A DNA stretch of 64,000 nucleotides from a virus: IMG/VR virus record IMGVR_UViG_3300009503_000030, positions 1 to 64,000 of that record; one strand, 5' to 3'. The notes beneath the pieces were generated by a model. That model was not told the origin of the DNA and searched no databases. It saw only the letters and a list, made by a program, of their open reading frames with translations. Position numbers and translations under genes: made by a program. Positions 1-64,000 of the stretch are shown here, in pieces (the first letter of the stretch is position 1; each line of letters starts with the position of its first letter).

Positions 1-1469
1 GGACTCCGCCCCCCACACCCCCCACCTCTTCTACCCCCCCTCCCGAGCCCGATCCCGTTCCCGTTCCCGAACCCGAACCCGAGCCCGGACCCGTACCCGT
101 ACCCGATCCCGAACCTACACCCCGTCCTAAAGAAAACATCCGACCGCAGGCACTTAGTGCCAAGGTCGGTAGACCGACCGAAGCACCTAGTGCGAGGTCG
201 GTCGCTAAAGATAGAGAAAAAAAAGAAACAGGTGGTGGTGGTATGGCAACCAAGCCCCGTAATAAGCAACAAAACGCGCGCGCGTGTGCGCGCGAGGCCG
301 CAGCCCTCGTTCTCCCCCCCCACCAAGAAAGTGACGCTAACCCCTCGAAATCTTTGGACACCGCCACCACCACCACCACTGAAAAATCTTTTTCTCACAT
401 GGCCGCTCCGCGTCCGGCCACGCCGTCCGCTACGCGGCTCCCCGCTCCGGCGCCGACCACGTCGGCGCCTCCGCGGGACGCCGTTCCGCAGCCCGCCACG
501 CGGGCCGCTCCACGGCGAGAACAGGGCGCCAACAACCCAACCCCACACACGCAGCACGCACCGCACCAAAACGCGCCCATCGCACATGCCGTCGTCGCCC
601 TCTACCACGAACTGCTCCCAGACCTCCCACCCGTCCGCGCCATCTCCGAGCGACTCGCGCGCAGCATCGCCCTCGTCACCCCGTTCCTCGTCTCCGCCTA
701 CGCCGCCCCAGACCCGCAATCCGCCTGGACCGCCTACTTCAACGAGGTCGCCGCCTCCGACCTCCTCTGCGGACGCCGCAGCCACTTCACAACCACCCTC
801 CCGTGGCTCGCGGACCGCGAACACGCCGAGCGCGTCGTCAACGGCCACTACAGGACCGCAGGCTCCGTGAACCTCCCTGGCGAACTCCCAGCCATCCGCC
901 TGCGAGACCTCCAGCGCCGCGCAAACCTCGAAATGCAAAAGATTCTCGACTATTACAACGCATCCTGGGAGAACCAGACCATGTGGCCCGTCACCCGACC
1001 CGAGCAACTCACGCAGAACGTCATCACCCTGCGCGTGATCTCCGCCTGCGGCGGCATCGAGGGCATCCGGTCCGTGGTCTCCCCTCGGAACCCACAGGAC
1101 GGGAAAGCGGCGCGCGCCGCGTTCATCGAGGAGTGGGTCCGGCAAGCGGCGCTCTTCGAGGAGGCCCGCGTGGCGCTCGAACGTGACGAACCGACGCGCG
1201 GAGACGGTGGCGCCAGCGCACCACAGGCAGCTGGGGGTGCGCCGACCGTCGAGGCCGCGCCACCAACCGTGGACGCGGAGGTCACGTCCCCCACCGAGGC
1301 CACGAAGGCCGACGAGAACCCTGCGGAGGCGGCCCTCGATAGTCTCGCGGACGCGATCCACGCCGCGATGAGACAGGAGCACCAGCAATGGCTCGCCGAA
1401 GAGCACCAGAAGGCTCGGTTCCGAGTGATCATGGGCGGGGCGGCGAAGGACAGCCGTACCGAGCCGTGA
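1..1469 (+). CDS. Phage replication initiator / helicase loader (O-like), 5'-truncated
   Basis: The frame is open from the left edge, so the gene starts outside the window; an internal ATG at 243 is probably not the start. The left part encodes a Pro-rich linker of Pro-Glu, Pro-Asp and Pro-Val pairs made from CCCGNN hexamers, then a low-complexity Ala/Pro/Thr stretch. From about base 580 the protein carries the conserved replication-organiser C-terminal pattern: VALYHELLPDLPPV, then a W..YF..VAASDLLCG stretch, then LPWLAD and VVNGHY. This pattern is typical of lambda O/DnaT-type loaders. An acidic, Ala-rich tail follows. It is translationally coupled (GTGA) to the DnaB-like helicase, which fits a loader. 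Dyad iterons lie inside the gene. Function of the family: bind the origin and deliver helicase. Confidence 0.75.
   Translation, partial: TPPPTPPTSSTPPPEPDPVPVPEPEPEPGPVPVPDPEPTPRPKENIRPQALSAKVGRPTEAPSARSVAKDREKKETGGGGMATKPRNKQQNARACAREAAALVLPPHQESDANPSKSLDTATTTTTEKSFSHMAAPRPATPSATRLPAPAPTTSAPPRDAVPQPATRAAPRREQGANNPTPHTQHAPHQNAPIAHAVVALYHELLPDLPPVRAISERLARSIALVTPFLVSAYAAPDPQSAWTAYFNEVAASDLLCGRRSHFTTTLPWLADREHAERVVNGHYRTAGSVNLPGELPAIRLRDLQRRANLEMQKILDYYNASWENQTMWPVTRPEQLTQNVITLRVISACGGIEGIRSVVSPRNPQDGKAARAAFIEEWVRQAALFEEARVALERDEPTRGDGGASAPQAAGGAPTVEAAPPTVDAEVTSPTEATKADENPAEAALDSLADAIHAAMRQEHQQWLAEEHQKARFRVIMGGAAKDSRTEP
46..115. repeat. Degenerate CCCGNN hexanucleotide repeat
   Basis: About 70 bases of CCCG followed by AA, TT, TA, AT, AG or GA. 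It is read in frame as alternating Pro with Glu, Val, Asp or Gly, a rigid linker in the initiator protein. Spacer 2 of the CRISPR array resembles its 95-109 segment on the opposite strand. Confidence 0.7.
140..201. repeat. Two dyad iterons inside the initiator gene (candidate origin)
   Basis: Two copies of a nested dyad lie back to back. Copy 1 (140-169) is CCGACC, spacer, GCACTTAGTGC, spacer, GGTCGG. Copy 2 (174-201) is CCGACC, spacer, GCACCTAGTGC, spacer, GGTCGG. A purine- and A-rich stretch follows at 205-236. Iterons followed by an A-rich tract inside an O-type initiator gene is the arrangement of the lambda origin. That it is an origin is inference. Confidence 0.6.
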
Positions 1470-2818
1470 TCCCCGACTTCGCGAAGTACGCGCGGCCCGA
1501 GTGGGAGGACCTGGTCATTGGCGGCGTGGTGCTCGCCGGAGAAATGGGGGGCAACTGGGCAGCGCGGGCCTGTGGGGACTTCCTGAAACTGGACCCTGAA
1601 CGCGACTTCTTCGTGGCGCGGAACCAAGGGCTGGCGCGCGCGATTCAGGGGCTAATCAAGGCTGGGGCGCCGGTGCATCCGGAGACCGTGTACTACGCGG
1701 CGCCCGACCTCTGGGCGGAGGGCGCGTCGCAGTACCGTGGACTCGCGGCGGTCATGGAGATTGCCGCGCGAGCAGCGGACCGTGGATGCGTGTCGGGAGT
1801 GCTGGCGTGGTACGTGAAGCAGTTGCAGATCAAGGGGGCGCAGCGGGCGTTCTTGGCCCACGTTCTGGACCACATTGGCGACCTCGGGGACGGGGATGCG
1901 GAGGAGTTGCGGCTGAAGGTCGAGAACATCTTGGCGCGAATCGAGATGGGCGAGCCGGTGCCGACGTTCGCCGAGGTGATGAAGGCGCGCGTCGAGGACC
2001 TGATTGCGCAGCGAGACGCGGACGCGATGGCCGTGGAGAGGACGGCGAAGGCGTTTGTTCCGTGGGCGGGGTTGAGGCGGTTTCAGGTGGACGTGGAGCC
2101 AGGGGCGGTGTGCGTGGTAGGGGCGCGGACGAGCATTGGGAAGACGGCCTTTGGGATGGACTGGGCCATGCACCATGCGTTGACGGGGAGGCCGGTGGTG
2201 TACGTGTCGTTGGAGATGAGTGCGGCGCAACTTGCGAACAGGGCGCTGGCTTGGGCGAGTGGGATTGCGCATCACCAGATTCGGCGGGGGTTTGTGACGG
2301 AGGAGCAGGCGCGGGCATTGCTGGCGGCGGCTGATGCGGCGCCGCAGAACATGCGGGTGTTGGATGTCTCGGTGGCGACTGTTGGGGCGATCTTTGCGCA
2401 GATACGGAGTCTTGGGTTGGCGATGGCGCCGTTGGTGGTACTGGACTACTTGCAGCTCCTGAAGGCGCCGTCGAATCTGCGGGCCTCGCGGCAGGAGCAG
2501 GTGGCGGAGATCGCGAGACAGGTGAAGGTCGAGGCGAAATCGTTGGGGGTGCCGGTGGTCGCGTTGACGCAGTTGAGGCGTTTGGCGCCAGGGGAAAAGG
2601 AGGAGGCGCCGACCTTGCACCAGTTGCGGGAGTCTGGGGACATCGAGAACAGCGCGGACATCGTGATGCTGTTGCATCGGGACCGGCGGAGCCAGGTGGA
2701 GCCGGCGGTGGTCACGGTGCTGATCGAGAAGAACCGGAGTGGGGTGACGGGCCAGGCGCAGTTGTTGTTTTTCAGGGACCAGCAGCGGTTCGAGGACCTG
2801 GTAGAAGACGCGGGATAG
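1466..2818 (+). CDS. DnaB-like replicative helicase
   Basis: RecA-fold replicative helicase, 450 aa from the GTG at 1466 (GTGA overlap with the initiator stop); an ATG at 1388 is in frame but lies deep in the upstream gene. Seen: N-terminal helical domain, Walker A region GARTSIGKTAF, the SLEMSAAQL segment that follows it in DnaB proteins, Walker B-like LVVLDYLQLL, and C-terminal LRESGDIENSADIVMLLHR, all standard DnaB motifs. Length is normal for the family. Coupling to the loader gene suggests they are made together and act at the same fork. Opposite-strand reading frames here are shadows. Confidence 0.92.
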   Translation: MIPDFAKYARPEWEDLVIGGVVLAGEMGGNWAARACGDFLKLDPERDFFVARNQGLARAIQGLIKAGAPVHPETVYYAAPDLWAEGASQYRGLAAVMEIAARAADRGCVSGVLAWYVKQLQIKGAQRAFLAHVLDHIGDLGDGDAEELRLKVENILARIEMGEPVPTFAEVMKARVEDLIAQRDADAMAVERTAKAFVPWAGLRRFQVDVEPGAVCVVGARTSIGKTAFGMDWAMHHALTGRPVVYVSLEMSAAQLANRALAWASGIAHHQIRRGFVTEEQARALLAAADAAPQNMRVLDVSVATVGAIFAQIRSLGLAMAPLVVLDYLQLLKAPSNLRASRQEQVAEIARQVKVEAKSLGVPVVALTQLRRLAPGEKEEAPTLHQLRESGDIENSADIVMLLHRDRRSQVEPAVVTVLIEKNRSGVTGQAQLLFFRDQQRFEDLVEDAG

Positions 2819-3040
2819 GGTCTCTGGTGGGAGTGCCTGGATTTGGGGTGTAAAGGGGCATTCCTGCGACGTTTGAGGGGCGGGGTGCGCCATTTACCAG
2901 GCGGCTGGTCAAAACGCGCGGAAGGGCCGGTTTTGTGCGAAAGACGGGCAAATCGGCGGCGCCATGCTGCTCTGCGAGACGCGCCGGCGGACCGCAGAGG
3001 GCCTCCGGAGCCGCATCAGAGCACGCGGAGCGCACCATCA

Positions 3041-3102
3041 ACGCACGTGTTGCGCGCGCCTAAAAGATGACATCCCCCCAATAGTCGAGCGCGCGCGTCG
3101 GT
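3041..3102. repeat. 60-bp GC-rich repeat, copy A
   Basis: Starts ACGCACGTGTTGCGCGCGCC, then TAAAAG, a variable middle, CCCAATAGTCG and a GCGCGCG arm. The outer arms can pair to make a hairpin. Copies B and C are about 208 and 431 bp downstream in the same direction. Confidence 0.75.
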
Positions 3103-3248
3103 CCACGGTCTCATACGGCGACTGGCGCTTTCTGGTCGGAGAGGCGCTCCGGCGGGGTGCCAGAGTGCCGCCGGATCGGGGGGAGAAATGAACAGATTTC
3201 GACGGACGCGGCGCAGGGCCGCATCAAGACTCGGTCTGGCGGCCACCA

Positions 3249-3309
3249 ACGCGCGTGTTGCGCGCGCCTAAAAGTGCTCCTGTCCCATTACTCGCGCGCG
3301 CGTGTCGGT
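3249..3309. repeat. 60-bp GC-rich repeat, copy B
   Basis: Starts ACGCGCGTGTTGCGCGCGCC and shares the TAAAAG segment, a CCCATTA segment and the closing CGCGCGCGTGTC arm with copies A and C. Confidence 0.75.
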
Positions 3310-3471
3310 CAGCGGTCTTGCGCGCCGAAAACAGCCCCAAGATTCTGGTGCTCCGGTGGACCGCCATCGCGCCATTTGGGGGACAGTGGCACGGACGAGC
3401 GCATGGATGGTGGAGCGGAGCGCGATCCGCGACCCTGGCTGCATTCGCTAACACCGCTAAACTGGGGTTCT

Positions 3472-3534
3472 ACGCGCGCGCGTTGCGCGCGCCTGAAGAG
3501 TGACATCTCCCCAATAGTCGCGCGCGCGCGTGTT
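3472..3534. repeat. 60-bp GC-rich repeat, copy C
   Basis: ACGCGCGCGCGTTGCGCGCG then CC, TGAAGAG, CCCCAATAGTCG and a CGCGCGCGTGTT arm. The middle (TGACATC then CCCCAATAGTC) matches copy A closely, while copy B differs there. Confidence 0.75.
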
Positions 3535-3573
3535 AGCACGCCGACCTGGGCGAAAGTGTAGGCGTTTCGGGGC

Positions 3574-3626
3574 AGACGTTCTATCAATCTACCAAATACT
3601 TCGTATTTGGTAGATTTAGAACGTCT
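3574..3626. repeat. AT-rich long palindrome
   Basis: Left arm AGACGTTCTATCAATCTACC plus AAATAC and right arm GTATTTGGTAGATTTAGAAC plus GTCT pair over about 24 bp around a TTC centre, with a 2-nt bulge. It is markedly AT-richer than its surroundings. No T-tract follows, so it is not a simple terminator. Confidence 0.85.
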
Positions 3627-3842
3627 GAAAGTTAGCCGACAACATGACAAGCGTATGTGGGTCACGAAGCGCCCACGTCTCGCCGCAGAACCCCATTTAC
3701 GAGGCCGCGTATGACAGGTGCCCCCGCCAGAATACGGGGAGATGCGCAACGTGACAAGAGAAGCCGACGTGGCTCATAGTGTACAGCCCGATGCGGTCTA
3801 TCGGCGGCGCCCACACCACCGCGCGCGGCCCCCTCGCGACCG

Positions 3843-3871
3843 TTGACAGATGGCCAGACGCCGAGTATCAT
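3843..3871 (+). promoter_or_regulatory. Sigma70-type promoter for the RNase Z-like gene
   Basis: TTGACA (3843-3848), 17-bp spacer, TATCAT (3866-3871). Transcription would start near 3878, just before the GAGGAGG ribosome-binding site and the ATG at 3890. Confidence 0.8.
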
Positions 3872-3889
3872 GCGCACGAGGAGGCGGAG

Positions 3890-4864
3890 ATGCGCGTGCC
3901 AGTGCGCTACATCCTCCACAAATCGGCGGACTTGTCTCGCAGACATCCCGTGGTCAAGGTCCGGCACGACCCGCGGCTCGGCACCGTCACCCAGACCTAC
4001 TGGGAGGCCATCGAACAGCGCCCTGAGCCAGGAGAAACGCCCACGACGAACATGGAGGTCGCCGGAGTACAGGTGCGCGCCGTATCACGCGGCGGTATCT
4101 GCACCACACTGACCTTCCCAGAGTTCGATCTCACCGTGGACCTCGGCGTCCAGACGAAAGCCGCATCACGCACCTCGACGATTGCCCTCACCCACACGCA
4201 CACGGATCACATCGCGGGGCTACCGATGTATCTCGGCACGCGCAACATCCGGCAGCAGCCCAGGCCGCGGATCATTGTGCCGGCAGATATGGCCCCGACC
4301 CTGAGGACCTTCATCGAGACATTGGAGACACTACAAGGGGGGCCTCTGAACTACACCATCGTGCCAATCCACCAGCACGAGGAGATAGCGCTTGGCAAGG
4401 ACCTCGTGCTCCGAGCGTTCGGCACGGTTCACCGCGTGCCGTCCACGGGGTACGTCGTGATCCGGAGGCGGCAGAAACTGCGAGACGAGTACGTCGGGCT
4501 GCCACCGAAGGAGGTGGCGCGGCTCCGGAAGGAACGAGGGGATGCGCTGTTCCGCCTCGACGAACAACCCATCGTAGCAGTGACCGGGGATTCGACGGCC
4601 TCGGGCATGGACCTCGAGGACCCATACGTGCGCAACGCGAAGGTGCTGTTCGTCGAGGCAACCTACCTTGAGGACTTCGGTCGGGATACCGCGGAGGACC
4701 GCGGACATGCGCGGGTGGACGAGCTGTTCCCACGACTCGCGGAGCACCCCGCGGAGCGCATCGTTCTGTACCATTTCAGCGAGCGGTACACCGCGGAGCA
4801 GATCGCGGCGCTCAGAACCCGTCTGCCGTCGGACTTGGCGCGACGGGTGATGTTTTTGGCGTAG
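3890..4864 (+). CDS. Metallo-beta-lactamase fold hydrolase, RNase Z-like
   Basis: 324 aa from ATG 3890, which follows GAGGAGG; an upstream ATG at 3779 lies before the promoter and is rejected. The metal motif THTHTDHIAGLP is present, followed by VHRVPSTGYVV and a D-containing VAVTGDSTAS segment, then a late His (IVLYHFSERY). The order and the SxGY segment resemble tRNase Z, which trims tRNA 3' ends before CCA addition. Residues about 1-45 form a separate module (VVKVRHDPRLG then YWEAIEQ) shared with the next gene and two others. Context: the phage also carries tRNA-Pro without CCA and a CCA-adding enzyme, supporting a tRNA role by inference. Another MBL nuclease activity is possible. Confidence 0.75.
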   Translation: MRVPVRYILHKSADLSRRHPVVKVRHDPRLGTVTQTYWEAIEQRPEPGETPTTNMEVAGVQVRAVSRGGICTTLTFPEFDLTVDLGVQTKAASRTSTIALTHTHTDHIAGLPMYLGTRNIRQQPRPRIIVPADMAPTLRTFIETLETLQGGPLNYTIVPIHQHEEIALGKDLVLRAFGTVHRVPSTGYVVIRRRQKLRDEYVGLPPKEVARLRKERGDALFRLDEQPIVAVTGDSTASGMDLEDPYVRNAKVLFVEATYLEDFGRDTAEDRGHARVDELFPRLAEHPAERIVLYHFSERYTAEQIAALRTRLPSDLARRVMFLA

Positions 4865-4908
4865 GGGGCACCTTGCGAAACGTCCATGTCTCGCGTATCC
4901 TGAACACT

Positions 4909-4941
4909 AGAAAGGGTTCTCGACACTCGCGAGGTCGAGAC
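4909..4941 (+). repeat. Solitary CRISPR-repeat-like element upstream of an RBS
   Basis: AGAAAGGGTTCTCGACACTC then GCGAGGTCGAGAC. It matches the 3' array repeats, and the stem TCTCGAC/GTCGAGA is perfect. It ends two bases before the CAGGAGG ribosome-binding region of the gene at 4958. Confidence 0.85.
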
Positions 4942-4957
4942 CACAGGAGGTGAAAAC

Positions 4958-5716
4958 ATGAACCACATCCGCTTCGTCGTGAAGGCAGCGGACCTCGTTG
5001 GCAAGCAACGGGTCGTGAAGGTCCGACGGGACCCACGGTTGGGCGCCGTGACCCAGGCGTATTGGGAGAGCGTCGAACAGCCAAGTACGGGAGCGCGGTT
5101 GCCGATGCTCCAACAGGACCTCGAGGCGCTCAACTTCGCGGCCACAGTCCAAAGCGGGCTCTTGCAGCACTACGCCATCGAGAATGGCCGCGCGACGAGG
5201 CCCAGACTCAAGCGGCTCGTGGAGCAAGGATATCTGAAGCGCAGCCCTGAAGAAAACCCTCTGCGTCTGACGGCGGATGAACCGTCATATTATGACTTTT
5301 ACGAACTGACCGAGGAGGGCAAACGCATGTTGGAGCAGGCGAAGGCGGCGGGCTTCTATCCGCGCGACACCTCGCCGACCTGGGGCTGGCAGGCGAAGGT
5401 GGACGATGGGGAGTATCGCGATGTCTCGCACATCGCGCGGCAACATGACGTTTTCAGAAGGGCGCGCATTGCGCTGTCCGAAAACGTGCAGTACGTGGTT
5501 CCAGAAGACCAGATCGCGGAACTGCTGAAAGTAGCCTACGATGCCGCCGTCAAGGCGCTGGACAACGATAGCAGCCTCTCATCCGTGAGGTTCACGATGC
5601 CAGTGCGGCGCGAGAACGCCACGTTTGAAGCCGGATTCGTGCTGGATGTCGAAAGAATCTACCATCGGCACCCAGATCAAGGCGGGGCGTTCGTCATCCG
5701 GATGTACGATGAGTGA
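4958..5716 (+). CDS. Winged-helix protein with shared N-terminal module
   Basis: 252 aa, ATG preceded by AGGAGGTG. Residues 1-42 (VVKVRRDPRLGAVTQAYWE) are nearly identical to the start of the RNase Z-like protein. Residues about 55-130 look like a MarR/PadR-type winged helix: LLQHYAIENGRATRPRLKRL, VEQGYLKR, then YELTEEGKRMLEQ as the wing and following helix. The C-terminal 110 residues are not recognised. The likely role is DNA binding, perhaps regulating phage genes. A solitary CRISPR-repeat-like hairpin sits in its presumed 5' untranslated region, so its expression could be touched by the Cas12m-like protein (inference). It converges with the resolvase gene and overlaps it by 23 bp. Confidence 0.6.
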   Translation: MNHIRFVVKAADLVGKQRVVKVRRDPRLGAVTQAYWESVEQPSTGARLPMLQQDLEALNFAATVQSGLLQHYAIENGRATRPRLKRLVEQGYLKRSPEENPLRLTADEPSYYDFYELTEEGKRMLEQAKAAGFYPRDTSPTWGWQAKVDDGEYRDVSHIARQHDVFRRARIALSENVQYVVPEDQIAELLKVAYDAAVKALDNDSSLSSVRFTMPVRRENATFEAGFVLDVERIYHRHPDQGGAFVIRMYDE

Positions 5717-6182
5717 CCCCCAAGACCGTCCGTCTCCCGTACTCCGCGATCAGCGCGGCAGCCGCCTTTCCATCAGCGAGCCCCCCACGTGGCCCGAAGA
5801 ACGAGGTGCGGGGCCAGAGTCGCGCGGCAACCGTGACGTAGAGGCGCATGAGCTCCCGCCCCTTGAGCCCTTGCGCCTCGCCACGTAGCATGACCCTCTG
5901 CCAGTCCTGGGCGCGGACCAGTTCGTAGCGGAAGCCGAGGGCGGCCACAGCCTCAAGGATGCGTCCATATCCGGTGGCCAGGGTGAAGGTGGAGGCGAGA
6001 CCCTGGCCGCGGACGGGGTGCTGGCGCTCCACGAAGACCCACATGACGCTCGTCGCGTCCTGAAGGATGCGAGACACGCCGCCAGGCTCTTCTGGGATCG
6101 GGTGGGACCAGACGATGCCATCCGAGTCCACGCAGACGATCCAGCCGGTCTTGCCAGGGTCGATCCCGATGACTCCGCTCAT
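5694..6182 (-). CDS. RuvC-like Holliday junction resolvase
   Basis: 162 aa, ATG after GGAGGTCGC. RNase H fold markers: GIDPGKTG at the start (first catalytic Asp), VFVERQHP (Glu), and DGKAAAALIAEYG near the C terminus (final Asp). Length matches phage and bacterial RuvC-type resolvases. Such enzymes cut branched DNA during recombination or before packaging. It is the last gene of the leftward operon that begins at 11656 and carries two methyltransferases and a clamp-like protein. The first 15 residues agree well with the family; substrate preference cannot be told. Confidence 0.85.
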   Translation of the reverse strand: MSGVIGIDPGKTGWIVCVDSDGIVWSHPIPEEPGGVSRILQDATSVMWVFVERQHPVRGQGLASTFTLATGYGRILEAVAALGFRYELVRAQDWQRVMLRGEAQGLKGRELMRLYVTVAARLWPRTSFFGPRGGLADGKAAAALIAEYGRRTVLGVTHRTSG

Positions 6183-6191
6183 GCGACCTCC

Positions 6192-7148
6192 TTACAGCAA
6201 CGGGCCGCGTTTGGCTTCCATGGCCCGCGGTGAAATCCAGAGACATTCGGTCCGTGGCACGTGTGTGTTGGCGCTACCGACGCCCTGTAGGCGCGAACCA
6301 CGGACACGGCCAGTGGCGGAACACGAGTACTCTCGTGTGACGCGGTGCCATCCGGCTTCGACGAGCGGGGCGTAGTCTGGGTGATCGTATCCACTGACCA
6401 CGGCCATCCCCTTGAGGTCGAGGAGCGCCGCCACGAGCCGACGGTGGTAGTCGGCGTCGGCGGACGCGGCGTATGGCAGGGACTCGGCGAGTCGCTCGGG
6501 GTGGTATGGCGGATCGCAATAGAAGAGGGTATCTGGGGTATCCCAGTAGGCGATGCACTCCATCGCATCCTTGCTATCGAGGAACACGCGGGAGATGCGG
6601 TCGTGGAAGCGGAGGAGCGCCGCGATGTGAGAGCGCCACGTGCCCACGTGCATAACCATTCCGCCACGAGCCATGAAGTTGCGGCCCCAACAACCTGGAC
6701 TACGCGCGGCCCCAGAAATGGCCTGGTTCTGCGAGACGAACACGGCCCATGCCCTCTCGACTGGACCGGCGTTCGGATCGGCGAGGAGTCGAAGCGCGCG
6801 CGTGAACTCTGCTTGCGAGTACGGCGTCCAGATGAGGCGATGGAGGAGGTCGCGGAAGAGCGTGGGGTCTTGAAGGACGCGGTACAGGTTGATGATGCGG
6901 TCATCCAGATCGTTCAGCACCTCGACGGGATACGGGTGCGGCAGCCGCCAGAAGACGGAGGCGCCGCCAGCGAACGGTTCGCAATAGACCTGGGCCGGTG
7001 GTAGAAAGCGCATGATCCAGTGTGCCAAGAGTCCCTTCCCACCGTACCAGACGACTGGTGCATTCTTTCGCGCGACTGGCCCGAGAGACCGCAGGAGTTC
7101 CGTGTCGATCTCCTCGGCGATCTGCTCGATGTCGTGGGTCTCTGTCAC
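6192..7148 (-). CDS. DNA adenine methyltransferase, D12/Dam class
   Basis: 318 aa. Starts at GTG 7148, overlapping the upstream stop (GTGA). Motifs: VVWYGGKGLLAHWI (SAM-binding start with the D12 GGK), VYCEPFAGGASVFW, LNDLDDRIINLY, and catalytic DTLFYCDPPYHPE. These are the order and spacing of Dam-like N6-adenine methylases. No restriction enzyme is adjacent, so it is an orphan methylase, probably protecting phage DNA or marking it. A second D12 methylase is encoded at 58993-59931 with low similarity outside the motifs. Recognition site not predictable from sequence alone. Confidence 0.88.
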   Translation of the reverse strand: MTETHDIEQIAEEIDTELLRSLGPVARKNAPVVWYGGKGLLAHWIMRFLPPAQVYCEPFAGGASVFWRLPHPYPVEVLNDLDDRIINLYRVLQDPTLFRDLLHRLIWTPYSQAEFTRALRLLADPNAGPVERAWAVFVSQNQAISGAARSPGCWGRNFMARGGMVMHVGTWRSHIAALLRFHDRISRVFLDSKDAMECIAYWDTPDTLFYCDPPYHPERLAESLPYAASADADYHRRLVAALLDLKGMAVVSGYDHPDYAPLVEAGWHRVTREYSCSATGRVRGSRLQGVGSANTHVPRTECLWISPRAMEAKRGPLL

Positions 7149-7918
7149 AGGAGGTCTCCTCGTGGGAAGATGCGCCGTCTCGCGATGTCCGAGTACTCCG
7201 GTTCGATCTCGATCCCGATGAACCGCCGGCCTTCAAGGACCGAGACGACGCCGCTGGTTCCCGAGCCGAGGAACAGGTCGAGGATGAGGTCCCCTGGGTT
7301 CGACGAGTACTCGACGAACTGCTGAAAGCAGGCCCACGGCTTCTGCGTTGGGTGGCCGGTTTTCGAATGGTTCCCATGACGGATGGTCGCCGACACGATG
7401 AGATTCGGGACGATCCCTGCGTGTGGGCCGTTCCATGTCCGGCCTTGGGGGTAGGCGTAGAGGCAGAGCTCGACGGCAGAAGACCATCCCGTCCCAGGCG
7501 GAATCGGGGGTGGGGTCGTCTTGTGCCAGGCGAGGAACCGTGTGGAGTATCCGGCGTCCTCGTACACCTGGGCGATGAGCGATATTTGCCGATGGGAGCA
7601 CCACCAGTACGCGGAGCCGTGTGGCTTCAGGAGGCGCAGCGTCTCGCGGACAGCGGGCAGAACGAGATCATGGATCATGGACCGCCAATCGGTGTCCCCA
7701 GGGAAAAAGTCCAGCGTGCGGCGGTTTCCTTTTGGCCCCCAGACTACAGACCCTGGTTCGCTCACGGCATAGGGCGGGTCCGTGAGCACGAGGTCCACGC
7801 AGCGATCAGGCATCTCCCGCATGACCTGTAGGCAGTCGCCGGTGATGACAGTGGCACGGGCGGACCCATCGAGCACGGCGCGCCAATCAGCGGGCTCTTG
7901 GATCGCAGCCTCCATCAT
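7145..7918 (-). CDS. Beta-class DNA methyltransferase (N4-cytosine or N6-adenine)
   Basis: 257 aa with the start overlapping the clamp-like gene stop (ATGA). The catalytic motif VLTDPPYAVS comes first and the SAM motif LDLFLGSGTSGVVSVLEG last, with HPTQKPWACFQQFVEY just before it; this circular order defines the beta class. DPPY (rather than SPPY) favours adenine, but cytosine-N4 enzymes also occur. It is sandwiched between the clamp-like gene and a D12 methylase, so two methylases are co-transcribed. No nuclease partner is seen. Likely role: modification of phage DNA to evade restriction. Confidence 0.88.
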   Translation of the reverse strand: MMEAAIQEPADWRAVLDGSARATVITGDCLQVMREMPDRCVDLVLTDPPYAVSEPGSVVWGPKGNRRTLDFFPGDTDWRSMIHDLVLPAVRETLRLLKPHGSAYWWCSHRQISLIAQVYEDAGYSTRFLAWHKTTPPPIPPGTGWSSAVELCLYAYPQGRTWNGPHAGIVPNLIVSATIRHGNHSKTGHPTQKPWACFQQFVEYSSNPGDLILDLFLGSGTSGVVSVLEGRRFIGIEIEPEYSDIARRRIFPRGDLL

Positions 7919-8658
7919 GTCTCCACCGCAATCCAGTGTAGTGGGTTGAAGCAGCGTCCGGCCACGAGTACCGGCTTCTGCGCTTCTCCGAGGCAGATCA
8001 TGACCTCATCACCAACGCAGTGCTCCACGGCGTCGCGGAGATGGCGGGCCTTGCAGCGAATCGCGAATGGTTCGTCGGCGAGCCCCGGGTGTGGTTGAGC
8101 GCCGAACGCGACCGTGTACATGGCGCCCGTATCATCCACGAACCAGATGTTGCAGGATGGCGGTCGGTACTCAAGCAAGAAGGAGCCCTTCGTGGACACG
8201 GTACATGCGCAGCGAGACGCCGCTACGAGTTGCTTCTTGGGGAGGATTACGCCGCGTCGGTACTCGTTTTCTGCTGGCAGTACGCGGCGGTACTCGATGT
8301 ACGCGCGACTCTGAACCGGAATGCGGACGTGCGACTCGTCGGTTCCGATGTGCAGGGACCCATCGTCGAAACCGACTTCCACGGAACTGCGCGACAGCGC
8401 ACGCAACCGCTGCGTGATGGACACGAGGTCGTTGCGGGTGATCGTGAAACCGGCCTCCGGCTGTTGGCATTCGACCGACCAGGTGAGCGTCACGCGCGTC
8501 AGCCGACTGCCATCTGTCGCCACGGCGAACACCGTGGAACCAGGGCCAGGCTCCAGGTGGACAACATTGGCCCACTCCCTTTCGACATCCACGGGAGGGA
8601 AGAGAACGTGGCGCAGGCGTTCGAGCAGGTGATGTGCTTGAGCGTGGAACCAGGTCAC
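7915..8658 (-). CDS. Two-domain DnaN/sliding-clamp-like protein
   Basis: 247 aa, starting ATG 8658. It carries clamp signatures in order: VFAVATDGSRLTRV (DnaN FVATDGHRLA), ITRNDLVSITQRL, YIEYRRVLPAE (DnaN YPDYRRVIP), VILPKKQLVAASRCACTVS (VDRKELLEALKRA), then FAIRCKARHLRDAVEH, VGDEVMICL and QKPVLVA (FNARYLLDAL, DEVRL, KPVLI). These map to clamp domains 2 and 3. Domain 1 is absent and the protein is two thirds of the usual 370 aa. A clamp tethers polymerase and other partners to DNA. With two domains it would need three subunits for a six-domain ring, as PCNA does (inference). No clamp loader is in the window. Confidence 0.65.
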   Translation of the reverse strand: MTWFHAQAHHLLERLRHVLFPPVDVEREWANVVHLEPGPGSTVFAVATDGSRLTRVTLTWSVECQQPEAGFTITRNDLVSITQRLRALSRSSVEVGFDDGSLHIGTDESHVRIPVQSRAYIEYRRVLPAENEYRRGVILPKKQLVAASRCACTVSTKGSFLLEYRPPSCNIWFVDDTGAMYTVAFGAQPHPGLADEPFAIRCKARHLRDAVEHCVGDEVMICLGEAQKPVLVAGRCFNPLHWIAVET

Positions 8659-9182
8659 GGCTCACCTCCTGTCTCGCGATTTGGCATCCAATGTCCCCAT
8701 TCATCCCGCCACTTGAGGCGGGTGCGCCCGTCCTTGAGATAGAAGGTGCAGGCGCAACGCCAGAGGGGCGGGTTGCTGCGGAATGGTTCTGCCCAGACGA
8801 TGTGCGTCTTGTAGCGCGCGATCCGCTCCCCGCAGCGAGAGCAGACCGACGGGGGTCGTGGTGTGGGTGGCTTCTTGTGCGCGAGTCGCCACTCCTCACG
8901 GGCCTCCTTGTTCATGCGCACCTGCGCATCGAGCGCGGCGAAGTACTTGGGGCTCTGGCAGTAGATGCCCTGCAGCTCCGCCGGTAGCAGGCTGTCCACG
9001 GCGTACACCTGGTAGTGCGCCGGGGCCTGGTCTGTGGCATCGCGGACGAGAATCACGACGTACTCCCGTTGGCGGCCCGTTCCGCGGCAGTCGCGGCACT
9101 TGCCTCCGCGCGGCTTCTGCGGGTCCTTGCCCGTGCCGTTGCACTGGGGGCACGGATGGGGCTCATAACTCAACGGATTCAT
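8655..9182 (-). CDS. Zinc-finger protein with DnaJ-type CxxCxGxG repeats
   Basis: 175 aa from ATG 9182, preceded by AAGGAGGTC; the longer frame to 9509 lacks a ribosome-binding site. Residues 8-40 have CPQCNGTG and CRDCRGTG, the two halves of a DnaJ-like zinc finger. A second pair, CSRCGER and CACTFYL, lies near the C terminus and may bind another zinc. The middle is not recognised. There is no J domain, so it is not a chaperone of the DnaJ type. Its ATGA-type coupling to the clamp-like gene suggests a role in DNA metabolism, unproven. Confidence 0.7.
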   Translation of the reverse strand: MNPLSYEPHPCPQCNGTGKDPQKPRGGKCRDCRGTGRQREYVVILVRDATDQAPAHYQVYAVDSLLPAELQGIYCQSPKYFAALDAQVRMNKEAREEWRLAHKKPPTPRPPSVCSRCGERIARYKTHIVWAEPFRSNPPLWRCACTFYLKDGRTRLKWRDEWGHWMPNRETGGEP

Positions 9183-9574
9183 GCGAGACCTCCTTCTGCC
9201 TCCGGCCACAAGGACAGCGCGTGTGCTTTCCCGATCAAGGTGCGCACCGACAACATCCACTCCCCAGGGTCCTCGTCGTAGGAGAGGAGGAACGATATCT
9301 CTCCCGAGTTCGGGTAGACCCACGCTTCCAGCGTGGACCTGACGGCCACGACCCAGGGCGGCGCGCAGTGAATCTCGAACCGCGAGACCGGAACGCGCGG
9401 GACGATCTGCAACCCAACACCACAGCCGTCTCGGCGCGCGTAGCGCATGAGCGCCGCGTGGTTGTCCGCGTCGAGGCGCGCCCAGAAGTGCAGGTGCACA
9501 GCCACCCAATGGGGATGCGAATCATGGAACGTGATGTTTGCGCTGACCAGCCAGGCTTTGGGGAAGCGGATCAT
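9179..9574 (-). CDS. Hypothetical protein, 131 aa
   Basis: Not recognised. It starts at ATG 9574, overlapping the stop of the next upstream gene, and ends overlapping the start of the zinc-finger gene, so it is translationally coupled on both sides. The protein is rich in Trp and beta-prone segments (WVAVHLHFWARL, WVVAVRSTLEAWVYP), with no membrane segment or Cys cluster. Its position between a PD-(D/E)XK-like protein and the zinc-finger gene makes it part of the leftward DNA-metabolism operon. Confidence 0.7.
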   Translation of the reverse strand: MIRFPKAWLVSANITFHDSHPHWVAVHLHFWARLDADNHAALMRYARRDGCGVGLQIVPRVPVSRFEIHCAPPWVVAVRSTLEAWVYPNSGEISFLLSYDEDPGEWMLSVRTLIGKAHALSLWPEAEGGLA

Positions 9575-10290
9575 GACTCCTCCGACTCATGGACCCATAG
9601 GGTAATTGGCAACCGCAACCGTTTCCGCAGTCCATTGATGACCATGTAGAAGCCGTCCCACGGGCGGTATTCGATGCCCAGGTCGGTCCGCAGGCATTCG
9701 CAGAACGCGGCCACCTCGTGTTCCTTCCGGTGGGCCTCTTCGCGGTCCGCGCGTGCCTGGGATACCATGTCGCGGACGTGGCGCGCGACGAACTCCGCGA
9801 GACGCCCACGGGCCTCCGCCTCCTCGACCATCTGCTGCCGCGTGCGGACCCCATCAAGGTCACGCGGTGGCCGTGAGTGCGCCGGAACCCGCCACATGAG
9901 GATGTAGGCCATCAGCCGCATCAGCCGTGCAGGGTCTGGCTCGTGCCAGGGTGCGGTCACCTTGCGACGGAGGCGCGGACCGGCCCAGATCAGGCCAGCG
10001 CCGTCCGGCACCTCGTCTGTGCGGATCAGACCGGCGGGGCACACGAAGTAGAACTCGTGGCAGTAGGGCAGGTAGCGCCGCCACTTCCTGTCTCGCGTGA
10101 AATCGCTCCGCGAGACCTTGACCTCGTACCCGATGCACCGCCAATCGGTCCAGGACTTGCGCATCGCCCAGGCGTCCAGGCGCAAGGCATCGCCGGTGGA
10201 GGTCCAGGTGCCGCCGACCTTGCACTCAGGGACAAACAGGTCCACCCCGTGTCGGGCGGCAAGCAGTTCGATGATCGTAGAAGCGGTCAC
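9571..10290 (-). CDS. PD-(D/E)XK-like (MmcB-type) nuclease-fold protein
   Basis: 239 aa. Residues 1-110 contain a probable nuclease core: RLDAWAMRKSW (Asp), CIGYEVKVSRSDF (E-x-K) and YLPYCHEFYFVCP, the order seen in MmcB/RecB-like restriction-fold proteins. The C-terminal half is helical and charged (long coiled segment around residues 140-190). A DNA repair or branched-DNA role is plausible. Start overlaps the stop of the next upstream gene. Catalytic competence is not certain since only the E-x-K strand is clear. Confidence 0.6.
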   Translation of the reverse strand: MTASTIIELLAARHGVDLFVPECKVGGTWTSTGDALRLDAWAMRKSWTDWRCIGYEVKVSRSDFTRDRKWRRYLPYCHEFYFVCPAGLIRTDEVPDGAGLIWAGPRLRRKVTAPWHEPDPARLMRLMAYILMWRVPAHSRPPRDLDGVRTRQQMVEEAEARGRLAEFVARHVRDMVSQARADREEAHRKEHEVAAFCECLRTDLGIEYRPWDGFYMVINGLRKRLRLPITLWVHESEES

Positions 10291-10634
10291 GCCGCAGCCT
10301 CCGCGCGCAAGGTCAAGACGCCTACCCTGCCGAGGTGGTGCCAGACGGACAGCATCCCCGGAACAGGTCCATCTTCGTATTCGATTCGGATGGACATCCG
10401 CTCACTTTTGATATCCGCCCCAAACAGTTTCCATCGCGTTCTGTTGATGGTCAACGTAGGGCGGTCGCCAAACACCGCCCGCGCTTCCTGCCATTGATAG
10501 GTGTAGCGCATCAACTTCTCGCGCCACGGCACATCGAAGGTCAGAGCGACCTTCAACTGCCGTGCCTCCGGCTGTTTCTGCCGGAAACCGGCGGCGATCC
10601 CTACCAACCGCGCATCACTGATGGTGAGTGCCAT
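10287..10634 (-). CDS. Hypothetical protein, 115 aa
   Basis: Not recognised. Mixed alpha/beta composition with a basic central segment (TINRTRWKLFGADIKSERMS). It overlaps the upstream gene by 20 bp and the downstream gene by 4 bp and has GGAGGCA before the ATG. No motifs seen. Confidence 0.65.
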   Translation of the reverse strand: MALTISDARLVGIAAGFRQKQPEARQLKVALTFDVPWREKLMRYTYQWQEARAVFGDRPTLTINRTRWKLFGADIKSERMSIRIEYEDGPVPGMLSVWHHLGRVGVLTLRAEAAA

Positions 10635-10971
10635 GCTTGCCTCCTTTCAAGAGATTCCATGGCTGCCGTCCTTTCCGGCTGGTGAACTCCCGCCGATATT
10701 TTGGCAACGAGAAGCGGGGATACCACTCGCGGGATTGGTCGTCTGGTATCGGCGGCGCGTCCCACTCGTTGCCAGAGAGCCATTGTTTGAGCGGCAAGAC
10801 GGACCACGCAGGGAAACACGCCCATGCGTCATCATCGATCTTGTCCCCGCGCGCGATCCATGCCAAGAGAACATCCTTGCATGCCTCGTACACCGCCCAA
10901 CGTGGAGCCTCGGGATTCTTGATGATGGCCCACGCGCGCTTCTTGAGCCATTCACGCTCGGAATACGTCAT
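10615..10971 (-). CDS. Hypothetical protein, 118 aa
   Basis: Starts at ATG 10971 after GAAGGAGGTC; a longer frame to 11037 runs into the transglycosylase gene and is rejected. Basic N terminus (YSEREWLKKRAWAIIKN) and several Trp residues. Not recognised. Coupled by ATGA to the transglycosylase stop. Confidence 0.65.
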   Translation of the reverse strand: MTYSEREWLKKRAWAIIKNPEAPRWAVYEACKDVLLAWIARGDKIDDDAWACFPAWSVLPLKQWLSGNEWDAPPIPDDQSREWYPRFSLPKYRREFTSRKGRQPWNLLKGGKHGTHHQ

Positions 10972-11363
10972 CGTGACCTCCTTCTGGCCGCAATCGCTCT
11001 CGGATGCGACGGGCCGTACTGATAACAGACCTTCCATGCGCGCCCGCAGCGCGCCTCCATCCGGCGCTTCACGTGCAAGGCGAGCGCGACAGAGTGGAGG
11101 GGCCGCGTCCGCAGCGCATCACACGTCGTGTCCCAGACGGAGGGCCGGACCTGCCAGAGCCCGCAGGCGCCAGAAGGGGAGATGGCCGCGGGGTTCCATC
11201 TGGACTCCATCCAGGCAAGCCGTTCCATCGCGCGGACCTCATGGGTGTCTCGCGCGTACAGGTAGAGCGCGGCCTGCGCAACCGCGCGATGGGCGTCTCC
11301 TTCCAACGGCAGCCGAGGTAGGAGCGCGATGGTCCAGAGAAGCGCGTGGGCGAGGGTCGTCAT
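10968..11363 (-). CDS. Lytic transglycosylase (SLT domain)
   Basis: 131 aa from ATG 11363, overlapping the XRE stop (ATGA). Hydrophobic N-terminal segment (ALLWTIALLPRLPL) could be a signal anchor. The SLT core is visible: LAWMESRWNPAAISPSGACG with the catalytic Glu in MESRW, then GLWQVRPSVW, a later SVALALHVKRRM and CYQYGPSHP. Family function: cleaves peptidoglycan glycan strands, used in entry or lysis. Its place behind a regulator in an early-type leftward operon, away from the lysis cluster at 61.6-63.8 kb, is unusual. Confidence 0.8.
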   Translation of the reverse strand: MTTLAHALLWTIALLPRLPLEGDAHRAVAQAALYLYARDTHEVRAMERLAWMESRWNPAAISPSGACGLWQVRPSVWDTTCDALRTRPLHSVALALHVKRRMEARCGRAWKVCYQYGPSHPRAIAARRRSR

Positions 11364-11656
11364 CGGTGCCTCCGTGTACGCGCGCGGAGCCGCGCAGCGC
11401 AACTGGACCTGCGGTCCTGCATCCGGCCAGGTCCAGGGGCGAAGAGGTCCTGGATCGGGACGCCAAGCGCGGAGGCAAGAGCGCACAGATGGTCCCCTCG
11501 TGGGACATGCTGTTCGTTCTCCCAGAGGCCGACGATGCTCGTGCTGAGCGAATGGCCGAGAAGGGCGCCGATGCTCTCTGCGAGACGTTGGCGCGTGAGT
11601 CCGCGGGCTTCGCGTGCCGCCGCGATCCGGAACCCGCAGAGGTGGTCTGTGGTCAT
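11360..11656 (-). CDS. XRE-family HTH regulator
   Basis: 98 aa, ATG 11656 preceded by GGGAGGTGACCC. Helix-turn-helix of the Cro/CI type: FRIAAAREARGLTRQRLAES followed by STSIVGLWENEQHVPRGDHL and LASALGVPIQDLF. It is the first gene of the leftward operon, directly behind a consensus promoter, and faces the operator-like sites of control region 1, so it is a good candidate repressor of that region. C terminus is short and Arg-rich. Confidence 0.85.
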   Translation of the reverse strand: MTTDHLCGFRIAAAREARGLTRQRLAESIGALLGHSLSTSIVGLWENEQHVPRGDHLCALASALGVPIQDLFAPGPGRMQDRRSSCAARLRARTRRHR

Positions 11657-11675
11657 GGGTCACCTCCCGCCGGAC

Positions 11676-11704
11676 ATGGTACTCCGGCGCAATCCAGATG
11701 TCAA
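11676..11704 (-). promoter_or_regulatory. Leftward promoter of control region 1
   Basis: On the minus strand TTGACA (11704-11699), 17-bp spacer, TACCAT (11681-11676), reading toward the XRE gene. Confidence 0.8.
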
Positions 11705-11726
11705 GAGCGCAAAGGCAGGTGCGGGA

Positions 11727-11762
11727 AACCGCGTGGTTGTGCGAGAATCTTGTGTCCCCAAC
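11727..11762. promoter_or_regulatory. Conserved 36-bp block, copy 1
   Basis: AACCGCGTGGTTGTGCGAGA followed by a variable hexamer and TGTGTCCCC. The same block recurs at 22506 and 32297, each upstream of a tandem-hairpin leader. Probable regulator-binding site shared by three divergent promoter regions (inference). Related GATAT-containing sites follow near 11770 and 11838. Confidence 0.7.
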
Positions 11763-11879
11763 TCGTAAGTCCGCGATATTACAAGGACAACCGTGGATGT
11801 GGAAGTGGAACACCGCGCAAACCGATAGTTCCAGAACACCGCGATATCATTGATAAAATGAATGGATGAAAAAAAATAC

Positions 11880-11908
11880 TTGCAACGGGTATCCGGTCTT
11901 GGTAGCAT
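11880..11908 (+). promoter_or_regulatory. Rightward promoter of control region 1
   Basis: TTGCAA, 17-bp spacer, TAGCAT, preceded by an A-tract that could act as an UP element. The transcript start (about 11915) falls just before the leader hairpins. Confidence 0.7.
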
Positions 11909-11918
11909 GGCGATGGAA

Positions 11919-11969
11919 GGCGGAAGGACCGCCGGACCCCCACGCGGCGGGGGTTGAAAGGAGGGGACC
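11919..11969 (+). promoter_or_regulatory. Tandem-hairpin 5' leader, copy 1
   Basis: Hairpin I GGCGG/CCGCC (11919-11933), hairpin II CCCCC/GGGGG (11937-11953), then TTGAAAGGAGGGG and the GTG start at 11970. Same layout at 22696 and 32479. Confidence 0.8.
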
Positions 11970-12497
11970 GTGAAGATGTTCTGGATCAACCCGTTCCGGG
12001 CCAGCACAGGCCTGGATCGTCCCGATCCGCAGGGGTTCGTGCGGGTCGGGGAACCAGGGCGGGGTCGGCGCGAGGTCCTCGTCCCCACCAGCGGGGACGG
12101 GGACTTTGTGCGGGTCGGCCTCGATCCGGAAGGCCGGCCCGTCCTGTGCCGGACGCACGAGGATGACGGCGACCGGCGGTGTGTCGCCGTCATCTCCACA
12201 AACGGGGGGTACTCGCAGTACCCGAAACGACACTACCGGATGCCGGACCCTGTGCCGGCGGGGGTCCGGATTCTGGCCTCCGGCGAGGGGGCCTGGGGCG
12301 ATGCCGGCTACGGCGGGGACTACGAGGTGGTCCTCGCCATCGTCGAGCCAGGGGCCGAGTTCGTCTTGGCCCGTCGGTTCGGCGGGCCGGTGCTCGTGCG
12401 GTGGACCGGCGAGCGCTGGCTCCACCTGGATGAGGCCGCGGTCGAGGCCGAGAAGGCCGCGGCCTCCATGGAGAAGGGGGAAGTGCAATGGCTCTGA
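11970..12497 (+). CDS. Hypothetical protein, 175 aa, first gene of rightward operon 1
   Basis: Starts at GTG 11970, spaced correctly from AAAGGAGGGG. The protein is beta-rich with many Gly/Asp turns (FVRVGEPGRG, DFVRVGLDPEGRPVL) and a short acidic helix at the C terminus. Not recognised. It is the immediate target of the conserved tandem-hairpin leader, so it is likely expressed strongly and early. Overlaps the next gene by 10 bp. Confidence 0.75.
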   Translation: MKMFWINPFRASTGLDRPDPQGFVRVGEPGRGRREVLVPTSGDGDFVRVGLDPEGRPVLCRTHEDDGDRRCVAVISTNGGYSQYPKRHYRMPDPVPAGVRILASGEGAWGDAGYGGDYEVVLAIVEPGAEFVLARRFGGPVLVRWTGERWLHLDEAAVEAEKAAASMEKGEVQWL

Positions 12498-12937
12498 CCT
12501 TGTATCGGACAAAGGGAAAGGGTCTCCCTGCTCTCTGGGAGGAGGGCGGGGGGTGGACGAATACCGGCGAGGCCCAGATCGTCTGCGGGCCTCACGGAGA
12601 GAAGAAACGGGCGCTGTATGGCGGTCACGGCTACTGCTGTGGCCGCCATGTCCTGTTCCTCGTGCATCCTGGCGATGTCGTCGTGCGGGCGCGTCATTGG
12701 CGGCGCTTCTTCACCATCGCGGTCTACAGACTCGGCTCCATCGAGCCAACTGCGGACCAGCAAGGATACAAGGCTGAAACCGAGCTGATCGCGCGGTATC
12801 AGGAAGGAGAATGGGCGCCGGAGCTGCCGCCTGAGTTCGCAGACGCCGTCGAGGCGGCCAAATGGAAGGCAACGTCCTACCACTGTAGGCACGGCATCTA
12901 CTTTGAGCCGCCTTTTCCGGAGCGAAAGGAGGGATGA
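12488..12937 (+). CDS. Hypothetical protein, 149 aa
   Basis: Not recognised. Contains CGPHGEKKRALYGGHGYCCG, with Cys/His residues that could bind metal, and KATSYHCRHGIYFEPPFP at the C terminus. Second gene of rightward operon 1; ends by ATGA overlap with the Zn-ribbon gene. Confidence 0.65.
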   Translation: MALTLYRTKGKGLPALWEEGGGWTNTGEAQIVCGPHGEKKRALYGGHGYCCGRHVLFLVHPGDVVVRARHWRRFFTIAVYRLGSIEPTADQQGYKAETELIARYQEGEWAPELPPEFADAVEAAKWKATSYHCRHGIYFEPPFPERKEG

Positions 12938-13341
12938 CGATGACCACATACTACGCACGCACCATCGAGGATGAGGTCCTTGAGATTCAGGCGGACTCCG
13001 CCCAGGAGGCCGCCGAAGAGTACGTCCGCTCTGGCGAGTGGCCGGAGGCGGACGAAACACAGTGGGTGCCTGTCCGCGTCTGGCACGAGGACGCGGATGG
13101 GAACGAGATCGAGGATGGGGAGTTCAATATCCCAGTCCATCCACGCGCTCCGCGCTGCGTTGACGCGCGTGGTCACGAGTGGATCGAGGACGTGCGCCCG
13201 CAACTCCACGGGGGAGGGGTCTGGTATCGGTACAGGTGCGCCCGTTGTGGGTTGCACCGCGCCACCGACACGTACGCCCACGACCCCGCGACTGGGTGCG
13301 ATGGGTGTGCGGTGACATACTTCTTCGAAATGGAGGGATGA
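12934..13341 (+). CDS. Zn-ribbon protein, paralog of the 22753 gene
   Basis: 135 aa from ATG 12934 (ATGA overlap); a second ATG at 12940 is better spaced from AAAGGAGGG. N-terminal segment DSAQEAAEEYVRSGEWPEAD matches SPREAAEEYVRTSEWPESS in the 22753 protein; the C-terminal half has RCARCGLHRATDTYAHDPAT versus CTRCGVRRVTDTWATDPET. The Cys pair and GCDGC suggest one zinc site. Function unknown. Both paralogs sit behind the same type of leader, implying duplication of a whole expression cassette. Confidence 0.75.
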   Translation: MTMTTYYARTIEDEVLEIQADSAQEAAEEYVRSGEWPEADETQWVPVRVWHEDADGNEIEDGEFNIPVHPRAPRCVDARGHEWIEDVRPQLHGGGVWYRYRCARCGLHRATDTYAHDPATGCDGCAVTYFFEMEG

Positions 13342-13342
13342 C

Positions 13343-14116
13343 ATGGACTTTCGCGAGGTTCTCGGACTTCCGCATGAAAAACGCATCCTTGAGGTAGCGG
13401 CCGTGACCCATCATTGGGTTCTTTTCTGCGGCCCTGGGCCAGGCCGCGACCTCGCACAGGCCGTCGCCGACATGGAGGGACTCCCGTTCGTGGCTGTGGA
13501 CCCGCAGACGCCCGACCCTGTGGAGGCGATAGAGGATGCCCAAGAGGGGATCCTCTACCTTGATCAGATCGAGAGGTGCGCGTGGGAGACCCTAGAGGCC
13601 ATCTTCGCGCAAGCGTCCAGCGTGATGGTGATCGGACGCGGGGATACGTGTCCCTGCGGCAAGTGGGGGGTGGAAGGCGCGCGCTGCCTCTGCGCGGTGG
13701 ATGCGTTGCGCGAGCACTACCGCCGCGTGTATCGGATCGCGGAGTACTTCGACCTGGTGGCCCAACTACCAGCGCAAGGCTGGCGGGACCTGCAACAGCG
13801 CCCCGAGGATCAGGAGCCTGCGTCCGCTATCCGACGGCGGGTCGAGGCGGCGCGCGCGGTCGTCGTGGCCCATCAGCCGACGTGGCGCGAGGGCATCGCA
13901 CACGATGTGTACGCGCTGTTGGAGGCTGCGACGAGGGTCTTGGGGCTTACCCTCGAACAGCGTGACCGCATCCTGCGCGTTGCCAGGTCGGTCGCGGCTT
14001 TGGAGGGCGATGGCACGCCCCGACCGTACCACGTTTCCGAGGCCCTACAGTACAGCCTCGGATTTTTCCGCCGGAGCCGTGGGTTCACGCTGCCATCGGC
14101 GGAGGTGCAGGCGTGA
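13343..14116 (+). CDS. ComM/magnesium-chelatase-like AAA protein with degenerate Walker A
   Basis: 257 aa. Order of motifs follows ComM (YifB): HEKRILEVAAVTHHWVLFCG, EGILYLDQIERCAWETLEAI (Walker B region), VMVIGRGDTCPCG (ComM NPCPCG), YRIAEYFDLVAQLP (DRIDLHVEVP), IRRRVEAARA, then DRILRVARSVAALEGDGTPR and VSEALQYS. The P-loop reads GPGPGRDL and lacks the Lys of GKT, so ATP binding may be weak or lost. ComM is a branch-migration helicase for natural transformation; half the usual length here because the N-terminal Lon-like domain is missing. A role in phage recombination or as a decoy subunit is inference. Confidence 0.7.
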   Translation: MDFREVLGLPHEKRILEVAAVTHHWVLFCGPGPGRDLAQAVADMEGLPFVAVDPQTPDPVEAIEDAQEGILYLDQIERCAWETLEAIFAQASSVMVIGRGDTCPCGKWGVEGARCLCAVDALREHYRRVYRIAEYFDLVAQLPAQGWRDLQQRPEDQEPASAIRRRVEAARAVVVAHQPTWREGIAHDVYALLEAATRVLGLTLEQRDRILRVARSVAALEGDGTPRPYHVSEALQYSLGFFRRSRGFTLPSAEVQA

Positions 14117-14361
14117 TCGCGGTGCTCGGATACCCAGGGGGCTCTTGGTTCGCGTGGCGCCGGTTCCGCGACCGGCGCGCCGCGCGACGGTGGCTCGACG
14201 ACGGATATCGGGCCATCGTCGAACACACGTCTGGTTTGGCACATCCCGCGTGCCGCATCCTCTCCGAGGCAGAGGCGCGCCGGTGGCGGTATTCCGATGG
14301 GTCCGGCGTCTTCGAGTGGGGAGACGCCGGTGGGAGGTTGCCATGCGAAAGAAAGACGTGA
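14113..14361 (+). CDS. Hypothetical protein, 82 aa
   Basis: GTG start at 14113 overlapping the ComM-like stop (GTGA). Basic, Arg-rich middle (WRRFRDRRAARRWLDDGYRA). Not recognised. Overlaps the next gene by 19 bp. Confidence 0.55.
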   Translation: MIAVLGYPGGSWFAWRRFRDRRAARRWLDDGYRAIVEHTSGLAHPACRILSEAEARRWRYSDGSGVFEWGDAGGRLPCERKT

Positions 14362-14873
14362 AGGTCGGCGGAGTGTACTACGCCGAGGTGTCGCGGCGCA
14401 CGGCACGTGTCCAGATCGTGCGTGTATCGCCCTACGGGGGATGGGACGCGCGGAACCTGGACACAGGCCGCATGGTCTACTTCCACACGGGACGGCGCAT
14501 CCACCGTCCCGTCGAGGGGAGGTGCCAGATGTTGAAATACGTCGTTGAACGCGGCTCCGGCGGTGTCGGGGCCTACGTCGAGGACGGTGCGCGGCGGCTG
14601 CCGCTCGACCCGCGCCTAGACTTGGCAGACCACTCGCCGACCGGATACGGGTACGGATACGGCGGGTCGGGTCCGGCGCAACTGGCGCTCGCGATCCTCG
14701 CGGACGCCCTGCGGCGGGCCTACGGTTCGCGTCGGCGGAGGGCCGCGGACAAGGCAGCCTTGGACCTGTACCTGTGGTTCAAATGGGACGTAATCGCGGT
14801 GCAGACCGCGCTGCGATGGGAGATCACGCACGAGGACGTGATGCAGTGGGTGATCTCGCACAGTTGCGACTGA
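14343..14873 (+). CDS. Two-part hypothetical protein (DUF6166-like C-terminal half)
   Basis: 176 aa from ATG 14343 after GGGAGGTTGCC. Residues 1-60 form a small beta-rich domain (VGGVYYAEVSRRTARVQIVR). Residues 61-176 (GVGAYVEDGARRLPLDPRLD, then GYGYGYGGSGPAQLALAILA) resemble the DUF6166 family seen in phages and plasmids, here ending in a helical part with DKAALDLYLWFKWDVI. Function unknown. Last gene of rightward operon 1; the cas12m-like gene follows after 44 bp. Confidence 0.65.
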   Translation: MRKKDVKVGGVYYAEVSRRTARVQIVRVSPYGGWDARNLDTGRMVYFHTGRRIHRPVEGRCQMLKYVVERGSGGVGAYVEDGARRLPLDPRLDLADHSPTGYGYGYGGSGPAQLALAILADALRRAYGSRRRRAADKAALDLYLWFKWDVIAVQTALRWEITHEDVMQWVISHSCD

Positions 14874-14877
14874 CAAG

Positions 14878-14917
14878 GCGATCCGCGCCGCGAAGCGCGG
14901 ACCAAAGGAGGATTGCG
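14878..14917 (+). promoter_or_regulatory. Hairpin and strong RBS before the Cas12m-like gene
   Basis: TCCGCGC/GCGCGGA stem (14882-14901) followed by ACCAAAGGAGG and the ATG at 14918. A GC hairpin directly 5' of a strong Shine-Dalgarno site is the same plan as in the three conserved leaders. Confidence 0.6.
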
Positions 14918-16774
14918 ATGGCAACCAGGAACTGCCGGTACGGACTCTTGGCTCCCGTTGAGGGGCGGGACGAGGTGATGCGCCAACTGCGGGTCGCGCA
15001 CGAGGTCTACAATACGCTCGTCCAGTACGAGCGGGAGCGGCGGAAGGCGGTGGCCGATGCGACCCGCGAGACCGACGCGGAGGTCGCGCGGCTGGAGGCG
15101 GAGGTCGAGGGGCTGCTGTCCCGACTGGCGGACCTGCGTGCTGCGATCCAGGCGGCACGGGCCGGCGGTGGGGACAACGCGCGTCTCGCGGAGGCCCAGG
15201 CGGAGGCGCGCGAGTGCCGGCGGCTGCTTGGAGAGGCGAAGGGCGCGCTCCGAGAAACCAAGCGGGTCGCGCGGCAGAACCCCGCGCTGCGGGAGCGACT
15301 CGAGGCCATCAAGGCCGAACACCATCGGCGTCAACTCGCGCTCTACCATGAGGTCGTAGAGGTGGGCAAACGGCTGTACTGGCCCTCGTGGAACGACACG
15401 AAGGCCGCCGTCGAGCAGGCGGCGAAGAAGACGAAGAACGGCGACCTGCGGTTCCGGCGGTGGACCGGCGAGGGGAGCCTGTACACCCAGGTCCAAGGGA
15501 AGCAACCGGTCTGCGAGACGGCGACCTCGCGCTGGGTCCGGATCGACCCAGTGCCGCCCGAGGCGCATGATCCCGCGACGCCGCGCGGAGAGCGCCGGCG
15601 TCTGTGCCGGACCCGCTTCTATCTGCGCATCGGGAGCACGGGTCCACGGGAGGACCCTGTGTTCGCGGTGTTTCCGATGGTCTATCACAGGCCGCTGCCG
15701 GAGGGCGCCGTGATCTGCGGGGCGCGGATCGTCCGGCGCAAGAACGCGGACCGCGAGTACTGGCAGGCCGTGGTGACGGTGGACCTGCCGGATGAGGCCG
15801 CGCAGAAGAGCGGGCCGCGCGTCTGTGCGCTCGACATTGGATGGCGGGACCGGAGGCCCGGGGGCTCCGACGAGCCGCCGCCGCTGCGAGTCGCGGCCTG
15901 GTACGACGGGGACCGGACGGGCGAGGTGCTCGTGGACCCGTCGGTCTTCGAGCGATGTGCGAAGGCGGACGCGATCCGGAGCACGCGGGACCGGATGCTC
16001 GATGACCTGCGGGCGTGGCTCTGCGAGGCGCGCAAGGACCTTCCCGAGCACTTGGCGGAGGCGCTCGCGGGCTGTGGTCTGTGGCGGGCCGCGGGGAAGT
16101 TCGCGCGGCTGCGCGGGCTTCTGAGTTCCGGCGATGTGCCGGCGGAAGTGCGAGACCGGTTCCTCGCGTGGTATCACCGCGACCGGCACCTTTGGCAATA
16201 CGAGCACGGCATGAGGTTGAACGCGATCCGCGACCGCGACAACGCCTATCGGATCGCGGCGAAGCGGTTCGCCCAGGAGTACGACGTGCTGATCGTCGAG
16301 GCGACGGGCACGCCGCAGAAGGAGCGGGACCCGAAGGCGCCGGCGGCGATGGACCTGCGGCCCTTGATCAAGGAGCCGGACCCCGAGGACGCGCCGCCGC
16401 GAGACCAGCAGCGCGAAAGGAAAGAGAACAAGGCGCACCACCAGCGGTTCATCGCGGCGGCAGGGACGTTCAGGCGCTACCTGTTGGAAGCCGCGGCCAA
16501 GTACGGGACGCGCGTGGTGATGGTTCCGTGCGAGCAGACGACGTTGGAGTGCTGGGTCTGCGGGGCGAAGTACGAGTTCGACCGGTGGCCGCTGATGCAC
16601 GAGTGCGAGTCCTGCGGTACGACCTGGGACCAAGACCAGAACGCCGCGCGGAACCTGTTTGCGAGGGGCGCTGTGGCGGCGAAAGGGCCAGGGCCGCTCG
16701 AAGTGCAAGGAAAACCGCGACTTCCGCGATGGCATAAGCGCCACAAAGCGTACCGCGAGGGCGGGGCGGGGTGA
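14918..16774 (+). CDS. cas12m: Cas12m-like type V CRISPR effector (V-M / V-U1)
   Basis: 618 aa from ATG 14918 (AAAGGAGG). N-terminal half: long coiled coil (about 45-155), then LYWPSWNDTKAAVEQAAKKT, matching the YWASFNTVLDHHKTAV region of Cas12m as I recall it. RuvC-I CALDIGWRD (D306), bridge region FLAWYHRDRHLWQYEHGMRL, RuvC-II LIVEATGTPQK (E461), zinc site C545/C548/C563/C566, and RuvC-III DQDQNAARN (D573). Characterised Cas12m proteins bind DNA under crRNA guidance and silence without cutting, with altered RuvC residues; here all three acidic residues are present. A CRISPR array starts 56 bp downstream; no cas1, cas2 or cas4 is nearby. Likely role: RNA-guided interference against competing mobile DNA. 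A related phage-encoded type V subtype cannot be excluded without phylogeny. Confidence 0.88.
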   Translation: MATRNCRYGLLAPVEGRDEVMRQLRVAHEVYNTLVQYERERRKAVADATRETDAEVARLEAEVEGLLSRLADLRAAIQAARAGGGDNARLAEAQAEARECRRLLGEAKGALRETKRVARQNPALRERLEAIKAEHHRRQLALYHEVVEVGKRLYWPSWNDTKAAVEQAAKKTKNGDLRFRRWTGEGSLYTQVQGKQPVCETATSRWVRIDPVPPEAHDPATPRGERRRLCRTRFYLRIGSTGPREDPVFAVFPMVYHRPLPEGAVICGARIVRRKNADREYWQAVVTVDLPDEAAQKSGPRVCALDIGWRDRRPGGSDEPPPLRVAAWYDGDRTGEVLVDPSVFERCAKADAIRSTRDRMLDDLRAWLCEARKDLPEHLAEALAGCGLWRAAGKFARLRGLLSSGDVPAEVRDRFLAWYHRDRHLWQYEHGMRLNAIRDRDNAYRIAAKRFAQEYDVLIVEATGTPQKERDPKAPAAMDLRPLIKEPDPEDAPPRDQQRERKENKAHHQRFIAAAGTFRRYLLEAAAKYGTRVVMVPCEQTTLECWVCGAKYEFDRWPLMHECESCGTTWDQDQNAARNLFARGAVAAKGPGPLEVQGKPRLPRWHKRHKAYREGGAG

Positions 16775-16830
16775 ACCGCTCGAAAAGCGGGACGTAGGTC
16801 ATTGAAAACATTATCTGTGCTGCGGGTGCT
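16775..16830 (+). promoter_or_regulatory. CRISPR leader
   Basis: 56 bp between the effector stop and repeat 1. It holds a small CCGCTCGAAAAGCGG hairpin and a TTGAAAACATTATC stretch that is AT-richer than the surroundings. A promoter is likely but no clear -10 is seen; the array may be co-transcribed with the effector gene. Confidence 0.5.
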
Positions 16831-17568
16831 GTGGAAAGGGTATCTCTGGACCTTACAATCAGAGACAAAAAGCGCAAGTGAAACGCGCCCTCGACCGGCT
16901 GCGGGTGGAAAGGGTATCTCTGGACCTTACAATCAGAGACTCCGGCGACCGCCAGGATCGGGTACGGGTGCGGGCCGAGTGGAAAGGGTATCTCTGGACC
17001 TTACAATCAGAGACTCGAGTGCACCCGACGGCCCCGGACCCGGTACACCCGCGTGGAAAGGGTATCTCTGGACCTTACAATCAGAGACCTCGCGGTCGGA
17101 CGGCTACACCCCTGGCTACACCCCGTGGAAAGGGTATCTCTGGACCTTACAATCAGAGACCCGGACTGGCTCTCCGACGCGCTCTGTGCGCTCGCGAGTG
17201 GAAAGGGTATCTCTGGACCTTACAATCAGAGACCGGCGCGAGCCGCACAACGGACACCCCGCCCCCCGTCGCAAGGGTATCTCGACACCTTCGAAGTCGA
17301 GACCGAGTGCCCCGGACCCCGTGCACGTGCGGCAAAGGTATCTCGACACCTTGGGAGTCGAGACACGCACCGGCACCGGCGCCGCGTCCGGACGCGAGAG
17401 TGGCAAAGGTATCTCGGCACCTTTGAAGTCGAGACGGGGTAGGTCGCGCCGCACACGCCGCACCGCAGCCGCATGGAAAGGGCATCTCGACGCCTTTGAA
17501 GACGAGACATGGTGGCGGCGCATCCAGCCTAGGTTGAAAGGGCATCTCGACGCCTGTGAGGTCGAGAC
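16831..17568 (+). CRISPR. CRISPR array, 11 repeats, 10 spacers
   Basis: Repeats of 36 bp start at 16831, 16905, 16979, 17053, 17125, 17198, 17268, 17329, 17400, 17473 and 17533. The first six are identical: GTGGAAAGGGTATCTC, then TGGACCTTACAATCAGAGAC. Repeats 7-11 diverge toward the distal end but keep the hairpin: TCTCTG/CAGAGA in 1-6 becomes TCTCGAC/GTCGAGA in 7 and 8, a compensatory change. Spacers 1-6 are 34-38 nt; spacers 7 and 10 are only 25 and 24 nt. The leader is on the effector side. A further partial repeat end (GAAGTCGAGAC) follows at 17569. Open frames across this region are translations of the array. Confidence 0.97.
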
Positions 17569-17604
17569 GAAGTCGAGACGAATCGGTCGTGCGCGACACG
17601 CGGA

Positions 17605-18219
17605 TCAGCGCCGTGGATCGGGCCGTAGCAACTCCGTGCCATCCGGAAGGGTGATCGCAAGATTGCCATCTGCACGCTTGCGCCACTCCAACTCCTCGAC
17701 CCGCGCCCGTACCTCTCCCTCCCCAGGGCCGACCACCAGATAGACGCTGTCAACCGGACGACCACGGTGGTGCTGGACCAACAGCGTGCCTGGTGGGAGA
17801 GGCCCAGTGATCGTGACACGACGTGTTGATGCGTTGTACGCATTGAAAGCGGGCATACGCTCATCGCCGAAGTAGGACCAGGAACTCGCTCCAGGCCGCC
17901 AGGCCATCCGATACCACTCAGGGCCGTTCCCCTTTGCATTCTGGTCTCGCACCGCCGCGCGAATCGAGTAGGTGTGCTCGTCTGGTGGTACGCGGCCTTC
18001 CCGCGCGTACTGCGTCGCGAGGGTCAATGGGTCGGGCTTCTGCGGTGCCGGTGCGGGCTCAGGGGGCGGCTCCTCTGGCTGGACAATCTCTTCGCGCATC
18101 GGGTGTGGGATGTCGTCGAGCCGCACCCAGTAGGTCCGCGCAACTCCATCGCGCCCGACGATCTTGACCGGTACGAGACCAGGGCCAGGCCCGGCGTGAA
18201 AGGCTTTCTGCGTGTCCAT
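17605..18219 (-). CDS. Hypothetical protein with shared N-terminal module
   Basis: 204 aa from ATG 18219 after GGGAAGGAGGTGGCC. Residues 14-35 (VPVKIVGRDGVARTYWVRLD) match the module at the start of the CCA-adding enzyme (VWLVRSDGRVQRYWVKMD) and, more distantly, of two proteins at 3.9-5.7 kb. A Pro/Glu linker follows (about 45-62), then an alpha/beta domain ending in a beta-rich segment (VTITGPLPPGTLLVQHH, AITLPDGTELL). Not otherwise recognised. Last gene of the leftward terminase operon, ending 37 bp from the CRISPR array. Confidence 0.6.
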   Translation of the reverse strand: MDTQKAFHAGPGPGLVPVKIVGRDGVARTYWVRLDDIPHPMREEIVQPEEPPPEPAPAPQKPDPLTLATQYAREGRVPPDEHTYSIRAAVRDQNAKGNGPEWYRMAWRPGASSWSYFGDERMPAFNAYNASTRRVTITGPLPPGTLLVQHHRGRPVDSVYLVVGPGEGEVRARVEELEWRKRADGNLAITLPDGTELLRPDPRR

Positions 18220-18279
18220 GGCCACCTCCTTCCCAACGTGCCGCCGTTGCGCAGAGGCAGCGGCACCCATCAGGATAAT

Positions 18280-19920
18280 CTATCGCATGTTCTCTGAGGA
18301 TGAAAGCCCCAGCAGAAGTTCCTCCACCATGTCCTCGGCGCTTGCACCAGCGCCATCGAGCAGCCTGTCGGAGAGCTCCTGCTTCGCGATCAAGAGGCTT
18401 GCGAGACGCTGGTCAATGGTCCCGTCAATCACCAGGTGGTAGACGTTCACGGGGTCCGTCTGTCCAAGCCGGTGTATCCGGTCTTCGGCCTGCGTGATGT
18501 TTGCCGGAACCCAGTCAAGTTCCGCGAACACGGCGACTCGCGCGGCGGTCAACGTGAGCCCGACACCTGCCGCGGTAATCGAGCCGATGAAAACGCGGGT
18601 TCCGGCGGCTGTCTGAAAACGCTCAACGAGGCCGTCCCGCTCCTTCTGTGGGGTCTCCCCCGTCAAGACCACGGCCCCGTAGTCCCGTAGCCGTTCTGCC
18701 AAGATCGCAATCACGTCCTGATGATGCGCGAAGACCACGACCTTCCGCTCGGAGTCGAGGATGTCCGCCACCCACTCCGCGACAACCGGCGCCTTCGCGA
18801 GGGCCGTGGTGTGGCGGACGCGGCTGATCTCGGTGAGCGCGATACGACGGGCCTCCCGAAGGCGCGCGACCGCCTGGGCGTATGCGGTCGTGTCGTCAGG
18901 AGCCGCCTGGACCGCCTCCTGGGAAGGGCATCGCGACGCCTTGAAGAGCGAGACGTGCAGGGTTCGCAAGCAGAGCCCGTGCTTCTCCCAGAGCACCCGT
19001 TCGCAAGACAGGTCCACGGAGTCCGGTGGCGAGAGAATGACGAGCGACCGGCGCTTCGGGGGGAGTTGCGACAGCACGTCCCTCTTCAGCCGGCGGATCA
19101 TGATGGTCTCGCGGAGAATGGATGCGAGTTCCTCGATATTGGAGGCCCCGTCGGCCCTCCAGATCGAGCGCTGCACGCGGCCCTTCGTCCAGATGGTTTC
19201 GGTGTGCCCTGCGCAGTAGCGGACCTCGAACTGATGACGGGACCGCCAGCGTCCTGGGTCCAGCGCTTGGAGCGTGGTGTAGAGCTCGGCTGGGCGATTG
19301 AGGACTGGGGTCCCCGTCAAGAAGATGCGCCGTGATGCGGCGTGGACGAGGCCGCGTTGTCCGGCGGACGCCGTGTACCAGCGCCCGTATGCGTTCTTGC
19401 GGTAGCGCGGCGGGACGCCGCAGATCGCGCGCGTCTGCTGGGCGTCGGGGTTCTTCAACCGGTGCGACTCGTCCACAATGAGCAGGTCCCAATGCTGCAT
19501 GAGCATTGACAGTCGCATTGGATCGCGGACCTGCTCGTAGTTGGTGATGGCGAGGAGATTGCCGTCGGGCGGCACGGGGCCATCCACGATGACCACATCG
19601 AAGGGTCGCACGAGCCAACGGCGCGCCTCGTAGGCCCAGTTGGTCTTGAGCGTCGCGGGGCAGATTACGAGCACCCGTCGGATCGCGGGGTCCGCGTTGA
19701 CCAGTCCAAGCGCCTGGATGGTCTTGCCCGTGCCCATCTCGTCGGCGATCAGAGCGTTTTGTCTCGCAAGACAGAAGGCGATGCCCTCCTCCTGGAAGGG
19801 GAGGTAGTGCAACCCGTCGGGAGCGGGGATTGGGGGTCGGGCGGTGGTGAACGCTGGTTGGGGGGAGAACTTGGGAGGTCCGCCCGACCCCGCGGTGGGT
19901 CCAGTGGGGTATCCCATCAT
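18280..19920 (-). CDS. SNF2-family DNA helicase/translocase
   Basis: 546 aa from ATG 19920, overlapping the XRE stop (ATGA). Superfamily 2 motifs: LIADEMGTGKTIQ (I), LVICPATLKTNW (Ia), LLIVDESHRLKN (II, DESH), IFLTGTPVLNRP (III), VVVFAHHQDVI (IV), VFIGSITAAGVGLTLTAA (V), and QAEDRIHRLGQ (VI). This is the SMARCAL1/HARP-like pattern common in phages. Role: ATP-driven DNA translocation, possibly in fork remodelling. Odd: a solitary CRISPR-repeat-like element (18920-18954) lies inside the gene, antisense to it, and encodes LHVSLFKASRCPSQ between the two RecA lobes. Confidence 0.92.
   Translation of the reverse strand: MMGYPTGPTAGSGGPPKFSPQPAFTTARPPIPAPDGLHYLPFQEEGIAFCLARQNALIADEMGTGKTIQALGLVNADPAIRRVLVICPATLKTNWAYEARRWLVRPFDVVIVDGPVPPDGNLLAITNYEQVRDPMRLSMLMQHWDLLIVDESHRLKNPDAQQTRAICGVPPRYRKNAYGRWYTASAGQRGLVHAASRRIFLTGTPVLNRPAELYTTLQALDPGRWRSRHQFEVRYCAGHTETIWTKGRVQRSIWRADGASNIEELASILRETIMIRRLKRDVLSQLPPKRRSLVILSPPDSVDLSCERVLWEKHGLCLRTLHVSLFKASRCPSQEAVQAAPDDTTAYAQAVARLREARRIALTEISRVRHTTALAKAPVVAEWVADILDSERKVVVFAHHQDVIAILAERLRDYGAVVLTGETPQKERDGLVERFQTAAGTRVFIGSITAAGVGLTLTAARVAVFAELDWVPANITQAEDRIHRLGQTDPVNVYHLVIDGTIDQRLASLLIAKQELSDRLLDGAGASAEDMVEELLLGLSSSENMR
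18920..18954 (+). repeat. Solitary CRISPR-repeat-like element inside the SNF2 gene
   Basis: TGGGAAGGGCATCGCGACGC then CTTGAAGAGCGAGAC, closest to array repeat 10. It is in the orientation of the array, so helicase mRNA carries its complement (an anti-repeat). Stem partly degraded (TCGC/GCGA). Confidence 0.8.
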
Positions 19921-20228
19921 CCTCCTTTTCGGCGCGTGATGCAAGCGCCGTCATCACGATGCGTTCCGACGAGTTCATCGAGGCACACGTCGAGGACATG
20001 CGCCAGCAGCACCATGTCGGTGGCCGATGGGACGGTGCGCTCCGTCTCCCAGTTGGCGATGGTATTGATCGAGACGCGCCGACCGGTGTATTCGGCGAAG
20101 GCCGCGGCCAGGTCCTTGCGGCGCCAAGAGCGGGCCTCGCGATGGTGGCGGAGAAGCACGCCGCAGAAGGTCTCGACTTTGAAGGCGTCGCGATGCCCTT
20201 TCCATTTGGGCCTGTGCATCAGAGACAT
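19917..20228 (-). CDS. XRE-family HTH regulator, N terminus built from a CRISPR-like repeat
   Basis: 103 aa from ATG 20228. Residues 31-90 form a Cro/CI-type HTH: RRKDLAAAFAEYTGRRVSIN, TIANWETERTVPSATDM, VLLAHVLDVCLDELVG. Residues 8-20 (KWKGHRDAFKVET) are encoded by a full 36-bp CRISPR-repeat-like element (20170-20205) in frame, so the element either gave rise to or was inserted into the N terminus. The gene lies between the terminase-proximal small gene and the SNF2 helicase; probably a regulator within the leftward operon. Confidence 0.75.
   Translation of the reverse strand: MSLMHRPKWKGHRDAFKVETFCGVLLRHHREARSWRRKDLAAAFAEYTGRRVSINTIANWETERTVPSATDMVLLAHVLDVCLDELVGTHRDDGACITRRKGG
20170..20205 (-). 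repeat. Solitary CRISPR-repeat-like element at the start of an XRE gene
   Basis: On the minus strand ATGGAAAGGGCATCGCGACG then CCTTCAAAGTCGAGAC, a full 36 nt. It matches array repeats 10-11. Stem TCGCGAC/GTCGAGA has one mismatch. Confidence 0.85.
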
Positions 20229-20464
20229 TCGTCGGCCTCCAACAGTTCCAACGAGCGTAGCGCCGCGGCCCGTTGTGGCGCGAGTCGCGGGTCGTCCTCG
20301 TAGGGTGAGGGACGGTACGGCGGGTGTGGGACGACGGAGAGGACGGGGCGCAAGGCGTCGAGCACCCGACGCGCCGCCGCGATATCGCGGTCGGACGGTG
20401 GTCCAGACAGACGGTCGCCGTACCAGTTGAGGATCACGAGATACTCTAGGGCGTCTTGAGTCAT
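20219..20464 (-). CDS. Small hypothetical protein, 81 aa
   Basis: Starts at ATG 20464 overlapping the terminase stop. Contains NWYGDRLSGPPSDRDIAAAR and a Pro-rich middle. Not recognised. Overlaps the XRE gene start by 10 bp. Confidence 0.6.
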   Translation of the reverse strand: MTQDALEYLVILNWYGDRLSGPPSDRDIAAARRVLDALRPVLSVVPHPPYRPSPYEDDPRLAPQRAAALRSLELLEADECL

Positions 20465-22410
20465 CAGTACACCTCTGCGACTTCATCAAAATCGCTGAGC
20501 GCTGGCAACCCGATCTGCCGCGCCAGGTCCCAGGTGAGGCGCGTCGGGAACGGGTCTGTGGATTCATCACGAGTTTCAATGGGGCCGGCGGGGGTGAATG
20601 CCGTTCGGTTCTTCAAGAGGTTTCCCGCGAGCCAGAACAGGGACACGTAGAAGCGCGTGAGGCGGCCCTTGTTTGCGAGACGCCGTTTCCTCTGAATCCA
20701 GTCGGTGAACATCGGGTCTCGGATTCGGATGAGGTCCTGGGCGTAGGCGGTGGCTGCTTGATGGTCGGTCAGAGCGATCTCGTAGTTGTGGGTGACGAGT
20801 TTGTTGCCGTACTGCGATGGGTCTGTGATCTGCGACTCGTAGGCGACGTAAGCCTCTGGATTCGTGTGGGTCACGGGGTCGTAGAGGGTGACGTACACGA
20901 TGTCGTCCCGCACGTAGACCGTGGACATGTTGGAGCGGCCCCAGATGGCGACCACGTAGGGTCCGGTGAAGGACTGCGTGTCGAGGGTGGCGGTGTCGGC
21001 CTCCAGGAGCGCTGGGCGGAGTTGGGTAGCAACGCGCCAGGCGATGAGCATGGCGCTCACGAGGTCGGGGAGGTGCTTCTCGCGGGTCGTGGCGATGAGC
21101 GCCTCGATGAGGTGGGAGAGACCGCTTGCGTCTCGCGCGAAGAAGAGCCGACCGGCGTTCATCTGGTGCGCCGCGATCTCGAGGTCCCCCCCGACGCGAT
21201 ACACGGAGGCGCCGGTGTGGATGGGGATCACGGCTGTACCTGGCAGGACATCGGAGAGGAAGGAGGCCACCATATCCTGGACGGCGTTGTTCTCGACGCC
21301 GATGACGAGCCTGGGGAAGCGCTCGGAGAGCGCCTTGAGGCGTCCGACGAGTCCGCCGGCGGTCCAGTGTCCGGAGGCGACGGACAGGACGAAGCAGCGG
21401 AGGTCGGAGATGCCGAGCACGCAGATCGCGGACTCGGTGGGGCCGTTGGGCGCCGCGAGGTCCACGCCGGCGATCACCATGTCCTCGCCAAGCGGGGTCC
21501 AGATGCGGGCGTTGTACGCCTGACCGCGAGACCTGGCGAGGGCGATGGACTCGTCGGTGAAGACGCGGGTATCCTCTTCTGGGGGGAGGGTCAGGAGGTA
21601 CTGGCGCGCCCATTCTTGCGGCGTGGTCTTCGACTGGCGCTCGGCTACGCGCTCAGGGGTCCAGTGGGAGGGCCAGAGGGGCGTGCCGCTGTCATCCACA
21701 ACAGGGAAGGTGCGGGCGACGTATCCGAGGTCGCGGACGAGGCGGTGCAGCACGTCATCCTTGTGCCACTTGACGCCGACGGCGATCACCCGCCCGACCT
21801 CGGAGAGGCGGGTGAGGTACGAGGCGTTGACGAACTCCCAGATTTTGTCTCGCTGGTACGCGGTGGCGGTGTTCTGAGGGGACAGGATGTCGTCGAGAAT
21901 GAGAAGGTCCACGCGCGCTCCAAGAATCTGGCCGTTGATGCCGATGGCCTGGTACGATGGGTCCTTTGAGACGATGGGCCGTGTAATCGTGAACACGCCG
22001 TCGGACCACGGGTGCGCGGGCCGCACGTTCGGGAAGACGCGGTGGTAGATTTTGTTCCTCTCGACGGTTTCCTTGATGAACCGCCCGAACTTGATGGCCT
22101 GGCGTTCGGTGGCCGAGACCACAACGATCCGGAGGTTCGGGTTGCGAGACAGGACCCATAGAGGGATGAGCTGGGAGCAGTGGACGCTCTTTCCATGCTC
22201 CGGTGCGGCCCAGATCACGCTGTATTTCTGCGTGGAGAGGAGGCGCAACCATTCGTATTGGAAGGGGGCCACCTCGAGCATCCGACCGCGCTCGTCGCGG
22301 AAGCAGGTGGACACCCAGATCGGGTAGGACCGGCGGGCGGCGGGCAGGATGCGCGATTCGAACACGTCTGGGGCGACGTGTGGGCGGAGTGGGGCCTTGA
22401 GGTGGTGCAT
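20464..22410 (-). CDS. terL: Terminase large subunit
   Basis: 648 aa from ATG 22410. N-terminal ATPase: VIWAAPEHGKSVHCSQLIPL (Walker A variant), then IVVVSATERQAIKFG, Walker B VDLLILDDILSPQNT, and coupling motif GRVIAVGVKWHKDD. C-terminal nuclease (RNase H fold): VIAGVDLAAPNG (first Asp), VIGVENNAVQDM (Glu), then LVSAMLIAWR region. Packages DNA into the prohead by translocation and cutting. Unusual extra 200 residues at the C terminus (from about 450), beta-rich and not recognised. First gene of the leftward operon behind control region 2. Confidence 0.92.
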   Translation of the reverse strand: MHHLKAPLRPHVAPDVFESRILPAARRSYPIWVSTCFRDERGRMLEVAPFQYEWLRLLSTQKYSVIWAAPEHGKSVHCSQLIPLWVLSRNPNLRIVVVSATERQAIKFGRFIKETVERNKIYHRVFPNVRPAHPWSDGVFTITRPIVSKDPSYQAIGINGQILGARVDLLILDDILSPQNTATAYQRDKIWEFVNASYLTRLSEVGRVIAVGVKWHKDDVLHRLVRDLGYVARTFPVVDDSGTPLWPSHWTPERVAERQSKTTPQEWARQYLLTLPPEEDTRVFTDESIALARSRGQAYNARIWTPLGEDMVIAGVDLAAPNGPTESAICVLGISDLRCFVLSVASGHWTAGGLVGRLKALSERFPRLVIGVENNAVQDMVASFLSDVLPGTAVIPIHTGASVYRVGGDLEIAAHQMNAGRLFFARDASGLSHLIEALIATTREKHLPDLVSAMLIAWRVATQLRPALLEADTATLDTQSFTGPYVVAIWGRSNMSTVYVRDDIVYVTLYDPVTHTNPEAYVAYESQITDPSQYGNKLVTHNYEIALTDHQAATAYAQDLIRIRDPMFTDWIQRKRRLANKGRLTRFYVSLFWLAGNLLKNRTAFTPAGPIETRDESTDPFPTRLTWDLARQIGLPALSDFDEVAEVY

Positions 22411-22505
22411 CGTACCCTCGCTCCCAATATCTTGACACTACGGCGGGCGGTGGTCAAGTGGCGGAGACCGGCCACGGACGCGGGGATGCGCGGCGAGATG
22501 CGGAA

Positions 22506-22541
22506 AACCGCATGGTTGGGCCAGATGTGCGTGTCCCCAGG
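22506..22541. promoter_or_regulatory. Conserved 36-bp block, copy 2
   Basis: AACCGCATGGTTGGGCCAGA followed by TGTGCGTGTCCCCAGG; aligned with the copies at 11727 and 32297. Confidence 0.7.
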
Positions 22542-22695
22542 TTGAAAGATGTGTAATGACGCGGACTTACGGAACACGGCCAGTTGCGGGCGAAAAAATC
22601 CGATGGTTGAAAAACGCCCATGATATCGCGTGGTTAGAATATCGCGAAAAAAAGTTCTTGCGTACCGCGCGACGGGTGCGAAAATGGGGGTGGAA

Positions 22696-22752
22696 GGCGG
22701 CGCTGCCGCCAGACCCCCGCATGGGGCGGGGGTTGAAAAGGAGGGAAGGAAG
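22696..22752 (+). promoter_or_regulatory. Tandem-hairpin 5' leader, copy 2
   Basis: Hairpin I GGCGG/CCGCC (22696-22710), hairpin II CCCCC/GGGGG (22714-22732), then TTGAAAAGGAGGGAAGG before ATG 22753. The first hairpin starts 10 bp after the -10 hexamer, so it lies at the 5' end of the RNA. Confidence 0.8.
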
Positions 22753-23202
22753 ATGCAGTTCTTCGTGAACGACGGATCGGCTGGCATTTATGTGGACGCG
22801 GCCAGTCCACGGGAGGCCGCCGAGGAGTACGTCAGGACCTCGGAGTGGCCGGAGTCGTCGGCCACCTCGTGGGTCCGCGTCAGGGTTTCGCATCGGGTCC
22901 CGTCCAGACGCGGTATCACGGAGATCGATGACGGGGTGTACTTTGTCCCCATCGATCCGAAGGAGCCGCCATGCACCGAGGGGCCGCTGGACCCCCACGA
23001 GTGGGACCTGCGCTCGGAGGTCGGCCACGGGGCCGGCCTCATCGTGACGGAGGTCTGCACGCGGTGCGGGGTCCGCCGCGTGACGGATACCTGGGCGACG
23101 GACCCTGAGACGGGGCGCCAAGGGCTGCGCTCCGTCCGGTACGAGCCGGCGGACGATGCGTCCCTGGCATGGGTCAAACGAGGAGGTGATTCATGTTTCT
23201 GA
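22753..23202 (+). CDS. Zn-ribbon protein, paralog of the 12934 gene
   Basis: 149 aa. Shares REAAEEYVRTSEWPES and the CTRCGVRRVTDTWATDPETG segment with the 12934 protein; differs in the middle and has a C-terminal extension. One Cys pair plus an upstream DPHEWD motif. Function unknown. It is the first gene behind the tandem-hairpin leader 2, whereas its paralog is third behind leader 1. Overlaps the Csx-like gene by 10 bp. Confidence 0.75.
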   Translation: MQFFVNDGSAGIYVDAASPREAAEEYVRTSEWPESSATSWVRVRVSHRVPSRRGITEIDDGVYFVPIDPKEPPCTEGPLDPHEWDLRSEVGHGAGLIVTEVCTRCGVRRVTDTWATDPETGRQGLRSVRYEPADDASLAWVKRGGDSCF

Positions 23203-23543
23203 ACATCAGCAACCATCCCGTGCAGAAGTGGGACGCGGCCCAGCGGCAGGCCGCGGAGGGGATGGCGAGTCCGGTCGTGGACCTGCCGTTTCCGGCGGTC
23301 CCGCCCGAGGCGGACGAGGACCTCGTGGCGGCCCTGTGCGAGCAGGTGCTCGCGCAGGTGCCCGATGCGGCCACGCACGCGATGGTCCAGGGTGAGTTTA
23401 CCCTGACCTTCGCGCTCGTCAAGGAACTCCAGGCGCGCGGCGTCGTGTGCGTGGCGGCGACGACCGCGCGGGACGTGGTGGAGGGACCGGACGGGACGAA
23501 GATGTCCCGATTCCGGTTCGTCCGGTTTCGGGAGTATCGGTAG
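23193..23543 (+). CDS. Small Rossmann-like protein resembling a CRISPR-associated (Csx-type) family
   Basis: 116 aa, ATG after GAGGAGGTGATTC. The start [12 protein letters not shown] followed by [16 protein letters not shown], then [34 protein letters not shown] and [10 protein letters not shown] at the end match, from memory, a compact family often annotated as CRISPR-associated and possibly related to cyclic-oligoadenylate-binding or ring-nuclease proteins. If so, it could help the phage resist host type III CRISPR signalling. The family recall is reasonable, the function is inference. No active site is assigned. Confidence 0.5.
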
Positions 23544-23678
23544 ATGCGGACCGTAATCGCGTTGGCCCTGTTCGCCGGCACCTTTGTGGCGCCGCGCTGG
23601 GTGGGGCCGCTGAATCTGCCTGTGACCCTGCTTTCTGCGGCGGTCATCTTGGCCGTCTGGCAGGCGAGCAGGGTGTAG
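23544..23678 (+). CDS. Small membrane protein, 44 aa
   Basis: Starts at the ATG directly after the Csx-like stop. Two hydrophobic stretches ([14 protein letters not shown] and [15 protein letters not shown]) around a short turn, so it probably spans the membrane once or twice. Function unknown; a membrane-linked partner of the upstream protein is one idea. Confidence 0.5.
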
Positions 23679-23727
23679 GGGGCGCGCCAGGGGCGGGTTG
23701 TCCCTCCTTTTCCCGCCAGCGCGACGC

Positions 23728-23770
23728 CCGCCTTGCCCTGGCCAGGGCGGGCACACAAAGGAGGTCTAAG
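23728..23770 (+). promoter_or_regulatory. Hairpin and RBS before ssb
   Basis: GCCCGCC...GGGCGGGC hairpin with an inner CCCTGGCCAGGG palindrome, followed by ACACAAAGGAGGTC and GTG 23771. Same plan as the other hairpin-RBS leaders; may also end upstream transcripts. Confidence 0.55.
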
Positions 23771-24220
23771 GTGTCTGTCAACAAGGTGTTCCTGATCGGC
23801 CATCTCGGGGCGGACCCCGAGCTCGCCTACACGCAGGGCGGCGAGCCCGTGGCCCACTTCAACGTGGCGACGAACGAGGTCTGGGTGGACCGCGACGGCA
23901 AGCGCCAGGAGCGGGCCGAATGGCATCGCATCGTGGTCTGGGGCAAGATGGCGCTGAGTTGCAAGGAGTACCTCTGCAAGGGGCGCCAGGTCTTCGTCGA
24001 GGGCCGGCTGCGCACGCGGCAATGGGAGGATCGGCAGGGACAGAGGCGGACAACGACCGAGGTCATTGCGCAGAACGTGCAGTTCATCGGGGGGGAGGCG
24101 CCGAGCGCGCGAGGCGCCGGGAAGCCACGCCCGACCGTGCCAGAACCGTCGTTTGTCGAACCGCCGACGACCGACACGATGGAGCCGGCGCCCATCGAGG
24201 ATGACCAAGTGCCGTTCTAG
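23771..24220 (+). CDS. ssb: Single-stranded DNA-binding protein
   Basis: 149 aa from GTG 23771 after AAAGGAGGTCTAAG. OB fold typical of bacterial [77 protein letters not shown] Pro/Ser linker leads to the acidic tip IEDDQVPF, close to the DDDIPF of SSB proteins that recruits repair and replication partners. Binds ssDNA during replication and recombination. Sits in rightward operon 2. Confidence 0.97.
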
Positions 24221-24228
24221 GAGGTCCC

Positions 24229-24690
24229 GTGTTGCAAGATTTCTTCAATGCAATAGCACCGCTGATCGCACGGATGGTGCAAGAGGCGGGGATGCTCCCA
24301 CCAGCGGCGTTCTTGCTGCGCGGGGACGATGTTGCGATCCTCCCTTTCGTGCCGTTTCGTAGCGACGCTGACAAGGACACGGCGGTCGAGGCCGTCCGCA
24401 CGGTGGTGCGGCTGAGTCGGGCGCGGTGTGTCCTGTTTGTCGGCGAGGCATGGGTCGTGAACGTTGCGGGCGAGGTCGAGGACATCGGGAGCATCCAGCC
24501 ATCCGAGGACCCGCGCCGGCAAGAGATCGTGTTCGTGATCGGCGAGTCGCCATCGGAGCGCTGTGACTGGGCGGCCCCGATCATCCGCGATGAGCAGGGG
24601 GTCCGGCTGGGCGAGTTCGCGGCGTTCCCTGGCGGCGGAGAGGGCCGGTTTGGCGGCTTTTTCCCGCCGCGTCAAACGGACATCAACTAG
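24229..24690 (+). CDS. Hypothetical protein, 153 aa
   Basis: GTG start at 24229 behind TAGGAGGTCCC, 8 bp after ssb. Alpha/beta protein with VLFVGEAWVVNV and IVFVIGESPSERCDW segments; Phe/Gly-rich end. Not recognised. Co-transcribed with ssb. The tRNA gene follows on the other strand. Confidence 0.65.
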   Translation: MLQDFFNAIAPLIARMVQEAGMLPPAAFLLRGDDVAILPFVPFRSDADKDTAVEAVRTVVRLSRARCVLFVGEAWVVNVAGEVEDIGSIQPSEDPRRQEIVFVIGESPSERCDWAAPIIRDEQGVRLGEFAAFPGGGEGRFGGFFPPRQTDIN

Positions 24691-24691
24691 G

Positions 24692-24763
24692 TCGGGGAGG
24701 CCGGGCTCGAACCGGCGACATCCTGCTCCCAAAGCAGGCGCGCTACCACTGCGCTACTCCCCG
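24692..24763 (-). tRNA. tRNA-Pro(UGG), no encoded CCA
   Basis: 72 nt on the minus strand. Acceptor CGGGGAG/CTCCCCG, D arm GCGC/GCGC, anticodon arm CCTGC-TTTGGGA-GCAGG with anticodon TGG, T arm GCCGG-TTCGAGC-CCGGC, discriminator A. The bases after it are not CCA, so CCA must be added; a CCA-adding enzyme gene starts 62 bp away on the other strand. UGG can read all four Pro codons when modified. Confidence 0.95.
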
Positions 24764-24773
24764 TGCGACGCGC

Positions 24774-24802
24774 TTGCGCGCACCCACGAACCAGGCCATA
24801 AT
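24774..24802 (+). promoter_or_regulatory. Promoter of the CCA-adding enzyme gene
   Basis: TTGCGC (24774-24779), 17-bp spacer, CATAAT (24797-24802), start near 24809. Confidence 0.75.
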
Positions 24803-24824
24803 ACCAGAGACGGCTGCGGAGGGC

Positions 24825-26231
24825 ATGGTGGTCGTCCGATTGGTCATCCGAGCGTCTCGCAACCTCACGAAGGCGTTCGTCCCGTCGCCCGATGTGCAGC
24901 CAGTCTGGCTCGTCCGGTCCGATGGGCGGGTCCAGCGCTACTGGGTGAAGATGGACCGTCTTCAGGCATTGGAGCGCCACCCGATCCCAGTCGGCGTGAA
25001 GGGCTACGCGGCGCTGACGCTTCCGAAAGGCGATGCCGTGTTCGAGGGGGCGCGGAAGGTGGTGCGGACGCTCCGAGACGCCGGATACGAGTGTTGGATC
25101 ACGGGCGGCGCCGTGCGCAACATGCTGATGGGCCGTCCGGTGCATGACTACGACATCGTGACCTCCGCGAGACCAGAAGAGGTGCAGAAGGTCTTTCCGA
25201 AGACCGTGCCTGTTGGTGCGAAGTTCGGGGTGATCGTTGTGCATCTACCAGGGCACGGCGACTACGAGGTGGCGACGTATCGAACGGAGTTCGGGTACGC
25301 CGATGGACGGCGGCCCGGGGAAGTGCGGTATGCGACCTCCCTGAAAGAGGACCACGACCGCCGCGACTTCACGATGAACTCGCTGGTCATGGACCCAGAG
25401 ACGGGCCTCGTCCTGGATATGGCGGGGGGGCTAGAGGACATACGGCGCCACACGATCCGGACCATTGGGGACCCGCGACTCCGGTTCGCAGAGGACCATC
25501 TGCGTGCGATGCGCGCGATCCGGTTCGCGGCACAGTTCGGATTCGAAATCGAGAAGAGGACGTGGGAGGCGGTGCGGGAGTACGCGCCGGCGCTGCGGCG
25601 GATATCGCGCGAGCGGATCAGAGACGAGGTGGGGAAAATCCTCGACTCGGCGCGGCCAGGACTGGGCTTGCAGTTGCTGGTGCAGTCCGGCGTTCTTGAT
25701 GTCATCGCGCCGGAGGTTGCGCAGAACATCCAGGGGCGGGTCAAGGAGGTGGCGGACGCTCTGGATGCGCTGCGAGACGCGGGACCGCTTGCGCGATGGG
25801 CCGTGCTTGCATGGCACACAGCGGACCCGCGGCGGTTCATGCATGGGCTGAAACATGCGGGGGATGCTCGGGAGCGCGTTGGGGCCACGGTGGACACAGC
25901 GCACGCGATCCAACACCTGCCTGATCCGGACATGGCGGTCGAGAAGCGTGTCCTGAGGCGCGACGAGGCGCGTGATGCGCTGGCCGTGCTGCGGGCGCTC
26001 GGTCTCAGTCCGGAGGCCGTGAAACATGCAGAGGAGCGGTTGAGGCGCTGGACGCGGGAGTCCATGTTCCCGCCACGGCTGGTGACGGGGGATGATCTGA
26101 TTGCCGCCGGCATGAAGCCTGGGCCGGCCATCGGCGAGGCTCTGCGGCGCGTAGAGGACGAGTGGCTGCGGGGGCACATCCGGACCCGCGCAGAGGCGAT
26201 GCACATGCTTTTCGATTCGGAAGGTACTTGA
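24825..26231 (+). CDS. CCA-adding enzyme / tRNA nucleotidyltransferase (class II)
   Basis: 468 aa from ATG 24825 (GGAGGGC just upstream; GTG 24828 is an alternative). Residues 1-50 carry the shared N-terminal module (VWLVRSDGRVQRYWVKMD). The nucleotidyltransferase head follows: AGYECWITGGAVRNMLMGRP, VHDYDIVTSARPEEVQ (metal Asp pair), then DFTMNSLVMD, GGLEDIRRHTIRTIGDPRLRF, EDHLRAMRAIRFAAQFGF and ERIRDEVGKIL. This is the standard class II order. It can mature the adjacent tRNA-Pro, which lacks CCA. C-terminal helical body ends with DDLIAAGMKPGPAIGEALRR, also normal for the family. Confidence 0.9.
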   Translation: MVVVRLVIRASRNLTKAFVPSPDVQPVWLVRSDGRVQRYWVKMDRLQALERHPIPVGVKGYAALTLPKGDAVFEGARKVVRTLRDAGYECWITGGAVRNMLMGRPVHDYDIVTSARPEEVQKVFPKTVPVGAKFGVIVVHLPGHGDYEVATYRTEFGYADGRRPGEVRYATSLKEDHDRRDFTMNSLVMDPETGLVLDMAGGLEDIRRHTIRTIGDPRLRFAEDHLRAMRAIRFAAQFGFEIEKRTWEAVREYAPALRRISRERIRDEVGKILDSARPGLGLQLLVQSGVLDVIAPEVAQNIQGRVKEVADALDALRDAGPLARWAVLAWHTADPRRFMHGLKHAGDARERVGATVDTAHAIQHLPDPDMAVEKRVLRRDEARDALAVLRALGLSPEAVKHAEERLRRWTRESMFPPRLVTGDDLIAAGMKPGPAIGEALRRVEDEWLRGHIRTRAEAMHMLFDSEGT

Positions 26232-26256
26232 CAAGTCCGCGAGACATTGTGAGAAT
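26228..26256 (+). promoter_or_regulatory. Promoter of the capsid genes
   Basis: TTGACA (26228-26233), 17-bp spacer that includes GCGAGAC, GAGAAT (26251-26256). Predicted start is close to 26263. Confidence 0.7.
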
Positions 26257-26304
26257 GGTGGTATGGACGGTGCGGCGCTACAGCACAGCACGTCGGAGAG
26301 CCTG

Positions 26305-27531
26305 ATGCTCGTGCTTGAGTCGCGGCCAGACATCCGGCTCCCACAGACGAAAGTGCCCCTCGTGCCTATCGTCGGGATCGCCTCGACCGATGTGGTGGAT
26401 ATCGAGGGGGAGAAGATTCCGCAGGACGCGCTGGATTGGTCCTACTTCCTGCGGATGGGCCGGATCACCGACAACCACGGGCGGTCTGCGGGCGATGTCA
26501 TCGGGTATCCGACGAAGGTGGAACCAATCACCCTTCCGAACGGCGTGAAGGGCACGTGGATCGAGGGGTATCTGTATGGGGATGATCGGACGCTCCCGAT
26601 CATCGAGCGGATGCGGGCATCGCAAGCCGTGGGTCGTCCATACGGCCTGTCCATCGAGGCGGGGAACGCGCAGTACGACGAGACGGAGACACCGAAGCGC
26701 CTGATCAAGGCGGACGTGATCAACGTGGCGTTGACGCCGTACCCGATCAACCCAGCGACGTTCGCGGCGGTTATGCGGTCCGTCCTCAAAAAAAAGGGGC
26801 TTGACAAGAGTCTCGCATTTGGAGACCCTTCAAGTGTGAAGTTCGAGGGCGGGGCGGCGCTCGTGCCGCAGGACCTCGGAACAAGGTGGTTGCGTCACGG
26901 AGGTGTAGCGATGGGAAGCATCAATGAGGAAGCCGTCGGGAAGTTCCTCGCGGGGCTTTCGGAGGAGGAAAAGGCGTGCCTCCGGAAGGCGCTGACCGAA
27001 GAGGACACCGAGGGCGAGCCGAGCGGCCTGACGGTCGCAGATGTGCTGAAGGAGGAGAAGGACGAGGCGGAGGGCCTGGAGAAGGGCGTCGCGGAGGTCG
27101 CCCACGGCGTGGACGCCGTGGAGATCGATGTGACCGAGTTCCTGAACAACCTGAACCAGGCGATCCAGCAGGGGTTCGGGGACCTCAAGGCGCTCCTGGA
27201 GCAGGTGTCGCGGGCCGTCGAGAAGTTCACGGCGGCGCCGCAGGCAGCCGCGATCCCCGAGGCCGTGCTCTCGGACATCAGCGAGATCAAGGGGATGCTC
27301 GCGAAGTTCGGGGCGGAGCCGGTGGTGAAGGGCGTCGCCCACGGTCTGCCAGGGCAGCCCTCGGTCTCGCAGGGCAAGTCGCCGGCGGTGATCAAGGGCC
27401 TGCTCCTCGGGAAGGCGAACGACCCCAGCCTGGACATGAAGGTCCGGTACGGCGCGGCGCAGTTGGCGGCGAAGGTCGAGTGCGGGTACATGCCGACCGC
27501 AGTCGAGCTCGCCACCTATGGGATTTCGTGA
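26305..27531 (+). CDS. Prohead protease fused to scaffold
   Basis: 408 aa from ATG 26305 (GGAGAG upstream); ATG 26263 is possible but lies at the predicted transcript start with no ribosome-binding site. Residues 1-160 resemble phage prohead proteases: PLVPIVGIASTDVVDIEGEK, WIEGYLYGDDRTLPIIERMR, RPYGLSIEAG (candidate Ser), NVALTPYPINPATFA. Residues 200-408 are acidic and helical (SEEEKACLRKALTEEDTEGE and a coiled coil around 250-310), as in scaffold domains. Self-cleaving scaffold-protease fusions directly before the capsid gene are common. Cutting would release the shell for expansion. Confidence 0.75.
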   Translation: MLVLESRPDIRLPQTKVPLVPIVGIASTDVVDIEGEKIPQDALDWSYFLRMGRITDNHGRSAGDVIGYPTKVEPITLPNGVKGTWIEGYLYGDDRTLPIIERMRASQAVGRPYGLSIEAGNAQYDETETPKRLIKADVINVALTPYPINPATFAAVMRSVLKKKGLDKSLAFGDPSSVKFEGGAALVPQDLGTRWLRHGGVAMGSINEEAVGKFLAGLSEEEKACLRKALTEEDTEGEPSGLTVADVLKEEKDEAEGLEKGVAEVAHGVDAVEIDVTEFLNNLNQAIQQGFGDLKALLEQVSRAVEKFTAAPQAAAIPEAVLSDISEIKGMLAKFGAEPVVKGVAHGLPGQPSVSQGKSPAVIKGLLLGKANDPSLDMKVRYGAAQLAAKVECGYMPTAVELATYGIS

Positions 27532-27542
27532 GGAGGTGAGCG

Positions 27543-28937
27543 ATGAACATCCAAGAAGGATTCGGGTCGATCAGCCCAAGCGAACTGATCGAGTTGCGCA
27601 AGGCGCTCGCCTTCAACACGCCGACGCCGGCGACTGGGGGCGAGGGGTACGGATGGCCGCTCGTCCCACAGGACATCGAGGCGGTCCTCGCGATGGCCAC
27701 GATCCGCGCGAAGCAGATTCGCTTCTACCAAGCCATCCCGAAGCCCGATGAACTGCTCGGGAGTGCGGTGTACGAGTACACCCGCCAGCAGGAGATCGGC
27801 TACGACGTGGAGCCGTTCGTGACGGAGGGGGTGCTGCCCTTCGAGCACGTCTCGCAGTACAAGCGCGAGTTCACCCGCGCGAAGTACATGGCGACGCTCC
27901 GGCGGGTGACGGACGTGATGGCCTCGGTGAACACCATCGGGGGCGCCGACGCGGTGACGAGGGAGAGCGTCAACGGGACGATTCACCTGTTGGCCCAGGT
28001 CGAGCGTGGACTGTTCCACGCCGACGAGAGCCTCAATCCCGCGGCGTTCAACGGAGTGTTCGCGACGATCCGCAACCAGTTCGCCGAGAACATCGTGGAC
28101 CTGCGGGGGGCCGAGATGAGCGTGGACACCTGTCTCGAGCTCACGGCCCAACTCGTGAACCCGCCGCGCTACGCCTTCCCCCAGGCGATGTGGCTGTCGC
28201 CGTCGGCGCTGGTCTCGCTCGGGAAGGAATCCACGAGCCAGCTCCTCTACTTCGCGGACCCGACGAACCCACAGCAGTATCGTCCGGCGGTGGGCGCGCT
28301 GCCTCGGGGGTTCATGGGGGCGCATGGGGAGATGGTGGTGTACGAGCCGGACATCTTCCTGGAGCCGGAGTTCCCGCGGTCGGAAGCCTCCGTCGGGGAC
28401 GCGCCCGAGCAGACGTTCAGCGTGACGCCTGCGGTGGTGGACCCAGGCCCTGGCGAGACGTCGCAGTTCGCGGCGGGCGATGCGGGTGACTACATCTACG
28501 GAGTGGCGGCAGTCGGCCCAGGTGGGCGGTCGGCCATCGCGAAGACCGCGGCCCAGACCGTAGCCGCTGGCAAGAAGGTCACCCTGACCATCGCGAAGAC
28601 TGGTGGGTCGGTCAATGACATCACCTACTACCAGGTCTTCCGCACGCGGAAGGGCGAGACGAAACTCTGGCTGATCGGGGGTATCGCGTACAACGGGGGC
28701 GTCGCGTCCGTCACCTTCAGTGATCTCAACGACGAGATTGCGGGGACGAGCAAGGCGCTGATCTTGGAGTACGACCCGACGGTCATCCAGTTCAAGCGCC
28801 TCCTGCCCCTGATCCGCATCCCGTTCGCGAAGATCGACCTGTCGGTGCGCTTCGCGGTGGCCCTGTTCGGGATGCCGGTCATCGAAACGCCGACGAAGAT
28901 TCTCTGCATCAAGAACATCGCCTCGACGCAGAAGTGA
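27543..28937 (+). CDS. Major capsid protein with inserted FN3/Ig-like domain
   Basis: 464 aa, ATG after GAGGAGGTGAGCG. HK97-like capsid features: N-terminal PLVPQDIEAVLAMATI, long helix-rich middle (FTRAKYMATLRRVTDVMASV), peripheral part VYEPDIFLEPEFP, and C-terminal EYDPTVIQFKRLLPLIRIPF with FGMPVIETPTK. Residues about 290-405 form an insertion (DYIYGVAAVGPGGRSAIAKT, ITYYQVFRTRKGETKLWL) with the pattern of a fibronectin III or Ig-like domain, likely exposed on the shell. Follows the protease-scaffold gene. The insertion may bind surfaces (inference). Confidence 0.85.
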   Translation: MNIQEGFGSISPSELIELRKALAFNTPTPATGGEGYGWPLVPQDIEAVLAMATIRAKQIRFYQAIPKPDELLGSAVYEYTRQQEIGYDVEPFVTEGVLPFEHVSQYKREFTRAKYMATLRRVTDVMASVNTIGGADAVTRESVNGTIHLLAQVERGLFHADESLNPAAFNGVFATIRNQFAENIVDLRGAEMSVDTCLELTAQLVNPPRYAFPQAMWLSPSALVSLGKESTSQLLYFADPTNPQQYRPAVGALPRGFMGAHGEMVVYEPDIFLEPEFPRSEASVGDAPEQTFSVTPAVVDPGPGETSQFAAGDAGDYIYGVAAVGPGGRSAIAKTAAQTVAAGKKVTLTIAKTGGSVNDITYYQVFRTRKGETKLWLIGGIAYNGGVASVTFSDLNDEIAGTSKALILEYDPTVIQFKRLLPLIRIPFAKIDLSVRFAVALFGMPVIETPTKILCIKNIASTQK

Positions 28938-29155
28938 TGACGGATGGCCGGTGAGCGGCGCGACGGCCCCAGCGTATCGGTTGGGGTAGTCGCGAGCCGG
29001 TCCTAGTCCTACCGAGCAGGCGGTGGCGGTCATCGCGCAGCCCCGCGCGATTGCCACGCAGTTCAGGCGCCTGTCATGTGGGCGTTGAGGGTATCTCTGG
29101 ACCTACGAAGCAGAGACGCCGCGAGACACGGAGCCGACCCCGTTAGCCTGTCTCA
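28938..29155. other. Intergenic region between capsid and convergent head-tail genes
   Basis: About 218 bp without a gene. It contains a short GGTTGGGGTAGTC stretch and one solitary CRISPR-repeat-like hairpin (29084-29117). No T-tract terminator seen. Confidence 0.6.
29084..29117 (+). repeat. Solitary CRISPR-repeat-like element downstream of the capsid gene
   Basis: GTTGAGGGTATCTCTGGACC then TACGAAGCAGAGAC. It keeps the exact TCTCTGGACCT core of array repeats 1-6 and the TCTCTG/CAGAGA stem. Could stall or end transcription between convergent operons (inference). Confidence 0.85.
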
Positions 29156-29587
29156 TCAGGTAGCCGCAGAGCCACGGACGGCGCGGCGTTGGCGCGTCGT
29201 TGGAACGTGTTGGAATGCCTCTGCCGATTGAGCGGTGATCATTGCAGTAATCAGTGGGGGCGGAAGTGACATGGAGTTCGCGAGGAGCTGTGAAAGGTAT
29301 TTTCCGAGGGCCGCCGCGGTGTAGTGGCGGCGTCCCGTGGCTGTTGCTGCGTCTTCTGCTTTCTGCGACAGCTCCTGGTTGCGCTGCTTGATGACACGGT
29401 ACGCATCGCGCAACCATCCTGGCACGCTCTCTAGATGGGCGCGTACCCAGCGGGTGCGCTGGGTGGGCGTGGGGGGGTCGTTGCGAGGATCGGTGTATGC
29501 TTCGACTTCCGCTATCGTTGCAAGTTCCTTCGTGGCACCTCCTGCTGTGGACATTCTATCGCGAATCACATCCACGTCAAGACTCAA
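29156..29587 (-). CDS. Hypothetical head-tail region protein
   Basis: Up to 143 aa; start uncertain (TTG 29587 overlaps the neighbour; ATG 29554 is an alternative). Helical, Gln/Ala-rich, with LRDAYRVIKQRNQELSQKAE as a probable coiled coil. Not recognised. Last gene of the leftward connector operon. Confidence 0.55.
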   Translation of the reverse strand: MSLDVDVIRDRMSTAGGATKELATIAEVEAYTDPRNDPPTPTQRTRWVRAHLESVPGWLRDAYRVIKQRNQELSQKAEDAATATGRRHYTAAALGKYLSQLLANSMSLPPPLITAMITAQSAEAFQHVPTTRQRRAVRGSAAT

Positions 29588-30212
29588 CCGTCACCTTGCC
29601 GCGTACACCTGGCCGCACCTCTTCGATATCGAGCCCGACGAGGGCCGGCGGGTGCAAGACGGCGGCGTCCCATGTGGCAACCGCCGCGATCACGCCGGAG
29701 AACGTCCAGGATTGCGCGCGTGCCCACAGGTCTTCTGGGAGATACTGGGGCATTGGCATCAGATCGCGGGAGCCGGTGTACACCAGGCCCGCGATCCCAG
29801 AGGAGAGAAACGCATCGCGTCCAGCGAGGACCGCACCCATCGCAAGCGCATGGAGGACGCGGATCAGGGTGGCATTCCGTCCGACAGACCAGATGTCCAC
29901 CGTCTGCGAGACGAGGATACAGTGCTCCTCGTCTGGGTGGTCCATCGGGGCGCCGATGAGGCCAATCGGCTGGACTTCTGGGCGCTCGGCATTCAGAAAC
30001 ACGGCCCAGATGGGGTAGGCGCCCAACTCGCGCGGGTATCCAAGGACGATCTGTGGGTTCTGTGTGCGTAGGAGGTCGCGGACCTTCACGCGAGTCGCCG
30101 CATCCAGGTCCGGCAGCAGCCGTTCCCACGCGGCATCGTCCGTCTGCAAGATGGCCCAGGTGGCACGCAGAAGGTTGTGGACGAGGACATCCGAACCGAA
30201 GGAGAAGGACAT
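29577..30212 (-). CDS. Putative neck / tail-completion protein
   Basis: 211 aa. Starts at ATG 30212 following CTGAGGTGACC. Segments DVLVHNLLRATWAIL, DLLRTQNPQIVLGYPRELGA, YPIWAVFLNAERP and EEHCILVSQTVDIWSV resemble a phage neck family found between connector and tail genes. Exact role uncertain, but order (adaptor, closure, this gene) supports a head-tail joining function. Confidence 0.55.
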   Translation of the reverse strand: MSFSFGSDVLVHNLLRATWAILQTDDAAWERLLPDLDAATRVKVRDLLRTQNPQIVLGYPRELGAYPIWAVFLNAERPEVQPIGLIGAPMDHPDEEHCILVSQTVDIWSVGRNATLIRVLHALAMGAVLAGRDAFLSSGIAGLVYTGSRDLMPMPQYLPEDLWARAQSWTFSGVIAAVATWDAAVLHPPALVGLDIEEVRPGVRGKVTVES

Positions 30213-30215
30213 CGG

Positions 30216-30494
30216 TCACCTCAGCAGTTGCCTGAACACCTCTTTTGGCCGGAGCGTCCGGCCCCAGACGGCCTTGTACCGGTCGCGGTCTCCGTGATGG
30301 ACGAGTAGTGCGGTGAGCGGTCCGATGATGCGGATGTCTGGGCCGCGCAGCCGTTGGAAGCCCCAACGAAAGGCGCCAGCGGATTGGTACTCCAAGGCGT
30401 ACTGCGCCTCGCGGATCAGGTGATTCATCACGGTGCGCGCCGCGAGACGCGGCAGTTCTGCAAGGAGGTTCGTGTAGTAGTCGTTGACCGTCAC
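30216..30494 (-). CDS. Hypothetical head-tail protein, 92 aa
   Basis: Starts at GTG 30494, overlapping the upstream stop (GTGA); the longer frame to 30530 starts inside that gene. Helical N terminus (LAELPRLAARTVMNHLIREA) and basic C terminus. Not recognised; place suggests a connector accessory protein. Confidence 0.6.
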   Translation of the reverse strand: MTVNDYYTNLLAELPRLAARTVMNHLIREAQYALEYQSAGAFRWGFQRLRGPDIRIIGPLTALLVHHGDRDRYKAVWGRTLRPKEVFRQLLR

Positions 30495-31288
30495 GTCAGC
30501 AACTCCATCGCGAGGTGCTCCAGGCGGCACATCACCTGCACGGGGGTGATGACCTGGTAATCCTCTGGGCTCTTCTTCTGCCCGCGCGTCTGGCGGACGG
30601 TGTGGGGATACGAGATCACGCGGAACGCTGGACGGCAGATGTAGTAGATGGAGAAGCGCTCCCCTGGGCGAGGGGCGGTGCCGGCGGCATCGCCGATGGA
30701 CCAGTCAATGCGCCCGCTTGCGTCAATCGTGAAGTCGGTTCCGCGTTTCAACTCTGGGCCAGCGACACCATTCGCTTCACGTCTCGCGAACAGGACGCTC
30801 TGCTTGATGGTGCCTGTTGCGGTGGTCACGTCGATCTCGGTGATCGCGTAGCGCAGGCGCTGGACCGGACCCGCGGTGCGTGTGGTGGTCTCCGACATCC
30901 GCATGGTGGCGTCGATCAGTGTCATGCGGTCTCCGTAGGCAGGGGCGTGCTCAGGGCGCATGGACATGAGCACGGTCCCGACTTCAAAGGGACCCATGCG
31001 GTCGTAGTAGAGGACGTCGCGGTGGAAACCGACGACGACCGCTCGGACCTCCTGGATAAGGGGTCCGAACTCCCATCCAGTTCCGCCGCAGATGGGGCAC
31101 GAGATGGCGGCGGCCTGGGAGCCAGTCGCGCCGCCACATGGGCAGCGGATCGCGACCTCCCACAGGACCCGCTGGCCGTGGGTTCCGAGGAGGCGGTTGA
31201 ACAGCCGCAGGTCGAGGTCCACGCGCGGTTGGAGTTTTGGGGGCCAGGGGAGTGGAAGGAATCCTGTGTCTTGGGAGGGATGCGGCAT
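30491..31288 (-). CDS. Putative head-closure protein with zinc motif
   Basis: 265 aa from ATG 31288, sharing one base with the upstream stop (TGATG). Residues 45-75 hold CPCGGATGSQ and CPICGGTGWEF, a four-Cys zinc site; the rest is beta-rich (VRAVVVGFHRDVLYYDRMGP, FSIYYICRPAF). Zinc-ribbon proteins of this size occur between adaptor and neck genes in several myoviruses. Function assigned by position. Confidence 0.55.
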   Translation of the reverse strand: MPHPSQDTGFLPLPWPPKLQPRVDLDLRLFNRLLGTHGQRVLWEVAIRCPCGGATGSQAAAISCPICGGTGWEFGPLIQEVRAVVVGFHRDVLYYDRMGPFEVGTVLMSMRPEHAPAYGDRMTLIDATMRMSETTTRTAGPVQRLRYAITEIDVTTATGTIKQSVLFARREANGVAGPELKRGTDFTIDASGRIDWSIGDAAGTAPRPGERFSIYYICRPAFRVISYPHTVRQTRGQKKSPEDYQVITPVQVMCRLEHLAMELLT

Positions 31289-32076
31289 CAGGCGACCTCG
31301 ACGCCGATGGCTCCGCCCTGATACTTCGCTTTCAGGGCAGGCGCCAACACCTTGATATCCTTCCAATACTGGATGATGCGCGCGCCGTAGCCGGCGTTCG
31401 TCGCGGACGACGTGGTCCCGATGGACTGAGACAGGCCGTCCAGCGAGACGGAGAGATTCGCGATACCGGCCCCGACGATGAGATCGCCGGCGACGTTGAG
31501 CATCATCATGGACTGGACCATCCCCGCGAGGTGCGTCAGGTCGCCTGGGAGGTCCTCGATGCTGTAGCCGGCCTTGTACCGGAAGCGGATGAAGTCAGGG
31601 AGGTACGGGCCGTACTGCGAGACGAAGTATCCCATCCACGCGAACCCGACGAGGGCCATCTGATCAATCTTGCCGGTGACCGGCACGATGCGCACGTGGC
31701 CGGAGAGCGGGTCGCGGACGTTGATCCATTCGCGCGGCACGTCGTACAACTTCATGGTGCCGTAGTACAAGGAGGCGGACATCACCTCGACGACGGGGCG
31801 CTCGGGCAACTTCACGTGAATCCAGCGGTTCCATTCAAAGGCGCGGTAGTCCTCTTTGTGCTCGAACTCCTGGACGGGGCAGCGGACGCCGATCTCGGTA
31901 TGGAGGAAGGCGAGTGCGTAGTCTCGCGCGACCTCGTACATGGTGCCTGGGAAGGTGGTGAAGGTATCGTCGGTGTCCGAGACGCCGAACAGGTAGGAGG
32001 CGTCGAGCCATTCCTTTGTGAATCGCGCGGACTTCGGGAGCGGTGGGGCCGGCGGGGGTGCTCCAGGGTCGGCCAT
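31288..32076 (-). CDS. Putative head-tail adaptor / connector
   Basis: 262 aa from ATG 32076 with CGGAGGTCAAGCG before it. Pro-rich start, then WLDASYLFGVSDTDDTFTTF, LAFLHTEIGVRCPVQEFEHK and a long helical C-terminal half containing GAGIANLSVSLDGLSQSIGT. Not firmly recognised; pattern of an N-terminal adaptor domain that sees the portal plus an alpha-helical part. First gene of the leftward operon behind control region 3. Confidence 0.55.
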   Translation of the reverse strand: MADPGAPPPAPPLPKSARFTKEWLDASYLFGVSDTDDTFTTFPGTMYEVARDYALAFLHTEIGVRCPVQEFEHKEDYRAFEWNRWIHVKLPERPVVEVMSASLYYGTMKLYDVPREWINVRDPLSGHVRIVPVTGKIDQMALVGFAWMGYFVSQYGPYLPDFIRFRYKAGYSIEDLPGDLTHLAGMVQSMMMLNVAGDLIVGAGIANLSVSLDGLSQSIGTTSSATNAGYGARIIQYWKDIKVLAPALKAKYQGGAIGVEVA

Positions 32077-32123
32077 CGCTTGACCTCCGTGTCGGCGAGG
32101 GGTCACGAGCCCCTTCTGGGGTT

Positions 32124-32152
32124 AGTGTACCACGCGAGTCGCGCACGTTCCA
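32124..32152 (-). promoter_or_regulatory. Leftward promoter of control region 3
   Basis: Minus strand TGGAAC, 17-bp spacer, TACACT, reading to the head-tail operon. Confidence 0.55.
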
Positions 32153-32296
32153 CTGGGGGCGCGCGCGGTGGCCCTGGTCTGGCGGTGTAGTCGGGTCTGC
32201 GGTGCACGATGCGGCACGCCGCGTGCCGCGCTGGTGTCGCGGCGCCAGAGGCGGCGGGCGGTTCGCAAGTCCGCGTAATGACGCGCGATGTGCAAA

Positions 32297-32332
32297 TACC
32301 CGCATGGTTGCGCGAGATGAGCGTGTCCCTGG
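32297..32332. promoter_or_regulatory. Conserved 36-bp block, copy 3
   Basis: TACCCGCATGGTTGCGCGAG then ATGAGCGTGTCCCTGG; aligned with the copies at 11727 and 22506. Confidence 0.7.
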
Positions 32333-32478
32333 CGCGCAACTGCGCGATATCACGGCACAATGTGACATCGTGGGACGGCGGCCCCGTGAGTCCGCGACTT
32401 CGCGAAACGCCTATGATATCGCGGACTTGTGAAATCGTGGAAACAAACCTTTGTGACCGGCGGTAGGATGGGGGCAGA

Positions 32479-32536
32479 GGCGCGGACGAAGCGCCATCCC
32501 GCCGATGGGCGGCGGGTGAAAAGGAGGGAACCAGCC
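32479..32536 (+). promoter_or_regulatory. Tandem-hairpin 5' leader, copy 3
   Basis: Hairpin I GGCGC/GCGCC (32479-32495), hairpin II CCCGCC/GGCGGG (32498-32516), then TGAAAAGGAGGGAACC. Different bases but the same paired structure as copies 1 and 2. Confidence 0.75.
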
Positions 32537-32575
32537 ATGATAGGTTGGGAGGTGGGTGGTCTCCGCTGTGCGTAG
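32537..32575 (+). CDS. Twelve-codon leader ORF
   Basis: ATG at 32537, ideally spaced from AAAAGGAGGG, encodes MIGWEVGGLRCA and stops. In leaders 1 and 2 the same ribosome-binding site serves a full gene. Either a leader peptide controlling the SSAP-like gene or the remnant of a lost first gene. Confidence 0.5.
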   Translation: MIGWEVGGLRCA

Positions 32576-32617
32576 GGGTCGGCGGAGGGTCCGCTACACG
32601 GCGACCGGCGAGGTCAC

Positions 32618-32650
32618 GGGGGTCGAAGAACCCCCACATGGGAGGTACGT
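32618..32650 (+). promoter_or_regulatory. RBS hairpin before the SSAP-like gene
   Basis: GGGGGTCGAAGAACCCCC hairpin followed by ACATGGGAGGTACGT and ATG 32651. Confidence 0.6.
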
Positions 32651-33862
32651 ATGACCATCAACGGGAAGGACGGGGGGCTTCCGGCGCGCCCGAAGACGGC
32701 GCCGGAGAAGGCTGTGGTACAGGCCGCGCCGCAGGCGGCACAGGCTCCGCAGGCGGCGGTGGCTGTGGCCGGAGGGGAGGCACGGTCCATCGTGCGGGCC
32801 GCCAAGCGCGATCAGCGGGTCGCGTATGAGCGGGTCCTGGCGGACGCGCGGCGGGCCGGAAAGGCGTACTACTGGGCCTGGACGGTCAAGACGCGGGACG
32901 GCGGGCGGCAGTTGGTCAAGGGGCCGTCCGTCTGGTGTACGCTGGCCTGCGCGCGGCTATGGGGCGCGCTCGACGTGCAGACGGCGGTCGAGAGCGAGGA
33001 CCTCGAAACCTGGACGATCCGGGCAACGGCGCTCGACCTCGAGTCGGGGTTCTCCACCTCAACCCTGTTCCGACAGCGGAAGCGGGTCGGGGGGTTGGAG
33101 GCGCTGGGTGAGGGCCGCGCGCTCGACGCGGCGTTTCAGATCGGGCAGTCGAAGGCGCTCAGGAACGCGCTCGCGCGCGTGCTTCCGCGGTGGCTGCTCG
33201 ACGAGGCGGTGGCCGCGGCGTGGGAAGGCGAGCGGAACCGCGCGGCTGGGGGCTCCGAGGAGGCGGTCGTGGCGCCAGGGACTCTGGCGAATCCACGCGC
33301 GCGCCAGGCGGTGCTCGCGGCGCTCGCCGCACACGGTGTGACGCCGCAGCAGGTGGAGGCGCGCGTCGGGCACAGCCTCGATACGCTGACCGTGGACGAG
33401 GTCGCGGACCTCGGGGCGATTGCGACGGCCCTTGACGAGGGCCAGACGAGCGTGTTCAACGAGTTCGGGGGGGAGACCGCGGCGCGGCCCGATGTCGCGG
33501 AGGCGCTCGCGCGCGAACACGCGGCGCGGGAGGCGGAGGTCGTGACCGCACCGCCGGCGGCGGCTCCGGCGCCGCAACCAGAACGTCCGGCGCCGGCGCA
33601 GCGCGCGAAGGCGCCGAAGGCCGGTCCGACGGCGCCTACGCAGAAGGCGGAGAGTGCTCCGGCGGCGGCTCCGGCTCCGGCGGCGGGGGCAGCGAACGAA
33701 GCGCCGCGCCCGAACCCGATGCGCCAGAGGGCGCTGAACCTGGCGCGTGCCCTGGGGATCGCGGAGACCACCGTGGAGCAGGTCGCGCGGGGGCTGGGCC
33801 TTGACCTGGACAACCTGGACGCGGCGGGCTTCGCGAAGTTGGCCGATACCTTGTCGCGGTGA
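32651..33862 (+). CDS. Single-strand annealing / recombination protein (SSAP-like)
   Basis: 403 aa. Core at residues 75-205: VKGPSVWCTLACARLWGALD, DLETWTIRATALDLESGFST and FQIGQSKALRNALARVLPRW, the pattern of a RecT/Erf-type annealase family found in phages. Flanks are Ala/Pro-rich: an N-terminal tail and a linker (about 290-350) to a C-terminal LNLARALGIAETTVEQVARG helical domain. Next to a RecB-like nuclease gene, as in Red-type systems: the nuclease makes ssDNA and this protein pairs it. Confidence 0.7.
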   Translation: MTINGKDGGLPARPKTAPEKAVVQAAPQAAQAPQAAVAVAGGEARSIVRAAKRDQRVAYERVLADARRAGKAYYWAWTVKTRDGGRQLVKGPSVWCTLACARLWGALDVQTAVESEDLETWTIRATALDLESGFSTSTLFRQRKRVGGLEALGEGRALDAAFQIGQSKALRNALARVLPRWLLDEAVAAAWEGERNRAAGGSEEAVVAPGTLANPRARQAVLAALAAHGVTPQQVEARVGHSLDTLTVDEVADLGAIATALDEGQTSVFNEFGGETAARPDVAEALAREHAAREAEVVTAPPAAAPAPQPERPAPAQRAKAPKAGPTAPTQKAESAPAAAPAPAAGAANEAPRPNPMRQRALNLARALGIAETTVEQVARGLGLDLDNLDAAGFAKLADTLSR

Positions 33863-33876
33863 TGTGGAGGTGCGCC

Positions 33877-34659
33877 ATGGATACGGTTGACGAACTCTCT
33901 GTGAGTCCGAGCACCATCGAGGCAATCGGGCGGTGTGCGTACAAATGGCGCTGGCTCAAGGACCATCGCTACCCGCCGTCGTTGCAGTTCGCGGCGGGTC
34001 GCGCCGTGCATCAGGCCGCAGAGACCTACTTTGCGGCGTTTACGGGCGGCGTGCGTCTGCCGCCGAAGGCCGTCGAGGCGGTCGCCATCGAAGCGTACCA
34101 CACGATCCACAAGACCGAGGGCGTCTGGCTCCCGCCATCCAAGCGGGACAAGGAGAGCGAGGAGATCGCGGCGAAGGAGGCCGATGTGCGGGCCTACACG
34201 GCGAGTTTCCTCGCGTGGGTCGAGGGCCTTGAGGAGGCGCCGCGGCTTGTGGAGGGCACGGTGGCCGCGACCGTGGCGCCAGGTGTCGTTCTGCGGGGGA
34301 GGCTCGACATGGTCTATCGTGGCGCCATCCTGGACCTCAAGACGGGGGCGCGCGCGTGGACGCAGACCGACGCTGACCAGTCGATCCAGATGTCTGCGTA
34401 TGCCTGCCTAGCGCGGGCGAACGGGCTGGTGACCGATGATGAGGTGCGCATCGAGATCGTACACCTCGGGGCGAAGGGGCCGAAGGTGGTCGAGACGCGC
34501 CGGACCGTGGCGGACGATGTGCGGGTCCGCTACCGCGCGGTGGCCGTCGCCGATCAGATTCGGGCCGGGGTCTATCCGCCGGCGACTGACGGGTGGTGGC
34601 ATTCGCCGGAGTGGTGTGAGGCCTGGTACGATTGCCCGTATGGCGGGGGGATGCCATGA
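33877..34659 (+). CDS. RecB/Cas4-like PD-(D/E)XK exonuclease
   Basis: 260 aa from ATG 33877 behind GTGGAGGTGCGCC. LSVSPSTIEAIGRCAYKWRW at the start is the usual RecB-nuclease opening; then LQFAAGRAVHQAAETYFA, VLRGRLDMVYRGAILDLKTG (catalytic D then D-x-K), and QIQMSAYACLARA-type Q-Y segment. C terminus has a CEAWYDCPYGG cluster; no complete Cas4-type Fe-S set is clear. Likely the 5'-3' exonuclease partner of the SSAP-like protein. Confidence 0.85.
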   Translation: MDTVDELSVSPSTIEAIGRCAYKWRWLKDHRYPPSLQFAAGRAVHQAAETYFAAFTGGVRLPPKAVEAVAIEAYHTIHKTEGVWLPPSKRDKESEEIAAKEADVRAYTASFLAWVEGLEEAPRLVEGTVAATVAPGVVLRGRLDMVYRGAILDLKTGARAWTQTDADQSIQMSAYACLARANGLVTDDEVRIEIVHLGAKGPKVVETRRTVADDVRVRYRAVAVADQIRAGVYPPATDGWWHSPEWCEAWYDCPYGGGMP

Positions 34660-35474
34660 CCGTTGGATTCGAGGTCGAGGCGTTCGGTCTGGGGTACGAG
34701 GAAGTCTTGCGCGCGCAAGAGGCAGACGGGATATTCGATGTTTCGTACTGGCAGCCGGACCGGAGTACGGGGCCGCGCGTGAAGAAGTCCTTCGAACTCA
34801 ACTCGCGACCGGTGCGCAGCCTGTCCGAGGCGCGCGAGCGTCTGCGGCTGATCCATGCGTGCCTTGTGCGGCACGGCGCGCGTTTCACGGACACCTGTGG
34901 GTTCCATGTGCATGTCGGGAATCTCTACGACACGCCAGAACCAGAAGCGCCGCGTGATATGAGCGACTACCCACGGTGGCATACGGCACTACAGTTCTGG
35001 CGGATGAACGTCGCGCAGATCGCACGGGAGGGCCGCGAGTTGCTTGTCGCGGCGGCGATCATAGATTGGATGCTCTGCAACACGCAGACACGCTTTCTTG
35101 AGGCGGCATATGGGCCGGATTGGGAGAAGGACCGGCGCTGGCTGAAACGGGCTCAGTTCGCGCGACCGGACACCTGGGCGTATCTGCGGGCGGTGATCGA
35201 GAGGCGTACCGTGTACAACGACCGGTATCACGCGCTGAACTTCGTGGATAGCCATGCGGCGGCGGAGTTCCGGCTGTTTCCGGCGGTCGAGGATGTGGAG
35301 GCGATGGAACGGTGGCTCACGATGGCCGTCGAGTGGGTCGAACGGGTCCTCTTGGACAAGAAAGTCCAGAGGCTTGGAAAGTGGATTGGGGCAAGGATGC
35401 GCGATCCGCAGGCCGATGTGCGACCGCATCCGAGCGTGCGGCACTACGCGCGCTTGATGACGGAGGTGTGGTGA
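34656..35474 (+). CDS. Amidoligase-like protein (GCS2 superfamily)
   Basis: 272 aa from ATG 34656 (ATGA overlap). GFEVEAFGLGYEE at the start, KKSFELNSRPVRSLSEARER, and GARFTDTCGFHVHVGNLYD follow the conserved G-x-E-x-E, E-[LV]-x-[ST]-x-P and C-G-x-H-x-H pattern of putative amidoligases. These ATP-dependent enzymes form amide bonds on peptides or amines. Unusual between an exonuclease and an SMC-like gene; possible roles are modification of a host or phage protein, or of the cell envelope. Confidence 0.7.
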   Translation: MTVGFEVEAFGLGYEEVLRAQEADGIFDVSYWQPDRSTGPRVKKSFELNSRPVRSLSEARERLRLIHACLVRHGARFTDTCGFHVHVGNLYDTPEPEAPRDMSDYPRWHTALQFWRMNVAQIAREGRELLVAAAIIDWMLCNTQTRFLEAAYGPDWEKDRRWLKRAQFARPDTWAYLRAVIERRTVYNDRYHALNFVDSHAAAEFRLFPAVEDVEAMERWLTMAVEWVERVLLDKKVQRLGKWIGARMRDPQADVRPHPSVRHYARLMTEVW

Positions 35475-37084
35475 TGCGAGTGCATGGAAGGTGGCGAGGG
35501 CAGCAGGTTGATGACACGCTCACGGGGCATCACGTCCTGACTGGGCCGAACGGGGCAGGCAAGACGACCCGCCTGGACATGATGGCGCTCGCGTTGCACG
35601 GAACGCGCGCCGACGGCACGTCGTTGGACCGTGCGACGTGCGCAGCGGCGCCAGGGGCCTGGGAGGTCCTCGGCATCGAGTGGGCGCGGCGCGTGACGGT
35701 GGACGCGCGCGGAGTGCATCGGAGCGGGTCCGGTGGTCCGAAGGTCCTGCTCGTGGGTGGGCCGGATGTGACGGCGCTCCGAGGGCCGTTCCTGCGCACG
35801 CTGGGCGCGGCGTTGACTGGCCGTGGCACGGAGTCCCGTGACCTTCTCGCGGAGATCGCCGCGCGGGTCAACGAGTCGCGGGAGGCGGTGACCCAGGTGC
35901 TCGGGCCGTGTGATCCGGAGGCCGATCAGACCGAGTGGCTCACGCAGATCGAGGCGCGTCTGTCGGGCCAGATCGAGGCGCTACGCAGGATGCGGCGGGG
36001 CCTGGCTGGGTCATCGGATGGGCCGTCTGTCGCGGAGCTCAAGGCGGAGGTCGAGCGTCTGGAGGCGGCATATCGCGCGCTCCCAGAGATCAAGGACTAC
36101 GAGGTCGCGATAGCCATGGCGCATGGGGCCGTGGACAGCGCGCAGCGCGCGCTCGCCCGCGCTGGGGGTGTCTCCCCTCCTGATGCTCCGCGACCGGAGA
36201 CCGTGCCAGACCTGTCGGAGCTCGCGAACCAGTTGCACGAGGCGCAACGGGAGGCCGCGGTCTTGGAGTCGCGGCTCAAGGGATACGCGGGGGTCCGCCA
36301 GCTGATCGAGGCGGGCCGGTGCCCGAAGTGCCGCCAGAAGGTGGACGCGGGGCTCTTTGCGGATACGCTGCGGGAGGCCGAGGAGGTCGAGGCGGAGTAT
36401 CTGGCGGCGCGCGCAACGGCGGAGGCGTTGCAGCGGCTGTACCACCAGCAGCGGCAGGTCGCGGAGTTGGCCGCGGAGTGGCGGCGCTACGACGAGGCAC
36501 AGGCGCGACTACGGGGGTATGAGGAGGCATACCGTCGGGCGCAGGTGGCTTACGAGGCCGTCTTGGGGGAGGCCGCGCAACACGAGGAAGAGACCGCCGA
36601 TCTGCGCGAGCAGAAGGCACGGCTCGAGGCCGCGTTGACCGAAGCGCGACAGCGGTTGCAGGGGGCCGTAGAGCGCGAGGAACGGCGGAAACAGCACAAG
36701 GCTGTGGACGCCGAGTGCAAGCGGATGGAGGCTCTGGCAGAGGCGGTGCGGGCGTTGGCACCAGGGGCCGCGGATGACGCGGGCGTGCGGGCGGTCTGCC
36801 AGGCGTTGTCCGAGTGTGGGATCGGGACGGTGCAGGTAGACCAAGGGCGGCTCGTGATCGTGCGGGATGGCAGCGTGATCGAGCCAAGCCTGCTATCGTC
36901 GGGCGAATCCCGTGTCTGGGCGCTGAACGCGGCGATCCTGGTGGCACGCGCCAGGCCGTCGGAAGCCTACATGCTGATTGCGGACAATCTCGAGGTGATG
37001 GACGCGGCGGCGCGAGGGCGGTGGGATGCCGCGGTGCACCGGCGTCCGGACAACCTGACGATTCTGGCCGCGGAGACCACGTGA
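35474..37084 (+). CDS. SMC/Rad50/SbcC-like ATPase
   Basis: 536 aa from ATG 35474. Walker A GPNGAGKTTRLDM at residues 25-37, two coiled-coil arms, a CPKC zinc hook (GRCPKCRQKV near residue 280), a late signature SLLSSGESRVWALNAAILVA and Walker B-like AYMLIADNLEVMD. The usual Walker B Glu is replaced by Asn (ADN), so ATP hydrolysis may be slow. Family function: with a nuclease partner it processes DNA ends (gp46/47, SbcCD). No SbcD-like phosphoesterase is next to it. Confidence 0.85.
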   Translation: MRVHGRWRGQQVDDTLTGHHVLTGPNGAGKTTRLDMMALALHGTRADGTSLDRATCAAAPGAWEVLGIEWARRVTVDARGVHRSGSGGPKVLLVGGPDVTALRGPFLRTLGAALTGRGTESRDLLAEIAARVNESREAVTQVLGPCDPEADQTEWLTQIEARLSGQIEALRRMRRGLAGSSDGPSVAELKAEVERLEAAYRALPEIKDYEVAIAMAHGAVDSAQRALARAGGVSPPDAPRPETVPDLSELANQLHEAQREAAVLESRLKGYAGVRQLIEAGRCPKCRQKVDAGLFADTLREAEEVEAEYLAARATAEALQRLYHQQRQVAELAAEWRRYDEAQARLRGYEEAYRRAQVAYEAVLGEAAQHEEETADLREQKARLEAALTEARQRLQGAVEREERRKQHKAVDAECKRMEALAEAVRALAPGAADDAGVRAVCQALSECGIGTVQVDQGRLVIVRDGSVIEPSLLSSGESRVWALNAAILVARARPSEAYMLIADNLEVMDAAARGRWDAAVHRRPDNLTILAAETT

Positions 37085-37470
37085 TGGGACCGTTTGCGAA
37101 GGCGGTGTACGCAGACGATCCGTATCAGGCGGACTGTCCGTTCTGCGGCGCCTACACGGATATCGAGGGACACCTAGACTGCCCTGTCGGCCCGTGGGTA
37201 CGGCTACCTGCGGGTCTGGAGATTGACGCCTTGCGGGAGCGGCCTGCGGCGCTCCTCTGTCTCGCAATCCGGATGCGAAGCCTGGCGCTCCGCGCGAAGA
37301 TCGCGGGGCGTTGGTTGTGGACCGATGCGGCGATCAAGCAGGAGTTCGTAGGTCTGCCAGGAGGCCCCGCGGTGCTTGCGTGGTACGATCAGCATGGGCC
37401 GTGGACGCTCGAAGACCTCGTACCAGTGCCTCTAGACGAACATCCCACGGATGCGGACGCCAGCGGGTGA
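37084..37470 (+). CDS. Small Zn-finger hypothetical protein
   Basis: 128 aa from ATG 37084 (TGATG overlap with the SMC-like stop). CPFCGAYTDIEGHLDCPVG near residue 17 is a probable C2HC zinc site. Rest helical and not recognised. Last gene of the recombination operon; its 3' end overlaps the convergent tail gene by 39 bp. Confidence 0.65.
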   Translation: MGPFAKAVYADDPYQADCPFCGAYTDIEGHLDCPVGPWVRLPAGLEIDALRERPAALLCLAIRMRSLALRAKIAGRWLWTDAAIKQEFVGLPGGPAVLAWYDQHGPWTLEDLVPVPLDEHPTDADASG

Positions 37471-39015
37471 TGCGGGCGTTGGCAGCGTGAACGGCGCGAT
37501 GCACGTCCAGTCGGGGCTTGTCTGTCCGGCGGCGCGCGGTGCCAATACTCCCCCGAGATCATCCATGTCCGGCGGGACCCCTGCGGACCGAGGCCGCAGG
37601 ACGAAGGTCCCGATGTGGATTGGGGGCGTGATCAGAACGAGGAAGCCTGGACGCCGCGCGGTGTAGCGCGATGCGCTGGTCCCAAGAGCGATGGTTGGAA
37701 GTGCGCCGCCATCCGTATCGAGGGTTCCCAGAGCGCCCTCGATGCGTGCCTGCGAGACCAGCGGAACGTTGTTGGCAAGGGCCGCTCCACGAATCATCAG
37801 AAAGCCGATGGACAGGGTGATCGCGAAGGCCCCGATCTCCCAATCCAGGTTCTCCTGACCGGCGGCGAACGGAGAGGGGAGGGTGGGGTATCCGGCGAGT
37901 CGCCGAAGACGGATGACGAGACCATCCTCGGTGAGCGCGGAACCCTCGATAATCGCGCGGGTATTCACGTCTGTGAGAACGCGGTCCGTGATCCCGACTT
38001 CGCGCCCAACCAGGCACGCTACGTGCCAGGTGTACAGCAGGTACTGCGGGAGCCGGTCTGTGGGGATGACAAGGGTCCCGTCATCCGAGAGCCGCGCTCC
38101 ATGTCCACGGATGCTGAGGCTTGCGAAGATGGCGCGGCAGATGGCGCGGACCGCGCCCCACTCCCCTTGTGGACGGGAGAGGAGTGCGACGGCCAGGTCC
38201 TGGATGTCTGCGAGACCCATCCACGTGTACGGCTCGATGGCCTCCAGTTCAGTTGCCAGGAGGTACGCCGCAAGATCGCGGCGGGGGGCGGCGGCAGGGG
38301 ACATGGACTCGATGGCCGCGGTGCGATAGCACTCCGTCGCGCCTGGCATGGCACGCACCAGGGTGCCTGGTGGGTAGGAGGTTGTGGCGGATCGGATGAC
38401 GCGGAAGGTGGTGTCCGATGCGCTCTCGTATTGCATGATCTCGTCGCCGATCCGAATGGTCCCAGCAGGGCGAAACCCGTAGGTGGATACGACGTGGAGC
38501 GTGGTGTCGGGGCCATCGCACTGCGTGACGAGCGCGGTGTACGCGGTGCCAGCGATTTCGCGGGCTGCCGAGGCGAACGCCTCGATCAGCGATTCGAGGA
38601 GGCCGCGTGGAGGGAGGGGTGCTGGGTCGAACAAGGGGATGAAGCAGAGGACCGTGGTGCCGTCGGTTGCGAACGGGCGATTGCCGATGTCTCGCAGGCC
38701 CTCTGGGGCCGTGAACATGTAGAAGAGGCCGGAGGTCAGGGGCGCGGAGAGTTCCAAGAAGACATCGGATGTACCTGCGGTGAACGCCACGTTGACCACC
38801 GTCGGGTTTGGGTCTCCGGCCCCGAACGGGGTGAGCACCCATCCGTCCACTGGCACCACGGAGAGGGGCTGGGAGGCGGTAAGTCGCACCAGCCGTGTGG
38901 CAAGGCACGTAGCGGACGCCCAGCGCGCCGGTGGAACTGCCGGCTCGAAGAGCCAGCGGCTCGCAGACGGGGCGCCGAAGTAGCGGCCGATTCCTGGTGC
39001 AAGGAAAGCATCCAT
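37432..39015 (-). CDS. Tail-tip structural protein, 527 aa
   Basis: Not recognised by motif. N terminus MDAFLAPGIGRYFGAPSAS, then beta-rich stretches with many Thr/Gly/Pro (TSDVFLELSAPLTSGLFYMF, TIRIGDEIMQYESASDTTF). Long, hydrophilic and without catalytic motifs; lies at the 3' end of the leftward baseplate-fiber series, so most likely a fiber or host-contact protein. Confidence 0.55.
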   Translation of the reverse strand: MDAFLAPGIGRYFGAPSASRWLFEPAVPPARWASATCLATRLVRLTASQPLSVVPVDGWVLTPFGAGDPNPTVVNVAFTAGTSDVFLELSAPLTSGLFYMFTAPEGLRDIGNRPFATDGTTVLCFIPLFDPAPLPPRGLLESLIEAFASAAREIAGTAYTALVTQCDGPDTTLHVVSTYGFRPAGTIRIGDEIMQYESASDTTFRVIRSATTSYPPGTLVRAMPGATECYRTAAIESMSPAAAPRRDLAAYLLATELEAIEPYTWMGLADIQDLAVALLSRPQGEWGAVRAICRAIFASLSIRGHGARLSDDGTLVIPTDRLPQYLLYTWHVACLVGREVGITDRVLTDVNTRAIIEGSALTEDGLVIRLRRLAGYPTLPSPFAAGQENLDWEIGAFAITLSIGFLMIRGAALANNVPLVSQARIEGALGTLDTDGGALPTIALGTSASRYTARRPGFLVLITPPIHIGTFVLRPRSAGVPPDMDDLGGVLAPRAAGQTSPDWTCIAPFTLPTPASPAGVRIRGMFV

Positions 39016-39016
39016 A

Positions 39017-39940
39017 TCATGGCTTTGACGGGACGAGGAGTCCCGAGACTACCATCCACTTGCCATCGGCGGTCTTGAGGCCGGTCGAGAGGTTGTAATC
39101 GCACTTGTACACCTCGACAAGCCGGCCCTTGACGCGCTGGGCGGCTGCATTGTACACGCGATACTCCTCGCCGTAGATGCCGCCGCCATCGTCCGTCAGG
39201 AACCAGTTGGTCTGCTCGTAGGTGCCGACGGCAGGCAAACCGCACATCTTGTTGAGCGTTGCGTTATCCGATGCGAGACACCCACCGTTCGCGTTGCCGG
39301 CGTTGTAGTACGCCCAGTTGTTGCTGGTGGACGAGGCGGATGGCGCCCCGACGAGAACCACTGTCGGGCGGGCGACGGCGCTGTTCGCGGGGTGGATGGT
39401 GCCAGCGTACACGCCGGAGTCCCACGTGCCATCCTTCAAGTTGTCGCCGATCCAGATGAAGGCGACGTCGAGGACCGCGCCTGTCGTTGCGGAGAGTCGC
39501 TCGACGACCGCCATCTCCATGTTGAACGGTCCCATGTTGGCTGCCGCCGCGCGATCCACCTTGACCGGTCCGCCGAAGAGGTCGTAGAGGCGGAGGCCCG
39601 TGAACTTCCCTTGCGCGGAGCTCCAGGACCCGTCCCACGAGAAATCCACGTAGAGCCCGTTGTAGGAGCCGGTCATCCCCGGCGTGAGGTTTCCGGCTGT
39701 GGAGCGGCCTCCGATGAACAGTTGCCAGCGAGACCCGCCTACCGTGTACGCGGATTGCAGGACGAGGTAGGCGCCGTCCCCGACGTTGGCCTCGGAATCC
39801 CATGACCCTCCGGCGGCTGATGAGTCCACGATGGTGATGTGCGCAGGATTCAACCCGAGGATGAAGTTGCGGATGTGGTAGAGCGCGCGCTGTGAGTTGA
39901 TCGCCGTGGTCTGTACGCGGCCCGACGCTTGGATTGCCAT
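39017..39940 (-). CDS. Putative tail fiber/receptor-contact protein, 307 aa
   Basis: Gly/Ser/Asn-rich and beta-prone: GSWDSEANVGDGAYLVLQSA, GSYNGLYVDFSWDGSWSSAQ, NNWAYYNAGNANGGCLASDN. Typical of exposed fiber or adhesin-like tail tips. No enzyme motif seen. ATG 39940 is preceded by GGAGGCTTAG. Confidence 0.55.
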   Translation of the reverse strand: MAIQASGRVQTTAINSQRALYHIRNFILGLNPAHITIVDSSAAGGSWDSEANVGDGAYLVLQSAYTVGGSRWQLFIGGRSTAGNLTPGMTGSYNGLYVDFSWDGSWSSAQGKFTGLRLYDLFGGPVKVDRAAAANMGPFNMEMAVVERLSATTGAVLDVAFIWIGDNLKDGTWDSGVYAGTIHPANSAVARPTVVLVGAPSASSTSNNWAYYNAGNANGGCLASDNATLNKMCGLPAVGTYEQTNWFLTDDGGGIYGEEYRVYNAAAQRVKGRLVEVYKCDYNLSTGLKTADGKWMVVSGLLVPSKP

Positions 39941-39949
39941 CTAAGCCTC

Positions 39950-40033
39950 CTACTCCTCCAGGTGACCAGGCGCGACGAGTCCGGCGGGTCCGCCGAAGTA
40001 GTCGCCAATACCTGTTGCGAGATCAGCCGTCAT
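39950..40033 (-). CDS. Tiny ORF, 27 aa, duplicate of a tail-protein N terminus
   Basis: Encodes MTADLATGIGDYFGGPAG plus nine more residues, starting in an ATGA overlap with the 40030 gene stop. It closely resembles the first 18 residues of the 527-aa protein at 37432. Could be a remnant of a gene broken by insertion of the 39017 gene, or a short functional peptide. Confidence 0.55.
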   Translation of the reverse strand: MTADLATGIGDYFGGPAGLVAPGHLEE

Positions 40034-40491
40034 TTCCACGACCTCGTTCCGTATCGTAGCAGATCATCTGGCGCCCGTGGACCGGTCGTGTAGGGTGGAG
40101 TCGGGAACAGTGCCCGCAGGTCATCCGCCTGTATGGAGCCTGCCGGCGGCAGCACGCGGAACACGGGGCTTTCGAGCACCAGCCCCGCATCAGCACCATC
40201 CAAGAAGACGCGGAGTCCGTAGGCGGCCATTGGGATGAGCGGCGGCAGATATCCTATGACGAGTCGCAGGTCCTCTGGCGCCTCGCTTGGAAGTCCGAGC
40301 CCATAGATCGGCAGGTCGAGATCGGAGAGGTAGCCGCGACAATACGCCACCGGTTCCCATGTGCCCGCGTCTGCCAGGCGCTCGACGCGGATGCGGACGG
40401 ACTTGGCGGTGAGCACGGAATCCGAGAGGACGCCGAACTGGGTTCCGCCAAGCGCATCTACGGTCTCGCGCCCGAGGTACTCGAAGGTCAT
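40030..40491 (-). CDS. Tail-region hypothetical protein, 153 aa
   Basis: MTFEYLGRETVDALGGTQFG at the start, then beta-rich segments. Not recognised. Coupled by ATGA to the upstream 375-aa gene; likely baseplate or fiber accessory. Confidence 0.55.
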   Translation of the reverse strand: MTFEYLGRETVDALGGTQFGVLSDSVLTAKSVRIRVERLADAGTWEPVAYCRGYLSDLDLPIYGLGLPSEAPEDLRLVIGYLPPLIPMAAYGLRVFLDGADAGLVLESPVFRVLPPAGSIQADDLRALFPTPPYTTGPRAPDDLLRYGTRSWK

Positions 40492-41615
40492 GTCGCGCTC
40501 CCGAACGCCAGGAAGTCAACGGTCCATGCTCCGCCGAGCGACGGGATCAGTGCCCAGGCGGTGCCGTTCCAATAGTACACCCCGACCGATACCACTGTTG
40601 CGGACTGGCGCCAGAGTCGTAGGTAGATAGGCCCATCAGGATGTGGGTCGCTGTTGTTCTGCGCAACGAGTTGTGCGCTGAACCAGCGGGCGTCGGTGGT
40701 CAGCGTGATCTGCCACCACGAGTCATCCGTCTTGGTGACCGCATCGATCCCCATGCCCTCGGTGTAGTAGGGAGGGGTTTGCGTGAGGCGGCAGGCTGCT
40801 TTCAGGGACCGTGCGGCAACATCCTCTGCGAGGGACGCCAGGCTGGTTTGCGGTGCGATGAGCCAGTTGGCCGTGCCCGATGGCGCCAAGCCTGGTGCGG
40901 AGCCATCAATGATGCGCGCGATCTGGGAGACGAGTCCCCATAGGACCTGCGAGACCGAAGACGGGTAGCGTGCGGGCGGAGTGTCCTGCTCCTCGTAGAA
41001 CGGGGGGAGGACGGAGAAGAGCTCGTAGGTGCCGGCGGGTTGACCGTCGGTCCACAGGAGCCACCGGTATCCGGCGGCTTCGAGCGCCACGATTGCATCA
41101 GCCCACCATCCGCCGATGGGCACCACGTTTACGACGGTTGCCAGCAGACCCGTCAGGCGATTGCGAGTCGCGATGGAGGTCTGCGTGAAGACGCCGGTAT
41201 CCGGATCGCCAATCATCCGGCTGGCGGTGGCCGTGTCCGCCCACTGCGGCTTGAGGAGGACCAGTCGGTTCTGGCCCGACACCCAGCCGTTTCCGATCAC
41301 AAGGGTCCCCGTCCAGTCCTCGACCTGTCCTGGGGTTCCGTCGGACGCGAACGCGAAGCGCCAGGTGCCGGAGAGGGTGACATCTCCGGTCACGGTGTTG
41401 ACGGAGACGGTGCCAGGTTGCAGGACGCATCCACGGGCGAAGGTGAGCGGGAGCCATGCGGCGGCAGGTATGGTGCCGATCTGGCGGCCCTTGCGGATCG
41501 CATCGAGTAGCGCCTGGATGTACCGGCTCCCAGCGGCGGAGCACAGGGATTCCATCGCCGCGACATCCACCTTCTCCAGGCGTTCCCAGTCGTTGAAGAG
41601 CACGGTCTCGCGCAT
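40488..41615 (-). CDS. Tail-region structural protein, 375 aa
   Basis: Contains FNDWERLEKVDVAAMESLCS, RNRLTGLLATVVNVVPIGGW and a C-terminal beta-rich domain with WWQITLTTDARWFSAQLVAQ and IYLRLWRQSATVVSVGVYYW, the latter like fiber tip domains. The first half resembles putative baseplate gpI-type proteins only loosely. Position right behind the J-like gene supports a distal baseplate or fiber role. Confidence 0.5.
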   Translation of the reverse strand: MRETVLFNDWERLEKVDVAAMESLCSAAGSRYIQALLDAIRKGRQIGTIPAAAWLPLTFARGCVLQPGTVSVNTVTGDVTLSGTWRFAFASDGTPGQVEDWTGTLVIGNGWVSGQNRLVLLKPQWADTATASRMIGDPDTGVFTQTSIATRNRLTGLLATVVNVVPIGGWWADAIVALEAAGYRWLLWTDGQPAGTYELFSVLPPFYEEQDTPPARYPSSVSQVLWGLVSQIARIIDGSAPGLAPSGTANWLIAPQTSLASLAEDVAARSLKAACRLTQTPPYYTEGMGIDAVTKTDDSWWQITLTTDARWFSAQLVAQNNSDPHPDGPIYLRLWRQSATVVSVGVYYWNGTAWALIPSLGGAWTVDFLAFGSAT

Positions 41616-41618
41616 GGA

Positions 41619-42800
41619 CTACTCCTTCGGAGCGAAGCCGATGATCGTCAGGCTTGCGGTCAATGTGGCGGAGCTGCCTGTCGTGGATGAGACGGATGCG
41701 GCAAGCGTCGTACTGGTATCGCTGGCCCGCAGAATCGTGACCTCTGTGTATCCTTCCGATGGCAGGCCGTGTGCGTAAAGCACGGGATTGCCGCCGCCGG
41801 TTGGTGAGAGCGCGTAGTCCCAGTCCCCAGCATTCCCCCCCCAGTAGAAGGTGGCGATCAGCAGATACGATCTCCCAGCAGGTAGCGTGAACTCTGAGAC
41901 GAAGGCATTCGTCCCGATGCCCTGGAGGTCAAAACCACCATCGTAGGAGAAGGGGAAGGTGCCGTTGCCGGAAAGCGCTGTCGCGCCAAGCGTCTTGAAC
42001 CGACCCCAGCGCGGCGCGATCTTCGCGGTGATCGCGGCAACCGATGCCTCCAGGGCGCTGATACGCGAGTCCAGCGAGACGATGGAACCTGCTGGGGGAT
42101 ACCTCCACCACTCCTCGCCTCGTGTGGCACCAAGAGAGAGGGCCAGTGCATTGACGGCAAGGGCGAGGGACGGCGCCGCGTCGCCATCGGCGTTGTATGG
42201 TGGTAGAGCAGAGATCACGTCGATCCCCGCGTCTCCCAGGTAGAATGCCTTCTGCCAGCCGTCTTCGATGAGCCCGCGCCAGTCGCCGGTCGTGACCTGC
42301 AAGGCGCGTTTCTGCATGACCTGGACCTGTGCGGAATATCGGGTCCCTGTCCCAGGGTCCAGAAAGACGCGGGTCTGCGTATCGCCGGACGGCGCATACG
42401 AGGGGGCCAGACGCACGAGTACGTAGGTGGGGTCTGCAAGGGAACGCGAGGTGATGGTCACGTCATCTGCGAGACGGACGATGGTGCCATCGTGCGTCGT
42501 ATCGGCGGGGTTGGACAGCGCAAACACCCAACCCGCCTTGAGCCAGAGGGTGCCGGTTCCGGAGCCTGGGTCCCGTGTCCAGAGGATGTCGTTCTTGCCA
42601 ATCGGGTCTGGGCGGTCGAGGACCGCGCCAAGAGGAAAATCAAGTCCTCCGAACGCTGGGTAGGATGTGTGTCCGCGGAACGTCGAGCGGAACATCGCGC
42701 GGGCGAGGAGCGAACCGTACCTCTGGCACGCATCCTGATCTGCGATCAGGTCCTCGACGGCCACGATCATGTACGGTTCGAATCGGGTTCCTTCTCTCAT
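41619..42800 (-). CDS. Tail-fiber-like protein, 393 aa
   Basis: FEPYMIVAVEDLIADQDACQ at the start; helical middle (SLDSRISALEASVAAITAKI) as a trimeric coiled-coil candidate; C-terminal beta domain with RSYLLIATFYWGGNAGDWDY and SLTIIGFAPKE. Pattern of a short fiber or spike-anchoring protein. Starts by ATGA-type overlap with the J-like gene. Confidence 0.55.
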   Translation of the reverse strand: MREGTRFEPYMIVAVEDLIADQDACQRYGSLLARAMFRSTFRGHTSYPAFGGLDFPLGAVLDRPDPIGKNDILWTRDPGSGTGTLWLKAGWVFALSNPADTTHDGTIVRLADDVTITSRSLADPTYVLVRLAPSYAPSGDTQTRVFLDPGTGTRYSAQVQVMQKRALQVTTGDWRGLIEDGWQKAFYLGDAGIDVISALPPYNADGDAAPSLALAVNALALSLGATRGEEWWRYPPAGSIVSLDSRISALEASVAAITAKIAPRWGRFKTLGATALSGNGTFPFSYDGGFDLQGIGTNAFVSEFTLPAGRSYLLIATFYWGGNAGDWDYALSPTGGGNPVLYAHGLPSEGYTEVTILRASDTSTTLAASVSSTTGSSATLTASLTIIGFAPKE

Positions 42801-44143
42801 CGGACGAACTCCAGCGAGACGTTGTTCTCGTCGGTCCGGATGATCTCGTGCGGGGCGGCGATGACCGGTGCCTCCGCGCCGTTCAGCAGGACCGTGCAGT
42901 CCACGGTGGCCGGTTCGGCGCGGACGGTGGCAACGATGGAAGACGGGTAGAGCGCCACGCCCATCGGCGTGCCATTGACCGTCTGTGCGATCCGACGCAC
43001 AAGGCGGCTTTCAAGGCGCGCGTCGCTGCTCCCCGTGACGCGGACCAAGGCGCTGATCGCAACGGTGATGCGGGTGGCGGGACGAACCGCGATGACCGAG
43101 CCGGCAGGAACCACGCCCAGGTCCGTGGTGACGCCGTCAATCGCATCCTGGACCGCCGCAACCAGGCCCGTGTAGTACTCGTATGGCACAGGAACAGTGA
43201 CCCGCCAGTATTGCGGCGGCGGGTCCGCGAGTCGCAGGACCCCCCACGGATGCACGAGGTAGCAGGGGATGACCTGTGTCTCTGGTACGCTCCCTGGACT
43301 TGTGGCAAGGAGATAGGTGATCGCGCTCTGCGGAGTGATCGCGCGGTGCGGCAGTTGCAACTCGCGCTCGTTGCCAAGCGCCGACTCCACGAGCACCTGC
43401 AAGGCTTCGACGGACGCGCGCTGGTCCAGGAGCCCCGCGGCGTCCGACACATAGAGGATGGCCGCCTGGTCATCATAGACCGCGTAGGCGACGCGCTGGC
43501 CCTCGTACTCGGTCGAGTAGGCGACAGCCTTGAGACCGGTTGGTGTCGCGGAGCGGAACCCAGAGCGCCAGGCGCGGATACGGGCACGGACCTGTTCGGC
43601 GGTCTCCGCAACGTCCCCACCGAGAGCGTCGGCGGTCTGAACGAAGCCCGTGACCCCCGCCGGCGGCGCAACAACCTTCCAGGTGCCGGCCTGCGAGACA
43701 GCCAGGTTCCCGTCGGGTCCGAGGATGGTGCAGCGGAAGGGCACATCCGAGGACTCCGTGTCTGTGGGTGCGAAGTAGGCAGAGGCCAGCGTCTCGTAGA
43801 TCATGCCGCCCTCCGCCTGGACCTTCTGCCCAGCCTCGACTATGAGCGCCTCACCTGGGATATCCCGCAGGAAGTGTCCCTGGCCGACTGCGGCGACCGG
43901 ACCCTTGCGGCCAGTTCCCGTGTACTCCCGTGCGAGGACCGACAGCCCCTCGATGTCCGCTGTCTCGACGAGGCGCGCATCGCGCAATGCCCAGACCTGG
44001 CGTTCAAGGGCCGCGAGTTCGTGGCCGATGGCAAGCGCCAGTTGGTCCAGTACTCCCCCAGGCCGGACCCCGACTGGCGGATTCGGTTGGGAGAGAAGCA
44101 TCCTGTTGAGGATGAGGCCGGCGATGTCGCGGTAGTCTCGCAT
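42797..44143 (-). CDS. Baseplate J-like protein
   Basis: 448 aa. LDQLALAIGHELAALERQVW and ADIEGLSVLAREYTGTGRKG at the N terminus, DVAETAEQVRARIRAWRSGF and PTGLKAVAYSTEYEGQRVAY in the middle match the gpJ/gp47/XkdT pattern. C-terminal part has PAGSVIAVRPATRITVAISA repeats. This family forms the baseplate wedges of contractile tails. Neighbours gp25-like and spike genes agree. Confidence 0.85.
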   Translation of the reverse strand: MRDYRDIAGLILNRMLLSQPNPPVGVRPGGVLDQLALAIGHELAALERQVWALRDARLVETADIEGLSVLAREYTGTGRKGPVAAVGQGHFLRDIPGEALIVEAGQKVQAEGGMIYETLASAYFAPTDTESSDVPFRCTILGPDGNLAVSQAGTWKVVAPPAGVTGFVQTADALGGDVAETAEQVRARIRAWRSGFRSATPTGLKAVAYSTEYEGQRVAYAVYDDQAAILYVSDAAGLLDQRASVEALQVLVESALGNERELQLPHRAITPQSAITYLLATSPGSVPETQVIPCYLVHPWGVLRLADPPPQYWRVTVPVPYEYYTGLVAAVQDAIDGVTTDLGVVPAGSVIAVRPATRITVAISALVRVTGSSDARLESRLVRRIAQTVNGTPMGVALYPSSIVATVRAEPATVDCTVLLNGAEAPVIAAPHEIIRTDENNVSLEFVR

Positions 44144-44152
44144 TTCGGTGCC

Positions 44153-45778
44153 CTACACGCCCCAAGATACTCTCAGGGCCTCCCCATGCGAATCTACGCC
44201 GATATCGAGGACGAGTCCATTGCCACCATCCGACAGGGCCAGTGAGCGGATGGCGGTGACGCGGTCGTCTGCGAGCACGGTTTCGCGTGCGGAGATCGCG
44301 AGGTCCGCGGCGCGATCAGCGGTCAGCGCGCTCCCTGGTTGCACGGACAGACCAAGCCGTGGGTAGAACGGGTTGGTGCCACGTTGGGTGGAAAGCCGCA
44401 CGAGCAACGACTGGAGCAGTGCATCGCGCCCGTCAACCAACGCCAGGTCACCCGCCGCATCGAGGACAAGGTCGCCATCCGCGAGACGGAGGTCGCGTCC
44501 GTAGTCGCGGTTCTCAGGCGCCCTTTCTCCTTCCTCTGGGGACGGCGCTGTGATCACCTCCTCGGTCTGCCTCCCACGCTTTGGGATCACAAGGGTCATC
44601 CCTGGGATGAGCCCGTAGGTGCGGAGCGCTTCGTTCGCATCGAGGATGTCTGTCTCCCCGTCCGTGGACCCGTAGTACCTCAGGCTGATGTGCGCAAGGC
44701 TCTCGCCGGAAGCAACGCGGTGGATTTCGTATGGGCGGACCGTGCGGATCGCGGCATCCCACATTGTGCCTGCCATATTCGGGGCCACGTCAAGAAGGTT
44801 CAGAACGTCTACAAAGGCAAGCCTCTGTGGGTCTGTGGCCGACAGTGGGCGTGGGATGGACTCTGGCGACCGCGGACCGTAGTGCAGGTCCGCGAAACCG
44901 AACGCGGAGCGCCACAGTCGGATGAGGCTGTAGGCGATGGAAACGGACTGCGTCTGAATCTGGTAGACCGTGTCGAGGACGCGCTGGACCGTGCGTGCTG
45001 GGGCGTAGAGGAGCCCGATTCCCGTCTGCACGAGGTGCGCGATGTCCTGAACGGCACCCTGGATCGTGTAGATGGCCATCGTCGCGCGGTCCACGACGGC
45101 CTGGACCTTCCGCAGGGCTTCCTGAGCCTTTGCGATGGCATCACGCGCTGTATTGAGCGCATCTTGGGCGCGCTCATACCAGGCCCGCTCGCGCGCTTGC
45201 CTCTGCGGTGTGGTCTCTTGCGGGGTTTGGAGGTCGAACGCAACGACCCCGACAACCTGCAATGTGATCTGGTAGGAGATTCCCATCCGATTCGCGTTCT
45301 GGCGCGGCGTGATCCACGTCTGGGGGACGACCTCCCACGCGAGCCCCTCGGTGATCCCATAGAGGCGTAGGCGTTGCCCTGTTTTAGCCGCGTCCTGAAG
45401 CATCGTGAACACGTCTCGCAGATACTGGACGGTCGGATGCTCGATGACCCCGTTGCCGGAGGTGCCCTGCGTCACGAGGTTCGCGTATCCGACCTCCCCG
45501 ACGATCTGCACCTGCCCAATCCGGTAGCCGGCGGATTCGACGACGATCTGGGCCATTGTCGGGGTCACGGCGACCGCGGCCTGGAGTTGCCACTGGACGC
45601 CCGTGACCCAAGGGAGCACGGTGAACGCACGGACCGCCGTGGTGTCTGGCGCCATCAACGGCTGGTATCCTTGAAGGGATTTGCTTCCCGTGCGCATGGC
45701 GCGGGGAAAGGCATAACCCCCCTGTGTTGCCAGCACGTAGTGGATCGGGATCAGGTCTGTGGGTTGCGGATCGCTCAT
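44153..45778 (-). CDS. LysM-containing baseplate protein fused to a gp25/gpW-like domain
   Basis: 541 aa from ATG 45778 (ATGA); ATG 45784 also possible. N-terminal 190 residues resemble tail-terminal gp53-type hubs; residues 200-310 are helical (KAQEALRKVQAVVDRATMAI). Near residue 365, YEIHRVASGESLAHISLRYY is a LysM domain. The last 120 residues (YGRDLRLADGDLVLDAAGDL, LLVRLSTQRGTNPFYPRLGL) look like gp25-type wedge proteins. A LysM-gp25 fusion is uncommon and would join hub and wedge in one chain. Confidence 0.75.
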   Translation of the reverse strand: MSDPQPTDLIPIHYVLATQGGYAFPRAMRTGSKSLQGYQPLMAPDTTAVRAFTVLPWVTGVQWQLQAAVAVTPTMAQIVVESAGYRIGQVQIVGEVGYANLVTQGTSGNGVIEHPTVQYLRDVFTMLQDAAKTGQRLRLYGITEGLAWEVVPQTWITPRQNANRMGISYQITLQVVGVVAFDLQTPQETTPQRQARERAWYERAQDALNTARDAIAKAQEALRKVQAVVDRATMAIYTIQGAVQDIAHLVQTGIGLLYAPARTVQRVLDTVYQIQTQSVSIAYSLIRLWRSAFGFADLHYGPRSPESIPRPLSATDPQRLAFVDVLNLLDVAPNMAGTMWDAAIRTVRPYEIHRVASGESLAHISLRYYGSTDGETDILDANEALRTYGLIPGMTLVIPKRGRQTEEVITAPSPEEGERAPENRDYGRDLRLADGDLVLDAAGDLALVDGRDALLQSLLVRLSTQRGTNPFYPRLGLSVQPGSALTADRAADLAISARETVLADDRVTAIRSLALSDGGNGLVLDIGVDSHGEALRVSWGV

Positions 45779-45960
45779 GGCCATTTACACGGCCCGCCCC
45801 CCGTTCCTGGCGGCGCGATGGGCGGGTTCTGGTCAAGGGCCTTGAGGATCGCGGCGATCAGCGTGCGTATCCCATCGGCCCCCCCAACGTTGATGTCTTT
45901 CGCTTTCAACTCGTTGACCACCTGCGAGACGACCTGCTCGGTCTTCGATGCGAGCGCCAC
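45775..45960 (-). CDS. Small baseplate-region protein, 61 aa
   Basis: GTG 45960, preceded by AGGAGGTGGCC; the GTG two codons upstream is less well spaced. Helical SKTEQVVSQVVNELKAKDIN then Pro/Gly-rich C terminus. Not recognised. Confidence 0.5.
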   Translation of the reverse strand: MALASKTEQVVSQVVNELKAKDINVGGADGIRTLIAAILKALDQNPPIAPPGTGGGPCKWP

Positions 45961-45969
45961 GGCCACCTC

Positions 45970-47004
45970 CTACTTGGCGCGTACACGGTCCTGGGTGGCA
46001 CGATGCGTGCCGCCCGTGTACCAGCATGTTGCGTCCTCGGTCAGCACCTTCTTGCCGCCCTCTGCACCAAGGTCCACACGGTCGCATTGTACCACGACCT
46101 GCCCGTTCTCGATGGTGACCACGGTCTCCCCGACGATGATCTTGAGGGCGCCTTGTACCCGTACAACGCCCTGCGAGTCGCGCGCATCTATCAGGACACC
46201 GGACCGGTCCACGCGGACCCGCACGCCCTGAACCTCCAAGTAGTGCGTGTCCGGCTCCTGAGGTGCGGCACGCTCCGTGCCGCCCTCGGTATCGGTGCTT
46301 GCGCTGTCCTCGCGCTCGTATCCGTCCACGGGCGCCGTCGTCTCTGGCGGCGGTGGAAGGGTCGCTCCATACCCGTCCTTGACGCCTTGTGACCAGGCCC
46401 GCCCATACACGGTCAACGTCTGTGTCGTCCCATCCCAGCGCTGATCTTGGGCGAGGGAGCAGAGGTCCTCGAGGTCCCGTTCCGATGGTTCGGGTTCTCC
46501 CGCGAAACGCCGCGATACGCCGTCGGAGTAGCCAGACGTGTAGAAGGCCGTGTAGAGGTCGCGGTCAGCGTCCGCTGGCGGCTCCGGAACCTGTTCTGGG
46601 ACGGCATCGAGCGGCAAGGTCGGGGGCACGGATGTGACCTGGGGCACGCTCTCCTCTGGCTCCGGAATCGTGTCTCGCGGGGCCATTGGATGGCGCAACA
46701 CCTGGACGATGACATACTGCGCCGTGCGCTGGACTTCGGCAACGAGGACAAAGGCCCCGGACGCTCGGTACACGTCGGGATTCTCCCCCCGCTCCAGCGC
46801 CGCCATGATCGCCTTCCTCTCCGACTCCTGGCACTGAGCCAGGGCCATGAACCCCGACTGCCACGGGCCACCCCCACCGATATCGGGGACCAGAACCTTC
46901 CGGAGTATCTGGCGGTCAAGGGTCAGAACATCGGCGACTCGCCCAGAGTAGTCGGAGGCGGGGGCACGGTAGATGCGAAGCACGACACCAAGAACGAGGT
47001 TCAT
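45970..47004 (-). CDS. Baseplate spike-like protein
   Basis: 344 aa from ATG 47004, overlapping the upstream stop (ATGA). N-terminal 90 residues: VVLRIYRAPASDYSGRVADV. Middle low-complexity Pro/Glu. C-terminal 110 residues: HYLEVQGVRVRVDRSGVLID, GVVRVQGALKIIVGETVVTI and VQCDRVDLGAEGGKKVL form repeated short beta strands, as in phage spike (gpV/gp45) beta helices. Likely membrane-puncturing tip; assigned by pattern and place. Confidence 0.6.
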   Translation of the reverse strand: MNLVLGVVLRIYRAPASDYSGRVADVLTLDRQILRKVLVPDIGGGGPWQSGFMALAQCQESERKAIMAALERGENPDVYRASGAFVLVAEVQRTAQYVIVQVLRHPMAPRDTIPEPEESVPQVTSVPPTLPLDAVPEQVPEPPADADRDLYTAFYTSGYSDGVSRRFAGEPEPSERDLEDLCSLAQDQRWDGTTQTLTVYGRAWSQGVKDGYGATLPPPPETTAPVDGYEREDSASTDTEGGTERAAPQEPDTHYLEVQGVRVRVDRSGVLIDARDSQGVVRVQGALKIIVGETVVTIENGQVVVQCDRVDLGAEGGKKVLTEDATCWYTGGTHRATQDRVRAK

Positions 47005-49070
47005 GTCTGCCCCCACGACTGCTTGAGCATCTTCGCGAACTCTTCCCACCAGTGCCCGCGCGTCTCGAACGTCGTCTTCGGGAGGCACGGGTCCCAGCGG
47101 TCATCGGCCAGTTGGTTGTGGGCGTAGACGCCTGGCACCTGGAGGATCGGGAAGCCCGCGAGACCCGCAAACTTTCGCCACTGCTGCGTCGGGATTCCGT
47201 TGCGGTAATATGGGATCACCATGCGAATTCCTTCAACATCGTTCATCTCCGTGGCCGGCTGCGTGATCAGGTAGTTGATCAGCACGATCAGGGCTTCGCG
47301 TTGCACCGCCGTGAACTCCACGCCTGGGCCATCCGCCTCCGCTGGGCCACCGACGAGATCGATCCCGATGCTGCGGGGGTTGTAATGCCCCGCATGATGC
47401 GCCACGTAGTACACGGGGTCGAGCAGTTGATAGATGGCCCCGTCAAGACCAACGATGAAATGCGTGGATACGTTGCGTCCGATCAGCGCATCGAGAGTGG
47501 TGTCTGCGCTGGCCGCCGCGGAATGATGCACGACGATTCCTTGAAGCGGATGTGTAATCGTCGTGGTGCGCGCGTGGAATCCCGTGAACCCAGGCACCGC
47601 ATCACGATTCAGTTCGTAGATCACCGCGAATGGCGCCGGATACCGCGTGCCGGCGAGCACGATTCCGTTCACCGGCTTCCATCGCACACTGGTAGGCTGC
47701 GTGGTCACAACGACCTTCGGTACGCTTGGTACGGGGAGGGCTGCATCAGGGCTCCCGTGCTGGTACTCGATGCGCGTCTCGCTGATCACCTTGCCATCAG
47801 GCAGGACGGAGAACGCCTGGCGGACGGAGGTCGCGTACACGAGCATCGCGTCCGTTCTCATGAAGGTGTACCGCTCGCGCCCCTTGCGGTATTCGGAGGT
47901 GTCCTGCGCGCGGAACTGCACGGGCCGCGACAACCGGACCCTGTACCAGTTCCCAGGCTGGACCGGCTGGGCCGCTTTCAGTGTCACCGCCCCGCTGGGC
48001 CGCTCAGCGTCGTACCAATGGGCCTCCCGCGACTCCAACATTCGACGGAGCGCCGCCGCGAACAGGTCCGCGATCCCCGCCTTCGTCCCTGCGCTCGCAA
48101 ACAGCGGGTCCTGGTTCTGGCGCATGTGGAACCCGTACCGGTTCAAGAGCGGCGTCTCGACGACAGGCATCAAGGACCCCATCCCAAGCGTGGTCATCAG
48201 GTTGCTCGAATAGATGAAGGATGCAAGGCCGGCTGGCGCCCAGGCCGTTGGGCGGTCTACTGCCGGACGCGCGATCTGCATCGCGCGGATGACATCCAAT
48301 GGGAGCTCCGTGACCTCGCGCGGGCGCCGACGGACCAGTGGATGCGCGCGGAAGACGGGTGCCGGACGCTCCCCATCGTAATCCCAGAAGAACTCGTGAA
48401 GGTCTGGGGAGATCACGCGAGACAAGAGCTCGGAGAGCGTGAAGCCTGGACCGGCAATGTTGCCGGCGTCGTAGGACAGGCCGCGTACTGGCGCGATGCG
48501 TCCAAAGGACATCAGCGCGAGTAGGGGTGTCTGATCAACGGGATACAGACCCTCCAAGAGTTCTTGAAGGATACCACGGACGAACCCCGACAGATCACCA
48601 TCGCGGACCGTCTGCACGAAGCGCTGCGGTAGGCCCTCCTGCCATTCGACGTATGGGAGTATCCCTGGATGACGCCCATCCACCATCCCCGTCGGGAGGT
48701 AGAACGTGGTCTCGTCAAGGACCTCCCCATATCCGCGCGCATCGAGTCGGTAGGTCCAGGTGATCGCCCCGTTCTGTAGTGCTTGGTCCGCACGGGTCAC
48801 CTGGGTGACGAATCCCAAGAAGGTGACGAGGCGCTGATCGCCGCGACTCGCGGTGAACCGCACGCAGTCCATCGGGCGCACGGACTCCATCTGCGTGATA
48901 CCATCGGCGTCCTGCGGATCGAAGCGGAGTTCGCAGGAGAACGACGACCGGTATCCGACGGCGACATCCGCGCGGACGATCTGCCCCACGAAGGAACGGA
49001 CGCTGCTCGGTGGCTCCGCGCCATTACCGATGCGCAGGGCAAGGATAGGCTGCTGTGGGTATTCGGCCAT
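47001..49070 (-). CDS. Baseplate hub protein with C-terminal amidase domain
   Basis: 689 aa from ATG 49070; upstream frame to 49160 overlaps the tape-measure gene. Residues 1-480 resemble a gpD/gp27-type hub (ILALRIGNGAEPPSSVRSFV, VGYRSSFSCELRFDPQDADG). The last 190 residues form an N-acetylmuramoyl-L-alanine amidase (PGRP/amidase_2): QGIVVHHSAAASADTTLDAL, STHFIVGLDGAIYQLLDP, VAHHAGHYNPRSIGIDLVG and a final HNQLADDRWDPCLP with zinc ligands. It would cut peptidoglycan during tail contraction. Confidence 0.85.
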   Translation of the reverse strand: MAEYPQQPILALRIGNGAEPPSSVRSFVGQIVRADVAVGYRSSFSCELRFDPQDADGITQMESVRPMDCVRFTASRGDQRLVTFLGFVTQVTRADQALQNGAITWTYRLDARGYGEVLDETTFYLPTGMVDGRHPGILPYVEWQEGLPQRFVQTVRDGDLSGFVRGILQELLEGLYPVDQTPLLALMSFGRIAPVRGLSYDAGNIAGPGFTLSELLSRVISPDLHEFFWDYDGERPAPVFRAHPLVRRRPREVTELPLDVIRAMQIARPAVDRPTAWAPAGLASFIYSSNLMTTLGMGSLMPVVETPLLNRYGFHMRQNQDPLFASAGTKAGIADLFAAALRRMLESREAHWYDAERPSGAVTLKAAQPVQPGNWYRVRLSRPVQFRAQDTSEYRKGRERYTFMRTDAMLVYATSVRQAFSVLPDGKVISETRIEYQHGSPDAALPVPSVPKVVVTTQPTSVRWKPVNGIVLAGTRYPAPFAVIYELNRDAVPGFTGFHARTTTITHPLQGIVVHHSAAASADTTLDALIGRNVSTHFIVGLDGAIYQLLDPVYYVAHHAGHYNPRSIGIDLVGGPAEADGPGVEFTAVQREALIVLINYLITQPATEMNDVEGIRMVIPYYRNGIPTQQWRKFAGLAGFPILQVPGVYAHNQLADDRWDPCLPKTTFETRGHWWEEFAKMLKQSWGQT

Positions 49071-49071
49071 G

Positions 49072-50928
49072 TCATTCCGTCCTCGGGCGTATAGTGCCCT
49101 CCCGCACGCTCTCAAGGCGTCTTGCGAGACGGGCCAGCTCCCCAAAGCCAGCCCGCACATCGTCCGCCGCGAACTCCCGCATGATCGCGATCACCATGGC
49201 CATCGTAGCGCTCAACTGCTCCGTGTAGGTACGCACCTGGTCCCAGGCAACGGCGGTCTGCTGCATGGATTCCACCAGTGCCCGACGCTCCATTGCCGCT
49301 GGTGCGGCTTCTGGGAGCACGCGCGCAACGAGACTCGTGAATGCTTCTTGTAGCGCTACACCGACATCCCGTGGTTCTGTGGGTGGTGGGGCCACGCGCT
49401 CTGGCACCTCTGGTGCCGCCGCCCAGCGCCGTCCAAGCGATGGGGCCACCTGCAAGGCCCCGGCGTAGAAGAATGGAGCGAGAGGCCCTACCCTCCGCCC
49501 CGCGCGACGGATGATCTCGTTGACCGCCCGTGGGTCCTCTGCGAGCGCGGCCATCTGCTCAAGGTTCCCGCCTGCCTCTGTCGCCAGTTCGCCCATGAGC
49601 ATCGCCTGAATCGTATCCTGGGGCATGACCATGCCCGTCACGCGCTGTAGAAGGCCCATTTGTGCCTGCTGGATCGCGCCTGGCAGGCCCATCGCCGCCC
49701 GCCCCTGGATTCCGCCTGCCGCCGCCTGTTGCAGGACGTTCGTCACGAAGTACGGCGAGACACTCATCCCCATCTGGGCCGCACGCTCCGTGATCCGCAC
49801 CTGCTCCTGGAGCATCCGGGGCATTTCGCTCGATGCGAGTCCCGCCGCGGTCCCCGCGCGCACGGCCTCTTGCAAGATCAGGGTCGGAGCGCTGCGCAGG
49901 TCCAGCCCCGTCGTTTCGTATCCGTACCCTGGCCGGAAACCGCGCGTGAAGGCCCCAAGTTCTCCGGCATTGATTCCCCAGACCCGCTCAAAATACCCAA
50001 GCGCCTGGACTGGCACCGGCAATCCACCTTGCGCCGCGGCCTGGGCCTGTCGTTGCAACACGTCCTGGTAGGTCAAGTAGAATGGTGCGCCGCCACCAAT
50101 GATCTCAGGCTCGGTCCCAGGGAGGTTGTAGCGATACCCACCGCGCGCCGCGACAAGCATCGGCTCGACGGTCCCGTATCGGGCCGTGATCGCCTGTTCG
50201 TAGCGCTCGACCGCCGACCGGCGCACTTGCGCCTCTTCTTCGGCGAGCGCGCTGAACCGCTGCGTCAGGAGATTCGTGACGACCGATGTTATGATGCTGG
50301 CCGCCGCAAGCGCTCCGGCGACCGGCAGGGCGCCTGATGCCGCCGCGACGCCGGCGCCGGTCATCAGCCCAGCGGACGCCACGCCTCCGGCCCCAGCGCC
50401 CATCTGAATGTATGCCTGGCGCTCCACGAGTCGGGCCTGGATCAGTCCGATGGTGAGCCCCGCGGGGGTCCCAGCCATGAGCCCGCCGGCCTCGACGGGG
50501 ATGGCGGCGAACATCCCGCGCCCCCAGGCCTCCGCTGTCTGCTCGATCAGCCGGTTGATCACGTAGCCCGCGGCGTAGGCTACACCTTGATCCAGCCGCC
50601 GAACGCCAACCCCCCCCAAGAAGCGTTCGAGCGCAGAGCGCTGCCTCTCAGGTGCCGTGGCTCCCTCCGCTACGCCCGTGGGTTCCGTGGGCGTCGTCAG
50701 AGTGGGGGTCGGGGCCGGCGTCGGCGCCGGCGCAGGGGGCGGCGTGACGGTCGGCGCTGTCGTCGGCGCCGGTGTCGGCGCCGGTGTCGGCGCCGGCGTC
50801 GGTGGTTGCACTGGCGTGACGTTGATCCGATTGATGCGCGTCTCGATGTCTCGCAGAAGGTCGAGGATTCGCTGAAGATTCCGTGGGTCGGCCTCGACGG
50901 CGACCGTTGTCTGAAAGTCAGCGGGCAT
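49072..50928 (-). CDS. Tail tape measure protein
   Basis: 618 aa from ATG 50928 (GGGAGGGCC before it). Starts FQTTVAVEADPRNLQRILDL, then a repetitive Pro-Thr-Ala-Pro linker (about 40-90), hydrophobic helices around residues 150-240 (GAGGVASAGLMTGAGVAAAS, GALPVAGALAAASIITSVVT), and long helices to the end. Composition and place after the tail chaperone identify it. Short for a myovirus, implying a short tail. A solitary CRISPR-repeat-like hairpin lies directly upstream of its ribosome-binding site. Confidence 0.8.
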   Translation of the reverse strand: MPADFQTTVAVEADPRNLQRILDLLRDIETRINRINVTPVQPPTPAPTPAPTPAPTTAPTVTPPPAPAPTPAPTPTLTTPTEPTGVAEGATAPERQRSALERFLGGVGVRRLDQGVAYAAGYVINRLIEQTAEAWGRGMFAAIPVEAGGLMAGTPAGLTIGLIQARLVERQAYIQMGAGAGGVASAGLMTGAGVAAASGALPVAGALAAASIITSVVTNLLTQRFSALAEEEAQVRRSAVERYEQAITARYGTVEPMLVAARGGYRYNLPGTEPEIIGGGAPFYLTYQDVLQRQAQAAAQGGLPVPVQALGYFERVWGINAGELGAFTRGFRPGYGYETTGLDLRSAPTLILQEAVRAGTAAGLASSEMPRMLQEQVRITERAAQMGMSVSPYFVTNVLQQAAAGGIQGRAAMGLPGAIQQAQMGLLQRVTGMVMPQDTIQAMLMGELATEAGGNLEQMAALAEDPRAVNEIIRRAGRRVGPLAPFFYAGALQVAPSLGRRWAAAPEVPERVAPPPTEPRDVGVALQEAFTSLVARVLPEAAPAAMERRALVESMQQTAVAWDQVRTYTEQLSATMAMVIAIMREFAADDVRAGFGELARLARRLESVREGTIRPRTE

Positions 50929-51148
50929 CCGGCCCTCCCGTATCGCGCCTTTCAAGGTGTCGCGATACCCTTTCCACCAGACCATACCTTTCGCGGAACT
51001 CCCGCTCAAGTCGGGCGATCTCGGGGTCCGTGATCGCCTCCAACGGGGGCACGATCTCCTCCGCCGGCGGAGGCTCCGATGCGTATCGTTCCGCGAGCCT
51101 GTAGAGCATCAGGAGGCCGATGGGGACCCGTGGCGCCTGGTCAACGGG
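50918..51148 (-). CDS. Tail chaperone extension, probably made by +1 frameshift
   Basis: Open in the +1 frame relative to the short form; from the slip at CCCC (51149-51146) it reads VDQAPRVPIGLLMLYRLAER then YASEPPPAEEIVPPLEAITD and on to about 74 residues. No independent start with a ribosome-binding site is visible. The short form ends AAT CCC CGT TGA: a Pro-tRNA on CCC can slip forward to the overlapping CCC two codons before the stop. A -2 slip at TTTTTT (51217-51212) is the alternative. Confidence 0.65.
   Translation of the reverse strand, partial: PVDQAPRVPIGLLMLYRLAERYASEPPPAEEIVPPLEAITDPEIARLEREFRERYGLVERVSRHLERRDTGGPDAR
50942..50977 (-). repeat. Solitary CRISPR-repeat-like element upstream of the tape-measure RBS
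   Basis: Minus strand GTGGAAAGGGTATCGCGACA then CCTTGAAAGGCGCGAT. Stem has changed on both sides to TATCGCG/CGCGATA, a compensatory change relative to the array. It encodes VERVSRHLERR at the C terminus of the chaperone extension. Confidence 0.85.
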
Positions 51149-51569
51149 GATTCTGCACGGGCTGAACCACCACGATCTGGCGACTCTCTTCGCCGCCTTG
51201 TCTATACCGGCGAAAAAAGTCGGCTTCGAACCGCGCCACCTCCTCCGATACCGCGACGAAGATTTCGGGTCCGAGCTGGTCAAGCGGACGCTTGAACCAG
51301 TCTGGCGACTCCTCCACGAGCACTGCGCATCGGGCCATCGCCAGGAGCAGCGTCTGGATGTCTGCGGGCAACGATTGCCACGCGGCCCCCCGCGCCAGTC
51401 CAGAGAGGGCCACCGCCAGTTGCCGCACGTCTTCTGCTGTCGGTAGCCGCGCGACGAACGTCCCTTCGAGGTCCTCTCCCTTCGGAGACCGGTAGCGGAC
51501 GGCGAACCGATGCTTTCCATCTGGGATGGCCTCCGCGGTCTCGCGAACGATGTCCTGGATGGAGGGCAT
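51141..51569 (-). CDS. Tail assembly chaperone, short form
   Basis: 142 aa, ATG 51569 after TGAGGTGACCA. MPSIQDIVRETAEAIPDGKH, then a beta domain (HRFAVRYRSPKGEDLEGTFV) and helical C terminus (LLLAMARCAVLVEESPDWFK). Length, place between tube and tape-measure genes and the overlapping extension in another frame fit a gpG/GT-type chaperone. It would coat the tape measure during tail assembly. Confidence 0.75.
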   Translation of the reverse strand: MPSIQDIVRETAEAIPDGKHRFAVRYRSPKGEDLEGTFVARLPTAEDVRQLAVALSGLARGAAWQSLPADIQTLLLAMARCAVLVEESPDWFKRPLDQLGPEIFVAVSEEVARFEADFFRRYRQGGEESRQIVVVQPVQNPR

Positions 51570-51577
51570 TGGTCACC

Positions 51578-52009
51578 TCACTGTTCCCACCGATGCCGGA
51601 TGCGGGTGGCCTGGATCGCGACGTTCTGCATGACGAAGGACCGCGCCTGCACCTGCATCGTGTAGTTGACAAGCACCGCGTCCTCGATCACAAAGATCGG
51701 TTTGTCATCGTGCGGATTCGCCGCATAGACCGCGATCTGGAACGGAGGGAAGTTCACGAACTCCGCTGGATGTTCCCCGTCCATCGGGGGGAGAATCTCC
51801 TTGAGATCGTCCTCCAGGAGGCGGACGAAGCCGACGCGGCCATCAATGATATAGCCCACCTTCAGCAAGGCGGCAGGCTCAGGCCGCCCGATCACCTCGA
51901 CAGGCAGCACGCGAGACTGGATGGTGCCTTGAAAGTCGGTCCCCCAACCGACCTTCTTGCCAGCCACGTGAATCTCCACGCGCGCACCATGCAGGACTGT
52001 CTCTGGCAT
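51578..52009 (-). CDS. Tail tube protein
   Basis: 143 aa, ATG after GGAGGTGAACC. ETVLHGARVEIHVAGKKVGW, GTDFQGTIQSRVLPVEVIGR and VLVNYTMQVQARSFVMQNVA fit the small contractile-tail tube family, as does its position directly after the sheath gene. Forms the inner rigid tube. Confidence 0.75.
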   Translation of the reverse strand: MPETVLHGARVEIHVAGKKVGWGTDFQGTIQSRVLPVEVIGRPEPAALLKVGYIIDGRVGFVRLLEDDLKEILPPMDGEHPAEFVNFPPFQIAVYAANPHDDKPIFVIEDAVLVNYTMQVQARSFVMQNVAIQATRIRHRWEQ

Positions 52010-52020
52010 GGTTCACCTCC

Positions 52021-54384
52021 TCACGCAGCCATGCGTACGACGTGCAGGGTTGTCGTGATCCAGTAGAGGGTTTCCAAGACGGCCACCTTGTACCCGACGT
52101 TCATCGCGTTTCCCAGGTCCTCGACCTCGATGGACCTTGGGTCGAACGCCTTGATCTCGTTGTCCCGCACCTGGCGGGCGAGCTCTTCGCGGACCCGCAG
52201 CCGGACCTGCGACGGCAGGATACCCGTCACCTGCTTCCCGATGAATGCCTCAAGCGCGCGGCGCATGGACTCGTTCGACCGGTTCACCGACTCGTTCGCG
52301 GTGACCGATGAGAACACGGGGTTGTTGTCCACGGCATACGTGGTCACATCGCGAGACCACCGGAAGCCCGTCGGGCGCTTCTCGATCACGAAGATGCCGG
52401 TGGCGATCAGGTCTTCGAGATCGTCCACAACCGCCCACCTGTCGGCCCCTGAGAGGCTGGCACCGTCCCGCGCATCCACGATGGACACGTAGCGCCAGGT
52501 GACACCCTCCCCAGGCGCGCGCCCCGCATCGCACGCCGCCGCCAGGAGCGCCGTGTAATAGGGGGGCAGTTCCAAGACCTCCCCGTTCTCGTCGAACACG
52601 CTGATCGCCTGAGCGAGGAGCGCCACGTTCCGCGAGTTGAGGAGGGCGCGGCGCTCGGCCAGTTCCCCCCGCGTCGGGACCGACCCGAAACCGAGGTAGG
52701 CGTTGCGCGCCACGCCGCCATAGGCCCCGCTCATATAGTCCACGTGATCGCGAGTCGCCGCGTGGACTGCCGCCGACCCAGTCAGAGGAACCACGTGCTG
52801 AATCTCGAGGTCTGGTGCTTTCAGCAAGTCGAGTGCCGCCGTCCAGTCGGAGGCCGCCGCAGGGATATTGTCGCTGCCCCCCAGCAGGTACTGGGCCACG
52901 GCCATCGGCGCGGGCAGGTCCTTCGCTCCATCCGCGCGCGTCGCCGTGATATACGTGGAAAGGGCGTTGTTCACGCCGTCCACGAGCGCCTTCAGATTGG
53001 CGGTCAGCCCGATCCCATCCGACGAAATCTGCACGGTCTCGGTCCCCAGGCTTCCGGTCTTGACGATGCTCGTGACCGAGGCCCACGCGATGCTCCCTGC
53101 CCCATAGAGCGAGCCTGCCTTGATCGTCACGGTCTCGCTGGCGGCCTCGTTCGTATCGCGGGCCGTCCCGCTGATCGCGAACGATACGTCGTTCCCAAGA
53201 GCCCCAGAAAGCAGGAACGCAAGGCGTCCGGCCCACGCGAAGGGTGCGGCAACCGGCCCATTGGCCCCCCAGCCCGCCTCGCCCACCGACATCCGCGTGC
53301 GGAGCTCCCGTCCAGACACGTGCGGCCAGCTGTCCGGATCGTAGACCCCCTCCTGGTCCAGGTCGGATACCGGCGCCGTCGAGGTTCCAAGGAGAAGGGC
53401 ATGATACGAGTCGCCCGCCCCTGTGTAGCGCCCGACGAGGTGTTGCAGTTCGCTCGTCGTCGTATCCGCCAGGTGCGAGAGGGCCGAAATCCGCAGTTGG
53501 GTCGCCGTGGCCCCGAAGTTCCCACTGATCGTGATCGCATCCACATGTGACCACTGCTTTGTCGTGACCCCGCGCGTGCTGGCACCAGAGATCGTGACGG
53601 TCTCCGTATCGGCCTTGCCCGTCTCGCGGTTGACCCCCTGGACCTGGATGGACACGGTGTTCCCAGCCCCAGGTGGAGCCAGCGTCCCTGCGTTGTCCGT
53701 CGTCTCGAAGACGATGGCCGAGGTGAAGGCTACGCCCGATGGGAGCCACGCCTTCGACGGCCCTGTGGGTTTGGGGGTGCGTAGCCGCCACTCGATGGCG
53801 AACATCGCGCCGTCCAGCGCCACCTGGCAAGACTCGTACACGTCATCCTCAGGGATGTCTCCGTCGTATCCAAGACGGACCTTCTGCTGGTTGTACCCAA
53901 GGTTGTCCACGGCGGCGCTTTCCGACCGGTAGGCGACGGTGACCTTCCGGCCCGCGCCGGCATACCGCGAGGATGCGAGCACCTGGACCTTGATCTCGTT
54001 CCCGAAGGCGCCGGCGTCCGCCGCCTTCAGGATGATGCTGTCCTGATCGCCATCATCCTGCACGGTGAGCGCGGCGTAATCGGCCTTGTTGACACGGACC
54101 AGGATCAGGCGGTTGGCACCATTCGGTATCCGTGGGTCCGAGGACGGGCGAAAGGCCAGTTGACCGATGATCGCCGCGTCCCGCGCCGTGAGAAGACGCC
54201 GCAGCGCAGATGCAGAGCGCACGATGATCGGGGTCTGTGGCGGCCCGCCCCGCACGAACTCCCCAAGCACCGCAATCGTCCCTGTGATGGCCGGACCGAG
54301 CCCCGCAAGCGCCTCGGCATCCACCAATGGGAAGACGCCTGGGCGGAACGTTGTCTGTCCTTGCACGCGAATGGAATCAGGCAT
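52021..54384 (-). CDS. Tail sheath protein
   Basis: 787 aa from ATG 54384 (GGAGGAGGGTGGAC upstream; GTG 54390 possible). TTFRPGVFPLVDAEALAGLG and GTIAVLGEFVRGGPPQTPII at the N terminus; C-terminal RWSRDVTTYAVDNNPVFSSV, NESMRRALEAFIGKQVTGIL and VRVREELARQVRDNEIKAFD are the conserved sheath core. A large middle insertion (about 170-480) with Thr/Ser beta repeats explains the length. Contraction drives the tube into the host. Confidence 0.9.
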   Translation of the reverse strand: MPDSIRVQGQTTFRPGVFPLVDAEALAGLGPAITGTIAVLGEFVRGGPPQTPIIVRSASALRRLLTARDAAIIGQLAFRPSSDPRIPNGANRLILVRVNKADYAALTVQDDGDQDSIILKAADAGAFGNEIKVQVLASSRYAGAGRKVTVAYRSESAAVDNLGYNQQKVRLGYDGDIPEDDVYESCQVALDGAMFAIEWRLRTPKPTGPSKAWLPSGVAFTSAIVFETTDNAGTLAPPGAGNTVSIQVQGVNRETGKADTETVTISGASTRGVTTKQWSHVDAITISGNFGATATQLRISALSHLADTTTSELQHLVGRYTGAGDSYHALLLGTSTAPVSDLDQEGVYDPDSWPHVSGRELRTRMSVGEAGWGANGPVAAPFAWAGRLAFLLSGALGNDVSFAISGTARDTNEAASETVTIKAGSLYGAGSIAWASVTSIVKTGSLGTETVQISSDGIGLTANLKALVDGVNNALSTYITATRADGAKDLPAPMAVAQYLLGGSDNIPAAASDWTAALDLLKAPDLEIQHVVPLTGSAAVHAATRDHVDYMSGAYGGVARNAYLGFGSVPTRGELAERRALLNSRNVALLAQAISVFDENGEVLELPPYYTALLAAACDAGRAPGEGVTWRYVSIVDARDGASLSGADRWAVVDDLEDLIATGIFVIEKRPTGFRWSRDVTTYAVDNNPVFSSVTANESVNRSNESMRRALEAFIGKQVTGILPSQVRLRVREELARQVRDNEIKAFDPRSIEVEDLGNAMNVGYKVAVLETLYWITTTLHVVRMAA

Positions 54385-55888
54385 GTCCACCCTCCTCCGC
54401 TTCTTCGGTTATCCTACCTGGACCGGCGGCAGTGCGCAATGGGGCACCAGCGCCGTGTTCCAGACCACCAGCGAGACCACCCAGACCACCCAGACCACCG
54501 AGGCCCTGTGGTTGCCCGCCACCAAACAGGCTCGCCGCGTCAATGAACCCCATTCCAACGCCCAGCTGGATGATCTGGAGCAGGGATGGGTTGGCCGGCA
54601 GTTTCCCAAGCCCGCTTGGCAATGGCTGCAACCCGTGCTCCGCGCGTATCTCGTCCACCGTCATGTAGGCTCGGACCCGCTTGTCGTCAAAATCAGCGCG
54701 GTCCCGCTCCGCGAAATCCGCAAGCCCCTGAAACCGAATCACGAAGTCAGGATTCAACTGGTTGACGATGTAATGGTTGAGCCACGATTCAAGGTCTCGC
54801 AGCAGTGGCCGCAGGCCCTTGTCCCGCCCGATCTGCACCCGCGTCTCAGGGCTCGATTGAAACACAGCACCCCGCTGGCCCTCCGCCCCAAACTGAAACC
54901 CGATCTCCGCAGGATCAATCAGATAGATGCCGCACAAAACCTTCATCAACCAGTTCATCCACTCGCGGTACTCCATGTCGGAGTTGGCGCGCCCGAGGGA
55001 GAGCCACTGGATGTTCGACTTCTCGGTCTTCGGATTCAGAATCGGGATACGATGGGCGCTCCCAACGCCCGTGGCGACCGCCTGGAGTTCGCGGCGGAAC
55101 GCCTGTAGTTGCTCCGGCAGCATCCCGCCTGGCACCACGAGGATACCCTTCGTGTTCATGCCCTGCCGGAAGTAGTTGGCGTTGTACTGGTAGCCCCAGA
55201 GGAACGCCGTCAAGATGTCCACGACCTCGATCAGCTCAGGGTAGCCGTATCCCATAGACTGGAGGTCGGTACGAGGACGCCGGATTCCGAAGAGCATCTC
55301 CTCCGGCGCGAACTCCGCAACGATCTCGTACTCCTCAAGCACCTGCACGTAGCCGGATGCATCCTCGTTGATTCGGATGGTTGCCGCATCCACAGGAAGG
55401 ACACACAACGGTTTGCCGAGTCTGGTGTGGACAATCTGCGCGCACGCCTGATCGTAGCGCAGAGAGTCTCGCATGAGCGCCCGACAGAGGTACTCGAACG
55501 ACAGCCTCTGTCGGTAGACGCGGTGCTCCTTGTGCTTGTCGGCCCATGACCATTCGCCACAGGTCAGCAGCCACCCCTGAATCCGCTCCGCCTCCTTCTC
55601 GTCTGCGCGTGTTGGGGACTTCCCATCGCGCCGCACGACCTTGAAGCCGGTTTCGCGGGGATCGCGGGGTATCCGCGCGAACTCCGCGATCTGGGCGATC
55701 CGCGTTTGCAAGATGACGGCGATGATGTGCTTGCGGGACAGGTCGCGCAACAACGAGTACGAGACGAGGTTCGCGAAGTGCGGGGGCTCGCGCCACTGGG
55801 ACGCCTGATACCGCGCGTACCACGGATCGTCGAGTGCAGCGAGTATCACCTCACCAGGGTCGAACGTCTCGCGGTCGCGGGAGGCCAC
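54377..55888 (-). CDS. Portal protein
   Basis: 503 aa from GTG 55888. LLRDLSRKHIIAVILQTRIA and QIAEFARIPRDPRETGFKVV at the start, then VLPVDAATIRINEDASGYVQ and TAFLWGYQYNANYFRQGMNT, KGILVVPGGMLPEQLQAFRR, and a final Gly-rich tail (GGLGGLGGLAGGLEHGAGAP). This is the standard SPP1/gp20-like portal order. Twelve copies form the DNA channel. Unusually it is 22 kb from the capsid gene and in the tail operon. Confidence 0.85.
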   Translation of the reverse strand: MASRDRETFDPGEVILAALDDPWYARYQASQWREPPHFANLVSYSLLRDLSRKHIIAVILQTRIAQIAEFARIPRDPRETGFKVVRRDGKSPTRADEKEAERIQGWLLTCGEWSWADKHKEHRVYRQRLSFEYLCRALMRDSLRYDQACAQIVHTRLGKPLCVLPVDAATIRINEDASGYVQVLEEYEIVAEFAPEEMLFGIRRPRTDLQSMGYGYPELIEVVDILTAFLWGYQYNANYFRQGMNTKGILVVPGGMLPEQLQAFRRELQAVATGVGSAHRIPILNPKTEKSNIQWLSLGRANSDMEYREWMNWLMKVLCGIYLIDPAEIGFQFGAEGQRGAVFQSSPETRVQIGRDKGLRPLLRDLESWLNHYIVNQLNPDFVIRFQGLADFAERDRADFDDKRVRAYMTVDEIRAEHGLQPLPSGLGKLPANPSLLQIIQLGVGMGFIDAASLFGGGQPQGLGGLGGLGGLAGGLEHGAGAPLRTAAGPGRITEEAEEGGHA

Positions 55889-55891
55889 ACG

Positions 55892-58141
55892 TCACTCTCC
55901 CTTCTCGTCCTCGGCGTCCAGTTCCTCGGCGAGTTCCGCGTAGAGGGTCTCGATGTCCTTCGCATCCGGCAGGAGGTCTGGGTACTCCGAGTAGTCGAAG
56001 AACTCTGGGACATCCGCCTCGTCCCATTCCATCTGCGCGAGGTCCATGTTGATCCCCGTATTCACGACCTGCCACGGCGTGAGCGCCTTCACGATCTCGA
56101 CCTCCGCACTCACATGACGAAGCGCCAGTTGCCACGCCTCCGCTGGGATGCGCTGCATGGCATTGTTCGGATTCAGCCCACGCTCCGCGAAGCGCTTCTT
56201 GAGCTCGTCGCGGATCGCACGCATGGAGACGCGGGTCCGCCCCCCAACACCAGGGGCCGGACGCGCGAGGTCAAGCACCGTCCGGTAGAGCATCTTCGAG
56301 TACCCGACGATCCGGACATCGTTCAGCCGGACCCGCGTTTCCGCTGGGGCCAGCCGTTGTGCCAGGTCGAGAAGCCGCTTGTGGGTGCGCGCCACATCCG
56401 CGCGGCGGTCCTCCAACGGGGGCTCGAACTGGTCTCGCGCGCTCAGCGCGTCCATGATGCTCTGAGCCAGTTGCTGCGTCTGGACATCGCCGACATTCCC
56501 GATGGGCAGTCGGAAGTTGAGGTCGTTGTCGTACTTCCCGCGGCCCTTTGCGAGCACGAAAACCGTGCCGCTATCGTCCGATTCGACGGTGACATCCGCC
56601 CACGACAGGGCCGTCGCGCCGTAGATGTTCCCTTTCGCCGTGTGCTCGGGGTCGCCGACATCGAACCCCTCCCCGATCAGCCACAACCGGAACGCGGAGT
56701 CCACGTCGCGTGGCCCGCCCATCGCCAGCGAGTCGCGCAGGTGTTTGAAAAGCCTGTCCCCCTCGACCCATTCGCCCCAAACACGGGTGGTCACGGCGAA
56801 CGAACGCTGTTCGCCGATCTTCCGGTTCTCCGGTGTGCGCCCGTACATCGGCGTCGTCCGCAGCGGGCGCTCCCACGTCCATCGGGCGCTCCACGCGCCA
56901 GGCCCATGCTGGGCCATGGTCTCCGGCGGCCTCACGAACATCCCGATGGCCGTCTGCTTCTTGCCGCTTGGCGAGTGGTCGAGACCCGTGGGATACAGGC
57001 TGAGGATGAACGCCTGCCCGAGGTTGTTCAGGCCAATGACATCAGCCAGATGCCCCAGTTTTTCGCTTTCCTGCGGATCGTGCTCCTCCGGTGTGCCGCC
57101 AGGAGTCACCATGTACCCCACGCCGTATTCGGGGTGTTCTCCCTTGATGACGGCGCACATCTGCACGCGGCCCGTCAGGTCTCGCTGTGGGAACGTACCC
57201 TTCAGGAAGGTGTCGTGCGAGATGCCCAGATCGCGCATGGCCCGCGCGATCTGTTTCTTGCCAAGCCGCTTGTCCTGGACCTTCCCAACGGTTGGTTCCT
57301 GACGCTTGTACTCCTGCTTGACGACCGTCTGGCGCTCTGCAACCGGCTCCGCCCGCCCGAAGAACGGCTGGAGCGTGCCGTGTACGGAGTCCACCAAGTA
57401 GATACTGGTCTTCTGCGGTGCGTAGTCCTCGTAGCGCGGTATCCGTCCAGTCGCCGTGGCAGCCTGCTGGAACTCCGGCCACGCATCGGTGAACGCCTGC
57501 GAGACCATGTCCTGGGTGATCTGCTCCGGAGCCGTCACATTGAGCCTGCGGCGAATCACGCCGCCGTATTCCTTCTGTCCGCGCCGCCCGTAGCCCGTGA
57601 TGTACCCTCCACGCGGTCCCTGCTCGATCATCGGTTTCGGGATCACCACGTAGTAGCCACCATCGGCGCCACGCTCGATGCCGACTGCCTGAGGACCGAG
57701 GCGTCGGATGCTTCCCCCAAGACCCAAGTTCTTGGGCCACGGGCTCCCGCCGCCAACCGGAGCCTTCTCGATGACCGGCACATTGAACGCCTTGAGGACC
57801 CAGCGCCCGCGCTCCATGACCGCGACGGCCTTTGCGACCTTCTCTCCGGCCAGTTTCCGCAGGGTTTCCCCGACCTCGGCCCCAGCCTTTTCCGCCGCAT
57901 CGAGAATCCTGCGGGCGACGGTCCTGCGCTCGTCCGGAGGGTACTTCTTGTAGTTTTCTGGCTTGCAGAAGTACCCGATGGCCGCACGGATGAACTCGTA
58001 GGTCTCGCGTTCATTCTTCCCGTGGATCGGATACTTGCAGTTGCGCGGGTCCGCGTAGTGCTCGGGCTTCGTGGCCCCGCGCTCCGCGTACTCCTTCGGA
58101 GGGCTCTTGTGCCCGCCCTCATGCTCCTTCGGGAGTGGCAT
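55892..58141 (-). CDS. Large virion-associated protein (DUF6582-like start, possible topoisomerase/recombinase-like core)
   Basis: 749 aa. Residues 25-95 (YADPRNCKYPIHGKNERETY, YPPDERRTVARRILDAAEKA) match the DUF6582-type region often found in phage capsid-maturation proteins. Residues 380-420 match nothing firmly, while TALSWADVTVESDDSGTVFV and AKGRGKYDNDLNFRLPIGN near residue 520 vaguely resemble the beta hairpin of type IB topoisomerases or tyrosine recombinases. No catalytic Arg/His/Tyr set can be assigned. Position after portal suggests a head or injected protein. Confidence 0.5.
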   Translation of the reverse strand: MPLPKEHEGGHKSPPKEYAERGATKPEHYADPRNCKYPIHGKNERETYEFIRAAIGYFCKPENYKKYPPDERRTVARRILDAAEKAGAEVGETLRKLAGEKVAKAVAVMERGRWVLKAFNVPVIEKAPVGGGSPWPKNLGLGGSIRRLGPQAVGIERGADGGYYVVIPKPMIEQGPRGGYITGYGRRGQKEYGGVIRRRLNVTAPEQITQDMVSQAFTDAWPEFQQAATATGRIPRYEDYAPQKTSIYLVDSVHGTLQPFFGRAEPVAERQTVVKQEYKRQEPTVGKVQDKRLGKKQIARAMRDLGISHDTFLKGTFPQRDLTGRVQMCAVIKGEHPEYGVGYMVTPGGTPEEHDPQESEKLGHLADVIGLNNLGQAFILSLYPTGLDHSPSGKKQTAIGMFVRPPETMAQHGPGAWSARWTWERPLRTTPMYGRTPENRKIGEQRSFAVTTRVWGEWVEGDRLFKHLRDSLAMGGPRDVDSAFRLWLIGEGFDVGDPEHTAKGNIYGATALSWADVTVESDDSGTVFVLAKGRGKYDNDLNFRLPIGNVGDVQTQQLAQSIMDALSARDQFEPPLEDRRADVARTHKRLLDLAQRLAPAETRVRLNDVRIVGYSKMLYRTVLDLARPAPGVGGRTRVSMRAIRDELKKRFAERGLNPNNAMQRIPAEAWQLALRHVSAEVEIVKALTPWQVVNTGINMDLAQMEWDEADVPEFFDYSEYPDLLPDAKDIETLYAELAEELDAEDEKGE

Positions 58142-58144
58142 GGC

Positions 58145-58969
58145 TCACCTCCACCAGACGGTGATCGTCAGAAACAGTCGGCCAATCACGGTCCCAGGGT
58201 CACCCGACGCCTTCGCGTAGACCTGCGATCCGCCGAGTCCCTCCTCAGCAGGGAACGGCGTCTTGACGAATGCGTGGTCCGACGCGACGAGGATCGCGAT
58301 CTCGGAGCCCATGTTCCCCAGCGTCAGGACGCTGTTCACGGCATCCCAGCCGGGCGCCAGTTCGACCGGCCCCTGAGCGGAGGCATCCGCCGCAGAGAAG
58401 ATTTCGTCTGCGTTCGTGCCGCCCCCGATACTGATCGTGGAGCCCGCCGGTCCTGGGGTCTCGATTGCGAGGAGCGCATCATGGATGATGGCGCCTGATG
58501 GCAGCACCCCGATCTGCACCGGCGTCGTGGGCACCGTGACCGTGAAAGCGATGTTGTAGAGTTGGAGTCTCGCGTTCAGTGCGGTGTCAAGATAGGCCTT
58601 GCCGTAGTACGCATCGTCGTGATTGTGGAGGGGCTTCGCCGCCAGCCGGATGAAGCGCCCCGTCTCTGGCGCCGAGTTGTGGGCGACGATGTAATCCTCG
58701 TCGGCCACCGCCGTGGAGTCGGCATCCCAGACATACACACGCGGGGCTTCCCCGGCGCTGCCCGCGACGACATACACCTGCTCGTCCGCCAGTTTGGAGA
58801 AGGTCAGGGACTTCAAGGCAGACAGGCTGTTGACCTTCGCTCCGATCCGTGTGGCGATCTCGGTGATGCTCGTACCCTCAGAGGCGAGGGCAGATTCAAG
58901 TGCCTGCAACTTGTCGAGGAGGCCCGCCCGAATCAATCGGAACGGGTTGCGGGTCTTGTACAGGTCCAT
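58145..58969 (-). CDS. Putative decoration or fiber-like virion protein, 274 aa
   Basis: ATG 58969 after GGAGGTGCGTC. N-terminal helix (LDKLQALESALASEGTSITE), then a beta-rich domain with a VYVWDADSTAVADEDYIVAH segment typical of tail-fiber or tip repeats, and C-terminal AFTVTVPTTPVQIGVLPSGA, IDDALLAIETPGPAGSTIS-like strands. Likely an exposed structural protein. A partial CRISPR-like repeat lies immediately upstream of its ribosome-binding site. Confidence 0.5.
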   Translation of the reverse strand: MDLYKTRNPFRLIRAGLLDKLQALESALASEGTSITEIATRIGAKVNSLSALKSLTFSKLADEQVYVVAGSAGEAPRVYVWDADSTAVADEDYIVAHNSAPETGRFIRLAAKPLHNHDDAYYGKAYLDTALNARLQLYNIAFTVTVPTTPVQIGVLPSGAIIHDALLAIETPGPAGSTISIGGGTNADEIFSAADASAQGPVELAPGWDAVNSVLTLGNMGSEIAILVASDHAFVKTPFPAEEGLGGSQVYAKASGDPGTVIGRLFLTITVWWR

Positions 58970-58980
58970 GACGCACCTCC

Positions 58981-59010
58981 TTGTCAAAGGTGTCAAAACA
59001 CCCTTTCCAC
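58981..59010 (-). repeat. Partial solitary CRISPR-repeat-like element
   Basis: Minus strand GTGGAAAGGGTGTTTTGACA then CCTTTGACAA: 5' half matches the array repeat, the GAGAC end is lost. It supplies the last codons (VERVF) and stop of the methylase gene and ends at the next RBS. Confidence 0.65.
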
Positions 59011-59931
59011 ATCGCAATCTTCTGCGGATGCACGCTCCATGTCAAGCCCCTCTTTGAGCGCGTGCCAGCCGCTCTGAAACAGGTGCTCCAGGTGCCGCCG
59101 GTTGTTCGGATGAAAGAGCCAGAACCTTGCGAGACGCCGTTCGGCGAGTGTTTCAGAAAGGGAGTAGTTCGCGTACACGGCCTCGACCTTGCGCGCGGCG
59201 CTGCCCATCTTGCGCATCCTCACGCGCGTCCGACGCTCGAATCCCAGGGCGTCCAGATACGGATGCTGGTAGTGCGAGAGCAGAACCCGCGCCTTCGCCT
59301 CCCGCATCCACTGCACCAGGTCGTGAAAATCGTCTTCGGTCCAGGTACTGCCGTACTGGTTCGTGCTCTCGTAGTACGGCGGGTCCAGATAGAAGAAGTA
59401 TCCTTCGCGGTCGTAGTCGCGCGCGACGGCGCGCCAGTCGCGGCACATCAGCACCGCGCGCCTCAGTTTCGCGGAGATCAGTGCGGCGGTGCGGTACGAG
59501 AAGGGTACGGCGGTCCCGCGCGACGCGCGATGCCCGAGGATACCGAAGTAGGCGCACGAGTATCCCGCAAGGACGGCGTAGGCCGCCTCCACCGATGGTC
59601 TGTCGTGATGGCGGAGGCTCCCAAGTATCCGTCGCACCACATGTTCATCCTCATCGGAGTTGGACTGCTCGCGGAGTCGCCGCGCCAGGTCACGCGCCAG
59701 GTCTGGGGCGGCCATGACCCGCCAAACGTTCACCACCATTGGTGACACGTCGTTCAAGATCAGGTTCTTCGGGTCAACGTTCCTCACGTTGAGGTACACC
59801 GTCAGCATCCCCCCGAACGGCTCGACGTAGAACCGATGGTCTGGGAACCACCGATAAATCCAGGGGATGAGGGCGTATTTGCCGCCAGGGTATTTCACAA
59901 GGACCAGCGCGTCTCGCAGTTGCGCGTCCAT
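58993..59931 (-). CDS. DNA adenine methyltransferase, D12/Dam class (second copy)
   Basis: 312 aa from ATG 59931. VKYPGGKYALIPWIYRWFPD, FYVEPFGGMLTVYLNV, LNDVSPMVVNVWRVM and YFFYLDPPYYESTNQY are the D12 motifs. There is no clear ribosome-binding site, and the predicted -10 (TACCAT) ends 7 bp before the ATG, so the mRNA may be leaderless. Its last five codons come from a CRISPR-repeat-like element. Orphan methylase, distinct from the 6192 gene. Confidence 0.88.
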   Translation of the reverse strand: MDAQLRDALVLVKYPGGKYALIPWIYRWFPDHRFYVEPFGGMLTVYLNVRNVDPKNLILNDVSPMVVNVWRVMAAPDLARDLARRLREQSNSDEDEHVVRRILGSLRHHDRPSVEAAYAVLAGYSCAYFGILGHRASRGTAVPFSYRTAALISAKLRRAVLMCRDWRAVARDYDREGYFFYLDPPYYESTNQYGSTWTEDDFHDLVQWMREAKARVLLSHYQHPYLDALGFERRTRVRMRKMGSAARKVEAVYANYSLSETLAERRLARFWLFHPNNRRHLEHLFQSGWHALKEGLDMERASAEDCDVERVF

Positions 59932-59948
59932 CGTGCTGATGGTATCAT
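59920..59948 (+). promoter_or_regulatory. Promoter of the ParB-like/lysis operon
   Basis: TTGCGC (59920-59925), 17-bp spacer, TATCAT (59943-59948); overlaps a possible minus-strand promoter (TTGTCA, TACCAT) for the methylase. Confidence 0.65.
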
Positions 59949-59978
59949 GATCTTGGGTTTTGACAAGGTGGCACAACG

Positions 59979-60761
59979 ATGGAGGTCGTCGAGATCAAGG
60001 TTGCGGACATCCGGCTGCCTGATTGGAATCCACGATACATGCCTGAGACCGAGAAAGCGGCCCTCCGACGGTCCATCGAGGAATACGGGTTCGTCGAGCC
60101 TGTCGTGGTCAACCGCCCGACGATGGAAGTCCTCGGTGGGAATCAGCGGGTGATGGTTGCGCGGGAGATGGGGCTTGATGTCGTCCCTGCCGTGATCGTG
60201 GAACTGGACGTGGCGCGCGCGAAGGCGCTGAACGTTGCGCTGAACCGGATTCACGGCGACTGGGATATGGCCCGCCTCCAGGCACTCCTCGCCGAGATCG
60301 CGGATGACTCCACGCTTCTCGAAACCACCGGCTTCCGCGAGGATGAACTTGAGGAACTTCTCGGCGAGATCGCGGCTGATGAAGAGGATGCAGCGGAAGC
60401 GGCGGACCTCGGAACGACACTCCCGATGATTTCCAATCGCGAGACCGACGATGCGACCGACACTTCGGACGATCCGTTCGTGTCCTTCCGATTCGGCGCG
60501 TACAAGGACCAGGTCCCACGTATCACCTACGAGCGGTTCTCTGCGTCGTACGCCGCATGGCGCATGGGCGCAGAAGCCCCTGTCATGGGGCATTTCCTTG
60601 AACACCTCATGGAAAGTCTTTCGCGCACACCTGAAAACCAAGACGGAGGCGATCATGGTGACGGTAGCGGCGATCCAGAGGTATCTGGATCAGAGGCGAC
60701 AGGTAAGGGGGCACGTGCCTCCCGCGCTCGACGCGGAGCTCGCGCCCCTCGTTCCGAATGA
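59979..60761 (+). CDS. ParB-like nuclease-domain protein
   Basis: 260 aa, ATG with AAGGTGG upstream. VADIRLPDWNPRYMPETEKA, ALRRSIEEYGFVEPVVVNRP and VLGGNQRVMVAREMGLDVVP are the ParB/sulfiredoxin N-terminal fold as used in phage ParB-like proteins, often found next to methylases, as here. C terminus is acidic and Gly/Ser-rich. It may bind or cut DNA or use nucleotide as a switch. Its last 107 bp overlap the next gene in another frame. Confidence 0.8.
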   Translation: MEVVEIKVADIRLPDWNPRYMPETEKAALRRSIEEYGFVEPVVVNRPTMEVLGGNQRVMVAREMGLDVVPAVIVELDVARAKALNVALNRIHGDWDMARLQALLAEIADDSTLLETTGFREDELEELLGEIAADEEDAAEAADLGTTLPMISNRETDDATDTSDDPFVSFRFGAYKDQVPRITYERFSASYAAWRMGAEAPVMGHFLEHLMESLSRTPENQDGGDHGDGSGDPEVSGSEATGKGARASRARRGARAPRSE

Positions 60762-61320
60762 TGCGGTGATCCTGTTTGACGATGGACGCCAGGCCCTTGC
60801 GAAGGACGCGCGGGGGCGGATTCTGGTGGCGCCCGTGGTCACGGAGGTTCCGCGGCGTCTGGCGGAGGCATTACGTGCAGTCGCCACAGGCGTGCAGGCC
60901 CCCAACTACCTTCTGCGGTTCATCTGGCCACCGCACCAGATGGTGGTGGCGGAGGGCCTCGCGGTTCTCTCGACCGGTCCGCTGCGGACGCTTGTCTGGC
61001 CGCGGGTGGTCAAGGCGCTTGAGGAGGCCGAAGCCCCCACGGAGCCCACAGCCACTGCCCCAGCAGAGGCGCCAGACGCAGAGGACACTCCGAACGCGGC
61101 GGTAGCGGGGCTGGCTGCGAACGGCGGGATGGCTGCCCTGAGCGTGCGGGAGGCCGCCGATGCGCTTGGTATCACGTACCAGCGACTCGCGCGGCTCCTT
61201 GAGACACAGGTGCCCACCATCTACTGGTTCCGCGACAAGGACAACCGGCGATGGGTGCGCAGACAGGCTATCCCTGTTCTGCAAGGTCTGCTAGAATCGG
61301 AGGCGGGAACGGAGGTCTGA
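60655..61320 (+). CDS. DNA-binding protein with MerR/excisionase-like HTH (small-terminase candidate)
   Basis: 221 aa from ATG 60655 after GACGGAGGCGATC. Residues 160-210: ALSVREAADALGITYQRLAR, LLETQVPTIYWF, NRRWVRRQAIPVL, a MerR-type winged helix. Helical N-terminal domain and Ala/Pro/Glu linker (about 120-150). Could be a small terminase, recombination directionality factor or regulator. The 107-bp overlap with the ParB-like gene is unusual. Confidence 0.6.
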   Translation: MVTVAAIQRYLDQRRQVRGHVPPALDAELAPLVPNDAVILFDDGRQALAKDARGRILVAPVVTEVPRRLAEALRAVATGVQAPNYLLRFIWPPHQMVVAEGLAVLSTGPLRTLVWPRVVKALEEAEAPTEPTATAPAEAPDAEDTPNAAVAGLAANGGMAALSVREAADALGITYQRLARLLETQVPTIYWFRDKDNRRWVRRQAIPVLQGLLESEAGTEV

Positions 61321-61321
61321 A

Positions 61322-61603
61322 ATGGCCGCCCGCACGAAGACCGTCGCCTTCGTTCTTGACACGCAAATCCGCGCGCTTTCCAAACTGCGCGACATGGTGC
61401 TCGCGGCTGGGGAGGTGGACCCTGAGACCGCGAAGACCATCGCCGCGTTGTCTCGCGGCATCCTTGTCGCCGTAGAGACCCAGATGGAGGTCGAGCGGTT
61501 CGATGGTGTCGAGCACGCGGATGTCGAGTTCTCCCAAGATGAACTGGGGCGGCTACTGGCGCTTGTCGGGGAGCAGGAGAGCGCGGAGGAACCGGTCGCA
61601 TGA
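61322..61603 (+). CDS. Hypothetical protein, 93 aa
   Basis: Helical (TQIRALSKLRDMVLAAGEVD, PETAKTIAALSRGILVAVET) with acidic end. Not recognised. Starts one base after the upstream stop; coupled to the endolysin gene by ATGA. Confidence 0.6.
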   Translation: MAARTKTVAFVLDTQIRALSKLRDMVLAAGEVDPETAKTIAALSRGILVAVETQMEVERFDGVEHADVEFSQDELGRLLALVGEQESAEEPVA

Positions 61604-62010
61604 GCAGTGGAACGCTGACCCAGCATTTCGCGATCCACGAGTTTCAGTGCGCCCACGGGCTCATTGGGAATATCGAGGCGGCGCGCGTCGTCTGCGCGCA
61701 GTTGGAAGCCCTCCGCGCGGAGGTGGGGAAACCCATCGTTATCATCTCCGGATACCGGTGCCCTGAGTGCAACAGGGCGGCCCAGGGGGCCACGCACTCC
61801 CAGCATCTCTTGTCTCGCGCCGCGGACATCGTGATCGAGGGACTGGCGCCTGATGCGGTGGCCGCGATCATCGCCAAGTTGATCAACGATGGCCGGATGC
61901 AACAGGGTGGGATCGGCATCTACTACGCGGAGCGCGGCACCCGTCGGCGCCCGTTTACCCATTACGATATTCGTGGGTATCCGGCTCGTTGGAGCGTACC
62001 ACGGAGGTGA
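61600..62010 (+). CDS. M15-family peptidoglycan peptidase (endolysin)
   Basis: 136 aa. LTQHFAIHEFQCAHG, VIISGYRCPECNRAAQGATH, SQHLLSRAADIVIEG and FTHYDIRGYPARW give the D-Ala-D-Ala carboxypeptidase (M15_3) pattern: His of SQH, Asp of AADI and His of THYD as zinc ligands. It would cut peptide cross-links at lysis. First enzyme of the lysis cluster. No signal peptide, so a holin is needed. Confidence 0.88.
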   Translation: MSSGTLTQHFAIHEFQCAHGLIGNIEAARVVCAQLEALRAEVGKPIVIISGYRCPECNRAAQGATHSQHLLSRAADIVIEGLAPDAVAAIIAKLINDGRMQQGGIGIYYAERGTRRRPFTHYDIRGYPARWSVPRR

Positions 62011-62013
62011 AAG

Positions 62014-62385
62014 ATGGCGGCGACCGACGATGGAATCCTCTTGGGGCGGATCGAGGATATCTGCCGGCGCCTCGAGACGGTGGATAACCGGCTCGATGCC
62101 ATGAGGCGGGAGTTCGCGGACTTCCGGGCCACGATCAGCGCGTGGCGCGGCGAGACCGAGCAGCGCCTGGAGCAAGGCACAAAGACCTTCGCGGCGCAAG
62201 GACGGAGGCTCGACCGCCTCGAGGCTGTCGCGGACGCGGCGAAGGTCGGTTGCGCAGCCGAGAAGCGGATTGCGGACTCGGCGCGCGAACGGCGAGACCT
62301 GATGCGAACGGTTGCCACGATCCTGACGGCGGCGGCGGCGTTCACCTCGCTGGCGGTCACGCTCTGGTATCAGGTGATCCGATGA
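62014..62385 (+). CDS. Coiled-coil protein with C-terminal membrane helix (holin/XhlA-like)
   Basis: 123 aa. Coiled coil at residues 8-85 (LGRIEDICRRLETVDNRLDA), then ARERRDLMRTVATILTAAAA and FTSLAVTLWYQVIR as a membrane helix. The pattern resembles XhlA or T4-rIII-like lysis proteins. Located between endolysin and holin-like genes. Confidence 0.6.
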   Translation: MAATDDGILLGRIEDICRRLETVDNRLDAMRREFADFRATISAWRGETEQRLEQGTKTFAAQGRRLDRLEAVADAAKVGCAAEKRIADSARERRDLMRTVATILTAAAAFTSLAVTLWYQVIR

Positions 62386-62675
62386 GACACGTCGAGCGGG
62401 AGCCGCGATTGCGGATCGTCCTGCACAAGGACGAGCATGACGGCGAGACATTCTACACGATCTCGCTGACCGCTCGTGGCTTCACGGGTGTCATACCGGA
62501 TACATGGATCGAGCCACGGCAGAAGTTCGCAACTACTGACGCCGCACGGGTTTTCGCGGTCAACAGGCTTGCGGACCTGCGGCGCGATGTGGAGAATCTG
62601 ATCGAGCGGGCCAGGAAGGCACTGGACGTGCTCGACAAGGCCCGCCAGGAGGTGCTCGATGGGAAGGACGTTTGA
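62382..62675 (+). CDS. Hypothetical lysis-cluster protein, 97 aa
   Basis: ATG 62382 in ATGA overlap. Beta-rich half (FYTISLTARGFTGVIPDTWI) and a helical half (DVENLIERARKALDVLDKAR). Not recognised. Overlaps the next gene by 17 bp. Confidence 0.55.
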   Translation: MRHVEREPRLRIVLHKDEHDGETFYTISLTARGFTGVIPDTWIEPRQKFATTDAARVFAVNRLADLRRDVENLIERARKALDVLDKARQEVLDGKDV

Positions 62676-63132
62676 ACGGGCGGGTGCGTGGAACACGGTG
62701 CGCGGCCTCGAGTGGGCGGCGCTCGTCGTGGCGGCGCTGCTCGGGGTCGGAGAGGCGATCCTGGGACACGGGGCCGGACTCGTTCCTCCGGCGGTGATCG
62801 CGGCAGTAGCCGTCGCGGTCAAGGCGCTGCGCGCGGTGCTCGCGGTGACCGCCGACGTGCGGTCCTCGACGGTGTCCCCGGCGTCCTGGGCTGTCGCCGT
62901 GGTCCTCGCGCTCGTCGGGAGTCTCGCGGGCGAGGTGGCTGGACAGAAGCAGGAGGTGGTCCATGAAATCACCGTCATCGTGGGTCCGGATGTTGCTGGC
63001 GGTGCCGTTCGTGATGCTCTTGACGCCGCTGGTGATCCTGGTCCAGTGGATCATCTGGGCGGCGGGGACCCTGTAGAAAGATATCTCGACACCTTGGAAG
63101 GCGAGACATGCTCCGGCGGGTCCGGAGATTGA
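62659..63132 (+). CDS. Putative holin, C terminus from a CRISPR-like repeat
   Basis: 157 aa. Three hydrophobic stretches: LEWAALVVAALLGVGEAILG, VIAAVAVAVKALRAVLAVTA, SWAVAVVLALVGSLAGEVAG, as in class I holins. The 3' third overlaps another ORF (62963) in a different frame. The last dozen residues (VERYLDTLEGET) are encoded by a solitary CRISPR-repeat-like element, so an older stop may have been lost. Confidence 0.55.
   Translation: MGRTFERAGAWNTVRGLEWAALVVAALLGVGEAILGHGAGLVPPAVIAAVAVAVKALRAVLAVTADVRSSTVSPASWAVAVVLALVGSLAGEVAGQKQEVVHEITVIVGPDVAGGAVRDALDAAGDPGPVDHLGGGDPVERYLDTLEGETCSGGSGD
62963..63074 (+). CDS. Small membrane protein, 36 aa
   Basis: ATG after CAGGAGGTGGTCC, a strong RBS. Encodes KSPSSWVRMLLAVPFVMLLT then PLVILVQWIIWAAGTL, one or two membrane helices. 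Embedded in the 3' end of the holin-like gene. Candidate holin/antiholin or i-spanin piece. Confidence 0.6.
63072..63106 (+). repeat. Solitary CRISPR-repeat-like element in the lysis cluster (1)
   Basis: GTAGAAAGATATCTCGACAC then CTTGGAAGGCGAGAC. Stem TCTCG/CGAGA intact. Contains the stop of the 36-aa ORF and codons of the holin-like gene. Confidence 0.85.
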
Positions 63133-63183
63133 CATTGGCGGGGGCCAATGGCGCGAGACACGGGGTGGCAACCGTGACCGCGC

Positions 63184-63216
63184 ATGAGGGTATCTCTGGA
63201 CCTTCAGACCAGAGAC
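63184..63216 (+). repeat. Solitary CRISPR-repeat-like element in the lysis cluster (2)
   Basis: ATGAGGGTATCTCTGGACCT then TCAGACCAGAGAC. The stem is extended to TCTCTGG/CCAGAGA. It ends shortly before the AGGAGG of the lipoprotein gene. Confidence 0.88.
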
Positions 63217-63239
63217 GATGCCGCCAGAGGAGGTACCAG

Positions 63240-63464
63240 ATGAGGCTGTTGATCGTGCTCGTGCTTTCGTGCGTCTTCTTGGCGTGCGGCACCATCACGC
63301 CGGCGATCAAGGAGGCCACGGACGTGATAGCCTGCCGGTACGCGGCCTACGTCTCGCGAGACGAGGCGCTCAAGCCGGACGAGCAGGCGCTGCGGCGGGA
63401 AATGGCCGAGAACCTGCGGCATCAGGTCGGGCTGACCGGCGCCTGTCCCGACTACGGGAGGTGA
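63240..63464 (+). CDS. Lipoprotein (o-spanin-like), 74 aa
   Basis: ATG 63240 after AGAGGAGGTACCAG. MRLLIVLVLSCVFLACGTIT is a lipoprotein signal with lipobox ending in Cys16. The mature part is small and helical. Small outer-membrane lipoproteins in lysis clusters are typically o-spanins, which would imply a Gram-negative-type envelope (inference). Confidence 0.65.
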   Translation: MRLLIVLVLSCVFLACGTITPAIKEATDVIACRYAAYVSRDEALKPDEQALRREMAENLRHQVGLTGACPDYGR

Positions 63465-63467
63465 GCC

Positions 63468-63842
63468 ATGCCATTGGCCGTCCTGGACAAGGACGCGCTG
63501 AACGCCCTGCTCGTCGAGGCGCTCGGTGCTGCCCCTGAGGACCCCGAGGTCATTCTTGGTGACACGCTGCGGCTCGTTGCGGTAGAGGACGTTCCGCGCA
63601 TCCTGGAGATTTGGACGCGAGTCGCGCGGTACACGGCGGAATGGCTCGCGCTCCTCGCTACCTCTGAGGACCAGTTGGCGATTTCCATCGCGCGCGGGAA
63701 CGTGGTCACGGCGGTCGTCGTGATGCACCAGCGGACCGAGGAGGCCCTGCGCAAGCGCGGGGTTGAGGCGGCGCGGCGCGCGGCGATCTCGTTCGTCTCG
63801 GCGGCTGTCCGGTTCATCGCGCGCGCGGTGCTTGGGGCCTGA
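63468..63842 (+). CDS. Hypothetical protein, 124 aa
   Basis: Helical throughout: LDKDALNALLVEALGAAPED, VEAARRAAISFVSAAVRFIA. The C-terminal segment could be amphipathic or membrane-attached. Not recognised. Confidence 0.55.
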   Translation: MPLAVLDKDALNALLVEALGAAPEDPEVILGDTLRLVAVEDVPRILEIWTRVARYTAEWLALLATSEDQLAISIARGNVVTAVVVMHQRTEEALRKRGVEAARRAAISFVSAAVRFIARAVLGA

Positions 63843-63856
63843 TGACGGAGGAGAAG

Positions 63857-64000
63857 ATGCGGTACATCTTGAAGGGCACGTCAGGACGGTACAAAGCAGA
63901 GGCCGTTGTGGACCTGCCGTCGGTTGCTGTCTCGAAGAAGATGCTGACGAAGCGTCTGCGAGACATACTGAAGGATGTCCCAGACGATGCGATCCAGGCC
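63857..64000 (+). CDS. Hypothetical protein, truncated by the window edge
   Basis: ATG 63857 after CGGAGGAGAAG; an ATG at 63842 overlaps the upstream stop. Begins MRYILKGTSGRYKAEAVVDL. The RYIL start is reminiscent of the shared module (VRYILHKS) at 3890, but too little is visible. Confidence 0.5.
   Translation, partial: MRYILKGTSGRYKAEAVVDLPSVAVSKKMLTKRLRDILKDVPDDAIQA

Follow-up and report, generated by a model that had tools for sequence, protein, structure and literature searches.

Rickettsia palindromic elements are palindromic units that lie in frame inside protein genes. The solitary repeat units of phage genomes (SRUs, Racr) are single CRISPR repeats that keep the RNA structure of the repeat, are often intergenic, and in some cases lie behind promoters; they often occur without associated cas genes and act on the system of the host, and the published search for them centred on intergenic regions (PMC10651486). 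The SAS and ESAS elements of cluster K mycobacteriophages are repeats in one orientation, placed just before start codons throughout the genome, and have no binding partner described. SAS is a 13-bp element that contains the Shine-Dalgarno sequence itself (consensus GGGATAGGAGCCC), ESAS adds an inverted repeat, and a role in translation initiation has been proposed for both (PMC3203893). In the cryo-EM structure of the type V-M effector Cas12m2, the crRNA scaffold is a hairpin plus a pseudoknot with a recognised terminal C (PMC10442227). Finally, TldR proteins are phage-encoded RNA-guided repressors of the TnpB family that regulate host flagellin expression (PMC13418256).

The window analysed here, 64,000 nucleotides in length, is the first 64 kb of a virus contig of 70,541 bases that belongs to a tailed phage by gene content (major head protein, portal, tail sheath, and terminase). 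The phage encodes a type V-M-like system, i.e., a Cas12m relative plus an array. By sequence homology, the product of the gene at 14918..16774 (plus strand, 618 aa) is assigned to the Cas12m effectors: its closest solved relative is Cas12m 23vw (phmmer E=1.8e-56), nearly the full length aligns with Cas12m2 (8hio/8hhl, E about 2e-20), and Pfam matches a TNB zinc-finger domain. The RuvC residues align as D, E, D, and as DED is given for clades 3 and 4 (PMC10442227), this triad is compatible with the wider Cas12m family. Directly behind the effector gene lies the CRISPR array (16831..17568, plus strand), with 11 repeats of 36 nt and spacers of 24–38 nt. The first six repeats, nearest the effector gene, are identical (GTGGAAAGGGTATCTCTGGACCTTACAATCAGAGAC), whereas the distal five are divergent and show stem changes that occur in pairs (CTCTG/CAGAG vs CTCGAC/GTCGAG), the array being composed of two repeat types with compensated stems. 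The array of a related phage, G001 (IMGVR 3300010938_000648), also has two repeat types in matching order, with sequences different from those of the window. The repeats have the hairpin plus pseudoknot layout, with covariation in both helices. An Rfam scan gave a tRNA as its sole match.

Further repeated sequences occur in the window. The noncoding segment 3035–3552 holds three related GC-rich copies (CGCACGTGTTGCGCGCGCC...AATAGTCGAGCGCGCGCGT) spaced at about 210–230 bases, perhaps a replication origin or iteron set. Another motif, GGGCGGGGGTTGAAAAGGAGGGAA, is found before gene starts at 11945–11968, 22724–22747, and 32507–32530, i.e., about 10 kb apart; at least two copies directly precede the start, and it is perhaps a promoter and ribosome-binding module.

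A profile search with a scoring model built from array repeats only (the window and G001 arrays) identified ten solitary repeats outside the array, eight in the window and two beyond it (contig 66747–66782 and 70056–70091). Their scores range from 11.4 to 30.8 bits, the weakest three being the copies at 18919, 4906, and 58975, whereas the best score in 40 dinucleotide-shuffled genomes was 10.9. The 3'-terminal GAC is present in eight of ten copies. Half of this inventory was missing from the preliminary description of the window (4906–4941, 29082–29117, 63181–63216, 66747–66782, and 70056–70091); the other half, i.e., the repeat in the XRE-like gene and the named sites at 18919–18954, 50942–50977, 58975–59010, and 63072–63107, was found where it had been reported.

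Five of ten copies end 5–23 nt before a same-strand start codon, compared with 2.4% expected per copy (p=1.7e-6; gene starts are approximate, as they come from a simple finder based on codon usage and Shine-Dalgarno sequences). The copy at 4906..4941 (plus strand) is an intergenic leader element 16 nt before ATG 4958, with AGGAGG in between, and precedes a gene for a 252-aa protein with no family found (4958..5716, plus strand). An RNase Z-like gene (3791–4864) lies just 5' of this copy, an unusual cargo that might matter for RNA processing. The copy at 50942..50977 (minus strand), with the terminal stem altered on both sides (ATCGCG/CGCGAT), is situated 13 nt before ATG 50928 of a 618-aa gene of the tail region (49072..50928, minus strand), GGGAGG being in between; it also falls into the C-terminal part of the overlapping frame 50918–51520 (...LVERVSRHLERRD...). 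The degenerate copy at 58975..59010 (minus strand), which has lost its 3' stem and carries AAGGAGG in its 3' end, is only 5 nt before ATG 58969 of a gene with no family found (58145..58969, minus strand, 274 aa) and covers the last codons and stop (...DVERVF*) of a D12-class (Dam-like) methyltransferase gene (58993..59931, minus strand). This methyltransferase gene is one of two of its class in the phage, the other being located at 6192–7148. The copy at 63181..63216 (plus strand) is again an intergenic leader element, 23 nt before the start 63240 of a lipoprotein-like gene (63240..63464, plus strand), with AGAGGAGG in between, and the copy at contig 70056–70091 (plus strand) lies 17 nt before a same-strand start.

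For noncoding copies only, four of five are in the pre-start position vs 9% expected (p=3e-4); this conditional bias is weaker than the raw one, part of which may simply mean that insertions between genes are tolerated. The Shine-Dalgarno sequence belonging to a leader copy is no more than about 17 nt from the repeat, at the place where the crRNA guide (spacer) would begin, and would be covered by bound Cas12m; as a consequence of the start bias, this arrangement does not count as separate evidence.

The two copies that are in frame near a protein N-terminus both have a good Shine-Dalgarno sequence upstream. One is the repeat at 20170..20205 (minus strand, 36 nt, ATGGAAAGGGCATCGCGACGCCTTCAAAGTCGAGAC), which in sense orientation encodes residues 8–20 of a 103-aa XRE-like regulator (19917..20228, minus strand, MSLMHRPKWKGHRDAFKVET...; GGAGG before ATG 20228), with coordinates and residue numbers exactly as in the preliminary description. 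The HTH_31 match of this protein begins at residue 23, just after the repeat-encoded part, and its homologues match the HTH part only. The other is the copy at contig 66747–66782 (minus strand), encoding residues 13–24 of the 66147–66818 protein, for which a homologue search yielded none. The remaining three copies are each of a different kind. The first (63072..63107, plus strand) lies in the tail of a holin-like gene (62659..63132, plus strand; ...PVERYLDTLEGET...), whose product has a repeat-encoded C-terminus (VERYLDTLEGET). The second (29082..29117, plus strand) is placed between convergent genes, 3' of the major head protein gene (27543–28937) and sense to it, and the third (18919..18954, plus strand) is antisense in the gene of an SNF2-like helicase (18280..19917, minus strand), between the helicase lobes.

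It had been proposed that the repeat serves as coding sequence at protein termini. This describes some of the copies, namely those in the XRE-like gene, in the SNF2 linker (antisense), and at gene ends, but it is not the main rule, as half of the copies are leader elements. The copies at 50942 and 58975 overlap the end of the upstream frame and hence looked like C-terminal coding sequence, although they are leaders of the next gene; the frames that recur among coding copies are explained by a 36-nt (12-codon) element with few stops.

An RNA-level role was not part of that proposal. Nevertheless, the fold of the Cas12m crRNA, a hairpin plus a pseudoknot, is preserved in the dispersed copies, with covariation. 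The repeat pairs columns 13–19 with 29–35 (hairpin) and 7–10 with 21–24 (pseudoknot), a layout of the same kind as that of the Cas12m2 crRNA (PMC10442227). In an alignment of solitary copies alone, 87% of cells are paired, compared with 31–50% in slid registers, and five pairs are changed on both sides, vs a shuffle mean of 1.7 (reached in 1/500 shuffles). Some of this covariation could simply have been carried over in recent copies of array repeats that had diverged beforehand. Energy folding of the leaders, by a method that does not include pseudoknots, gave nothing unusual (z from -1.7 to +0.9).

Intergenic hairpins abound in phages, and the copies might in principle be ordinary hairpins near starts that either resemble the repeat accidentally or serve as terminators. 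Such an origin is extremely improbable given the full-length sequence match far above shuffles, the conservation of the pseudoknot and of the 3' GAC, and the lack of a T tract directly behind the copies.

The preliminary description also suggested mobility of the repeat, and the comparison of related phages supports it, the differences in presence and absence being real. Shared between G001 and the contig of the window are the Cas12m gene (92% aa identity), the lysis region, and a segment close to the end of the contig. It lacks the 63181 copy in the orthologous leader of the lipoprotein-like gene. Its solitary copy (n=1) is that of the holin-like gene, flanked by CTGGCGGTG and TGGGCGGCGGGGAC; 51 different bases take its place in the window, whose own copy lies downstream and not upstream of the shared TGGGCGGCGGGGAC. 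The shift is suggestive rather than strict, since TGGGCGGCGGGGAC is a short block of 14 exact bases. Near the end of the contig, the homology with G001 extends to the start of the 70056 repeat, beyond which the two sequences differ. The 174 bases preceding this point (contig 69882–70055), which end exactly at the repeat, are rich in inverted repeats and 88% identical in G001, possibly representing a noncoding RNA. For SNF2, a scan yielded distant relatives only; the two best-aligned ones (L049 and L051) are shorter by about 10 residues at the site of the antisense repeat, and the linker is variable in the others. A search with the 62014 gene retrieved only G001 and L011, a 99.99% copy of this virus, and no relatives were found with the terminase as bait.

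These comparisons, together with the unbroken frames of the copies in coding sequence and the antisense copy in SNF2, also fit a passive mobile palindrome, i.e., a repeat that spreads by copying or recombination like REP or Rickettsia palindromic elements, survives where it does little harm (gaps between genes, leaders, termini, and linkers), and has no present function. The likeness to palindromic elements that insert in genes, noted previously, holds for a minority of copies only, namely those that are in frame and absent from orthologues. A preference for noncoding sites, observed both in the window and in a second phage (G012, below), would likewise be expected of such an element. However, passive spread is opposed by the compensatory changes in the dispersed copies, by a same-strand start bias in excess of the noncoding bias, and by the recurrence of the phenomenon in a distantly related phage whose repeat has another sequence; moreover, no mobilising enzyme was identified. 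We regard passive spread as rather unlikely, though second in probability to the Cas12m-linked leader elements discussed below.

Cas12m scans of viral contigs yielded nine further phage contigs besides G001, to which Rctr197k was added from a phage collection, and in each phage dispersed copies were sought with its own array repeat. The contigs G011 and G012 represent one virus (99.99%), and those of G007 and G005 are truncated or short. G012 (177,773 bases), whose Cas12m is 36% identical to that of the window, contains about 40 copies of its own repeat, located in mini-arrays at several sites and at 18 solitary sites. All 18 solitary copies are noncoding (noncoding sequence being 8.7% of the genome, p=8e-20), and nine of them precede a start by no more than 60 nt (null 4.1%, p=1e-8); given noncoding location, 18.5% would be expected (p=0.0025). 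The G012 copies, array ones included, show covariation in the pseudoknot and hairpin, with 97% of cells paired and 24 double-change cells. As its repeat sequence differs from that of the window, G012 is an independent instance of the same arrangement. Other phages have fewer copies: three occur in G008, one of them 24 nt before ATG 10609, right behind the Cas12m stop; the single copy of Rctr197k precedes a tRNA-Met gene by 24 nt; and the single copy of G006 (406 kb) lies 20 nt before a start, close to the array and behind promoter-like TTGACA/TATATT. No dispersed copies were found in G009, G010, and G013, which are phage contigs with a Cas12m array. In Rctr197k, a second, different CRISPR array lies beside another TnpB-like (transposase-like) protein (L013 2664–2918).

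Five solitary repeats of G012 (1838, 16875, 142152, 156323, and 157768) share about 60 bases upstream with promoter-like TTGACA...TAAGCT. Their downstream sequences differ, and they look like dispersed promoter-plus-repeat cassettes, several of which point back into a gene 3' end. Such an upstream region fits decoys or guides better than leaders, suggesting that more than one use is possible. As decoys, the copies would be Racr-like RNA anti-CRISPRs directed at a Cas12m of the host, or they would titrate the Cas12m that the phage itself encodes. Phage solitary repeat units are known and have been shown to act so for other types, and promoter-like sequences upstream, as seen in G012 and before the G006 copy, have been described for SRUs (PMC10651486). 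SRUs, though, are often not associated with cas genes, while the window phage has its own effector and an array with the same repeat, and its ten copies stand before phage gene starts, some of them in coding sequence, rather than in a dedicated transcript. Nor was a bacterial genome with the window repeat found in a single genome scan: that scan of bacterial genome contigs yielded three distant Cas12m loci, none with the window repeat in the stretches examined. On this evidence, a decoy role is improbable.

Alternatively, each repeat plus its downstream sequence might form a single-guide crRNA unit directed against related phages, like virus-borne mini-arrays. A single crRNA suffices for Cas12m2, and no host ribonuclease takes part in processing its pre-crRNA (PMC10442227); moreover, G012 has mini-arrays at several sites, and a guide taken from the start of a gene could hit relatives that lack the repeat there. 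Against this, the 17 nt behind each copy have no good match elsewhere among the phages compared, and the leader "spacer" is merely a Shine-Dalgarno sequence and start codon, which makes us rate such guides as more doubtful still than decoys. Neither the array spacers nor the guides of the solitary copies had convincing targets among the sequences compared, and no targets of the array spacers were found in the phage collection. Self-targeting by leader guides was also considered and rejected, as the would-be protospacer is preceded on its 5' side by the end of the repeat (GAC) and not by TTN.

The place of the copies and their covariation indicate a role in RNA, for which Cas12m, whose relatives bind such folds, is the only obvious partner. 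The most likely reading, which we put forward tentatively and at somewhat less than an even chance, is that repeats copied out of the array have for the most part come to lie in mRNA leaders, where they are retained as Cas12m-binding RNA elements. Single repeats would over time have been copied from the array into dispersed sites, mainly sense-orientation 5' leaders of phage genes, with recombination and copying from the array as candidate routes of the spread seen between relatives. Once transcribed, a repeat would adopt the fold of the Cas12m crRNA scaffold, with its 3' hairpin, its pseudoknot, and the 3'-terminal GAC, and be kept for that. We infer that the leader copy is transcribed with its gene and that the phage's own Cas12m binds it in the mRNA, the Shine-Dalgarno sequence and start codon occupying the place of the crRNA guide; binding or cutting at the leader would then lower or time the translation of that gene. 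Copies in coding sequence (XRE-like, 66147, SNF2, and holin-like genes) would be tolerated insertions in which 36 nt add 12 codons. A broader proposal, possible but less likely than Cas12m-binding leader elements as such, is that Cas12m phages use Cas12m as an RNA-binding regulator of their own genes, with array-derived scaffolds in many leaders forming a phage-wide regulon whose input is the level of Cas12m (or crRNA).

If the dispersed repeats act via Cas12m in mRNA, a CRISPR effector would gain a second job, regulating its carrier virus with no spacer needed, and phage solitary repeat units would be linked to gene control, with their placement explained. Even without a regulatory function, the window and G012 show CRISPR repeats leaving the array and spreading through a phage genome, within and between genes.

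Among the described systems, Rickettsia palindromic elements differ in that most window copies lie outside genes or at their edges and, as CRISPR repeats, have a cognate effector. With SAS/ESAS, the window and G012 share a concentration of repeats just before starts in one orientation. However, the window element is a 36-nt Cas12m repeat and not the SAS consensus, is mostly separate from the Shine-Dalgarno sequence, and has a candidate binder in Cas12m. TldR is similar in that a phage employs a TnpB-family protein as a regulator, whereas the suggested targets in the window phage would be its own mRNA leaders, reached via the scaffold (PMC13418256). Type V-M Cas12m systems (PMC10442227; PMC11013384) share effector homology, the 36-nt repeat, and a crRNA with hairpin plus pseudoknot, but the window RuvC triad is D-E-D, whereas Cas12m2 has the non-canonical H-D-D. 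The literature searched, which includes few subscription journals, describes neither dispersed repeats in V-M systems nor a set of them next to a Cas12m that the phage itself encodes. SRU/Racr is similar in that the window copies are single repeats outside an array in a mobile element, with the structure kept; the differences are that the Cas12m gene and array are on the same contig as the copies, and that there are about ten dispersed copies with a bias to 5–23 nt before starts, some of them inside genes. Thus, single phage repeats were already known from SRU/Racr, and what is new here is the dispersed, start-associated set of repeats beside the phage's own Cas12m.
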